A stretch of DNA of 38,316 bases from a virus: IMG/VR virus record IMGVR_UViG_3300020156_000060, positions 1 through 38,316 of that record; one strand, written 5' to 3'. The position numbers and the translations under genes were made by a program. The number at the start of each line of letters is the position of its first letter. The first letter of the stretch is position 1. Positions 1-38,316 of this stretch are shown piece after piece. A model generated the notes under the pieces. It was not told the DNA's origin. It ran no database searches and saw only the letters and a program-made list of their open reading frames with translations.

Positions 1-67
1 ACTGCGTCACGGCGGCCGCCTTGAGGAGCCTGGCGACCTCAGCGACCACGGCAGGGGGCTCGGACAT
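1..67 (-). CDS. 5' end of a leftward gene, cut by the window edge
   Basis: An ATG on the minus strand at 67-65 opens a frame that stays open to the window edge. It begins MSEPPAVVAEVARLLKAAA, 22 codons in all. The product cannot be identified from so little. It is the only leftward gene in this part and is divergent from the rightward run at 175, with two operator-like palindromes between them. That layout suggests a regulator, but this is inference from position. No strong ribosome binding site is seen upstream. Confidence 0.4.
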   Translation of the reverse strand, partial: MSEPPAVVAEVARLLKAAAVTQ

Positions 68-96
68 GCCGGGGAGCGTAGCTGGCCCCGACCTCC

Positions 97-144
97 TGAC
101 TAGTGGAAGTCAGAAGGGTCTTGCATGCTGACTAGAACTAGTCA
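97..144. promoter_or_regulatory. Two tandem 16-bp operator-like palindromes
   Basis: TGACTAGTGGAAGTCA at 97-112 and TGACTAGAACTAGTCA at 129-144 share TGACT...AGTCA arms. They start exactly 32 bp apart, about three helical turns. They lie between the divergent genes at 67 and 175, and the second sits inside the spacer of a promoter-like element. This is the pattern expected of repressor binding sites. The regulator is unknown. Confidence 0.6.
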
Positions 145-148
145 TAGT
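121..148 (+). promoter_or_regulatory. Candidate rightward early promoter
   Basis: TTGCAT (121-126) resembles a -35 box and CATAGT (143-148) a -10 box, with a 16-bp spacer. The spacer holds most of the second palindrome, so a bound repressor would block RNA polymerase. It would drive the gene string from 175. The match is only moderate. Confidence 0.4.
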
Positions 149-174
149 GGGGCCATACCCGCAGGGAGCCGGAC

Positions 175-354
175 ATGAGCAACGCGACCAAGACGGCGGC
201 CATTCAGCATGCCGAGGAACGGGCGGCGTACTGGCTCATGGTCTACAACGAGCTTGAGGAGCGTGGCCGCGGGCAATCGAAGCGGGCTCAGGACGCCTAC
301 GCCAAGTCGGCCCGTTGGCTGATGCGGGCCAACGAGATTGCGGAGCGCGCATGA
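175..354 (+). CDS. Small hypothetical protein, first gene of the rightward run
   Basis: A 59-residue charged, largely helical protein starting MSNATKTAAIQHAEERAAYW. The ATG at 175 follows GGGAGCCGGAC, which contains a usable ribosome binding site (GGGAG). The stop overlaps the next start (ATGA at 351). No domain is recognised. Its place just behind the operator region makes it likely the first gene of an early operon. Confidence 0.6.
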   Translation: MSNATKTAAIQHAEERAAYWLMVYNELEERGRGQSKRAQDAYAKSARWLMRANEIAERA

Positions 355-731
355 CCCTCTCTCTCTCCCTCTCCTCCCTCCGCTCGGCAGCCATGGCGGC
401 GACGCCGGGGCCGTGGGAACACGGCGGTACCGGTAGCGAGACTGTCGTGTTTCAGCGCGGCGGCTTCCCCATCTGCGAAATGTGGATTCGCACCAATGAC
501 CGAGCCGAGGCCAAGGCCACATCCGCCTTCATCGCCCAGGCGAATCCCGCCACCCTCCTCGCCCTCCTCGACGCGCTGGAGGCGGCGCGAGGGGCGCTGG
601 ATCGCATCGCCTGTTGGGATGAAGGTCCGGAGGTCACGCCCAGCTTCGATGAGCCGTACTCGGCAGAGGTAGCACGTTCCGCCCTCGCCGCTCTCCCTCG
701 CGCACCCCACGCGACGGAGGGGGAGGGGTGA
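351..731 (+). CDS. Hypothetical protein, Ea22-type context
   Basis: A 126-residue protein. The ATG at 351 is chosen because it overlaps the previous stop; an in-frame start 36 bases upstream lies inside the previous gene. The first residues are a Ser/Leu run (MTLSLSLSSLRSAA). The middle has a segment around AFIAQANPATLLALLDALE, which is the pattern seen in phage Ead/Ea22-like accessory proteins. The C-terminus ends in an Ala/Pro/Gly-Glu-Gly linker. Function is unknown; the family hint is recalled, not searched. Confidence 0.65.
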   Translation: MTLSLSLSSLRSAAMAATPGPWEHGGTGSETVVFQRGGFPICEMWIRTNDRAEAKATSAFIAQANPATLLALLDALEAARGALDRIACWDEGPEVTPSFDEPYSAEVARSALAALPRAPHATEGEG

Positions 732-1003
732 TGGACATTGAGGGTATGAACGAAAGCGCCGTAGCCGCGCTGTTCGAGAAGCACGCGGCCTGGATCAATG
801 ACATCGCCAGGGCCGTCGACCCGCGCGATATCGGGCATCTGGTCCTTGTCGTGGGGCGGAACGGCAACGAGACAATGACGCTTCGCGGTCGTGTACTGGG
901 CGAGTTCAAGTATCGCGCCATCCGCGACGGCGTTCGCATCGTCACGACCCGAGTGGACCCCACCCCCACGCCCCGCGCGGACGGGGAGGAGACGACGCCG
1001 TGA
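731..1003 (+). CDS. Hypothetical protein
   Basis: A 90-residue protein starting MDIEGMNESAVAALFEKHAA. The ATG overlaps the previous TGA. It looks like a small mixed alpha/beta domain followed by a Pro/Thr/Glu tail (TPTPRADGEETTP) encoded by GC-rich sequence like that ending several neighbours. No family is recognised. Confidence 0.6.
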   Translation: MDIEGMNESAVAALFEKHAAWINDIARAVDPRDIGHLVLVVGRNGNETMTLRGRVLGEFKYRAIRDGVRIVTTRVDPTPTPRADGEETTP

Positions 1004-1191
1004 GCTATGACCCCGAGAACATTCCTGAGGACGCTCGCCACGCTGGCCGGGTCGACGGCTACAACGAGGCACTCGACGACATCCGTTCTTGGATTCGTGC
1101 GATGGCGCTGAAATGCGGGTGGGACACCAACAGCGACGCCTTCGCCGTCGATGAGTACGTCAAGACCTGCTACCTGCCGGTGCCTGAATGA
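1000..1191 (+). CDS. Small hypothetical protein
   Basis: A 63-residue acidic protein with a GTG start in a GTGA overlap, beginning MSYDPENIPEDARHAGRVDG. The stop overlaps the next ATG (ATGA at 1188). No conserved domain is recognised. The coupled arrangement supports it as a real gene. Confidence 0.6.
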   Translation: MSYDPENIPEDARHAGRVDGYNEALDDIRSWIRAMALKCGWDTNSDAFAVDEYVKTCYLPVPE

Positions 1192-1958
1192 CCGACCCCC
1201 ACACCAGCGCCACCAGCGGGGACAGGGAGGCGATCCTCGCTGCCATGTTGGAGCACATGGAGGACATGGCCGGCTCAGGCGCTGCGGCCGACGCCATCCT
1301 CGCCGCGCTCCGCGAGCGTGCCCTGACCCGCTGCGCCGGCATGACGGTTGCCGACATCGCGATGGAGCGCGACGCCGCCATTGCCCGCGCCGAGAAGGCC
1401 GAGGCTCGCGTGGAAGTGCTCGACGCCGAACTCGATTCCGCCCGTGCCTCCGCCGCCGCGTGGCAGCAGCGGGCCGAGGAGATGCGGGAGGCGCTGACGT
1501 GGTACGCATCCGAAGGTGAGCAAGACAAGTTCATCATCTGCCAACGAGGCGATGACGGTCGTCTGTGGCCCATCACTCCCACGACGTACTTCTCGGATAT
1601 CGCACGCCGCGCCCTCTCCGCGCACCCAGCGGGGGCACCTGACGCGGCTGCGGGGGAGCGGGAGGGGTGGATCGGCAGGACGCACGACCTCAAGACGTGG
1701 CCGCGCTTCTTCGACGCGGTGGCTTCCGGAGCCAAGCCGTTCGAGATTCGCGCGAACGACCGCGACTACCGCGTGGGCGATCGGCTGATCCTGCGCGAGT
1801 TCGACCCCGCGACCGGCGAGTACAGCGGGCGCTCCGTCGAGCGCGTCGTCTCCTACGTCACCGACTGGCACCAGCAGCCGCACCACGTCGTCCTGGGCAT
1901 GCATTCGCTCCCGCCGCCACCGAACGCCGACGCGGGGGAGGGGGCGAGCAATGGGTGA
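1188..1958 (+). CDS. Coiled-coil protein with C-terminal DUF3850 (ASCH/PUA-like) domain
   Basis: A 256-residue protein. The first half is helical with a likely coiled coil (about residues 60-105, many Glu/Ala/Arg). A Pro/Ala/Gly linker follows near 145-160. The C-terminal part, about residues 163-240, carries THDLKTWPRFFDAVASG, KPFEIRANDRDYRVGD and a following beta-rich stretch. This is the signature I know as DUF3850, a PUA/ASCH-like fold proposed to bind RNA or modified bases. The two-part build is typical of modular phage accessory genes. Role in this phage is unknown. Confidence 0.75.
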   Translation: MTDPHTSATSGDREAILAAMLEHMEDMAGSGAAADAILAALRERALTRCAGMTVADIAMERDAAIARAEKAEARVEVLDAELDSARASAAAWQQRAEEMREALTWYASEGEQDKFIICQRGDDGRLWPITPTTYFSDIARRALSAHPAGAPDAAAGEREGWIGRTHDLKTWPRFFDAVASGAKPFEIRANDRDYRVGDRLILREFDPATGEYSGRSVERVVSYVTDWHQQPHHVVLGMHSLPPPPNADAGEGASNG

Positions 1959-2172
1959 TGGTCAATCGAACGCGCCGTATTTCGCTGGACCGAGCAAGCG
2001 CGACATCCTGCCCGACGACGACGTGAACACGATCCTGCTCATGCTGCCGGCAAAGTTCCGCGACCAGCTTGCCCGTCACATGATGGCCCGCGAGCGCCTG
2101 GTCGCCCAGAAGGTGCTCGAAGGCGTGGTCGACGGTGTGCAGCGGTCGGCGCGCCAGTGGAGGCTGGAATGA
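1951..2172 (+). CDS. Small hypothetical protein
   Basis: A 73-residue protein starting MGDGQSNAPYFAGPSKRDIL and overlapping the end of the DUF3850 gene by 8 bases. It is mostly helical with a charged second half (RDQLARHMMARERLVAQKV). No family is recognised. Confidence 0.55.
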   Translation: MGDGQSNAPYFAGPSKRDILPDDDVNTILLMLPAKFRDQLARHMMARERLVAQKVLEGVVDGVQRSARQWRLE

Positions 2173-2222
2173 GCCGCACCTCCTCCCCCGCCGCATCCCC
2201 CGACACCGCGCCGGAGCGCTGA
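2169..2222 (+). CDS. Possible 17-residue peptide
   Basis: An ATGA overlap with the previous stop opens a 17-codon frame (MSRTSSPAASPDTAPER). It is Pro/Ala/Ser rich and resembles the linkers at the ends of neighbouring genes. It may be the remnant of a gene whose domain was lost. Translation is uncertain. Confidence 0.25.
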   Translation: MSRTSSPAASPDTAPER

Positions 2223-2304
2223 CGCGGGACGACCGGTAAAACCCAGTATGGGCACTACTAACCACCACGGGCGGCTCGCCGCTCACACCAGATACGGGTC
2301 AAGC

Positions 2305-2574
2305 ATGAACGTGAAGATCATCGACCGCAGCCGCATCCACGCTTGGCAGGTGTGCGACGAGGACGTCGTCGGCGCCGAAACGTGGGAGGAGGCCATCACC
2401 TGGTACGTGCGGGAGACGGGCATCGACCGCGACAACCTCTACGCCGTGCCGAAGGAGGTGCCGCTGACCAAGACGCTGTGGAGCGACGAGACGCGAACCC
2501 TGCGCATCACCTACGCGCAGTCGATCGCCGATGCCTCGACGTTCCCGTCCATCCTCAGCACGACGGAGTTCTAG
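2305..2574 (+). CDS. Small hypothetical protein
   Basis: An 89-residue protein from ATG 2305 (MNVKIIDRSRIHAWQV). An in-frame ATG at 2248 would add 19 residues, but that extension (Thr/His/Gly/Arg) does not look like a folded start, so the later start is preferred. Neither start has a strong ribosome binding site. The fold looks alpha/beta with acidic helices. The family is unknown. Confidence 0.6.
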   Translation: MNVKIIDRSRIHAWQVCDEDVVGAETWEEAITWYVRETGIDRDNLYAVPKEVPLTKTLWSDETRTLRITYAQSIADASTFPSILSTTEF

Positions 2575-2642
2575 TGCCACCCACCCCCGACAAGGCCGTG
2601 CGCCCAGCACCCCCCGACAAGGGCCAGGAGGCGCGGTCGTGA
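2574..2642 (+). CDS. Possible 22-residue Pro-rich peptide
   Basis: A GTG inside TAGTG starts a 22-codon frame ending in GTGA, which starts the next gene. It contains PTPDKAVRPAPPDKG, a short repeated PDK unit. It could be a coupling peptide that carries ribosomes from the gene ending at 2574 to the one starting at 2639. Confidence 0.25.
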   Translation: MPPTPDKAVRPAPPDKGQEARS

Positions 2643-2824
2643 GCATCGAATGCGTGTGCCCGGTGTGCGGACGCAACGTCATCGCCAGGCGAGCGTCCGA
2701 CGGCTACGGCTGGGAGAAGTCGACTGGCCCATTGCGCATCGTGATCCACAGCGGCGCGCGATGGGGTCGAACCTGCAAGGGCAGCGATCAGGAATACCAG
2801 CCGAAGCAGGAGGCGCGGCCATGA
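2639..2824 (+). CDS. Small zinc-ribbon-like protein
   Basis: A 61-residue protein with a GTG start, beginning MSIECVCPVCGRNVIARR. The CVCPVCG knuckle plus a later Cys (WGRTCKGS) suggest one metal site. The stop overlaps the next ATG. Small zinc-knuckle proteins are common in phage early regions, and the function is unknown. Confidence 0.6.
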   Translation: MSIECVCPVCGRNVIARRASDGYGWEKSTGPLRIVIHSGARWGRTCKGSDQEYQPKQEARP

Positions 2825-3159
2825 GCACGGACCCCAACCCCCACCAGGGCTTCGACGCGGTCGCCTTCGACAAGCTCGCGGAGGCGTTGCGCGAGAAGTA
2901 CGAGCACGCGTTGCGTCGATCGAACCTGAGCGGCGACGAGGCCGAGGCCGACGCCATGCGCTTCGCGCTGCTGGAGTCGCTGCCTGCCATCTCGGCATAC
3001 CTGGCCGTCCGCCAGGACCCCCACAGCGCCGCCGCACCCGTCGGGGCTTCGCCCCTCCTCTCCCCCGAGGGGGCGGGCACGTGCGGCGTCTGCGGCAAGC
3101 CAACCACACGCGGCGCGGAGTGCGCGCGCTGCGAAGCCATCCTGGACGAACAGCAATGA
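2821..3159 (+). CDS. Hypothetical protein with C-terminal zinc-knuckle motif
   Basis: A 112-residue protein in two parts. Residues 1-65 are helical (FDKLAEALREKYEHAL). A Pro/Ala linker follows (PHSAAAPVGASPLLSPEGAG), encoded by hairpin-rich DNA. The C-terminus has CGVCGKPTTRGAECARCEA, a four-Cys zinc-knuckle pattern. The linker DNA contains one copy of a 22-bp repeat found again at 4971. This looks like an exchangeable-domain architecture. Confidence 0.6.
   Translation: MSTDPNPHQGFDAVAFDKLAEALREKYEHALRRSNLSGDEAEADAMRFALLESLPAISAYLAVRQDPHSAAAPVGASPLLSPEGAGTCGVCGKPTTRGAECARCEAILDEQQ
3018..3039 (+). repeat. 22-bp direct repeat, copy 1
   Basis: An exact 22-base match to 4971-4992. Here it encodes the start of the linker PHSAAAPVG between two domains of the gene at 2821. 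The same reading frame is used in both copies. Confidence 0.7.
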
Positions 3160-3785
3160 GCAACACCCCACCGCCCCTCCCCGAGGGGATCGACGAGCCT
3201 GCGGTGGTCGCGGCAGTGATGGCCCATACCGGAGCACGCACCGTCGACCAGGCACGCACCCACGTGCCGCGCGCGGAGTGGGACGATATACGACGCGGCA
3301 TCGCGGCCTACATCGCCGCGGCGCCGCGTGCTGCCACCCCGCCGCCCCTCCCCGAGGGGCACGATGCCTGCGAGCGCGAAGCCCTGCGACTCGTGGCGAA
3401 GGAGGGAGAGGCGCAGTTGGCGCTGATCGCCGAGCGTGACGCGCTGGCCCGCTTCAAGGCCTACGTCCACAAGCGACTCGACGACGCAGGCGTGCCGGTC
3501 GATCCGCCGAGCCCGCACCGCGAGAAGGGATGCCGCATCGGCGGTCGCCTCGACTGGCTGCTGTCGCACGTGTTCGCCACGGTCGAGGCTGTCACCCCCG
3601 CCGCTCCCCCCGAGGTGCAGGACTACGAGCGCGGCTTCCGCGCAGCGATCGAAGCAGCGGCGGCAGGGGTCGAGCGCACGCCGTTCGGCGTGAACCACCA
3701 GCGAATCGCGGAGTCGATCCGGGCGCTAGCCACCACGCCGCCCCTCCCCGAGGGGCAGGACGTTGCCAATCCGCCAACACGCTGA
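3156..3785 (+). CDS. Hypothetical protein with three TPPPLPEG-type linkers
   Basis: A 209-residue protein from the ATG overlapping the previous stop. It carries TPPPLPEGI near residue 5, TPPPLPEGH near residue 64 and TPPLPEGQ near residue 195. Each is encoded by an identical hairpin-forming DNA core. Between them lie helical segments: a charged stretch near 75-105, and YERGFRAAIEAAAAGVE near 160-175. The repeats appear to separate domains acquired independently. No catalytic motif is seen. Confidence 0.6.
   Translation: MSNTPPPLPEGIDEPAVVAAVMAHTGARTVDQARTHVPRAEWDDIRRGIAAYIAAAPRAATPPPLPEGHDACEREALRLVAKEGEAQLALIAERDALARFKAYVHKRLDDAGVPVDPPSPHREKGCRIGGRLDWLLSHVFATVEAVTPAAPPEVQDYERGFRAAIEAAAAGVERTPFGVNHQRIAESIRALATTPPLPEGQDVANPPTR
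3174..3755 (+). repeat. Three copies of a GC-rich hairpin repeat
   Basis: CCCCTCCCCGAGGGG occurs exactly at 3174-3188, 3345-3359 and 3741-3755. Each can form a 5-6 bp stem with a 5-base loop. A related hairpin pair lies at 3043-3073 (GGGGC/GCCCC and CCCCC/GGGGG). All sit in coding sequence at domain borders and are read in the same frame as PLPEG. Confidence 0.75.
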
Positions 3786-3793
3786 ATCAGCGT
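3779..3793. promoter_or_regulatory. 15-bp palindrome at the early/packaging border
   Basis: ACGCTGAATCAGCGT is perfectly symmetric around a central A and contains the TGA stop of the upstream gene. It lies in the first real intergenic gap before the small terminase gene. It could be an operator or an RNA hairpin. It has no T-run, so it is not a standard terminator. Confidence 0.4.
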
Positions 3794-3827
3794 TGCGATT
3801 CCAGCGCCGCATGCGTAGGGTCGCCGC

Positions 3828-4373
3828 GTGGCCCTCACTCCGAAGCAGCAGCGCTTCGTCGACGAGTACCTGGTCGACCTGAACGCGACCCAGGCCGCGA
3901 TCCGGGCCGGCTACAGCCCGAAGACCGCGAAGCAGGCAGGGCACGAGGCCCTGACGAAACCTGACGTCCAGGCCGCGGTCTCGGCCGCGCAGGAGAAGCG
4001 GTCCCAGCGGACCGGGATCACCGCCGACGTCGTCCTCGGGGAGCTCCTGCGCCTGGCGCGCGTCGACATCGGCGAGGCCTTCGACGAGAGCGGCAACCTG
4101 CTGCCGGTCCGCGACATGCCGGAGGACGTCCGCCGGGCGATCGCCGGCATCGACGTGGCCGAGGAAGGGCCGCGCCTGCGCATGAACGAGGACGGCACCG
4201 TCGACGAGCCGCCCGTGACTACGGTCCGCAAGGTGCGCTTCTGGGACAAGCGCGGCGCGCTCGAGCTCCTCGGCAAGCACCTGGGCCTCTTCGTCCAGCG
4301 GGTCGAGCACACGGGCAAGGACGGCGCGCCGATCCAGGTCATCAGCGGCGTGCCCGCCTCGCCGGAGTCGTGA
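3828..4373 (+). CDS. terS: Terminase small subunit (Terminase_2-type)
   Basis: A 181-residue protein with a GTG start and a TAGGGT ribosome binding site. The N-terminus MALTPKQQRFVDEYL, then NATQAAIRAGYS and a tail of TAKQAGHEALTKPDV, is the classic helix-turn-helix of the Terminase_2 small-subunit family. Residues 60-180 hold the conserved LARVDIGEAFDESGNLLPV and WDKRGALELLGKHLGLF segments. The small subunit recognises the packaging site and recruits the large subunit. Unusually, the large subunit gene is not next to it but 1.65 kb downstream. Confidence 0.92.
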   Translation: MALTPKQQRFVDEYLVDLNATQAAIRAGYSPKTAKQAGHEALTKPDVQAAVSAAQEKRSQRTGITADVVLGELLRLARVDIGEAFDESGNLLPVRDMPEDVRRAIAGIDVAEEGPRLRMNEDGTVDEPPVTTVRKVRFWDKRGALELLGKHLGLFVQRVEHTGKDGAPIQVISGVPASPES

Positions 4374-4567
4374 TGGCCGACCTCCCGAACCCCGACGACG
4401 ACGTCACCTTCCGCGCCCAGGGCGCCATCCGCGCCGGCATCTGCGTCGGTGTCGACCCGGCCGGCGAGGTGCGCGTGCTCGTCGGTGCCGACGTCTTCGC
4501 CATCCGCCCCGACCAGATCATTGCCACCGCGCCCTTCGCGCCACGGCCAACCGCTGGGACTCCGTGA
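4373..4567 (+). CDS. Small hypothetical protein
   Basis: A 64-residue protein starting MADLPNPDDDVTFRAQGAIR, with ATGA coupling to terS. It appears to be a small beta-rich domain (GICVGVDPAGEVRVLVG). Function is unknown. Confidence 0.6.
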   Translation: MADLPNPDDDVTFRAQGAIRAGICVGVDPAGEVRVLVGADVFAIRPDQIIATAPFAPRPTAGTP

Positions 4568-4803
4568 TGTGTTCCTGGGGTGACGACGTCCGCGTCCGCG
4601 TCTGCATGCCCGCACGCCTGAGCCACACCGGGCGAGCGCGTTGGACCGTCAAGCCGGTGGATCGCTGCCTGGCTCCGCTCATCCGCGCATTGAATCGGCT
4701 AGGTGCGCTGACCGCGAACGCCTGCTGCGGCCACGGCGAGGCGACCGGATGGATTGAGCTTCACGACGGCACAACCATCACCTTGCCGAAGGCACGCACA
4801 TGA
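4567..4803 (+). CDS. Small Cys-rich hypothetical protein
   Basis: A 78-residue protein from ATG 4567 (MCSWGDDVRVRVCMPARLSH). It contains LTANACCGHGEATGWIELHDG, a Cys-Cys-Gly-His-Gly motif I recall in phage hypothetical proteins of this size. The motif suggests a metal site, which is not proven. The stop overlaps the next start. Confidence 0.55.
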   Translation: MCSWGDDVRVRVCMPARLSHTGRARWTVKPVDRCLAPLIRALNRLGALTANACCGHGEATGWIELHDGTTITLPKART

Positions 4804-4964
4804 GCATCGACGACAAGCCTGCCGTGGAGCGGTTCGAGGACGACCTGCACGAGCTGATCAATCGGTATCGCAGGGCGGTGGCCCTCACCTTGGCCGAGGC
4901 CGTGGGAACGCTGCACGTGGTCGCGGCGATGCTGATTCGCCAGGAGACAGAAGATGACGAATGA
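4800..4964 (+). CDS. Small helical hypothetical protein
   Basis: A 54-residue protein (MSIDDKPAVERFEDDLHELI). The second half is a hydrophobic helix (LAEAVGTLHVVAAMLIRQ) ending in an acidic tail. It overlaps the previous gene by 4 bases. No family assignment. Confidence 0.55.
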   Translation: MSIDDKPAVERFEDDLHELINRYRRAVALTLAEAVGTLHVVAAMLIRQETEDDE

Positions 4965-5007
4965 TCGCGTCCCCCACAGCGCCGCCGCACCCTCGGTCGC
5001 CGGCTGA
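4954..5007 (+). CDS. Possible 17-residue remnant peptide
   Basis: A 17-codon frame (MTNDRVPHSAAAPSVAG) overlapping the previous stop. PHSAAAP is encoded by the second copy of the 22-bp repeat. It looks like a leftover linker, similar to the linker inside the gene at 2821, with its downstream domain missing. Confidence 0.25.
   Translation: MTNDRVPHSAAAPSVAG
4971..4992 (+). repeat. 22-bp direct repeat, copy 2
   Basis: An exact match to 3018-3039, here near the end of a tiny frame and just before a membrane protein gene. It suggests past recombination between linker sequences. Confidence 0.7.
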
Positions 5008-5013
5008 CCGACC

Positions 5014-5160
5014 ATGCGCCGCGTCCTCCTGTTCCCGCTCCTTGCGCCGCTGGCCATCGTCTGGCTGCTGGTCCTAGCCGTGGCCATCGTCACCGACGAG
5101 GCCGCGCTGCTGCTCGAGCGCGGGTACTACCGGCTCGGTGGGTGGCGGCTCGGCCGATGA
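5014..5160 (+). CDS. Small single-pass membrane protein
   Basis: A 48-residue protein. After MRR comes a long hydrophobic stretch (residues 4-26, rich in Leu/Val/Ile/Ala with a Trp), then a short charged tail (LERGYYRLGGWRLGR). Its N-terminus is basic, so the tail is likely outside. The stop overlaps the next ATG. Function is unknown; small membrane proteins among phage early genes sometimes act on the host envelope or on superinfection. Confidence 0.6.
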   Translation: MRRVLLFPLLAPLAIVWLLVLAVAIVTDEAALLLERGYYRLGGWRLGR

Positions 5161-5369
5161 CCATGCCGTGCCCTCGCTGCGACGGGACGGGCTCGCTGCC
5201 CGACCCCACCGGCTACCGCGCCGCGCGGTTGGCCCAGGGCTGGACGCTCAAGCAGGTCGCCGACGCTGCCGGGGTCTCGATCTCCATGGTGCACGACGTC
5301 GAGAACGGGCGGCGCCTGCCGTCGCCGAAGATCGCCGAGGCGTACCGGAAGCTGTACGGGGCTGGGTGA
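5157..5369 (+). CDS. Zinc-knuckle plus helix-turn-helix (XRE-like) protein
   Basis: A 70-residue protein from ATG 5157 (MTMPCPRCDGTGSLPDPTGY). A CPRCDGTG knuckle precedes a compact XRE-type helix-turn-helix, with LKQVADAAGVSISMVHDVEN as helices 2-3 and RRLPSPKIAEAYRKL after it. It should bind DNA and may be an early regulator. The Cys pair alone could hold metal only with partners elsewhere or in a dimer. Confidence 0.75.
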   Translation: MTMPCPRCDGTGSLPDPTGYRAARLAQGWTLKQVADAAGVSISMVHDVENGRRLPSPKIAEAYRKLYGAG

Positions 5370-5566
5370 TGGGCCGCCTGGTCTCGTGCATGCGGAAGAC
5401 CCGCTACGCGACGAAGACCGAGGCGATCGACGCCGCGGCGAAGATCCTCCGCGACCCGTCGCGCGGGTGCACCTACCTGCGCTTCTACCCCTGCCCGCAC
5501 TGCAAGGGCTTCCACCTGACCAGCCGGCCGCGGCTGTGGACGCCGAAGCCGGCGGCGAGCGCGTGA
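5369..5566 (+). CDS. Small zinc-ribbon-like phage protein
   Basis: A 65-residue basic protein starting MGRLVSCMRKTRYATKTEAI. It carries YPCPHCKGFHLTSRP in the second half, giving a CxxC...H pattern together with the early Cys. This small family is common in phages, often near terminases. Function is unknown. It is coupled to both neighbours by TGATG overlaps. Confidence 0.6.
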   Translation: MGRLVSCMRKTRYATKTEAIDAAAKILRDPSRGCTYLRFYPCPHCKGFHLTSRPRLWTPKPAASA

Positions 5567-5784
5567 TGCTCGACCCGTACGCACACGAGATCGCCGTGCA
5601 GCGGTCGATGGTCCGCGACATGAACCTGCTGCCGGACGGCGGCCGCCTCGGCGCGCTCCATCCGTGCGGCCGGGATCCCGCGACGGGCGAGCCGCTGACC
5701 CTCGGCATGATGTTCGACCGCTACTCGCTGGCCCTGCTCGTCGTCCAGGAGGTCGAGGCGCGCGCCGCGGCCGGGGCGGCGTGA
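5566..5784 (+). CDS. Small hypothetical protein
   Basis: A 72-residue protein, MLDPYAHEIAVQRSMVRDMN at the start, with a helical C-terminus. The ATG overlaps the previous stop; a GTG one codon earlier is also possible. No family is recognised. Confidence 0.55.
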   Translation: MLDPYAHEIAVQRSMVRDMNLLPDGGRLGALHPCGRDPATGEPLTLGMMFDRYSLALLVVQEVEARAAAGAA

Positions 5785-6026
5785 TGGCTGACCGCAACGA
5801 GGAGATCGCCCGGCTCGACCGCTGCCTGGCGCAGCTGTCCGACCACTACGACAGCATCCAGATCATCGCCACGCGCCACGAGGGGACGCGGACGATCTCG
5901 GCCGACCGCGGCACCGGCAACTGGCACTCCCGCTTCGGCGCGGTCTCCGAGTGGGTCGAGCGGGAGCGCGCGCGCGTCTGGGCGCAGGTCGAGCGCGACG
6001 ACGACGAGCGCGAGGTGGACGGCTGA
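5784..6026 (+). CDS. Small hypothetical protein
   Basis: An 80-residue protein (MADRNEEIARLDRCLAQLSD) with charged helices at both ends around a beta-like middle (IQIIATRHEGTRTISADRG). It sits directly before terL with a TGATG junction. Function is unknown. Confidence 0.55.
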   Translation: MADRNEEIARLDRCLAQLSDHYDSIQIIATRHEGTRTISADRGTGNWHSRFGAVSEWVERERARVWAQVERDDDEREVDG

Positions 6027-7348
6027 TGGTCGCCCCCGTCGACCTCGGCTACCGCCCGCGCCAGTGGCAGGCGAACGTGCACCGGAGCCTCAAGCGCTTC
6101 TCGGTGCTCGTCGTCCACCGCCGCGCCGGCAAGACCATCCTCGCGCTGCTGACGCTGATCGACGCGGCGCTGCGGACCAAGAAGGCGAACGCGCGCTACG
6201 CCTACGTCGGCCCGCTGCTGAAGCAGGCGAAGGCCGTCGCCTGGGACTACCTGAAGCGCTACGCGCTGAAGGTCCCCGGCACCACGGCCAACGAGTCGGA
6301 GCTGTGGGTGCAGTTCCCGAACGGCGCGCGCATCCGCGTCTTCGGCGCCGACAACCCCGACGGCCTGCGCGGCATCTACCTCGACGGCGTCGTGCTCGAC
6401 GAGGTCGCGCAGATGAAGCCCGAGGTCTGGGGCGAGATCCTGCTGCCGACCCTCACCGACCGCCGCGGCTGGGCGCTGTTCATAGGCACGCCGAAGGGGG
6501 TCAACCTCTTCAGCGAGATCTACTTCAAGGCGCTCGACAACCAGGCGGAGTGGTTCGCCGGCCTGTTCACCTGCTACGAGACCGAGGCCCTGCCGCCCGA
6601 GGAGATCCAGCGGCTCAAGCAGGAGATGAGCGAGAACCAGTTCCGGCAGGAGATGCTGTGCGACTTCTCGGCTGCCGCCGAGAACCAGCTGATCTCGCTG
6701 GAGGCGGTCAACGCTGCGGCCGCGCGGCAGATCCGCGAGGACGCCTACCGTCACGCGCCCAAGATCCTCGGCGTCGACGTCGCCCGCTACGGCGGCGACC
6801 GCTCGGTGATCTTCCCCCGCCAGGGCCTCGCCGCGTTCGACCCGCTGGTCTTCAACGGCATCGACAACGTCGGCCTCGCCGACCAGGTCGCGCGCAAGTG
6901 CAACGACTGGGACCCCGACGCGGTCTTCGTCGACGCGGGGCGCGGAGAGGGCGTCATCGACCAGCTGCTACGCCGCGGCTTCTCGCCGATCCCCGTCGAC
7001 TTCGGCGGCCGGCCTTCCATCCCGCGGTACAACAACAAGCGCACCGAGATGTGGGCGACGCTGGCCGAGGCGGTCAAGAACGGCCTGGGCATCCCGCGCC
7101 TGCAGGAGCTGATCGCCGACCTCTGCGGCCCGACCTACACCTTCGACAACGCCCGCGACGTGATGGTGCTCGAGTCGAAGGACGACATGCGCGCGCGCGG
7201 CCTGCGCTCGCCCGACCTCGGCGACGGCCTGGCGCTCACCTACGCCTCGCCGGTGGCGGCGCGCGACCGCGGCTACGACGAGCCGGTCAACCAGCACGGC
7301 GGCGGCCGGGTGATCTTCGACTACGACCCCTTCAACCGGGAGGACTGA
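6026..7348 (+). CDS. terL: Terminase large subunit
   Basis: A 440-residue packaging motor. The ATG at 6026 overlaps the previous stop and gives MVAPVDLGYRPRQWQ; the further upstream frame is Arg-rich shadow. The Walker-A-like RRAGKT is at residues 32-37 and the Walker-B VVLDE at 122-126. FIGTPKG near 152 is the coupling motif. The RNase-H-like nuclease has VDVARYGGDRS near 252, VFVDAGRGEG near 297 and LGDGLALTYA near 400, supplying the acidic residues. It cuts and translocates DNA into the prohead through the portal encoded at 9396. Confidence 0.95.
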   Translation: MVAPVDLGYRPRQWQANVHRSLKRFSVLVVHRRAGKTILALLTLIDAALRTKKANARYAYVGPLLKQAKAVAWDYLKRYALKVPGTTANESELWVQFPNGARIRVFGADNPDGLRGIYLDGVVLDEVAQMKPEVWGEILLPTLTDRRGWALFIGTPKGVNLFSEIYFKALDNQAEWFAGLFTCYETEALPPEEIQRLKQEMSENQFRQEMLCDFSAAAENQLISLEAVNAAAARQIREDAYRHAPKILGVDVARYGGDRSVIFPRQGLAAFDPLVFNGIDNVGLADQVARKCNDWDPDAVFVDAGRGEGVIDQLLRRGFSPIPVDFGGRPSIPRYNNKRTEMWATLAEAVKNGLGIPRLQELIADLCGPTYTFDNARDVMVLESKDDMRARGLRSPDLGDGLALTYASPVAARDRGYDEPVNQHGGGRVIFDYDPFNRED

Positions 7349-7593
7349 TGGCCAACGGATGGTTCCTCCTGCCGAGCCAGGGCTGGGTGCGGCTCGCTGC
7401 CGTCACGCGCGTGGCGATCACCGAGCAGTCGGTCGACCACACCGGCAGGCTTGACTGCTTCTGCTTCTCCGTCGGGCTCTACGACCACACGTCGTGCTGG
7501 GAGTACGCCCGAGGCGCCGAGGAGGCCGAGCGCAACCAGAAGGCACACGCGGACCTGCTGCGCGCGCTCGGAGTGGGCGATGCTCCCCGCTGA
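7348..7593 (+). CDS. Small hypothetical protein
   Basis: An 81-residue protein (MANGWFLLPSQGWVRLAAVT). It looks like a beta-rich domain followed by a charged helix (EYARGAEEAERNQKAHADLL). It follows terL in a TGATG junction and overlaps the next gene by 14 bases. Function is unknown. Confidence 0.6.
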   Translation: MANGWFLLPSQGWVRLAAVTRVAITEQSVDHTGRLDCFCFSVGLYDHTSCWEYARGAEEAERNQKAHADLLRALGVGDAPR

Positions 7594-8263
7594 CGACGAC
7601 AGCCTCGCCGACCTGCTCTTCGACCTCGAGCCGCAGTCGCCTGAGGCACTGGCCGCTGCCACCGGCCGGCCTGTCGCCGACGTCATCCGCGAGATGAGCG
7701 CGCGGACGCTGTACTTCGAGCGCACGGCGCCGCTCGACGGCGGCCGCTGCTGGTGGTGGCGCCTGGCGCCGGACGCGCGCCGCGAACGAGAGGCCCGGCT
7801 GGGCATCGGAGGGAGTCGCCGTGCACGACGGGCTCGCGAATCTGCATCAGGCGGCGCCGCGGCTGCTGGTCGAGGGGCCGCCCCTGCGGCTCGTCCACCC
7901 GAGGGGCCTGCCGATGGACCTGCGCGTGCCGCTGACCGCGGCGACCATCCTCGGCCTGGTGGCAATGCTCCACGAGGGCTGGCGGATCGTGCCGGACGCG
8001 CCCAGGCCCAGCCGGCCGCGCCCGCGACCGCGTCGGCGCCGCCGGATCTGACCGACCGGGTCCTGGCGCTGCTCGAGCGCCGGCACCGGCAGGGCCTCGG
8101 CGGGGCGACGGCCGCCTGGCTGGCCGAGCAGCTGCGCGCCAAGCACGACGACGTGCACCGGACCCTGACGCACGACCCGCGGTTCGACCGGATCGCCTGC
8201 GGCGACCTGTCCTGGTGGTGGTCGGCGGCGGTCATCGCGTTGCGGGAGGCGGCGAAGGGCTAG
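7580..8263 (+). CDS. Winged-helix-like gene(s): one 227-residue frame or two genes
   Basis: The frame from ATG 7580 stays open to 8263. Residues 1-78 look like a small winged helix (LADLLFDLEPQSPEALAAAT) ending in CWWWRLAPD. Residues from about 157 form a second one (DRVLALLERRHRQGLGG) ending in LSWWWS. Between 7821 and about 8000 the third-codon-base pattern collapses in this frame and moves to the frame of the gene at 7821. Either this is one fused protein with an overlapping internal gene, or the second part is a separate gene starting at CTG 8048, in a CTGA overlap with the inner gene's stop. DNA binding is inferred from shape only. Confidence 0.45.
   Translation: MLPADDDSLADLLFDLEPQSPEALAAATGRPVADVIREMSARTLYFERTAPLDGGRCWWWRLAPDARREREARLGIGGSRRARRARESASGGAAAAGRGAAPAARPPEGPADGPARAADRGDHPRPGGNAPRGLADRAGRAQAQPAAPATASAPPDLTDRVLALLERRHRQGLGGATAAWLAEQLRAKHDDVHRTLTHDPRFDRIACGDLSWWWSAAVIALREAAKG
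7821..8051 (+). CDS. Small hypothetical protein overlapping another frame
   Basis: A 76-residue protein with a GTG start (MHDGLANLHQAAPRLLVEG). Its codons end almost always in G or C, as in the real genes here, while the competing frame does not. It has a moderately hydrophobic middle (LTAATILGLVAMLHEGW) and a basic Pro/Arg tail. The family is unknown. The coding pattern makes it more credible than the frame it overlaps. Confidence 0.55.
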   Translation: MHDGLANLHQAAPRLLVEGPPLRLVHPRGLPMDLRVPLTAATILGLVAMLHEGWRIVPDAPRPSRPRPRPRRRRRI

Positions 8264-8538
8264 CCGAACATCGCGCGGGCGTCGGCGATGGCTTTGTCGA
8301 GCGCCTTTCGGTCTTCCGCGAACTCCGGGGCGGCAGCCAAGCCGTGCTTGTCGATTACCGCGAGCGTCAGCATCAGGCCCTGCAGGAGGCCCTGGATTAT
8401 CAGGTTCGCCTTGTGAAACCCGCGACGATGTTCCCCCACCTGCTGCACGAGGAAGATGACGAGATCGCGCAGATCCGACTGCCCCATCCCGCCATTCGCG
8501 ATGCGGTCCAGCGCCTGCTCCATGTTGTTGATCGTCAT
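8260..8538 (-). CDS. Leftward small helical protein (moron-like)
   Basis: A 92-residue protein from the minus-strand ATG at 8538, preceded by GGAGTACC, a good ribosome binding site. The N-terminus is MTINNMEQALDRIANGG. The middle is amphipathic to hydrophobic (DLVIFLVQQVGEH; ANLIIQGLLQGLMLTLAVID) and the end is charged. It is the only leftward gene between 67 and 30760, inserted between packaging and head modules. That is the usual look of an independently expressed added gene. Function is unknown. Confidence 0.65.
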   Translation of the reverse strand: MTINNMEQALDRIANGGMGQSDLRDLVIFLVQQVGEHRRGFHKANLIIQGLLQGLMLTLAVIDKHGLAAAPEFAEDRKALDKAIADARAMFG

Positions 8539-8567
8539 CGGTACTCCATGCGGAGACGGTAATCGCC

Positions 8568-8588
8568 GTTGGCGTAACGGAAACATAG
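8568..8588 (+). promoter_or_regulatory. Conserved 21-bp late-module motif, site 1
   Basis: GTTGGCGTAACGGAAACAT plus AG. It matches sites at 11712 and 27444 closely. The site lies in the gap before the acetyltransferase/portal module, with its end 41 bp before that ATG. It is a candidate promoter or activator site for late transcription. Confidence 0.55.
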
Positions 8589-8629
8589 AAGATAGCCGCT
8601 CGCCGAGCACCATGGGCAGTTGAGGCCCC

Positions 8630-9103
8630 ATGCCCGTTGCCACCGAGGTCACCTTCCAGCGCGAGGGCGTCGCCGACCTCTGGCCGGACCTGATGCCGCT
8701 GCTTGAGGCGCACTACGCTGAGCTCGGCCCGGTGAGTCCGTTCACCGACGAGCCGCTCGACGTCGACCAGGACACCTACGACGCGATCGACGCCATGGGC
8801 GCCTACCGCGCCTATACCGCCCGCGCCGACGGCAAGGTGGTCGGCTACGCCGGGTTCTTCGTCCGGTCGCACCTGCACCACCGCGGGCTGATGGTCGCCT
8901 CGCACGATGTCCTGTACGTCCTGCCCGAGCACCGCGGCCTGGCGAGCCTGCAGCTGATCGTGCACGCCGGCCGCTCGCTGCGCGCCGAGGGCGTGCGTCT
9001 CATCAGCCACACGGCGCTGCTCGGCTCCGACTTCGCGCGGATCCTCGAGCACCTCGGGTACCAGAGCGTCGAGGCGACGTTCATTCGGCGGATCGCCGGC
9101 TAG
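8630..9103 (+). CDS. GNAT-family acetyltransferase-like protein
   Basis: A 157-residue protein. The order of elements fits the GNAT fold: an N-terminal helix, a central strand (GKVVGYAGFFV near 68-78), a long strand with VLYVLPEHRGLASLQL near 96-111, and a C-terminal half with EHLGYQSVEATFIRRI. The PEHRGLAS segment is in the place of the acetyl-CoA pyrophosphate loop (usually Q/RxxGxG/A). Such proteins often sit before the portal gene in podophages. The substrate is unknown. Start ATG 8630 follows TTGAGG. Confidence 0.75.
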   Translation: MPVATEVTFQREGVADLWPDLMPLLEAHYAELGPVSPFTDEPLDVDQDTYDAIDAMGAYRAYTARADGKVVGYAGFFVRSHLHHRGLMVASHDVLYVLPEHRGLASLQLIVHAGRSLRAEGVRLISHTALLGSDFARILEHLGYQSVEATFIRRIAG

Positions 9104-9112
9104 GAGCCACCC

Positions 9113-9394
9113 ATGACGATGGTCGGAGAGACTGCTGCCGTGATCACCGCGCTGGCCGCCGCCGCGTCGGCGGGCTCGGCCGTGTACAGCGCCACCAACC
9201 AGCCGGAGACGCCGAAGATCCCGAAGCCTCCGACCAAGCTGACGGAGGAGCCGGCAGACACCTCGCCGCTGATGCGCCAGCGCAGCCGCGCGCGCGCCGC
9301 CTCGGCCGGCACCCGCTCGGGCACCCTGCTGACCGGCCCGCTCGGCCTGACCGGCGGCTCCACCGGCGGCACGTCGACGCTCCTGGGGGGCTGA
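9113..9394 (+). CDS. Small structural-module protein with N-terminal hydrophobic helix
   Basis: A 93-residue protein with a GGAG ribosome binding site. Residues 5-26 form an Ala-rich hydrophobic helix, followed by a Pro/Lys segment (PETPKIPKPPTKLTEEP) and a Gly/Ser/Thr-rich end (LTGGSTGGTSTLLGG). Proteins of this layout precede the portal in related podophages. The role is unknown, perhaps a minor virion or ejection component. Confidence 0.65.
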   Translation: MTMVGETAAVITALAAAASAGSAVYSATNQPETPKIPKPPTKLTEEPADTSPLMRQRSRARAASAGTRSGTLLTGPLGLTGGSTGGTSTLLGG

Positions 9395-9395
9395 C

Positions 9396-11141
9396 GTGTA
9401 CGCCGCCGATCCCGAGAAGGACGACTCGCGGCTGAAGCGGTACCGCTGCCTGGTCGAGGAGCTGCGGACCCAGCGCGCGACGTGGAAGGACCACTGGCGC
9501 GACGTGCAGGACCACATCCTGCCCCGCCGCGGCCGCTTCCTCGGCGATGCCAAGTCCCAGGCGAACAGGGGCGAGAAGCGCCACCAGGCGATCATCGACA
9601 ACACCGCGACCCGGGCGCTCGGCTCGCTCGCCGCGGGCATGCAGACCGGCATCACCTCGCCGGCCCGGCCCTGGTTCAAGCTGACCCTGTCGAACGCCAA
9701 GAAGGCGAAGCTCCCGAACGTCATCCGTTGGCTGGCCGAGTGCGAAGACGTCATCCGCAAGATCTTCTCCGGGTCGAACGTCTACACCTCCCTGCACGGG
9801 CTCTACCGCGACGTCGGCGCGTTCGGCACCGGCGTCATGCTCGTGCACAAGGACCGGAAGAAGACCCTGCGCTGCGAGCGCCTGCCGATCGGCTCGTACA
9901 TGCTGGCCTGCGGCGAGGACGGTCGCGTCGACACCCTCGTGCGCGAGTACGCCATGACGGTGCGCCAGATCGTCGAGCGGTATGGCCGCGACCCGGACAC
10001 CGGCAAGATCGACTGGTCGAACATCAGCGAGGCGGTGCGCCGAGCCTGGGACAACGGCGACCGGGAGTCGTGGCGCGACGTCGTCCACGTCATCACCCCG
10101 AACGACCAGTACCGGCCGGACGCGCTCGAGGCGAAGTACGCGCGCTGGTCGAGCTGCACCTACGAGGGCGGCGTCCGGGACAACGACAACCGCTTCCTGC
10201 GCGAGAGCGGCTACCGCTCCTTCCCCGCGGTGGTGGCGCGCTGGGACGTCGACGGCGAGGACGTCTACGGCTCCGGCCCCGGCATCGAGGCCCTGGGCGA
10301 CATCAAGCAGCTGCAGTTCAACCAGAAGAACAAGGCGAAGGGCATCGAGAAGGGGGTCGACCCGCCCATCCAGGGGCCGCCCGAGCTCCGCAACTCGGTC
10401 GTAGCGACGCTGCCCGGCCGGCTGACCACGGTCTCGAACCTCCAGCAGAACGCGATCCGCCCGATCTACGAGGTCAACCTCCAGCTGGCGCCGCTGCTGC
10501 AGGACAACGCCGAGATCCAGATGCGGATCAAGGACACCTTCTTCGCCACGCTCTTCCGCATGCTGGCCGACTCGGACCGCCGGCAGATCACGGCCGAGGA
10601 GATCCGCGCGCGCGAGCAGGAGAAGCTGCTCCAGCTCGGCCCCGTGCTCGAGCGCCTGAACGTCGAGACCCTGAACCCCCTGATCGAGATGGGCGTCGAG
10701 ATGGCGGCCGAGGACGGCCTGCTGCCGCGCCCGCCGCGCGAGATCGAGGGCGAGGACTGGGAGATCGAGCACGTCTCGATCATGGCCCAGGCCCAGAAGC
10801 TCTCCGGCCTCGGCTCCATCGAGCGCGTCGCCAGCTTCGTCTCGCAGATCGCCAAGGAGACCGGGGACCCGACCGTGCTCGACGCCATCGACGTCGACGA
10901 GGCGATCGCCGCCTACTCCGAGGCCGCCGGCGCGCCCCCGAAGATCCTGCGCACGCCCGAGCAGCGCGCGGCCCTGCGCGCCAAGCGCGAGCAGGCCGAG
11001 GCGGCCGAGCGCAGCGCGACGATCATGCAGGCCGGCGCGAAGACCGCCCGCGACCTCGCCGCGGCCAGCCTGGAGGGCGACAGTGCGCTCGCCCGGCTGA
11101 CCGGCGGCGTCCCGCAGATGGTCGAGGGCGCGATCCCGTGA
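9396..11141 (+). CDS. Portal (head-to-tail connector) protein
   Basis: A 581-residue protein with a GTG start after GGGGGG. It matches the T7-type head-tail connector pattern: RTQRATWKDHWRDVQDHILP near 28-47, DNTATRALGSLAAGMQTGIT near 68-87, SPARPWF right after, DVGAFGTGVMLVHKDRK near 140, and a long C-terminal part with coiled-coil Ala/Glu/Arg helices. It forms the dodecameric DNA channel at the capsid vertex, binding terminase during packaging and the tail afterwards. Length is close to T7 gp8 (about 535). Confidence 0.92.
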   Translation: MYAADPEKDDSRLKRYRCLVEELRTQRATWKDHWRDVQDHILPRRGRFLGDAKSQANRGEKRHQAIIDNTATRALGSLAAGMQTGITSPARPWFKLTLSNAKKAKLPNVIRWLAECEDVIRKIFSGSNVYTSLHGLYRDVGAFGTGVMLVHKDRKKTLRCERLPIGSYMLACGEDGRVDTLVREYAMTVRQIVERYGRDPDTGKIDWSNISEAVRRAWDNGDRESWRDVVHVITPNDQYRPDALEAKYARWSSCTYEGGVRDNDNRFLRESGYRSFPAVVARWDVDGEDVYGSGPGIEALGDIKQLQFNQKNKAKGIEKGVDPPIQGPPELRNSVVATLPGRLTTVSNLQQNAIRPIYEVNLQLAPLLQDNAEIQMRIKDTFFATLFRMLADSDRRQITAEEIRAREQEKLLQLGPVLERLNVETLNPLIEMGVEMAAEDGLLPRPPREIEGEDWEIEHVSIMAQAQKLSGLGSIERVASFVSQIAKETGDPTVLDAIDVDEAIAAYSEAAGAPPKILRTPEQRAALRAKREQAEAAERSATIMQAGAKTARDLAAASLEGDSALARLTGGVPQMVEGAIP

Positions 11142-11344
11142 TCGCGGTCGAGGCGGCCGAGACCATGGTGCTGGCCATGTGTCGGCGCCAGCCGGTGAAG
11201 TACACCACCATGCGCACCGCCCTCGGAAGCCCCGACGCGTTGCTCGACGCCATCGACCACCTGCTCGCGACGCGGAAGATCGAGCGCATCGTGCTCGGCG
11301 ATTCCACGCATTACCGCGTGCCCGGCGCCCTGGTGCGCCGATGA
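11138..11344 (+). CDS. Small winged-helix-like protein
   Basis: A 68-residue protein with a GTG start in a GTGA overlap with the portal stop (MIAVEAAETMVLAMCRRQPV). It has an HTH-like core (SPDALLDAIDHLLATRKIER) and a wing-like end (IVLGDSTHYRVPG). It resembles in shape the small proteins at 7580 and 8048. The DNA-binding role is inferred from form only. Confidence 0.55.
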   Translation: MIAVEAAETMVLAMCRRQPVKYTTMRTALGSPDALLDAIDHLLATRKIERIVLGDSTHYRVPGALVRR

Positions 11345-11715
11345 CCGCCGCCAGCGACGACCCGCAGACGGTGGCGGCCGCCGAGGACGCGGCCCGCTCC
11401 ATGCGCGAGCGCGACCTGAACGATCTGCGCGTGGTGCTCGACCTCGCCGCCGGTCGCCGGTTGCTCTGGCGCCTGCTCGGCATGGCCGGCATCTACGAGG
11501 GCACCGTGCGCGGCGACGGCGTGGAGCTGGCGGCTCTTCGCGACGGCCGGCGCCAGCTGGGGATCGAGCTCCTGCAGGAGATCCACGCCGCCAACGACGA
11601 GGCGTACGTGCGCATGCAGGTCCAGCACCTCGAGGACGAGCGCGATCGCGCGCGGATCGTCGCGGAGGCGCAGCGCGCGGCGCAGGAGATGCGCGACAGC
11701 GACGGGTTGGCGTAG
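11341..11715 (+). CDS. Bbp19-like phage protein
   Basis: A 124-residue protein with ATGA coupling. RDLNDLRVVLDLAAGRRLLW near residues 23-42, then RLLGMAGIYEGTV and GRRQLGIELLQEI, is the signature of the family named after Bbp19 of Bordetella phage BPP-1. It lies between portal and scaffold, as in that phage. The C-terminus is a charged helix. Its exact virion or assembly role is not known to me. Confidence 0.8.
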   Translation: MTAASDDPQTVAAAEDAARSMRERDLNDLRVVLDLAAGRRLLWRLLGMAGIYEGTVRGDGVELAALRDGRRQLGIELLQEIHAANDEAYVRMQVQHLEDERDRARIVAEAQRAAQEMRDSDGLA

Positions 11716-11732
11716 GCGAAACAGAAACATTG
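11712..11732 (+). promoter_or_regulatory. Conserved 21-bp late-module motif, site 2
   Basis: GTAGGCGAAACAGAAACAT plus TG. The TAG near its start is the stop codon of the Bbp19-like gene. It lies 21 bp before the scaffold start in one of the few intergenic gaps of the head module. Confidence 0.6.
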
Positions 11733-11753
11733 AAGCGTTGACCGTGCATCAAC

Positions 11754-12416
11754 ATGATCGCCGGTACGATGCCCGGCGACGACAACGGCAGCGCGACGAC
11801 GGAACCGGCGAAGGCGGCAACGCCCGCGCCGGCCGCGACGACGCCGACCGACGCGCCTCCGGCGCCGGCCACCGCGACGCCCTCGCCGGCGACGCCGGCC
11901 CAGCCGGTCGCGAAGACGCCAGACGCGGCGAAGCCGGGCGACAAGCCGGCCGATCCTGCGCCCGCGGCGCCCGCCGGTGAGGCGAAGTACGACCTGAAGC
12001 CGGCCGACGGCACCGACCCGAAGGTGGTCGAGGCCACTGTCGCGCTCGCCAAGCAGCACAAGCTGTCGCCCGAGGCCGCGCAGGCGGTGCTCGACCGCGA
12101 GACCGCGGTGCGCAAGGAGATCGCCGACGCCCACCAGGCGACGATCTCGGCCCTGCCCGAGCAGTGGCAGGAGCAGTCGAAGCAGGCCTTCGGCGCCAAG
12201 CTCGACGAGGAGCTCGGCCACGCGAAGCGCGTGCTCGAGCGCTTCGGCCGCCAGGAGCTGCGCGACGCGCTGAACCAGACCGGCCTCGGCAATCACCCGG
12301 AGCTCGTCCGTCTGCTCGGAGCGATCGGTCGCTCCATGGGCGACGACGCGCCGGCTCCCACGCGACCGGGCGTCGGCGACTCCGCCGCGCCGAAGTCCCT
12401 CGCCTCGTTCTACTGA
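11754..12416 (+). CDS. Capsid scaffolding-type protein
   Basis: A 220-residue protein directly before the coat gene. The first 75 residues are Ala/Pro/Thr-rich and disordered. The rest is acidic and helical (EATVALAKQHKLSPEAAQAV near 95-114, DEELGHAKRVLERFGRQEL near 150-168), ending in a Pro-rich stretch. This composition and place fit podophage scaffolds such as T7 gp9, which guide coat assembly and leave the prohead. ATG 11754 or ATG 11769 may be the start; neither has a strong ribosome binding site. Confidence 0.8.
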   Translation: MIAGTMPGDDNGSATTEPAKAATPAPAATTPTDAPPAPATATPSPATPAQPVAKTPDAAKPGDKPADPAPAAPAGEAKYDLKPADGTDPKVVEATVALAKQHKLSPEAAQAVLDRETAVRKEIADAHQATISALPEQWQEQSKQAFGAKLDEELGHAKRVLERFGRQELRDALNQTGLGNHPELVRLLGAIGRSMGDDAPAPTRPGVGDSAAPKSLASFY

Positions 12417-12439
12417 CCCGACCCTAGGGGAACCACACC

Positions 12440-13447
12440 ATGGCCACGATCGGCGCCGGCGCCCTCACCCTGACCGACATCGTCAAGGCCACGGATCCCA
12501 AGGGGAAGCCGGCCAAGATCGTCGAGATCCTGACCCAGTCGAACGAGATGCTCGGGATGATCCCGTGGATCCCGTGCAACGACGGGCAGAGCCACCAGAC
12601 CACGATCCGCACCGGGCTGCCGACCGGCACCTGGCGCCGGTACAACGAGGGCGTGGCGCCCACGAAGGGCACCACGGCGCAGGTCCGCGTGCAGACCGGC
12701 TCGCTCGAGTCGGTCAGCGTGGTAGACAAGCGCCTCGCCGAGAAGGGTGGCAAGCAGAACGTCGGCGCCACCCGCGCCCGCGAGGCGGTCGCCCACATCG
12801 AGGGCCTCTCCCAGCAGATGGCCACCGCGCTCATGTACGAGGACGAGCGCACGAACGTCGCCCGCCTGACCGGTCTGGCGCCGCACTACTCCAGCGTCTC
12901 GACCTCGACCGCGGCCAGCGCCGAGAACGTCATCGACGGTGAAGGCACCGGCTCGGACAACACCTCGATCTGGCTCGTCGGCTTCGGCGAGAACGCGGTG
13001 CACGGCGTCTTCGAGGAGGGCGGCACGGCCGGCCTCCACAACGAGGACGACGGCGAGGTCGACGTGATCGACGCGACCGGCATCGCCGGCGCCTCGTTCC
13101 GCGCCTACCGCGAGCGCTTCCGCTGGCAGGCCGGCCTGTGCGTGGCCGACTGGACGAAGGCCGGGCGCATCTGCAACATCGACACCTCGAACCTCGACAA
13201 CGAGTCGAGCGACGCCGACCTGGTCAAGCTGATGATCCGCCTGTCGGAGCGCGTGCAGCGCGGCGGCGGCCGGTACGCCTGGCTGATGAACCGCAAGGCG
13301 CGCACCTGGCTGCGCATCCAGAAGCTCGAGAAGGCCGCGTCGCAGATCACCTACGACATGGTCGAGGGCAAGAAGGTGATGTTCTTCGACGAGACGCCCG
13401 TGCTTCTCTGCGACGCGATCCTGAACAGCGAGGCCCGCGTCGTCTGA
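12440..13447 (+). CDS. Major capsid protein
   Basis: A 335-residue protein after AGGGGAA. The N-terminus MATIGAGALTLTDIVKATDP, then SNEMLGMIPWIPCNDGQSHQ, TTIRTGLPTGTWRRYNEGVA and a C-terminal NRKARTWLRIQKLEKAASQI, resembles the coat protein of BPP-1-type podophages (HK97-like fold expected). Length is right for that group. The palindrome downstream may set its high expression relative to later genes. Confidence 0.88.
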   Translation: MATIGAGALTLTDIVKATDPKGKPAKIVEILTQSNEMLGMIPWIPCNDGQSHQTTIRTGLPTGTWRRYNEGVAPTKGTTAQVRVQTGSLESVSVVDKRLAEKGGKQNVGATRAREAVAHIEGLSQQMATALMYEDERTNVARLTGLAPHYSSVSTSTAASAENVIDGEGTGSDNTSIWLVGFGENAVHGVFEEGGTAGLHNEDDGEVDVIDATGIAGASFRAYRERFRWQAGLCVADWTKAGRICNIDTSNLDNESSDADLVKLMIRLSERVQRGGGRYAWLMNRKARTWLRIQKLEKAASQITYDMVEGKKVMFFDETPVLLCDAILNSEARVV

Positions 13448-13470
13448 TCGGCCGCCTTCGGCATCGCCTG

Positions 13471-13499
13471 AGCCCGCGTACCGTGGTGGTCCGCGGGCT
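13471..13499 (+). terminator. Hairpin after the coat gene
   Basis: AGCCCGCG (13471-13478) pairs perfectly with CGCGGGCT (13492-13499) around a 13-base loop. It sits 23 bases after the coat stop codon. No U-run follows, so it may slow transcription or protect the coat mRNA end rather than fully terminate. Confidence 0.55.
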
Positions 13500-13543
13500 T
13501 CGGCGTCGACAGGCTACGGCCACAACCTCGGGAGACCCCAGCC

Positions 13544-13975
13544 ATGATGATCGACAAGGAGCACGTGCTCTGCAGCGCCCAGGCGGTCACCGCGGATGCG
13601 GACGCCACCAACGTCATCGACCTGCAGAACGTCCGCCACATCGGCGACGGCAACGGCATGTCGGTCTTCGTGCAGGTCGGCGTCGCGGCCGACTCGACGA
13701 CCGGCGACGAGACGTACAAGTTCAACGTCGTCACCGACGACAACGCCTCGCTCTCCAGCGACACGATCGTGGTCGACCGCACGATCGCGGCCGCCCTGCT
13801 CACCGCTGGCTCGATCCACGAGATCAAGATCCCGCAGGGCGCGACGCTCGAGCGCTACCTGGGCCTGGCCTTCGACGTCGGCGGCACGACCCCGACGATC
13901 ACGGTCACCGCCTGGCTGGGCGAGACCGGCTCGCTGCCGAGCGTCCGCACCTACGCCAACGGCTACGACGTCTGA
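13544..13975 (+). CDS. Bbp16-like capsid cement protein
   Basis: A 143-residue protein after GGGAGA. It matches the Bbp16 pattern: a short N-terminus with MMIDKEHVLCSAQAVT, then beta-rich segments DLQNVRHIGDGNGMSVFVQV and LERYLGLAFDVGGTTPTITV. In BPP-1 this protein decorates and stabilises the capsid. Its place straight after the coat gene agrees. It would be expected to form a jellyroll-like outer-surface subunit. Confidence 0.8.
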   Translation: MMIDKEHVLCSAQAVTADADATNVIDLQNVRHIGDGNGMSVFVQVGVAADSTTGDETYKFNVVTDDNASLSSDTIVVDRTIAAALLTAGSIHEIKIPQGATLERYLGLAFDVGGTTPTITVTAWLGETGSLPSVRTYANGYDV

Positions 13976-13998
13976 TCGACGTCTGAGCGGAGCCACCC

Positions 13999-14328
13999 AT
14001 GGCCAAGCAGCACGAGCCCGCCGACGGCATCCCGGTCCGCGCCACGCGGCGTGGGTACTTCGGCGGCGTGCTCTTCGAGGAGGGCGATCGCTTCGTCATC
14101 CCCGACGACAAGGCGCTCGGGTCGTGGATGGCGCCGATCAACCCCAAGGACGCCGAGCGGCTCGCCGAGCGGCTGAAGAAGCTGAACCAGCACGTGCGGC
14201 CGCCGCCGCCCAAGGGCGTCCGGCCGACGACGGGTCCTGGCTTCATCGGGTCCTTCCGCGAGCCGGTGGGCGACAAGGTCGAGCGCCTGCCCGAATCCGA
14301 GGCGAAGGACGACGGTCCGAAGGGCTGA
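13999..14328 (+). CDS. Hypothetical head-module protein
   Basis: A 109-residue charged protein after GGAG (MAKQHEPADGIPVRATRRGY). It has a short beta-like domain (FGGVLFEEGDRFVIPDDKAL) followed by Lys/Pro-rich linkers. It lies between cement and tail genes, where BPP-1-type phages carry a small gene of similar size. Function is unknown. Confidence 0.6.
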   Translation: MAKQHEPADGIPVRATRRGYFGGVLFEEGDRFVIPDDKALGSWMAPINPKDAERLAERLKKLNQHVRPPPPKGVRPTTGPGFIGSFREPVGDKVERLPESEAKDDGPKG

Positions 14329-14356
14329 CCGCCCACCGGACAGCGCGCTGAACCCT

Positions 14357-14382
14357 GAGGGCGGGCCGCCAAGCCCGCCCTC
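14357..14382 (+). terminator. Terminator-like hairpin
   Basis: GAGGGCGGGC (14357-14366) and GCCCGCCCTC (14373-14382) form a perfect 10-bp stem with a 6-base loop, followed by TGTCGT. The stem is strong but the U-tract is poor, so partial termination is the best guess. It separates head genes from the tail module, whose first gene follows with AAGGAGA. Confidence 0.6.
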
Positions 14383-14399
14383 TGTCGTAAGGAGACCCC

Positions 14400-14660
14400 A
14401 TGGCCGGAACCCGCCGCGTTGCCGCCCCGACCGCGCCCTTCAGCTTCGCCGCGGCCGTCACGCCGCACGACGACAACGCGCTGGCCGACGGCACGTGCCG
14501 CAGCCTGTGGATCGGCGGCGCCGGCGACGTCGTCGTCGTCTTCGGCGACGGCACCGAGGTCACCTTCACCGGCTGCACGGCCGGCTCGATCCTGCCGGTG
14601 CAGGCGAACAAGGTGAAGTCCACCGACACCACGGCCACGGCGATCGTCGCCCTGTACTGA
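14400..14660 (+). CDS. Small beta-rich structural protein (spike-base-like)
   Basis: An 86-residue protein after a strong AAGGAGA site. PHDDNALADGTCRSLWIGGA, GDVVVVFGDGTEVTFTGC and a conserved-looking end (SILPVQANKVKSTDTTATA) recall small proteins annotated as spike base in gene transfer agents and prophages. The resemblance is from memory. It is likely a minor virion part made at a high level. Confidence 0.6.
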   Translation: MAGTRRVAAPTAPFSFAAAVTPHDDNALADGTCRSLWIGGAGDVVVVFGDGTEVTFTGCTAGSILPVQANKVKSTDTTATAIVALY

Positions 14661-14673
14661 TCGGCCGACCACC

Positions 14674-15270
14674 ATGGCCACCAGCGAGGTCGCGATCTGC
14701 AACATGGCGCTGAGCCGCATCGGCATCTCCGTGTCGATCGCGTCGCTCGACGAGGCCTCGGTCGAGGCGCAGCTGTGCAACCAGTGGTACGAGACCGCGC
14801 GCGACGCGACCCTCTACGACTTCGACTGGCCCTTCGCCTCCAAGCGGACGACCCTCGGCCTGGTCGAGGAGAACCCCAACGACGACTGGCACTACGCCTA
14901 CCGCCTGCCGGCCGACTGCCTGCGCGCGCGCCGGCTGGTCGACGGCACGGCGCTGATCGGCGAGGATGGCCCGGAGTACGAGATCTCGGGCGACGACTCG
15001 GGCGGCCTGCTCTACACCGACGAGGCCGAGGCCATCCTGCTCTACATCCGGTCGGTGACCAATCCGGCGTTCTTCCCGCCGGGCTTCGCCCTGGCGCTGG
15101 CCTGGCGCCTGGCGGTCGAGATCGCCCCGGCGCTGTCACGGAAGGAGTCGGTGCTGAACACCTGCTGGCAGGCCTACCAGCTGGCCATCGCCGGCGCGGC
15201 CTCCGCGGTCGCGAACGAGAGCCGCGGGCGCAAGCCGGGCGACGCCGCCGCGATCGAAGCGCGAGGCTAA
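14674..15270 (+). CDS. Tail tubular protein A
   Basis: A 198-residue protein beginning MATSEVAICNMALSRIGISV. This opening, then SLDEASVEAQLCNQWYETAR and LYDFDWPFASKRTTL, is the hallmark of the T7 gp11-type tail tubular A (gatekeeper) family. The length equals T7 gp11 (196). It binds below the portal and connects to the nozzle protein encoded next. Confidence 0.9.
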   Translation: MATSEVAICNMALSRIGISVSIASLDEASVEAQLCNQWYETARDATLYDFDWPFASKRTTLGLVEENPNDDWHYAYRLPADCLRARRLVDGTALIGEDGPEYEISGDDSGGLLYTDEAEAILLYIRSVTNPAFFPPGFALALAWRLAVEIAPALSRKESVLNTCWQAYQLAIAGAASAVANESRGRKPGDAAAIEARG

Positions 15271-15273
15271 GCC

Positions 15274-18195
15274 GTGCCGTCCATCGCCCAGCGGTCGTTC
15301 GCCGGCGGCGAGATCGCCCCGGCCATGTACGGGCGGGCGGACCAGGCGAAGTACGCGACCGGCGCGCGCACCCTGCGCAACTTCATGGTCCAGCGCTTCG
15401 GCGGCGTCACCAACCGCCCCGGAACCAAGCTCGTCTGCGAGGTGAAGGACTCGGCCGACCAGGTCGCGCTGATCCCCTTCGAGTTCAACGACGAGCAGAC
15501 CTACTGCCTCGAGTTCGGCGACGAGTACATGCGGGTGATCCGCAACGGCGAGCGCCTGACGGTCTCGGGCGTCTCGGCCTGGAAGGCCGCGGTGACCATC
15601 ACCGACGCGACGGCTGCCGACCCGGTGGAGATCACCGCCGCGTCCCATGGCTTCAGCGACGGCGACCAGGTCGTCATCTCCGGCGTCGCCGGCATGGTCG
15701 AGCTCAACGGCAACACCTACACCGTCGCCAACGCGACGGCCAACACGTTCGAGCTCGAGGGCATCGACGGCTCGGGCTTCACGGCCTACACCTCCGGCGG
15801 TTCGGCGAACCTGCTCTACGAGGTCGCCGACCTGGTCGAGCAGTCGGGCACCTACTACTACTGCATCGCCGAGCACTCGGCGCAGCAGCCGCCGAACGCG
15901 GCCTACTGGTACGCGCTGACCGGCACGATCTACGAGATCCCGACGCCCTACGCCGCGGCCGACGTCGCCGACCTGAAGTTCGTCCAGAGCGCCGACGTCA
16001 TCACCCTGGTGCATCCCACCTACGCGCCGCGCGAGCTTGCCCGCACGGGGCACACGTCCTGGACGCTCGACGAGGTCGCCTTCGAGCCGTCGCTCGACGC
16101 GCCGACCGAGGTCGCGGCGACCGGCGCCGACGGCACGGACGAGCACTCCTGGCTGGTCACCGCGGTGGCGGACGGGACGTACGAGGAGAGCCTGCCGGGC
16201 ACGGCGACCGCCGGCGCCGCCACCTCGATCAGCATCACCGGCATCCGGCTGAAGATCGGCGAGGAGCTGGTCGTCACCACGTCGGGTGCGCACCCGTTCC
16301 TGACGGGTCAGACCGTCCGCATCACCGGCGTCAACGGAACGTCGTCGCTCAACCGGCGGTCGTTCATCATCACCAAGCTGACGTCGACGACGTTCCGGCT
16401 GAACAACGAGCGCTACTACGTCTTCAGCAGCCGGCCGTCGCACTTCCCCTACTCCAGCGGCGGCACGGCGACGCGGACCGCGGCGGACCTGTCCTCGATC
16501 ACCTTCCCTGCGACCATCACCTGGTCGCAGGTCGACGGTGCGCGCGAGTACAACGTCTACCGCCGCAAGAACGGCATCTACGGCTACATCGGCACGACGA
16601 CCGATCTGTCCTTCGTCGATGACGGCATCACGCCGAACCTGGCCGAGACGGCGCCGGTCGAGACGCTGCCCTTCAGCGCGGCCGACGCCTACCCGGCGGC
16701 GGTCTCGCTCTTCCAGCAGCGCCAGCTGTACGCCAACACCAACGGCCGGCCGGAGACGTGCTGGGTCTCGCAGGTCGGCTCGTACCGCAACCTCTCGGCC
16801 CGCGCGCCGGCGCTCGATGACGACGCCTTCTCGTTCACCGTCGACGGCAAGAAGGTCCACCCGATCCGACACCTGGTCGACATCGGCCGGAAGCTGGTGC
16901 TCCTCTCCGGCGGCGGGGCGTGGACGGTCCAGGGCGACACCGACGGCGTGCTGCGGCCGACGGCCATCAACCTGCACCAGGAGGACGGGCACGGCGCGGC
17001 GAACAAGCCCGACCCGGTGGTGGTCGGCAACTCGCTGCTCTACGTCCAGGCGCGCGGGTCGATCCTGCGCGACCTGCGCTACGACTTCACCTCCGACGGC
17101 TTCCCGTCGCGCGATCTGACCATGTACGCGGCGCACCTGTTCGCCGGGCACTCGATCGTCGACATGGCCTACGCCGAGGCGCCGCACTCGATCATCTGGG
17201 CGGTGCGCGACGACGGCGCGCTGCTCGGCCTGACCTACGTCCGCGACCACGAGGTCTGGGGCTGGCACGTCCACGAGACCGGCGACGGCGACGCCTTCGA
17301 GCGCGTGCTGTCCATCCCCGAGGGCGGGGAGGACGCCGTCTACGTCGTGGTCCGCAGGACGGTCGACGGCTCGACCAAGCGCTACATCGAGCGCTTCGCC
17401 TCCCGGCAGTTCGAGGACGTCGCGGAGGACGCGATCTTCACCGACTCGACCGTCACCCAGGACGGCCGGCACACCGGCGCCACGACGATGACGCTCTCGG
17501 GCGGTACCGACTGGCTGCACACCGAGACCCTGACCCTGACCGCCAGCGCGGCGACCTTCTCGTCCGACTGGGTGGGCGACCAGATCCGCCTGTCGATCGA
17601 CGGCCAGAACGATCTGCGCGTCTCGGTCACGGCCTACACCGACACGACGCACGTTTCGGTCCGCGCTGTGCGCACCGTGCCCGCGGCCTTCCGCGGCGTG
17701 GCGGTGGCGACTTGGGCGCGCGGCCGCTCGACCGTCACCGGGCTGTCGCATCTCGAGGGGCGCGAGGTCGCCATCCTCGCCGACGGCTACGTCTGTCCGG
17801 CGGCCACGGTCTCGGGCGGGGCGGTGTCCCTCGGCCGGCCGTACTTCGTCGCCCACGTCGGGCTCGGATACACCGCCGACCTCGAGACGCTGGACGTCGA
17901 TTCCGTCACCAGCAACGAGGTCCTGTCCGACAAGCGCAAGCGCGTCTCGTCCGTGACCGTCTACCTCGAGTCGAGCCGCGGCATGTGGGTCGGGCAGGAC
18001 GAGGACCACCAGGTCGAGTGGAAGCAGCGCAGCGCCGCGCTCGCGCCAGACCAGCTCACGCCGCTCTTCACCGGGACGATGGAGCAGCGCATCCCCACCA
18101 CCTGGAACGACCACGGCCGGCTGCTCTTCAGCCAGCGCGACCCGCTGCCGCTGACCATCCTGTCCGTGATCCCGTCCGTGCAGATCGGAGGCTGA
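15274..18195 (+). CDS. Tail tubular protein B (nozzle) with two FCCH-like inserts
   Basis: A 973-residue protein with a GTG start. The N-terminus SIAQRSFAGGEIAPAMYGRA and RTLRNFMVQRFGGVTNRPGT are typical of podophage nozzle proteins. Two insert domains resemble what databases call the ubiquitin-activating E1 FCCH-like domain: VEITAASHGFSDGDQVVISG near 115-134 and TSGAHPFLTGQTVRITGVNG near 336-355. It is longer than T7 gp12 (about 794), mainly because of these inserts. It forms the hexameric tail tip tube on which the tailspikes sit. Confidence 0.85.
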   Translation: MPSIAQRSFAGGEIAPAMYGRADQAKYATGARTLRNFMVQRFGGVTNRPGTKLVCEVKDSADQVALIPFEFNDEQTYCLEFGDEYMRVIRNGERLTVSGVSAWKAAVTITDATAADPVEITAASHGFSDGDQVVISGVAGMVELNGNTYTVANATANTFELEGIDGSGFTAYTSGGSANLLYEVADLVEQSGTYYYCIAEHSAQQPPNAAYWYALTGTIYEIPTPYAAADVADLKFVQSADVITLVHPTYAPRELARTGHTSWTLDEVAFEPSLDAPTEVAATGADGTDEHSWLVTAVADGTYEESLPGTATAGAATSISITGIRLKIGEELVVTTSGAHPFLTGQTVRITGVNGTSSLNRRSFIITKLTSTTFRLNNERYYVFSSRPSHFPYSSGGTATRTAADLSSITFPATITWSQVDGAREYNVYRRKNGIYGYIGTTTDLSFVDDGITPNLAETAPVETLPFSAADAYPAAVSLFQQRQLYANTNGRPETCWVSQVGSYRNLSARAPALDDDAFSFTVDGKKVHPIRHLVDIGRKLVLLSGGGAWTVQGDTDGVLRPTAINLHQEDGHGAANKPDPVVVGNSLLYVQARGSILRDLRYDFTSDGFPSRDLTMYAAHLFAGHSIVDMAYAEAPHSIIWAVRDDGALLGLTYVRDHEVWGWHVHETGDGDAFERVLSIPEGGEDAVYVVVRRTVDGSTKRYIERFASRQFEDVAEDAIFTDSTVTQDGRHTGATTMTLSGGTDWLHTETLTLTASAATFSSDWVGDQIRLSIDGQNDLRVSVTAYTDTTHVSVRAVRTVPAAFRGVAVATWARGRSTVTGLSHLEGREVAILADGYVCPAATVSGGAVSLGRPYFVAHVGLGYTADLETLDVDSVTSNEVLSDKRKRVSSVTVYLESSRGMWVGQDEDHQVEWKQRSAALAPDQLTPLFTGTMEQRIPTTWNDHGRLLFSQRDPLPLTILSVIPSVQIGG

Positions 18196-18196
18196 G

Positions 18197-18736
18197 ATGA
18201 GCGACGGACAGAGCGCCGCCGCGGCCGCCAGCGCCTCCCAGGCGCAGCGGCATCAGGCACAGACCAACACCTACGCTGGCGTCGCCTCGGGCGCGCAGGC
18301 GGTCGGGGGCATCGTCGGCGCCTGGGCCGAGTACCGGGCGGGCAAGTTCAACGCGAAGGTCGCTCGGCTGAACGCCGAGGTCGACCGCCTGCGCGCGCGC
18401 GACGCCATCCGCCGCGGCAAGATCGCCCAGGATCGGCAGCGGCAGGCCGGCCGGCAGCTGATCTCGCGCCAGCGCGCGGCCTTCGCCGGCCAGGGCGTGA
18501 GCGTCGACCAGGACGTCGCCGGCGCGGTCGTCGCCGACACTGAGCGCATGCTCGCCCAGGACGTCGAGACCATCGGGTTGAACGCCGAGCTCGAGGCCTG
18601 GGGCCACCGGGTCAGTGCCGTCGACAACCGCTCGCGCGCGGCCATCGCCGAGCGCGAGGGCGTCGACCGCGCCGCCGGCACCCTGCTGACGACCAGCGCC
18701 CGGTCGGTCGACACCTACCGGAGCCTGACGAGGTAG
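18197..18736 (+). CDS. Internal virion protein, gp14-like
   Basis: A 179-residue protein after GGAGG. It has a Ser/Ala/Gln N-terminus, a hydrophobic Gly/Ala stretch (GAQAVGGIVGAWAEYRAG near 33-50), then long charged helices (LNAEVDRLRARDAIRRGKIA). FAGQGVSVDQDVAGAVVADT is typical of the smallest ejected core protein of T7-like phages. It is expected to enter the outer membrane at infection. Confidence 0.7.
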   Translation: MSDGQSAAAAASASQAQRHQAQTNTYAGVASGAQAVGGIVGAWAEYRAGKFNAKVARLNAEVDRLRARDAIRRGKIAQDRQRQAGRQLISRQRAAFAGQGVSVDQDVAGAVVADTERMLAQDVETIGLNAELEAWGHRVSAVDNRSRAAIAEREGVDRAAGTLLTTSARSVDTYRSLTR

Positions 18737-18740
18737 CCCG

Positions 18741-20480
18741 ATGCCACGCGTACCCGTCTACAGCCAGCCCTCCGAGACCCCGGCCGCCGTGCCCGGCGCC
18801 AGCCTCGGCGTACAGGCGTCGCCGGCGGCGTTCGGGGGCGCGATGGCGCGGGGCGTCGACAACGTGGCGGCGGTGGCGGCCAATGAGATCGCGCTGCGCC
18901 GCCAGCGCGGCGACCAGGTGGCGCTGCTCGACGCGGAGCGCCGGCTGGGCGAGCGGCAGAACGCGCTCGAGGCGAAGCTCGCGGAGCGCCGCGGCCAGGC
19001 CGCGATGGGCGCGCACGACGAGCTGATCGCCGAGTACGACCAGACCGCGGGCGAGATCGAGGCCCAACTGGGCAACGACGACCAGCGCCTCGCCTTCCGC
19101 AACCTGGCGGACGGGCGCCGCATCGGCCTGTCGTCGGCGGCCCAGAACCACATCCGCCGGGAGCTCCGGCAGGTCGAGGACCAGGCATTCGAGGGCGCGC
19201 AGGCGGTCTCGCTCGACGCGGCGCACGCCAACTACGCCGACCCCGGCCGGGTCGAGGGCGAGGCCGGGGCGATGGCCCGGCGCATCGACGAGTACGCCCA
19301 GCGCAACGGCCTGCCGCCGGAGTGGGCCGAGCACCAGAAGCTGCGCGACGTCTCGGCGGCCTACGCCGGCGCGATTGAGCGCATGCTGGTCGACGGCGAC
19401 GACCGTGCGGCGGCCGCGGCGTACGAGCGCTGGAAGGGCAACCTCTCCGGTGCCGACCAGGCCGGCCTGTCCAAGGCGCTCGAGACCGCGTCGACCCGCG
19501 CCGAGGCCCAGCGCCAGGCCGACGACATCCTGATGACCACCGCCGACCGCGCCGAGGCGATGGCCCGGGTGGCGAAGATCCAGGACCCGAAGCTGCGCGA
19601 CGAGGTCGACGACCGGGTGCACCGGCTCTACGGCCTGCGCGAGCAGGCGCGGCGCGAGGACCAGGCGAAGCTCTACGACACGGCGGCGAAGAAGCTGGTC
19701 GAGACGGCCGGCGACCTGTCGGCTATTGACCCGGTGGCCTGGTCGCGCCTCGACATCGGCGAGCAGGACAGCCTGCGCAAGCGGGCCGCGCTGATCGCGG
19801 AGGGAAAGCAGATCCCGGATCGGAGCCCCGCGTATTGGCGGCTGCGCACGGCCTATGCCCAGGGCGGGGAGACGCGCGAGGCGTTCAAGGCCGACAACCT
19901 GCGCCGGTATCAGGGCGACCTCTCGCCGGGCGACTACATCGAGCTCCTGAAGCTGCAGGAGGACGCGCTCAACAACGAGTCGAAGCTCGGCGCCGTCGCC
20001 GCCGGCATCGAGGCCGAGGTCCAGGCGCTCTACGCCTTGGCGACGGGCAAGGACCCGAAGACCCGCTACAAGGACGGCAAGGCCATCTCCAACCCCGACG
20101 CCGACGCATTCCGCGCGATGGTCTACCCGGCGATCGCGGCCGAGCAGCGCGTGAAGGGCCGGGAGCTCACGCCCGAGGAGGCGCGGACCGTCGCCGAGCG
20201 CGCGCTGGCGAAGAAGGTGGTTGCGACGGGCGACGTCACCTTCTGGTCGAAGGTCGACGATGCCCTGCCGTTCGGCTTCCTGCTCGAGGACCGGCCCGAG
20301 TCCGAGGAGATGCGCGCCTACCAGATCCCGGGGATGGTCGCGCACGTCGACCAGATCCCGGTCGAGAAGCTCGCCGAGGTCGTCGCCGAGGCGCGCCGCA
20401 ACGGCGTCGCCAACCCGAAGCCCGAGCACCTCGTCGACCGCTACAACCAGAAGCTGATCGAGGGCATGCGTGGCAAGTGA
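18741..20480 (+). CDS. Internal virion protein, gp15-like
   Basis: A 579-residue, highly helical Ala/Arg/Glu-rich protein (MPRVPVYSQPSETPAAVPGA at the start). Position between the small gp14-like gene and the giant gene equals that of T7 gp15. Segments such as GQAAMGAHDELIAEYDQTAG near 91-110 and the long coiled region support a core or ejection role. No enzyme motif is seen. It overlaps the next gene by 11 bases. Confidence 0.7.
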   Translation: MPRVPVYSQPSETPAAVPGASLGVQASPAAFGGAMARGVDNVAAVAANEIALRRQRGDQVALLDAERRLGERQNALEAKLAERRGQAAMGAHDELIAEYDQTAGEIEAQLGNDDQRLAFRNLADGRRIGLSSAAQNHIRRELRQVEDQAFEGAQAVSLDAAHANYADPGRVEGEAGAMARRIDEYAQRNGLPPEWAEHQKLRDVSAAYAGAIERMLVDGDDRAAAAAYERWKGNLSGADQAGLSKALETASTRAEAQRQADDILMTTADRAEAMARVAKIQDPKLRDEVDDRVHRLYGLREQARREDQAKLYDTAAKKLVETAGDLSAIDPVAWSRLDIGEQDSLRKRAALIAEGKQIPDRSPAYWRLRTAYAQGGETREAFKADNLRRYQGDLSPGDYIELLKLQEDALNNESKLGAVAAGIEAEVQALYALATGKDPKTRYKDGKAISNPDADAFRAMVYPAIAAEQRVKGRELTPEEARTVAERALAKKVVATGDVTFWSKVDDALPFGFLLEDRPESEEMRAYQIPGMVAHVDQIPVEKLAEVVAEARRNGVANPKPEHLVDRYNQKLIEGMRGK

Positions 20481-23400
20481 CGGCATGCCGTACGTGGGCT
20501 CGGAGACCGAGCCCGTCCCGCCGGCGCCGGTGGTGCCGCAGCCCGACCCCGTGGTGCCGCCGCCGGTGGACCCGTCGGGCGCCGACCGCTACTGGCAGCA
20601 GGTCGCGCGCAGCGACGAGGCGCGCCTGCGCTACGCCTCCAAGCTGGCGGCCGAGCGCGACGTCGACCGCGTCGTCCGCGCGCAGAAGGCGGCCGAGCGG
20701 TGGAAGCTGCCGGTCGACTTCGCCGAGCGGAACCTCGACGTCCTCGAGGGCCACGCCGCCATCACCGAGCGCCAGGCCCGCACGCTCCTGCGCCACCACC
20801 CCGAGCTCGCGGAGTGGATGTCCAACCCGGACAACGCGGTCATCGCCAAGGACGACCTCGGCGCGCTGCGCCAGATCGATGCCGCGGTGCGGCGCTGGCA
20901 GGACCCCGACGCCGACCCGGCCGGCCTGCTGCCGGACGGCTTCACCTTCGGCCCCGGCGGCGAGATCCTCGAGGTCCTCCCCGGCGGCATGGCCACCGTG
21001 GTCGGCGGCTTCGACGACCTCGACCGCCGGCTCGACCAGATCGCGACCGACCAGAGCGAGCTCGAGGCGCGCACGCCCGGCCGCTTCATGGCCGGCTTCC
21101 GCGGCTCGGTCGCCGCCACCGGCAACCTCTTCGGCTTCCGGCAGGACCAGGCGCTGCAGGCGCAGGGCGACCTCCAGGCGTCGGCGTACCTCGAGCCCAG
21201 CTTCTGGTCGGACGTCGTGCGCGGCGCCGGCGGGCTCGCCGCCGACGTCCCGCTGATGTTCGCCGGCGGCCCGGTCGGGCGCGGCGCGCGGTTCCTCCAG
21301 CAGCAGTTGTTCTTCCGGAAGGCGCCCATCCCCATCCTGAGCCGCATCGCCAACACCGGCGGGCGCATGTCGCAGGCGATCAACGTCGCCGCCGCCGGCA
21401 CGCCGCTCGCCGTGCGCGAGGGGGCCGAGGGCGGTCCGATCGCCTGGCTGATCGAGACCGTCATCCCCGGCTCGTTCGGTGCGACCGGCGTCGAGCGCGT
21501 GCTCCTGGGCGCCAGCGCCGAGGCCGTGGCCAAGGACCGGGTGCACGGCCTGGCGCGCCGCGTCCTCGCCGGGTCGACGTGGGAAGGCTCGGAGGAGGCG
21601 ACGACCGAGCTGGCGCACGCCCTGCACGAGGCGGCGGCCGGCGACGCGACGGCGCTCGATCCCGACCGGCTGGTGCGCCGGCTGGGCGTCGCGTCGATCC
21701 TGGGCGCGGCGGCGGGTGCGGGGTTCACCCTGCCGGCCGAGGTCGGACGGGACCTCCACGACCGCGCGCAGGCGGCGCAGCGGGCGCTGGCGAGCCGCGA
21801 TGGCCTGGCGGGCATCATCGCCGCGGCCCGGGCTTCGCAGTCGGGCAAGCAGTCGCCGGGCGCGCTGCGCGACCTTATCGACAGCCTGGGCGGCGACGCC
21901 AAGCAGGTCTTCTTCCAGGCCGACGACTGGGACGCCTACTGGCAGTCGAAGGGGGTCGATCCGGCCAAGGCCGCCGACCTCTACGGCGCGCGCGACGCCT
22001 ACCTCGAGGCCCGGGCGCACGGCGGCGAGATGCCGCTGCCGGTGGGGAAGATCGTCGAGGCGGCCCTGGGCGACCAGGTCGGTCCCGCCGCCGACGGCCT
22101 GCTCGACCTCCTGCGCCGCGAGCCGGGCGCGCCGAGCGCCGCCGAGGCGAAGGTCTGGGTCGACGGCATCCCGGCCGAGATCGAGCAGCTGGCGACCGCG
22201 GCCGCGCGCGAGGTCCAGGCGCCCGACCAGGACTCGGCCGTCCAGGTGAAGGCCGACGTCGTCGAGCAGATGACGGCCGCCGGCTTCGACGCCCAGACCG
22301 CCGAGCAGTACGGCACGCTCTACGAGTCGGTCTTCCGCTCGCTGGCCACCCGCACCGGGCAGGACCCGGCGGCGCTGTACCAGCGCTACGCCCTCCAGAT
22401 CAGGCGCGCGCTGCCGGCGGCGCTGCAGGGGCGGGAGAAGGTCGACGCGCTCGACAGCCTGCTCGACCGGCTGCGCGCCGGCCAGATCCCGCAGGACCAG
22501 GAGATCTTCGGCACCTCGCTCCTCGAGTTCCTCCGCGAGGGTGGGCTGCAGGACCAGGGCGGCGAGCTCTCGCACATGGATGCGGACGCCGGGCGGAAGG
22601 CGTTCCAGCGGAAGCTGATCCGCGAGGACGGCCGTGGCCTCGACGACGCGCGCGCGGTGGCCATCGAGCGCGGCTACCTGCCCGAGGGGGCAACGATCAA
22701 CGACCTGCTCGCCGCGATCCGCGAGGAGCTCGCCGGCCGGCCGGTCTACAACCGCGACAACGCCAACCCGGCGCAGCAGGACCTGCGCGACGCGCTGACT
22801 GAGATCCGCGCGGCGCTTGCCGACGCGGGCATCGACCTGGCGACGGCGGACAACGCGACGGCGAAGCGCGCGCTGATGGGCGGCGCCGACGCCGCGCCGC
22901 TGTCCGAGGCGGCGCAGCGCGTGCTCAACCAGCCGGCGTACCATGGCTCGCCGCACGAGTTCGACCGCTTCACGACGGCGAAGATGGGGACCGGCGAGGG
23001 GCACCAGGCGTTCGGGTGGGGCCTGTACTTCGCAGGGCGGAAGGAGGTCGCGGCCTGGTACCGCGACACGATCTCCCGCAACCGCCGGGACGCCGATCCA
23101 GAGCTTCAGGCAGCGTGGAAGGCGCTGGCGACTCAGCTCAAGAGCGACGACTACCTCGGCTTCAACACGGCGGCGCAGGCCGTCTCCGCCCTGCGCTCGC
23201 ATCCTGACTGGCGCGACCGCTGGGAATCGTTGAACCCGGACGTCCTGCAGTCTGCGCTGGACGCATACCAGAAGCTGGCGAAGGAGCTCGCTGGGAAGAT
23301 CTACACGGTCGAGATCCCCGACGACGCCCAGTACCTGCTCTGGGACAAGCCGCTGCGCGCCCAGCCGCCGGAGGTCCGATCGGCGGTCGAGGCTGTGCTC

Positions 23401-26400
23401 GCCGCCAACCCGGAGGCGGCGAAGCTGCTGGGCGCCGACCCTGACCATCCCGTCGATGGCACCCTTGGCGAGGGCTTCTACCAGACCCTTTCGCAGGCGC
23501 TGGGCGGAGACGAGGCGGCGTCGCGCGCGCTCGCGGCTGCCGGGGTCTCCGGTATCAAGTACCTGGACGGCACGAGCCGAGGCAGCGGCGACGGCTCCTA
23601 CAACTACGTCGTCTTCGACGAGAGCGCGATCCGCATCGTCCAGTACGAGCAGGGCGACGACGACACCAAGCGCGGCCAGATCGCCTTCGGCCCCGACCGC
23701 CGCTTCGCCATCACGCTCTTCCAGAAGGCCGACCTCTCGACCTTCCTGCACGAGTCGGGGCACCTCTACCTCGAGGTCCTCGGCGACCTCGCGCAGGACC
23801 CGAACGCGCCCGAGGCGCTGCGCACCGACTACGCGGCGATCCTCGCCTGGCTCGGCGTCGACAGCCGGGACGCCATCGGCACGCCCCAGCACGAGCAGTT
23901 CGCCCGCGGCTTCGAGGCCTACCTGATGGAGGGCAAGGCGCCCAACGGCGCGCTGCGCCGCGCCTTCGCCCGCTTCCGCGCCTGGCTGGTCCAGATCTAC
24001 CGCGACATCCGCGGCCTGAAGGTCGAGCTGAACCCCGAGATCCGGCAGGTCTTCGACCGCCTGGTCGCCGCCGAGGACGAGATCACCGCGGCCGAGCTGC
24101 GCGCCGGGGTCCAGCCGGTGTGGACGACGCCCGAGCAGGCCGGCATGACGGCCCAGCAGTTCGCCGAGTACCAGGCCAGCGTCGAGGACGCCAAGCGCGA
24201 GGCGCTCGACGACCTGGTCCAGGAGCACATGACCGAGGTCCGGCGCGAGCGGACCCGCCAGTACCAGCTGGCGCGGGCGAAGCTGCGCGTCGAGGTCGAG
24301 GCCGAGGTCAACCAGCGGCGCGAGTACGTCGCCCTGTCCATCCTGCAGCGCGGCGTCCTGCCCGACGGCCGGCCGCTGCCCGAGGGCCAGGCGCCGTTCA
24401 AGCTCGACCGCCAGGCCATCGTCGAGGCCGACTGGGGCGGCGACGCCCTGCTGAAGCGCCTGCCGCGCCCGTGGGTCTACACCCGCGACGCCGGCGTCCA
24501 CCCGGACACCGCGGCCGAGGTCCTCGGCTTCCGCTCCGGCGAGGAGTTGGTCTTCGCCCTGGCCAACGCGCGGCCGCGCCAGCAGGTCATCGACGCCGAG
24601 ACCGACGTGCGCCTGCGCGAGCAGTTCGGCGACCTCCTGACCGACGGCTCGGTCGCCGACAAGGCGCTGCGCGCGGTCCACAACGAGAAGCGCGGTGAGC
24701 TCCTGGTGCAGGAGGCCCGGCGGCTCGGCACCCGTGCCGGCCGGAAGCCGGCGCCGCACGAGCTGCTGAAGCGCGCCGCCGAGGCGACCATCGCCAAGCA
24801 GCGGGTGCGAGACCTCCGGCCGGACCTCTACCGCCTGGCCCAGGCGCGCGCGGCGCGGCAGGCCTTCGAGGCGGCGGCGAAGGGCGACCACGTCGCTGCC
24901 TTCGAGGCGAAGCAGCGCGAGATCCTGAACCACGAGCTCTTCCGCCAAGCGGCCAAGGCGCGCGAGGCGTCCGAGAAGGCCGGCGAGCACCTGCGCACCT
25001 TCGACGACCCGAAGGTCCGCGGCCGCATCGGCAAGGCCGGCGGCTGGGAGTGGACGGTCCGCCTGCCCGACGGCCGGGCCGTGCCGGTCGCCTCCGAGGA
25101 GGAGGCGCGCCGCGTCTCCGACGCCGCCGGCGGGCCGCAGGTGGCGCCGTGGGAGCGCACCTCGTCCTACCTCGACCAGATCGACCACCTGCTCGAGCGC
25201 TTCGAGCTCCGGCGCCAGACCAACCGCCGGCTGCGCGACCGCGAGCGCCTGCGCGACTGGCTGCGCGCGCGCGAGATCGAGGGCGCGGTCTCGGCCATCC
25301 CCGAGTCCCTGCTCGACGAGGCCGACCGCCGCAACTGGCGGGACCTGACCGTCGAGGAGCTGACCGGCCTGCGCGACGCGGTCGCCAACATCGAGACGAT
25401 GGCGCGGCTGAAGAACCGCCTGAGCCGCGAGGCCGAGCAGCGCGAGCTCCGGCAGATGGTCACCGAGGCCATCGGCACCATCCGGGAGAACGTGCGGAAG
25501 CGCCCGGCGCGCGCCCGGTCCGGCGATGCCACGGGGGTCGACGACGCCAGCGACCGCTTCGCCAGCTTCGTCGCCGCCCACCGGAAGCTCGCCTCGCTGG
25601 CGCGCGAGATGGACGGCGGCAAGGACGGCGGCGTCCTCTGGTCGCTCTTCGTCCGTCCGCTGAACGAGGCCGGCGACGCCGAGGTCGAGAGCCACAAGGC
25701 CGCGGCCAAGGCGGTGCGCGAGCTCTGGGACACCTGGACCAAGGCCGGCGGCAAGCCGCTGTCGACGACCGTCGACGTCCCCGGCATCGATCGCCCCATG
25801 ACGCTCGAGACCCGGCTGGCGGTCGCCCTCAACTGGGGCAACGCCGGCAACCGCGAGCGCCTGCTCGTCGGCGAGGGCTGGGAGGCGGCGCAGGCCGAGG
25901 CCGTCCTCGCCACGCTCGAGCACCACGACTGGGTGCTGGTGCAGGGTCTCCTCGACCACGTCGACAGCTACTGGTCCGAGATCGCGGCGAAGCAGCAGCG
26001 CGTCACCGGCGTGGCGCCCGAGAAGGTCGAGGCGACCCCGATCGAGACCCGCTACGGCGTCTTCCGGGGCGGCTATTACCCGGTGAAGTACGACCCGGGG
26101 CAGTCGGCCAGGAGCGCGACGCAGGAGGCGGCGACGGCCGCGCACCTCTACGCCATCGGCCAGGCGACCAAGGCGACGACGCGCCGCGGCCACACCGAGG
26201 CGCGCCAGCAGGGGACCGGCAACCCGCTGCGCCTCGACCTCGACGTCGTGGCCGAGCACCTGTCCCAGGTCATCCACGACCTGACGCACCACGAGGTCAT
26301 CATCGACCTGAACCGGCTGCTCGGTCAGGAGGCGCTGATCCAGACGATCCAGGAGCACATGGGGCCGGCCGCGCTGCGGCAGATCGTCGACACCGTCCGC

Positions 26401-27447
26401 TCGGTGGCCGTGTCCGATCTCGCCGACGGCGAGCCGGAGCGGCTGGTCCGCTGGGTGCGCAATGGCGTCTCGGTCGCCAGCCTCGGCTTCAACGTCTCCT
26501 CGGTGCTGATGCAGATCACCGGCGTCGGCCAGTCGATGGCCCGCGTCGGCGCCGCGCGCTTCGCCCGCGCCATCGGCCGGGTGTTCCACGACCCGGGCCG
26601 GACCGAGTCGGCCATCGAGTTCATCCGCTCGCGCTCGTCCTTCATGCGCAACCGCGTGACCACGGCGAACCGCGAGGCGCGCGAGGTCTTCCAGGACATG
26701 CGCGGCGGGGCGTGGAAGCAGCGGCTGCACCAGGCGGCGTACTACCTGATGCTCCGCGCCCAGCTGGCGGTCGACATGCCGACCTGGCTGGCCGGCTACG
26801 AGGGGGCGCTCGAGGAGGGGGCCGACGAGGCGAAGGCGGTGGCGATCGCCGACCAGGCCGTCATCGACAGCCAGGGCTCCGGCATGACCAAGGACCTGTC
26901 GGGGGTCCAGCGGCAGCGGTACCTGCAGCTGTTCACGGTCTTCTACTCGCCCTTCGCGGCGATGTTCAACCTGTCGGCCGAGTCGGTCGCGCGCTTCCGC
27001 CGCGCCGGCCTGACGCCGGGCTCGTCGCTGCGCCTGGCGGCCGACTTCCTGCTGATCTACGCCCTGCCCGCGGCGATGGCGACGGCGATCCGGCGCCTGC
27101 TCAAGGGCGACGACGACGAGGAGCGGACCTTCCTCGGCGACACCGCGCGCGAGGCCGCCGGCGCCGCGCTCGGGACCATCGTCATCGGCCGCGAGTTCTC
27201 CAACGTGCTCCTGACCGGCCGGCCGTACGGCGGTCCGGCGGGCACCATGGGCCTCGACGCGCTGGCGGACCTGATCGTCCAGGCGCACCAGGGCGAGCTC
27301 GACGACGCGCTCGTCCGCGCCCTCGTGAAGACCGCGGGCGTCTGGTTCCACCTGCCGACCCAGCAGGTGGTGAAGTCCACCGAGGGCCTCATCCAGGCGA
27401 CGGAGGACGGCGATCTGCGGCAGGTGATCTTCGGCCCGAAGCGGTAG
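20470..27447 (+). CDS. Giant polyvalent internal virion/ejection protein with ADP-ribosyltransferase and zincin-like regions
   Basis: A 2325-residue protein (GTG 20470, or ATG 20485). Residues 1-400 include hydrophobic patches. From about 821 comes an ADP-ribosyltransferase-like domain of the polyvalent-protein type: AYHGSPHEFDRF, GEGHQAFGWGLYFAGR, and YNYVVFDESAIRIV near 1045-1058. Around 1092 FLHESGHLYLEVL is an HExxH zinc-protease motif, with GFEAYLMEG near 1147 as a possible third-ligand helix. Long coiled helices follow. The end has a hydrophobic span near 2191-2206 (FLLIYALPAAMATAIRR) like the LPD38 region. It is likely ejected with the DNA. No lytic transglycosylase motif was found. 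Activities are inferred. Confidence 0.8.
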   Translation: MASDGMPYVGSETEPVPPAPVVPQPDPVVPPPVDPSGADRYWQQVARSDEARLRYASKLAAERDVDRVVRAQKAAERWKLPVDFAERNLDVLEGHAAITERQARTLLRHHPELAEWMSNPDNAVIAKDDLGALRQIDAAVRRWQDPDADPAGLLPDGFTFGPGGEILEVLPGGMATVVGGFDDLDRRLDQIATDQSELEARTPGRFMAGFRGSVAATGNLFGFRQDQALQAQGDLQASAYLEPSFWSDVVRGAGGLAADVPLMFAGGPVGRGARFLQQQLFFRKAPIPILSRIANTGGRMSQAINVAAAGTPLAVREGAEGGPIAWLIETVIPGSFGATGVERVLLGASAEAVAKDRVHGLARRVLAGSTWEGSEEATTELAHALHEAAAGDATALDPDRLVRRLGVASILGAAAGAGFTLPAEVGRDLHDRAQAAQRALASRDGLAGIIAAARASQSGKQSPGALRDLIDSLGGDAKQVFFQADDWDAYWQSKGVDPAKAADLYGARDAYLEARAHGGEMPLPVGKIVEAALGDQVGPAADGLLDLLRREPGAPSAAEAKVWVDGIPAEIEQLATAAAREVQAPDQDSAVQVKADVVEQMTAAGFDAQTAEQYGTLYESVFRSLATRTGQDPAALYQRYALQIRRALPAALQGREKVDALDSLLDRLRAGQIPQDQEIFGTSLLEFLREGGLQDQGGELSHMDADAGRKAFQRKLIREDGRGLDDARAVAIERGYLPEGATINDLLAAIREELAGRPVYNRDNANPAQQDLRDALTEIRAALADAGIDLATADNATAKRALMGGADAAPLSEAAQRVLNQPAYHGSPHEFDRFTTAKMGTGEGHQAFGWGLYFAGRKEVAAWYRDTISRNRRDADPELQAAWKALATQLKSDDYLGFNTAAQAVSALRSHPDWRDRWESLNPDVLQSALDAYQKLAKELAGKIYTVEIPDDAQYLLWDKPLRAQPPEVRSAVEAVLAANPEAAKLLGADPDHPVDGTLGEGFYQTLSQALGGDEAASRALAAAGVSGIKYLDGTSRGSGDGSYNYVVFDESAIRIVQYEQGDDDTKRGQIAFGPDRRFAITLFQKADLSTFLHESGHLYLEVLGDLAQDPNAPEALRTDYAAILAWLGVDSRDAIGTPQHEQFARGFEAYLMEGKAPNGALRRAFARFRAWLVQIYRDIRGLKVELNPEIRQVFDRLVAAEDEITAAELRAGVQPVWTTPEQAGMTAQQFAEYQASVEDAKREALDDLVQEHMTEVRRERTRQYQLARAKLRVEVEAEVNQRREYVALSILQRGVLPDGRPLPEGQAPFKLDRQAIVEADWGGDALLKRLPRPWVYTRDAGVHPDTAAEVLGFRSGEELVFALANARPRQQVIDAETDVRLREQFGDLLTDGSVADKALRAVHNEKRGELLVQEARRLGTRAGRKPAPHELLKRAAEATIAKQRVRDLRPDLYRLAQARAARQAFEAAAKGDHVAAFEAKQREILNHELFRQAAKAREASEKAGEHLRTFDDPKVRGRIGKAGGWEWTVRLPDGRAVPVASEEEARRVSDAAGGPQVAPWERTSSYLDQIDHLLERFELRRQTNRRLRDRERLRDWLRAREIEGAVSAIPESLLDEADRRNWRDLTVEELTGLRDAVANIETMARLKNRLSREAEQRELRQMVTEAIGTIRENVRKRPARARSGDATGVDDASDRFASFVAAHRKLASLAREMDGGKDGGVLWSLFVRPLNEAGDAEVESHKAAAKAVRELWDTWTKAGGKPLSTTVDVPGIDRPMTLETRLAVALNWGNAGNRERLLVGEGWEAAQAEAVLATLEHHDWVLVQGLLDHVDSYWSEIAAKQQRVTGVAPEKVEATPIETRYGVFRGGYYPVKYDPGQSARSATQEAATAAHLYAIGQATKATTRRGHTEARQQGTGNPLRLDLDVVAEHLSQVIHDLTHHEVIIDLNRLLGQEALIQTIQEHMGPAALRQIVDTVRSVAVSDLADGEPERLVRWVRNGVSVASLGFNVSSVLMQITGVGQSMARVGAARFARAIGRVFHDPGRTESAIEFIRSRSSFMRNRVTTANREAREVFQDMRGGAWKQRLHQAAYYLMLRAQLAVDMPTWLAGYEGALEEGADEAKAVAIADQAVIDSQGSGMTKDLSGVQRQRYLQLFTVFYSPFAAMFNLSAESVARFRRAGLTPGSSLRLAADFLLIYALPAAMATAIRRLLKGDDDEERTFLGDTAREAAGAALGTIVIGREFSNVLLTGRPYGGPAGTMGLDALADLIVQAHQGELDDALVRALVKTAGVWFHLPTQQVVKSTEGLIQATEDGDLRQVIFGPKR

Positions 27448-27464
27448 GCGAAACGGCAACATCG
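27444..27464 (+). promoter_or_regulatory. Conserved 21-bp late-module motif, site 3
   Basis: GTAGGCGAAACGGCAACAT plus CG. As at site 2, the TAG is the stop codon of the preceding gene. It lies 64 bp before the tailspike start, so it would serve the tailspike and lysis genes. Confidence 0.6.
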
Positions 27465-27528
27465 TCTGCGCCGGTTGTGATTCTCGCCCCAGCCCGATAG
27501 CCTGGGCCGGAAGCCGGGAGTCCGCTCG

Positions 27529-29892
27529 ATGACGGTCGCAGCCAACTACCGCAACGACTACGTCGGCAACGGCACCACTGCCGACTACGACTTCGGCTTC
27601 GAGATCGCCGCGAAGAGCGAACTCTCGGTCAAGAAGCGCGACACGTCGACCGGCACCGAGACGACGCTCGCGCTCACCACCGACTTCACGATCCCCGACG
27701 CGCACGTCAACCGCGCCGCCGGCGGCACGATCACGCTGACCGCGGGCGTCCTCGCCAGCGGCTACGCTCTCTCCCTGCGACGCGTGAAGGCGCTGACGCA
27801 GACGACGGACCTGCGCAACCAGGGCGAGGGGTTCCAGGAGACGATCGAGAACGCGATCGACAAGCTGACGATGATCAGTCAGCAGCAGCAGGACGAGATC
27901 GACCGGTCGCTGAAGATCCCGGAGTCGGAGGAGCCAGACGGCTCGCTCGAGATACCGGCGAAGGAGGAGCGCGCCAGCAAGCTGCTCGGCTTCGATGCCG
28001 ACGGTAACCCCATGGCGTCCGAGGGGAGCGGAACGCCGACGTCCGCGTGGGGCGCGACGCTCGTCGACGACGACGACGCCGCGGCTGGTCGTCGCACGCT
28101 CGGCATCGACGCCGACCTCGATCCGGTGCTGACGGCCGTGGGCCTCGCGGCGGCGCGAACGGCGCTCGGGTGGCAGGCGCAGTCGGTCCTCAACCTCGCC
28201 GCCCTCAAGGCGCTCTCCGGCGCCAACCTGACCGGCTACGTGTGGATGGCCGGGTACGCGACCGCCGGTGACGGCGGTGCGGGCATGTTCCGCTGGGTCG
28301 CCAGCGACAGCGCGACGGCCAACGACGGGACGATCGTGCAGCCGACCGCCGGCGGCGGGCGCTTCTACCGCGTCGTCGAGGGCTTCTACGACGTCCGCTG
28401 GTTCGGCGCCTTCGGCGACGGCACGACGACAGAGACGACCCAGATCGCGGCCGCCATCTCCGCGGCTGCGGCTGCCCGCCGGCCGCTGCGCATCCCGGCG
28501 ACCAGCTCCTCTTATCGCGTCGGCACTCTCACGATTCCGTCGAACGCGCATCTGGTCTTCGATCGTGGCTGCACGCTGAGCGCGATATCCGGATTTGATT
28601 CTGACGATACGCTGCTCGATTTCGACGGGGCGAGCGACGTCACGATCGAGGCCTATGGCGCGACGTTCGAGATGCAGAAAGCCGAGTACGTCTCGGGTGA
28701 GCATCGGCATTGCTTCAACCTCGTCGACTGCGCCCGCGTTGTGATCCTCGGCGGAACCGCCAAGGACTCCGGCGGCGATGGCTACTACATCAACGGCGCG
28801 ACCGACTGCAGGCTGGTCGACGTGACGTCGGACAACAACCGCCGCAACGGTATGTCCATCATCAAGGCGACGCGGTTGCGCGTCGTTCGCCCGGTCCTCA
28901 AGAACAGCACCGGCACCGCGCCGAACGCGGGATTGGACATCGAGCCGAACAGCGACGCCGACGACCTGCGCGACATCGTCATCGACAGCCCGCAGGCGAT
29001 CGACAACGACGGCTCTGGGTTCGTGATCTATCTGGACGACTACAAGACCGGCTCGCCAGACGACGTCGAGATCACGATCAACAACCCGGTCTCGCGATCG
29101 AACGGCGAGCACGGCTTGCGCGTCTCGAATGTGTTTCTCAGCAGTGGCAGCTACGGCGGCGCCATCGTGGTCAACAACCTCCTGTCGGTCGAGGATGGGA
29201 AGAACGGCATCAGCATCGTCGACAAGGGGAAGGACGCGCCGGTCCTCAAGATCAACAACCCCACGATCATCGACTCGTGCCTGGCGAACGGCGCCTATCC
29301 CAACCACACCGCGGTCCTGTTCTCGGACTCCTCGGCCTGTGTCTCGGGCGAGATCCACGTCGACGGGCTCACGGTGAAGACCGACCACACCGGCATGGAC
29401 TACGGTCTCTATGTCGAATCCGGTGGCGGATTCGTCGGATTGCGCGTGTCGATCACCGACATCAAGGGCCACCAGATCCAGCCCGTTCGCTGGGGAAACC
29501 TTACCTCGTCGATCGCGGACGCGTCCGACGCCTTGATCGACGTCTCAAGGCTGCGCGGAACTACGCCGCGGACGAGCGGCATCAACGTCGACGGCGACTA
29601 CGCTGGAACCATCTTCACCAATGCTGGCGCGTCCGGCGCGGTGACGTTCGTGCTGCGCCACTACCTACCGCCTGGGAACAGGTACCGCTTCCGCGTCGAG
29701 GCTGCGCAGACGATCACCATCGACACGTCGGATGCGACGGACGTCATCGTGGGGACCACCGGAGCCGGTGCGTCCGTCACCTGCGCGACCATCGGCGAGG
29801 AGGCCGAGGTCTACTATCTCGGGACGTTCGGCAGCGTGCGCTACTGGCGCCTCAACATCCTCGGCAAGCAGGCCAACTGGACCTTCAACTAG
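27529..29892 (+). CDS. Tailspike/tail fibre with T7-type attachment domain and beta-helix
   Basis: A 787-residue protein after GGGAG. Residues 1-150 match the T7 gp17 N-terminal tail-attachment domain (NYRNDYVGNGTTADYDFGFE; DLRNQGEGFQETIENAIDKL). A linker with VWMAGYATAGDGGAGMFRWV follows near 240. From about 295 (WFGAFGDGTTTETTQIAAAI) runs a right-handed beta-helix of the pectate-lyase/tailspike kind with repeats such as VVILGGTAKDSGGDGYYING. The end is a small beta domain. It should bind and perhaps degrade surface polysaccharide. Codons from about 28500 to 29600 are less GC-rich than in neighbours, a sign of transfer. Confidence 0.88.
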   Translation: MTVAANYRNDYVGNGTTADYDFGFEIAAKSELSVKKRDTSTGTETTLALTTDFTIPDAHVNRAAGGTITLTAGVLASGYALSLRRVKALTQTTDLRNQGEGFQETIENAIDKLTMISQQQQDEIDRSLKIPESEEPDGSLEIPAKEERASKLLGFDADGNPMASEGSGTPTSAWGATLVDDDDAAAGRRTLGIDADLDPVLTAVGLAAARTALGWQAQSVLNLAALKALSGANLTGYVWMAGYATAGDGGAGMFRWVASDSATANDGTIVQPTAGGGRFYRVVEGFYDVRWFGAFGDGTTTETTQIAAAISAAAAARRPLRIPATSSSYRVGTLTIPSNAHLVFDRGCTLSAISGFDSDDTLLDFDGASDVTIEAYGATFEMQKAEYVSGEHRHCFNLVDCARVVILGGTAKDSGGDGYYINGATDCRLVDVTSDNNRRNGMSIIKATRLRVVRPVLKNSTGTAPNAGLDIEPNSDADDLRDIVIDSPQAIDNDGSGFVIYLDDYKTGSPDDVEITINNPVSRSNGEHGLRVSNVFLSSGSYGGAIVVNNLLSVEDGKNGISIVDKGKDAPVLKINNPTIIDSCLANGAYPNHTAVLFSDSSACVSGEIHVDGLTVKTDHTGMDYGLYVESGGGFVGLRVSITDIKGHQIQPVRWGNLTSSIADASDALIDVSRLRGTTPRTSGINVDGDYAGTIFTNAGASGAVTFVLRHYLPPGNRYRFRVEAAQTITIDTSDATDVIVGTTGAGASVTCATIGEEAEVYYLGTFGSVRYWRLNILGKQANWTFN

Positions 29893-29899
29893 GGCAACC

Positions 29900-30229
29900 A
29901 TGGACCCGGTTACCTTCGCCGAGCTCTGCAAATACGGCCTCGGCGTCGCCGTCCTCGGCATTGCCGTCTGGTGGCTCGCCACCGAGTTCAAGGCGGTTCG
30001 CACGGCGTTCGATGCAAAGAGCGCCGAGATGCAGAAGCGTTGCGACGAGGAGCGCAAGGCGCTCAGCGAGGAGATCGGCAAGGTTCGCGACGCGCACAGC
30101 CAGGACCAGCGCGACCTGCTCAGGGCGGCTGGCGTGGCGCTGACCGAGAACGCCAAGGCGTTCGGCAAGCTGGTCGAGATCCACGAGCGCCGGGAGGGAT
30201 CCGGCGCGCACCCCATCCGTCACACGTAG
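29900..30229 (+). CDS. Single-pass membrane protein of the lysis region
   Basis: A 109-residue protein after AGGG. Residues 10-28 form a membrane helix (YGLGVAVLGIAVWWLATEF). The rest is a charged coiled coil (KSAEMQKRCDEERKALSEEI). This form suits a holin/antiholin-type protein or an inner-membrane spanin. Position between tailspike and holin supports a lysis role. Confidence 0.6.
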   Translation: MDPVTFAELCKYGLGVAVLGIAVWWLATEFKAVRTAFDAKSAEMQKRCDEERKALSEEIGKVRDAHSQDQRDLLRAAGVALTENAKAFGKLVEIHERREGSGAHPIRHT

Positions 30230-30238
30230 GAGAGTCCC

Positions 30239-30439
30239 ATGTCCAAGTCCTGGCGCACCACCACTGCCGGCGTCCTCGGCGCCCTCGGCCTGATCCTGCC
30301 CGCGATCGCTGCCGCGATCGATGGCGACCCGGCCACCGACCCGAACTGGGGCGTCGTCGTGCCGTCGGCGATCGCGGCGCTCGGCCTGCTGTTCGCCCGC
30401 GACAACAAGGTCTCGTCCGAGAACGCCGGCGCGAAGTGA
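30239..30439 (+). CDS. Putative holin
   Basis: A 66-residue protein after AGGAGA. Two hydrophobic segments, TTAGVLGALGLILPAIAAAI and VVVPSAIAALGLLFARDN, are joined by an acidic loop (DGDPATDPNW), with a charged end. This two-pass layout fits small phage holins that permeabilise the inner membrane. The stop overlaps the next GTG. Confidence 0.65.
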   Translation: MSKSWRTTTAGVLGALGLILPAIAAAIDGDPATDPNWGVVVPSAIAALGLLFARDNKVSSENAGAK

Positions 30440-30681
30440 CCGGCCTGCTCGAGGCCATCGCCTACGGCCTCGCCCGCGGCGCGCTGCGGGCCTGGCTCGA
30501 GGTGCGGGCCGAGCTGGCCGCCGCCGAGGAGGAGGCCCCCGATGCGAACGACCGCGCTCGCGCTGCTCGTCTGCGGGCTGCTGTCGAGCGGCTGCGCGCG
30601 GCGCCACGCCATACCGGACCCGTCGGTCCCGCACCGCGTGGCGCGGGAGACGACCGCGGTGGTGTGGGTCCGCCGGCATGA
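30436..30681 (+). CDS. Lysis-region protein, possible inner spanin-like partner
   Basis: An 81-residue protein, GTG start overlapping the holin stop (MTGLLEAIAYGLARGALRAW). It is an amphipathic and charged helical protein (LEVRAELAAAEEEAPDANDR). The lipoprotein gene at 30542 begins inside it in another frame, as Rz1 does within Rz. It lacks a clear membrane helix, so the spanin assignment rests mainly on the nested arrangement. The last 25 residues show weaker codon signature. Confidence 0.5.
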   Translation: MTGLLEAIAYGLARGALRAWLEVRAELAAAEEEAPDANDRARAARLRAAVERLRAAPRHTGPVGPAPRGAGDDRGGVGPPA

Positions 30682-30757
30682 CGGCCGCCTGGTCGAGGAG
30701 CGCGTGCGCGTGCTCCCGGGCTGGTGGCTGGCGGCGCCGCAGGTGGTCGAGCCGTAG
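30542..30757 (+). CDS. Small lipoprotein, Rz1-like outer spanin candidate
   Basis: A 71-residue protein after GGAGG. MRTTALALLVCGLLSSGC is a signal peptide ending in a lipobox (LSSGC), so the mature protein should be lipid-anchored at Cys 18. A short Pro-containing, charged domain follows. It starts within the preceding gene in another frame, the usual layout of outer-membrane spanins in Gram-negative phages. It ends two bases before the convergent repressor gene. Confidence 0.7.
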   Translation: MRTTALALLVCGLLSSGCARRHAIPDPSVPHRVARETTAVVWVRRHDGRLVEERVRVLPGWWLAAPQVVEP

Positions 30758-30766
30758 CCCTACGGC
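30751..30766. terminator. Palindrome shared by two convergent stop codons
   Basis: GCCGTAGCCCTACGGC forms a 7-bp stem with a 2-base centre. It holds both TAG stops: the lipoprotein (30755-30757) and, on the minus strand, the repressor (30762-30760). It could act as a short two-way termination or pausing element. Confidence 0.4.
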
Positions 30767-31392
30767 ATCCGCGTCCAGAGCACCGGCCGGTACCATGCCA
30801 CCTTCGCGTCGGCCGGCAGCTGCACCCCGCTGATCCCGGGCCAGGCAAGGATCGCCGTGACCTTCCGCCCAGTGCGGTGCACGTGCGCGACGACGGCGTC
30901 CTGGCGCGCGAGGCCGACGACGCAGCAGCGCTTCGCCGGCAGGTCGGTCGGCGGGCCGAGGTACAGGATCGCGCCGCCGTAGGTCCCGCCCTCGACCGCG
31001 ACAGCGGTCCCGCCCTTCGGCATCGGCCCGGGCGCGACGACGTGGTCGCCGCCGGTCTGGTCCCACTCGGCGGCGACGCGGCCGGCGTCGTCGACCAGGC
31101 CGACCAGCGGCACGCCGCCGGCGGCGGCCGGCCCCGGCGCGGCGAAGCCCGCGCGCGCGACGATCTCGGCGAGCGGCTGCTCGAGCGCGGCCGCCAGCTG
31201 CACCGCCTCCTCGAGCGCCATCCGCCGCCGGCCGTGCAGCAGCGCGTGCAGGCCGGCCTTGTCGAGCGGCTCGCCGGCGCGGTTGCGCAGGCGCTCAGCC
31301 AGCGCCGTCTGGGTGCCGACCGTCTCCGCGATGCACTCGAGGAACCACTCGGTGTCGATGCCACGGCGCCGGCGGATGGTGGTCGTGCTCAT
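30760..31392 (-). CDS. CI-like repressor with a degenerate LexA/S24 domain
   Basis: A 210-residue protein. Residues 1-85 hold a helix-turn-helix (TQTALAERLRNRAGEPLDKA; GLHALLHGRRRMALEEAVQL). The C-terminus has the start of an S24 peptidase-type domain (GVPLVGLVDDAGRV near 92-105). The usual GDSM serine motif appears as VEGGTYGGAILYL near 131-143, and the usual lysine strand as DAVVAHVHR, without Lys. It would bind operators at 31409 and 31481 as a dimer but probably cannot cleave itself. It is divergent from the Cro-like gene at 31505. Confidence 0.8.
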   Translation of the reverse strand: MSTTTIRRRRGIDTEWFLECIAETVGTQTALAERLRNRAGEPLDKAGLHALLHGRRRMALEEAVQLAAALEQPLAEIVARAGFAAPGPAAAGGVPLVGLVDDAGRVAAEWDQTGGDHVVAPGPMPKGGTAVAVEGGTYGGAILYLGPPTDLPAKRCCVVGLARQDAVVAHVHRTGRKVTAILAWPGISGVQLPADAKVAWYRPVLWTRMP

Positions 31393-31408
31393 GGGCTTGC
31401 AGTTTCAC

Positions 31409-31497
31409 TTTCGACAACGCCGCTCAAGCGGGATTGGTGCAGACGCACCATGCGTGTAAGATCAACACCTTGACCCTTGAGTTGTCGAAAACACAAC
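31409..31497. promoter_or_regulatory. Operator pair of the first switch
   Basis: TTTCGACAAC at 31409-31418 is the exact reverse complement of GTTGTCGAAA at 31481-31490. The right copy extends to GTTGTCGAAAACACAAC, with GTTGT/ACAAC arms, to 31497. Another symmetric element, ACGCACCATGCGT, is at 31443-31455. They fill the gap between repressor and Cro-like gene. Confidence 0.65.
31434..31462 (+). promoter_or_regulatory. Candidate promoter of the Cro-like gene
   Basis: TTGGTG (31434-31439) and TAAGAT (31457-31462) have a 17-bp spacer. The symmetric element at 31443-31455 occupies the spacer and the GTTGTCGAAA operator lies just downstream of the expected start of transcription. Confidence 0.45.
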
Positions 31498-31504
31498 GTG
31501 GTGG

Positions 31505-31792
31505 ATGCACCTCAACCCCGCCGAGTTCGCGAGTCACGTGTTCGGCGGGTACAACCGCCTGGCCGTCGCGCTGGGTGTCCAGCGGTGGATGGTCCACAAG
31601 TGGGCCAAGCGCCCACGATCGCAGGGCGGGACGGGCTTCGTCCCCTGCCGCTACCAGGCGCAGCTGCTCCTGATCGCGCGCGAGCGCGGTCTCGACCTGA
31701 AGGCCGAGGACCTGGTCTACGGGCGCGACGTCGCCGACGGCGTGGTCTGCACCGCGGCCGCGCTCGCCGCTCCGTCGCCGCTGCCGGTGTGA
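31505..31792 (+). CDS. Cro-like DNA-binding protein
   Basis: A 95-residue protein from ATG 31505. It reads MHLNPAEFASHVFGGYNRLA, then VALGVQRWMVHKWAKRP as the turn and recognition helix, and CRYQAQLLLIARERGLDLK. This is the short HTH typical of Cro-type proteins divergent from CI. The last 25 residues overlap the end of the leftward gene at 31717 on the opposite strand. Only a weak ribosome binding site (GTGGTGG) precedes it. Confidence 0.7.
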   Translation: MHLNPAEFASHVFGGYNRLAVALGVQRWMVHKWAKRPRSQGGTGFVPCRYQAQLLLIARERGLDLKAEDLVYGRDVADGVVCTAAALAAPSPLPV

Positions 31793-32058
31793 CCGGCCTG
31801 CGCCTCCAGCGCCGCCGCCTGCTGCGCCAGGACTGCCGCCTGGCGCCGGGAGACCAGGCGCACGACCAGGACGAAGCCGAGCGCCAGCGTCGCCATCACC
31901 GCCACCTTCAGCGGGGTCTCGCCGCGCGTGCAGGCCACCACGAGCCATGCCACGCCGGCGGCGCCGACCGTCAGGGGCATGAGCCAAGACCAGGTGTCGT
32001 CCTCCTGGATGCGCCGCGCGCGCTCGCGCAGGGCCTGGGCCGCCTGCAGGCGATCCAT
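31717..32058 (-). CDS. Two-pass membrane protein paired with a lipoprotein
   Basis: A 113-residue protein whose ATG overlaps the lipoprotein stop. It has a charged N-terminus (MDRLQAAQALRERARRIQED), two membrane helices (SWLMPLTVGAAGVAWLVVAC near 23-42; VAVMATLALGFVLVVRLV near 52-69), and a Gln/Ala-rich coiled tail. It is in one leftward unit with the lipoprotein next to the repressor and integrase, the place where phages carry genes expressed in the lysogen. A superinfection-exclusion or envelope role is possible but not shown. Confidence 0.6.
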   Translation of the reverse strand: MDRLQAAQALRERARRIQEDDTWSWLMPLTVGAAGVAWLVVACTRGETPLKVAVMATLALGFVLVVRLVSRRQAAVLAQQAAALEAQAGHTGSGDGAASAAAVQTTPSATSRP

Positions 32059-32534
32059 CAACCGCCGCCGGTGGCCGGCACCGCGGCCGTCGGCGCCGCG
32101 CGCAGCCCGGCAACCATCAGGTGGCGCTCCACGTGCTCGATGAACCCGCGCAGGCGCTTGCGCTGCAGGTCGCGCTCGTCGCCGATGAAGCCGGTGACCT
32201 CGCTCGCCTCGAGGTCCATCCGCGTGGCGCCATCGCCCAGGGCGACCAGCTGCACCGAGATCGCCACGTCCCCGGTCCAGCCGTTGCGGTCGACGACGTG
32301 CAGCGTGGCCTTCTCGGCGTCGACGAGCGTGGGGGTGTCGTGGCAGTAGCTGTCGCAGGCCAGGACGCAGGCGGCGAGGATCGTCGCCTGCGGCTGCCGG
32401 TAGACCGGCGAGACCACCGGCTGGCGCATCGGGTTGTACCGGTCCGGCTCCGGGGCGAATGCCACGGACCGCTCGGGGCGCCCGCAACTGACCAGGAGGA
32501 GCAGGGCGAGGGCGGCGAGGGCGGCGAGGCGCAT
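32058..32534 (-). CDS. Secreted lipoprotein, lysogenic-conversion candidate
   Basis: A 158-residue protein starting MRLAALAALALLLLVSCGRP. This is a signal peptide with lipobox LVSC (Cys 17). The mature part has a Cys-containing segment (AACVLACDSYCHDTPTLVDA near 55-74), then a beta-rich domain. Three further Cys may form disulfides in the periplasm. It is coupled to the membrane protein at 32058. The gene is leftward, between switch and attP. Exclusion lipoproteins such as Cor-type occur in like positions, but no sequence match is claimed. Confidence 0.65.
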   Translation of the reverse strand: MRLAALAALALLLLVSCGRPERSVAFAPEPDRYNPMRQPVVSPVYRQPQATILAACVLACDSYCHDTPTLVDAEKATLHVVDRNGWTGDVAISVQLVALGDGATRMDLEASEVTGFIGDERDLQRKRLRGFIEHVERHLMVAGLRAAPTAAVPATGGG

Positions 32535-32552
32535 GAACGAGCCTGTCGCCGC

Positions 32553-32573
32553 GTTGGCGGAATCGCAACCGCG
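32553..32573 (+). promoter_or_regulatory. Weak match to the 21-bp late-module motif
   Basis: GTTGGCGGAATCGCAACCG plus CG agrees with site 3 at 16 of 21 positions. It points right, away from the lipoprotein gene and toward attP. GGAATCGCAAC also occurs reversed at 3792-3802. It may be chance. Confidence 0.25.
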
Positions 32574-32653
32574 GTTTCAGATCGGGAACGCTCCGTACGA
32601 GTGGGGCGCAGCGCAGGGCGCACTCGACCTTCTTTCATCACTTTTATGCGACC

Positions 32654-32683
32654 TTGACCGCGTCATAAGTCCCTGGATACAAT
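32654..32683 (+). promoter_or_regulatory. Strong sigma70-like promoter next to attP
   Basis: TTGACC (32654-32659) and TACAAT (32678-32683) have an 18-bp spacer, the best promoter match seen in the window. Transcription would start near 32690 and run through the tRNA-like core and antisense into the integrase gene. Confidence 0.6.
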
Positions 32684-32718
32684 GCCGACCCTGTGCCCAC
32701 CTGTGTTCATATGGTCCC

Positions 32719-32772
32719 ACGAATCGGATTCGTAAAGCGAAGGTCGGAGGTTCAAATCCTCTCTTGGGCACC
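32719..32772 (+). other. attP: Probable phage attachment site (attP) with 3' part of a tRNA-Thr-like sequence
   Basis: From 32729 the sequence reads as the 3' part of a tRNA: loop TTCGTAA (anticodon CGT, Thr), AGCGA stem strand, AGGTC variable loop, GGAGG/CCTCT T-stem around TTCAAAT, CTTGGGC acceptor strand, A, CC. The expected 5' partners are mostly absent, so it is not a normal whole tRNA. A palindrome, ACGAATCGGATTCGT (32719-32733), covers the anticodon loop. The integrase ends 14 bases downstream. This is the classic attP layout for integration into a tRNA gene, in which the phage restores the tRNA's 3' end. GTGCCCA at 32693 also pairs with TGGGCAC at 32765. Confidence 0.7.
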
Positions 32773-32785
32773 GTCGTGCCTGGGG

Positions 32786-33919
32786 TTACGCCGGATCGGA
32801 CTGCGCCTCGGGGCGCACCTGGGGCGCACTGGCAGCGGAAGCTGCGACGGCGACGGGCGCGGCGATCTTGTCGAGGGCGGCCTTCGCGCGCTGCTTGTTC
32901 GTCGCCTTGTAGCGCTCGAACACCTGCAGCGAGCGGTGCCCGGTGAAGAGCGTCTTGGTGCGGTCGTCGACGCCGGCGACGTCCATGGCGGTGATCGCGT
33001 AGTCCTTCAGCAGGTAGAGGCCCCACTGCTGCCGCTTCAGCAGGTAGCTCGAGACGTTGTTCACGTACCAGTCGTTCAGCTGCTGCGCGCTCTTCTTCAC
33101 CTCCCACGCCTCGCGCTTCGGGTTCTGGAAGAGCGCGTCGGCGGGACGCCGGCCGTCGATCATCTTCCGGTACCGCTCGACGTGTGCCGGAAGCAGGGGG
33201 TGGGTGACGGTGTCGCCGTTCTTCGTCTCGCGCAGCGTGATCTCGCCGGTCACCGCGTTGAAGTCGGCGACGCGCAGCCGGCAGGCGTCGATCGGCCGGC
33301 AGCCATACGTGGACAGGTGCTCGAGGATCGCGGCGCAGTCCTCGCCGCCCTGGGCGCGGGCGCGGGCGATGATGTCGCCGACCTGCTCGCGCGTCAGCAG
33401 CGGCGGCTGGGCGGTGCGGCGGCGGCCGCGCCGGCCCGGGACCGTCAGGACGTCGGGGTCGATCGGCTGCTTCAGCACGCTGCGCGCGTAGCGCAGCACG
33501 CTCTTCAGCAGGGACAGCGGCTTGTCCGTGCCCTTGCCGCCGCCCTCCTCCCGCCATGCGGCCACGGCGGCCGCGGTGACGTCGTGGACGGTCGCCCAAC
33601 CCCGGCGGTCGAAGAGGCCGCCGAGGATCGCCTGCACCTCCTCGACGTGCGGCGCGCGCGCGACGTCGTTGGCCAGCGCCCAGCGCCCCCAGCTGGCGAG
33701 CAGCGACTCGAGGGTGGCCAGGCGGCCGGGTACGAGCCCGCGCTTCAGGTCGCGGCGCTTCTTCTGCTCGGTGTCGAGCCGCCGCTTCTCGGACAGGGCC
33801 GCGGCGCGGTCCATGACCCCCGTCGAGCGCTCGACGTAGCGGCCGTTGGGGAGGCGGGTGCCGTCGCGCCAGCGGACCTTGTAGGAGCCGCGGCCGACCT
33901 GGATCAGGCGGGCAGGCAT
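32786..33919 (-). CDS. int: Tyrosine recombinase (integrase)
   Basis: A 377-residue protein from the ATG at 33919 (MPARLIQVGRGSYKVRWRDG); an ATG 12 codons upstream is possible. Residues 1-60 resemble the arm-binding domain and 60-150 the core-binding domain. In the catalytic domain, STYGCRPIDACRL supplies the first Arg, ETKNGDTVTHP the Lys, TGHRS the His of the GH motif and VFERY the nucleophile Tyr. The usual HxLR box reads KDYAIT, lacking its His and Arg, so it belongs to a divergent subgroup or is impaired. It is adjacent to attP. Confidence 0.85.
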   Translation of the reverse strand: MPARLIQVGRGSYKVRWRDGTRLPNGRYVERSTGVMDRAAALSEKRRLDTEQKKRRDLKRGLVPGRLATLESLLASWGRWALANDVARAPHVEEVQAILGGLFDRRGWATVHDVTAAAVAAWREEGGGKGTDKPLSLLKSVLRYARSVLKQPIDPDVLTVPGRRGRRRTAQPPLLTREQVGDIIARARAQGGEDCAAILEHLSTYGCRPIDACRLRVADFNAVTGEITLRETKNGDTVTHPLLPAHVERYRKMIDGRRPADALFQNPKREAWEVKKSAQQLNDWYVNNVSSYLLKRQQWGLYLLKDYAITAMDVAGVDDRTKTLFTGHRSLQVFERYKATNKQRAKAALDKIAAPVAVAASAASAPQVRPEAQSDPA

Positions 33920-33965
33920 GGGGCCGCACCGTCCGCCGCTCGCCGCGAGCGGCAAGGCTTGGCCT

Positions 33966-34001
33966 CACCTGCGTTCAGGTGGCACGTGGAACCATGCCAC
34001 C
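33966..34001. repeat. Cluster of inverted repeats upstream of int
   Basis: CACCTG/CAGGTG (33966-33971, 33976-33981) forms a hairpin with a 4-base loop. The overlapping GGTGGCA/TGCCACC (33978-33984, 33995-34001) forms a second. Only one can form at a time. They lie in the untranslated leader of the integrase and may control its expression. Confidence 0.5.
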
Positions 34002-34091
34002 CGGATCACCCGTTGCGCCAACGAGCGTCCTTGCAATCGCCGGAAGCCTTGACATTCCATGACCTTCCTGAGTCGGCCGATGGATTACCAA

Positions 34092-34101
34092 TTGTCGAAA
34101 A
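34092..34101. promoter_or_regulatory. Third copy of the first-switch operator core
   Basis: TTGTCGAAAA matches the operator core at 31482-31491 exactly. It lies between int and the rightward gene at 34152. The CI-like repressor may thus also control one of them. The outer arm is not conserved. Confidence 0.4.
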
Positions 34102-34151
34102 GCAAGGGTCGACGGGGACGCCTTCAACGGGTAGGGTCCGGACGAACACCC

Positions 34152-34367
34152 ATGCGTAAGCCCCCGAAGGGGCGCCGGCGGCCCGAAGCGCCGGCTGATC
34201 CGTCGGCCACCAGTACCCTGGCCGACCTGGGCGCGGCAGACCCGCGCGCGGCGCTGAAGAACCTGAGCCTGCGCCGGCTCTACCACGTCGAGCACATGAA
34301 CGACGACGCCGACGCCATGATCGCGCAGCTGATGCGTCAGCGCGGCTTGGGTGGCGGCGTCGGGTGA
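34152..34367 (+). CDS. Small basic hypothetical protein
   Basis: A 71-residue protein, MRKPPKGRRRPEAPADPSAT at the start, with a helical second half (AALKNLSLRRLYHVEHMNDD). ATG 34152 is favoured over an upstream in-frame ATG at 34059 because codon bias starts there. Its last 31 bases overlap the convergent repressor gene. A TTGACA lies at 34049 but without a good -10 partner. Function is unknown. Confidence 0.5.
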   Translation: MRKPPKGRRRPEAPADPSATSTLADLGAADPRAALKNLSLRRLYHVEHMNDDADAMIAQLMRQRGLGGGVG

Positions 34368-34747
34368 CGCTGCACGGGCGGCGGGGTGCGCGGCGTGCGC
34401 GCCTGCTGCTCGTCGAAGAGCCGGCGCAGCGCGGAGTGCTTCACGGCGAGGTCGTCCATCCGCACCAGCATCCGCTCGAGGCGGACGCGCGCCTCCGGGC
34501 TGGGGACGTGCGTCAGGGCTGCGAGGTCGAAGAACCGGTCGCGCTCTGCCGAACCCTCCGGCAGGTCGAGGGCATCGGCCCAGACGGGCACATGCTCCAT
34601 CGGGACCGGACGCGTGCCGGCGCGGATCATCGAGAAGACCGTATGCGCCTGCCCGACCCGCGCGGCGAACTCGCGTAGCGATAACCCCTTGGCCTTGACC
34701 AGGCTGTAGAGCAGATCGTCGAACGCGGGCACACGGGATGCTACCAC
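34337..34747 (-). CDS. Second repressor-type HTH protein
   Basis: A 136-residue protein with a GTG start at 34747, preceded by AGGAT; GTG 34732 is an alternative. AFDDLLYSLVKAKGLSLREF, AARVGQAHTVFSMIRAGTR and a following helix form an XRE-type helix-turn-helix near residues 8-50. The middle is helical (RVRLERMLVRMDDLAVKHSA) and the end Pro-rich. There is no peptidase domain. It is divergent from the small HTH gene at 34859, with two matching operators between, so it is likely a second repressor. Confidence 0.7.
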   Translation of the reverse strand: MVASRVPAFDDLLYSLVKAKGLSLREFAARVGQAHTVFSMIRAGTRPVPMEHVPVWADALDLPEGSAERDRFFDLAALTHVPSPEARVRLERMLVRMDDLAVKHSALRRLFDEQQARTPRTPPPVQRHPTPPPKPR

Positions 34748-34757
34748 GGCAACGCCA

Positions 34758-34785
34758 ATCCTAGAGTTTTCCTTGCGTTTGGTAA
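34758..34785 (-). promoter_or_regulatory. Candidate promoter of the second repressor
   Basis: On the minus strand TTACCA (34785-34780) and TAGGAT (34763-34758) have a 16-bp spacer. The -35 box lies inside the first operator, which would allow self-control. Confidence 0.4.
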
Positions 34786-34800
34786 CTGGACGTGGTACCA
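34780..34800. promoter_or_regulatory. Second-switch operator O1
   Basis: TGGTAACTG, a variable GACG, then TGGTACCA. The arms TGGTA and TACCA are inverted. It is nearly identical to O2, with 17 of 21 positions matching, and overlaps the -35 box of the leftward promoter. Confidence 0.6.
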
Positions 34801-34807
34801 GACGAGC

Positions 34808-34852
34808 ATGCGGGCGGCGATGGGCCGCCCTTCTTTCGGCAACCCCTGGTAA
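34808..34852 (+). CDS. Possible 14-residue leader peptide
   Basis: ATG 34808 to TAA 34852 encodes MRAAMGRPSFGNPW. It covers the terminator-like hairpin and ends 6 bases before the next gene's ATG, which has no ribosome binding site of its own. Reinitiation after this leader could supply that gene's translation. Confidence 0.35.
   Translation: MRAAMGRPSFGNPW
34812..34836 (+). terminator. Terminator/attenuator hairpin in the second switch
   Basis: GGGCGGC (34812-34818) and GCCGCCC (34824-34830) form a 7-bp stem with a 5-base loop, followed by TTCTTT. It is the best intrinsic-terminator shape in the window, placed between O1 and the HTH gene. Confidence 0.6.
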
Positions 34853-34867
34853 CTGATCATGGTACCG
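34847..34867. promoter_or_regulatory. Second-switch operator O2, over a start codon
   Basis: TGGTAACTG, variable ATCA, then TGGTACCG. It repeats O1 67 bp downstream and covers the ATG (34859-34861) of the HTH gene. Confidence 0.6.
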
Positions 34868-35125
34868 TTCCCCGACTGGCTGAGCGACCGCATGCGCGCC
34901 TCCGGTTATGACGCGGAGACGCTGGCACGCGAGGTCAACCGTTCGGCGGCCTGTGTGCGGCACTGGCTCGGTGGCGTGCACCTGCCGCCGACAACGTGCT
35001 TCGCCGGCCTCGCCGAGGCGCTGCAGGTCGACGAGTCCGAGTTGCGGAGGGTGGTCATCGCGAGCCGTCCGGAGGGGGCGGCACACTGCCAGCCCTCGAC
35101 GACCGCGCCAGGGGTGCGGTCGTGA
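34859..35125 (+). CDS. Small HTH protein, Cro-like (second switch)
   Basis: An 88-residue protein (MVPFPDWLSDRMRASGYDAE). ETLAREVNRSAACVRHWLGG is a helix-turn-helix, followed by FAGLAEALQVDESELRRVV. It is divergent from the second repressor, as Cro is from CI. The start codon lies inside operator O2 and lacks a ribosome binding site, so translation may depend on the short leader frame. The end overlaps the next gene (GTGA). Confidence 0.7.
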   Translation: MVPFPDWLSDRMRASGYDAETLAREVNRSAACVRHWLGGVHLPPTTCFAGLAEALQVDESELRRVVIASRPEGAAHCQPSTTAPGVRS

Positions 35126-35355
35126 CCCCGCGCATGGATCCGCTCGTGGTCGACGGCGTGCTGCGCCCCGACCTCGACCGCCGCTGGGTGCCGCGAGCGA
35201 CGCTCGCGCGCTACCTCGGCGTGACAGGCGAGACCGTCTACCAGCGCCACCTGCGCGGCGAGTTCCCGCCGGCCGCGATCAAGCTCTTCGGCTCGCGCAC
35301 CTGGTACTGCCCGGCGCTCTGCGTCGCGGCCGCGCCGGTGGAGGCGGCGCCGTGA
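35122..35355 (+). CDS. AlpA/excisionase-like DNA-binding protein
   Basis: A 77-residue protein with a GTG start. RWVPRATLARYLGVTGETVY, QRHLRGEFPPAAIKLFGSRT and WYCPAL resemble the AlpA/MerR-type winged helix of excisionases and late regulators. It is coupled to the Cro-like gene. Given int and attP nearby, an excisionase role is reasonable. Confidence 0.6.
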   Translation: MTPRMDPLVVDGVLRPDLDRRWVPRATLARYLGVTGETVYQRHLRGEFPPAAIKLFGSRTWYCPALCVAAAPVEAAP

Positions 35356-35606
35356 GCCGCTGCCCCGACTCCACCGTGCGGATCATCCGCGGCGCCGACG
35401 GCATCACGCGCGCCATGGACTACCACACCGGTCGACCGATCGACGCCTGGCCGAGCGCGCCAGCGACCGATCGCGTCAAGCGCCCGTCGCGCGTAGGCGC
35501 GGTCGCGGCCTGGCTCTTCGTCTTCGCCGCGCTGTCGCTGGTCGGCCTCGCCATGCTCGTCGTTGGCTGGCACGTCTGGCTCGCCGTCACCCGCATCGCG
35601 CCCTGA
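35352..35606 (+). CDS. Small C-terminally anchored membrane protein
   Basis: An 84-residue protein with a GTG start (MSRCPDSTVRIIRGADGITR). The first 50 residues are soluble. Residues about 52-74 form one long membrane helix (FVFAALSLVGLAMLVVGW). Function is unknown. Confidence 0.6.
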   Translation: MSRCPDSTVRIIRGADGITRAMDYHTGRPIDAWPSAPATDRVKRPSRVGAVAAWLFVFAALSLVGLAMLVVGWHVWLAVTRIAP

Positions 35607-35614
35607 AACGACGA

Positions 35615-35641
35615 CGCCCAGCGGCTGGAACCCGCTGGGCG
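35615..35641 (+). terminator. Hairpin before the recombination operon
   Basis: CGCCCAGCGG (35615-35624) pairs with CCGCTGGGCG (35632-35641), a perfect 10-bp stem with a 7-base loop. No U-run follows. The next gene starts 24 bases downstream, so it may be an antitermination target or partial terminator. Confidence 0.5.
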
Positions 35642-35664
35642 CCCGGAACCCCGAAAGGACCCCT

Positions 35665-35976
35665 GTGCACCTGAACCCTATGCCCACCGCCGAGCCGCGC
35701 AACGCGGACGAGGCCGTCGCCGCGCACACCGCCTGGGCGATCGACCGGATCCTCGCCGGCGGCGTCCCGGTCGGCCGACCCGAGGACCACGACATGGCCA
35801 GCGACGAGACCGTGAAGCTCGACGGCGCCGACCTGATCCGCGCCGAGCGGCAGCAGCTGCTGCTCGCGGTCGAGCGCGCGCGCGACCTGCGCCACCGGCT
35901 CGCCGGCGAGGCGCGCTTCGACGACGCGGCCGCGGTCGCCTACCTGCTGCAGCGCGTCGCGCGCGAGGAGGTCTGA
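35665..35976 (+). CDS. Hypothetical protein of the recombination operon
   Basis: A 103-residue protein with GTG 35665 after AAAGGA. It is helical (DEAVAAHTAWAIDRILAGGV near 16-35; RAERQQLLLAVERARDLRHR near 62-81). Small helical genes of this kind often precede ERF genes. No domain is recognised. Confidence 0.6.
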   Translation: MHLNPMPTAEPRNADEAVAAHTAWAIDRILAGGVPVGRPEDHDMASDETVKLDGADLIRAERQQLLLAVERARDLRHRLAGEARFDDAAAVAYLLQRVAREEV

Positions 35977-35977
35977 C

Positions 35978-36763
35978 ATGCGCACCACCGAGTCGATCGC
36001 CCAGATCGCGACCGCCCTCGCCTCGGCGCAGGCCGAGATGCACAACCCGGTGAAGGACCGCGTCGCCCGCGTGAAGAGCGACAAGGCCGACTACACCTAC
36101 AACTACGCGGACCTGTCCAGCGTCCTCGACGCGGTGCGGCCGCCGCTGGCGAAGCACGGCATCGCGCTGCTGCAGACCGCCGAGGTCACGCCGCCGACGG
36201 TGGTCGAGGGATCGAACGGTCCTTACCGCATGTCGCAGCTGGTCATGACCACGCGCCTGGTCCACTCCAGCGGGGAGTGGATCGAAACGGCGCTGTCGAG
36301 CGAGGTCGATCCCGACGCGAAGATCCAGACGCTCGGTTCGGCCATCACCTACCTGCGTCGGTACGCGCTGCAGGCGATCGTCGGCGTGGTCGCCGAGGAG
36401 GACGACGATGGCAACGCCGCGCAGGGGACCAAGGCGGCTACCGCGCCGCGCGCCAGCGCGAACGGGAACCACGCGCCGGCCCGCCGGCCAGCGGGCGATC
36501 AGCAGCCTGCGCATGGTCCTGCTCCTGCGGCTGGTGCTGCGGGCGCAGCGGCTGCGAAACCGCTGACGCCGAAGCAGCGATACGAGGCCGCCTGCGAGGC
36601 GATCACCGAGCGCCTGGGCTCGAAGGCCGGGCACGAGCTGATCATGGACGTGCGCAACAAGCACGGCGGCGACCACGCCACCGACGACCAGAAGCGCCTG
36701 GTGCTCGAGAAGCTCGAGGCGGAGGCCGCGACCGGCCTGGCGCCGACGCCGGCGGGGGCGTGA
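35978..36763 (+). CDS. erf: ERF-family single-strand annealing protein
   Basis: A 261-residue protein after GGAGG. IAQIATALASAQAEM near 7-21, KSDKADYTYNYADLSSVLDA near 33-52, VRPPLAKHGIALLQT following, and ITYLRRYALQAIVGV near 125-139 are the ERF family core. A Pro/Ala-rich linker precedes a small helical C-terminal domain (DVRNKHGGDHATDDQKRLVL). ERF pairs complementary single strands for phage recombination and genome circularisation. The exonuclease at 37334 may be its partner. Confidence 0.9.
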   Translation: MRTTESIAQIATALASAQAEMHNPVKDRVARVKSDKADYTYNYADLSSVLDAVRPPLAKHGIALLQTAEVTPPTVVEGSNGPYRMSQLVMTTRLVHSSGEWIETALSSEVDPDAKIQTLGSAITYLRRYALQAIVGVVAEEDDDGNAAQGTKAATAPRASANGNHAPARRPAGDQQPAHGPAPAAGAAGAAAAKPLTPKQRYEAACEAITERLGSKAGHELIMDVRNKHGGDHATDDQKRLVLEKLEAEAATGLAPTPAGA

Positions 36764-36954
36764 TGGCCACCGACAGCTTCTATCCCGAGTGGGTCGGCCG
36801 GCTGACCATGGCGCTGGAGATCGCCCAGCGGCAGAAGACCAAGGAGCAGACCGACGCCTACCTGCGCGACGTGCTCGCCGATTACGCGCGCGCCAAGCGG
36901 GCGCGCCAGGCGACGCTCGACGCCGAGATCGCGGCGCTGAAGGCGGACGGATGA
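36763..36954 (+). CDS. Small helical hypothetical protein
   Basis: A 63-residue charged helical protein (MATDSFYPEWVGRLTMALEI) coupled to the ERF stop. It has no domain I can name and may be a coiled-coil accessory. Confidence 0.55.
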   Translation: MATDSFYPEWVGRLTMALEIAQRQKTKEQTDAYLRDVLADYARAKRARQATLDAEIAALKADG

Positions 36955-37343
36955 GCGCCGACGCCGAACGGCGCTGGCTGGGGGCCGATGGCCCGGCGGA
37001 TGACGCCGCGCCGTCGCTGGTGCCCTGCGCCTGGCCAATGACGCCCGAGCAGCAGGCCTTCACCAGCAGCGTCGTCGAGTCGGGCGCCTGGCGGGCGCTC
37101 GCCTGGTGGCTGCGCGAGCGCGACTCGGCTGGACGCGGGCGCTTCTCGCAGCGCGACGTGCCGCTCGACGCGCTCGGCGCCAGCGCGCAGCGCCTCGTCG
37201 ACCTCGGCCTGCTGCGCCGCCACGTCTACCCGAGCGGCGCCTGGCAGTTCGCCACCATCCCATTCACCCGCTCCTGGTTCATGGCCGTGATCACCACGCC
37301 GGTTGCCACGGCGGCCGCCTCGAAGGAACCCGCATGCCCCTGA
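36951..37343 (+). CDS. Winged-helix-like hypothetical protein
   Basis: A 130-residue protein (MSADAERRWLGADGPADDAA). ARLGW-type shadows were discarded; the true frame has RALAWWLRERDSAGRGRFSQ, DVPLDALGASAQRLVDLGLL and RRHVYPSGAWQFAT, a winged-helix layout. It resembles the replication/late small proteins elsewhere here only in shape. It overlaps the exonuclease gene by 10 bases. Confidence 0.55.
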   Translation: MSADAERRWLGADGPADDAAPSLVPCAWPMTPEQQAFTSSVVESGAWRALAWWLRERDSAGRGRFSQRDVPLDALGASAQRLVDLGLLRRHVYPSGAWQFATIPFTRSWFMAVITTPVATAAASKEPACP

Positions 37344-37948
37344 TCGCCGTCGACACCGAGACCGGCGGACTCGACGCCCGCCTGCACCCGCTCCTCAGCA
37401 TCACCCTGGTCGAGCTCGACGAGGACCTGGCGCCGAAGCGCACGCTGGACCTCTACATCAAGCCCTACCCCGATAAGGAGATCACGCCGGACGCGGCGCG
37501 CATCAACGGCTACACGCCGGAGCGCTGGGCCGAGAAGGGCGCGGTGAACCTGTACGCCGCCATGAGCGAGATCGCGCGGTGGATGCCGCGCAACTCCGAG
37601 GCCCTGGCCCACAACGCCGGTTTCGACAAGGCCTTCGTCGACGAGGCCGAGCGGTTGAGCGGCACGCGCACCTGGCTCCATCCGCGCTGGCGCTGCTCGA
37701 TGGTCACCTTCCTGGCCGTCAACGACGCGCTGCGCCTCGGCGCGCCGAACGCTCGCCTCGAGACGCTGGCGACGATGTCCGGCCACTGGGCACCGGACCG
37801 CGTGCGCGGCGCCCACGCCTCGCTCGACGACGCCCTGGCCTGCGCGGCCGGCTACCGCTGGTTGCTCGACTGCATCCGCCGCGGCGCCGACCGCGTCACC
37901 ACGCCGGCGGCCGAGCCGAAGCAGCAGCAGATCGGCGGTGTGGCTTGA
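37334..37948 (+). CDS. DnaQ-like 3'-5' exonuclease (DEDDh)
   Basis: A 204-residue protein. AVDTETGGLD near residues 5-14 gives motif I (DxE), AHNAGFDKAFVDE near 92-104 gives motif II Asp, and RGAHASLDDALACA near 158-171 gives the His and Asp of motif III. This is a proofreading-type exonuclease domain standing alone. Next to ERF it probably makes single strands for annealing, or trims nucleic acids. The Gln-rich tail (EPKQQQIGGVA) is flexible. Confidence 0.88.
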   Translation: MPLIAVDTETGGLDARLHPLLSITLVELDEDLAPKRTLDLYIKPYPDKEITPDAARINGYTPERWAEKGAVNLYAAMSEIARWMPRNSEALAHNAGFDKAFVDEAERLSGTRTWLHPRWRCSMVTFLAVNDALRLGAPNARLETLATMSGHWAPDRVRGAHASLDDALACAAGYRWLLDCIRRGADRVTTPAAEPKQQQIGGVA

Positions 37949-38241
37949 GTTCCGACAGCCCGTTCGGCGCGATGATGGCGGCCGCCTGGGAGGCGAAGGG
38001 CTGGACGCAGGCCGAGTTCTGCCGGCGTATCGGCAAGCCCGCTGGCTGGGTGCAGCAGATCCGCCAGGGGAAGAAGACCCCGCCGCTCGACCTGGTCGAG
38101 ATCTGGGGCGGGGCGCTCGGCCTGAGCGGCCAGCAGCTGGCGCTCTTCGTCGACCTCGCGGCCGCGATGCACGTGCCCGAGGAGGCCAGGCACCGGTTCA
38201 TCCGCATGGCGCGCGAGCAGGGGAAGGCGGGGGTGCGCTGA
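37945..38241 (+). CDS. XRE-type DNA-binding protein
   Basis: A 98-residue protein starting at TTG 37945 in a TTGA overlap. AAAWEAKGWTQAEFCRRIGK, PAGWVQQIRQGKKTPPLDLV and EIWGGALGLSGQQLALFVDL form an XRE-type helix-turn-helix with extra helices. The form resembles phage regulators and lies in the replication/recombination operon rather than at a divergent switch. Confidence 0.7.
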   Translation: MSSDSPFGAMMAAAWEAKGWTQAEFCRRIGKPAGWVQQIRQGKKTPPLDLVEIWGGALGLSGQQLALFVDLAAAMHVPEEARHRFIRMAREQGKAGVR

Positions 38242-38316
38242 TGGACCCGCGCCAGTTGACCCTCGACGAGGCCATCGCACCACGCGACCCGAATGTGACG
38301 GCCGAGGAGGCGCCGC
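38241..38316 (+). CDS. 5' end of a gene cut by the window edge
   Basis: ATG 38241 overlaps the previous stop (TGATG). The frame MDPRQLTLDEAIAPRDPNVT continues to the window edge with 25 complete codons. The rest is unseen. By position it should be the next gene of the recombination/replication operon. Confidence 0.5.
   Translation, partial: MDPRQLTLDEAIAPRDPNVTAEEAP

Follow-up and report, generated by a model that had tools for sequence, protein, structure and literature searches.

The regulator locus and its neighbours

The window analysed here, by which we mean the whole stretch of DNA, is a virus record of 38,316 bases with a G+C content of 71%. Judging from its predicted genes, which include a GP7-type capsid, a BPP-1-like connector, an integrase, Erf and an exonuclease, its source is an uncultured temperate phage. 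The connector is about 40% identical to that of the Bordetella phage BPP-1, and its best relatives in viral contigs reached 45% identity. The genes and neighbouring elements are as follows.

30763-31792, minus and plus strands: second divergent pair, a 210-aa CI-like gene (minus) and a 95-aa P22-Cro/YdaS-like gene (plus), weak profile matches
within 32654-32772: 3′ half of a tRNA-Thr(CGT)-like sequence adjoining the integrase gene, probable attachment site
34152-34367, plus strand: open reading frame of 71 aa, convergent with rep2, whose end it overlaps, and without a family match above the cut-off
34337-34747, minus strand: Rep2, HTH-type regulator of about 136 aa, inferred start GTG 34747
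34859-35125, plus strand: Cro2, Cro-like HTH gene of 88 aa (Pfam HTH_31, E=5.5e-6, at the cut-off)
35122-35355, plus strand: next gene, weak MerR/excisionase-type HTH (phrog_2474, E=0.0035; phrog_66, E=0.0043)

Rep2 and Cro2 are HTH genes transcribed away from each other across a gap that carries the putative dyad operators, as in a repressor/Cro region, the assignment of Rep2 being based on weak profiles (phrog_8 transcriptional regulator, E=0.0034; Pfam HTH_3, E=0.021, below the cut-off). The AlphaFold2 model of Rep2 had a pLDDT of 79, and Foldseek aligned it with C.BclI (probability 1.00, E=0.09) and 434 Cro (probability 0.99, E=0.55). The modelled fold thus resembles the restriction-modification C proteins and 434 Cro, with E-values that are not significant. 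Cro2 also matched the regulators phrog_2967 and phrog_3949; its single-sequence fold was of too poor a quality for use. The gene following Cro2 overlaps its stop codon (GTGA), and early-type genes (HTH, Erf, exonuclease) lie downstream.

The gap of the second divergent pair is flanked by two TTGTCGAAA sites (31408-31417 and 31482-31491), and a third copy is located between int and rep2 (34092-34101). With one mismatch at most, TTGTCGAAAA gave four matches in the window versus 0.15 expected. The phage thus has two regulator pairs, of which Rep2/Cro2 probably serves to open the early operon.

No exact match to the tRNA-Thr-like attachment sequence was found in the genome search, and single matches occurred in Escherichia and Hafnia records, which do no more than hint that the tRNA is of a gammaproteobacterial type. 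This tRNA-like 3′ half is also where TTGACC-18-TACAAT, the top-ranked promoter-like site of the window, points; from its orientation, it would transcribe antisense to int.

Searches for relatives gave no useful hit for Rep2, Cro2 or the integrase in viral contigs, for the integrase in the genomes searched, or for the two regulators in plasmids. Phage records likewise contained no useful relative of any of these three proteins, one of the searches giving only insignificant matches (E 0.06) to Pseudomonas phage repressors. Neither Rep2 nor Cro2 matched anything in 48 connector-related phage records. The divergent gaps of 20 connector-related phages, examined with crude gene calls, contained no regulator pair with a terminator.

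Two exact dyads between rep2 and cro2

The sites located in and around the gap between the two genes are listed below.

34738-34767, plus strand: predicted rightward promoter ATGCTA-18-TAGAGT, rank 17, start near 34774
34740-34748, no strand: GCTACCACG, possible additional half-operator where rep2 begins
34758-34785, minus strand: predicted leftward promoter of rep2, TTACCA-16-TAGGAT, fourth-best site of the window
34773-34801, plus strand: weaker alternative rightward promoter TTGCGT-17-TACCAG, predicted start on the first base of the leader ATG (34808)
34781-34799, no strand: putative operator O1, GGTAACTGGACGTGGTACC, exact 19-bp dyad
34808-34852, plus strand: 14-codon frame ATG...TAA, an open reading frame only, possibly incidental
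34812-34836, plus strand: predicted intrinsic terminator directed toward the Cro-like gene, stem and loop at 34812-34830 followed by a TTCTTT tail
34848-34866, no strand: putative operator O2, GGTAACTGATCATGGTACC, exact 19-bp dyad

O1 and O2 both fit GGTAACTGNNNNTGGTACC exactly, with no difference between them at any specified position. Nothing else in the window matches this pattern when up to three mismatches are allowed (0.12 expected from shuffles), and the next-best dyad of the window fits at 10 of the 12 half-site positions. O1 is embedded in a longer dyad (about 34776-34804) and, as RNA, folds into a hairpin. It shares bases with the −35 element of the predicted leftward promoter, and the predicted rightward start is located a short way upstream of it. 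O2 spans the start codon of the Cro-like gene (ATG 34859) together with the stop of the leader frame. The half-operator GCTACCACG is an inverted repeat of the right half of O1, with 9 of 10 positions conserved. We also observed a direct repeat, CGGCAACGCC (34747-34756, at the rep2 start) and CGGCAACCCC (34837-34846, just before O2), which is possibly a second kind of site.

Scans for similar operators elsewhere were unproductive. The operator-pair pattern retrieved 11 loci, which were tandem or other repeats, none of them a comparable regulator gap. A single operator retrieved 8 loci, of which seven lay within open frames and all lacked a second full site in the vicinity.

Promoters were predicted as consensus matches and ranked on both strands with a sigma-70 matrix of consensus frequencies, which may not suit the host. 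The leftward promoter has its −35 inside O1, and its predicted start near 34751 lies four bases ahead of the probable GTG of rep2, so that the rep2 message would be almost without a leader. The rightward promoter ATGCTA-18-TAGAGT has a poor −35. No acceptable promoter was found at 34800-34862, the best candidate (TTCTTT-18-GATCAT) being of rank 250 with a start past the ATG.

A terminator-like hairpin between O1 and O2

The hairpin GGGCGGC-GATGG-GCCGCCC comprises seven G-C pairs and a five-base loop (−15.8 kcal/mol). The G+C-rich stem is directly followed by a U-rich tract, as expected for an intrinsic terminator, the tail TTCTTT corresponding to an interrupted U-tract. The hairpin is directional, GCATGC and no T tract coming after the stem in the leftward reading. 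Both strands of the 38.3 kb were scanned with a d'Aubenton-Carafa-type formula for the terminator score d. The hairpin scored d = 16.0, and except for a shifted form of it, no other site on the two strands scored above zero. Shuffling the whole window (n=20) yielded 0.05 sites of that score per shuffled window, and shuffles of the local region reached d = 16.0 in 0.03% of trials. It is thus well supported by these sequence statistics that a terminator-like element lies between the two operators, ahead of the Cro-like gene, beyond chance. Since no other intrinsic terminator in the whole window scored positively on either strand, the late operons probably end otherwise.

In the predicted RNA covering 34774-34836, the O1 hairpin is followed by the terminator (z −2.94). 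The terminator stem was kept in the minimum-energy folds, which contained no competing antiterminator helix. A pairing between O1 and O2 that would hide the cro2 start, and which arises because the operators are palindromic, was not significant (z −1.37) and disappeared in a longer fold.

A sequence-only reading of this DNA had described both operators, and a hairpin with a TTCTTT tail inside the 14-codon frame. Both descriptions were borne out: the window has no exact 19-bp dyads of this kind besides O1 and O2, and the hairpin is present inside the frame.

The 14-codon frame and the ribosome sites

The frame encodes MRAAMGRPSFGNPW from ATG 34808 to TAA 34850-34852. It is in phase with the Cro-like gene and stops 6 bases before ATG 34859. 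When the whole gap was shuffled and ATG starts only were counted, a comparable frame appeared in 3-12% of cases; the lower value, 3%, was for frames of 14 codons or more that begin with ATG and end no further than 6 bases from the start of the Cro-like gene. When O2 was kept unshuffled, a frame of at least 14 codons ending in O2 arose in 11% of the shuffled gaps if only ATG counted as a start, and in 25% if any start did. This high chance is due to the three reading frames of O2 (TGA, open and TAA), since the stops in two of them set the end of the frame. O2 being fixed by its own role and carrying stops, the nearness of stop and start results mostly from the operator sequence. The Shine-Dalgarno pairing of the leader (−4.8) is weak and within the background range, and MRAAMGRPSFGNPW contains no regulatory codon run. 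The proposed leader peptide may be no more than a frame open by chance. The geometry nevertheless permits a leader mechanism, since the 5′ arm of the hairpin would be occupied by any ribosome translating the leader.

The ATG of cro2 has no Shine-Dalgarno sequence (−2.8 kcal/mol; background median about −2.75). None of the four regulator genes has a clear one (CI1 −1.8 and Cro1 −0.9 for the pair at 30763-31792, Rep2 −4.8, Cro2 −2.8). Thirteen genes, mostly structural or recombination genes, all have clear sites (median −7.2, weakest −5.6), a contrast that is partly selected because they were chosen as confident genes; weak sites occur in a few others as well. That cro2 has a bare start is therefore no mark of a reinitiation design, because the missing Shine-Dalgarno is common to the other regulator genes, and leaderless or weak translation of the regulators is an equally good reading of the bare starts.

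These data bear on the remaining claims of the sequence-only reading. The 14-codon frame ending 6 bases before the start codon is indeed present. Its proposed design as a leader peptide does not exceed chance, given the 11-25% of shuffles with O2 fixed and the lack of a clear ribosome site. The second Cro-like start lies inside O2 and is devoid of a ribosome binding site, as had been claimed, but the latter feature is shared with the other regulators of the phage. From the translation-sensitive attenuator that had been put forward, we retain the terminator between the operators on the basis of the sequence statistics; control by leader translation and reinitiation did not find support.

Discussion

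The organization of the locus suggests that a promoter-proximal intrinsic terminator attenuates rightward transcription from a divergent regulator pair, forming a brake composed of operators and terminator, a model to which we give an even chance. Rep2 and/or Cro2 would bind O1 and O2. A regulator at O1 would occlude the −35 element used by rep2 and obstruct transcription from the rightward promoter, and at O2 it would block RNA polymerase at the start of cro2. The terminator would end much of the rightward transcription escaping O1, and cro2 and the early operon would open only if the promoter fires often or antitermination occurs. Candidate ways to relieve the terminator are antitermination, leader translation or plain promoter strength. 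Within this model, we infer the promoters, their start sites, the binding protein, and the activity and relief of the terminator.

Alternative explanations of the hairpin were weighed. In a sequence of 71% G+C hairpins are common, and a loose rule expects 0.5 terminator-like sites in a 2.1-kb scan, so the hairpin might be a G-C repeat arisen by chance and without function; under the stricter score, however, it has no equal in 76 kb of strand (0.05 expected per window, 0.03% of local shuffles), which makes this highly improbable. The terminator might instead act as an insulator, stopping rightward transcription from upstream (for instance from the open reading frame at 34152-34367), with cro2 expressed from a promoter over O2 as a leaderless or near-leaderless message. 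A rightward open frame does exist upstream with no positive-score terminator in between, the regulator genes here are without Shine-Dalgarno sequences, like leaderless messages, and O2 is located where such a promoter would be. The segment 34800-34862 nevertheless offers no acceptable promoter, only the candidate of rank 250 that starts after the ATG, and we consider the insulator unlikely.

Ribosomes could also control the terminator: translation of MRAAMGRPSFGNPW would open the hairpin and allow read-through, and a ribosome ending at TAA 34850 would reinitiate at ATG 34859. Such a mechanism is consistent with a hairpin lying wholly within the frame, with a stop 6 bases ahead of an in-phase start that lacks a Shine-Dalgarno, and with the weak promoter match that would put the leader ATG at the 5′ end. 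It is rendered doubtful by the 11-25% probability of the frame given O2, by a leader without a clear ribosome site whose stop is dictated by the operator sequence, and by a peptide without a run of control codons. The lead is moreover so short that the polymerase would usually be past the terminator before a ribosome loads. Still more ambitious is a triple gating in 90 bp, with two operators for one protein, a terminator between them, and a leader frame tying both termination and start-codon access to ribosomes, by which the switch would sense the translation state of the host; this we hold to be quite improbable.

The operator-plus-terminator brake can be compared with several known systems. 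The closest described arrangement that we found, likened by the kinds of parts it has, though in a different order, and not by sequence, is isrK-orf45-anrP of the Gifsy-1 prophage, where a promoter is followed by an intrinsic terminator with partial read-through, and a small open reading frame is translationally coupled to the downstream anrP (PMC4825925). The Gifsy-1 terminator is located ahead of the small frame, which has its own ribosome site and is opened by a trans-acting short RNA (PMC4825925). In the phage studied here, by contrast, the hairpin lies within the frame, which is without a clear ribosome site and is placed between two operators.

Attenuators of amino-acid operons such as trp encode a leader peptide in a short frame that overlaps an intrinsic terminator before the first gene. 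A short frame also overlaps the predicted terminator ahead of cro2, but neither control codons nor an alternative antiterminator hairpin were found. The stoperators of mycobacteriophage L5 are short, asymmetric and numerous. As at these sites, a repressor bound inside the transcribed region could block elongation, which we propose for O2, although here the sites are two symmetric dyads.

The literature searched, with partial journal coverage, contained no terminator between a lytic promoter and cro, a result that speaks only weakly for novelty. Lambda has its operators grouped at the promoters and its rightward terminator, tR1, beyond cro. The present locus resembles the CI/Cro region of lambda in its divergent regulators, in the dyad operators between them and in the early genes that follow the Cro-like gene. 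It differs in that the terminator precedes the Cro-like gene, O2 covers the start codon, and a second CI/Cro-like pair is present at 30763-31792. If the terminator works, the phage adds a termination brake before its Cro-like gene, between two repressor sites, and would provide a compact case of operator control combined with attenuation, where textbook lambda has its terminator after cro.
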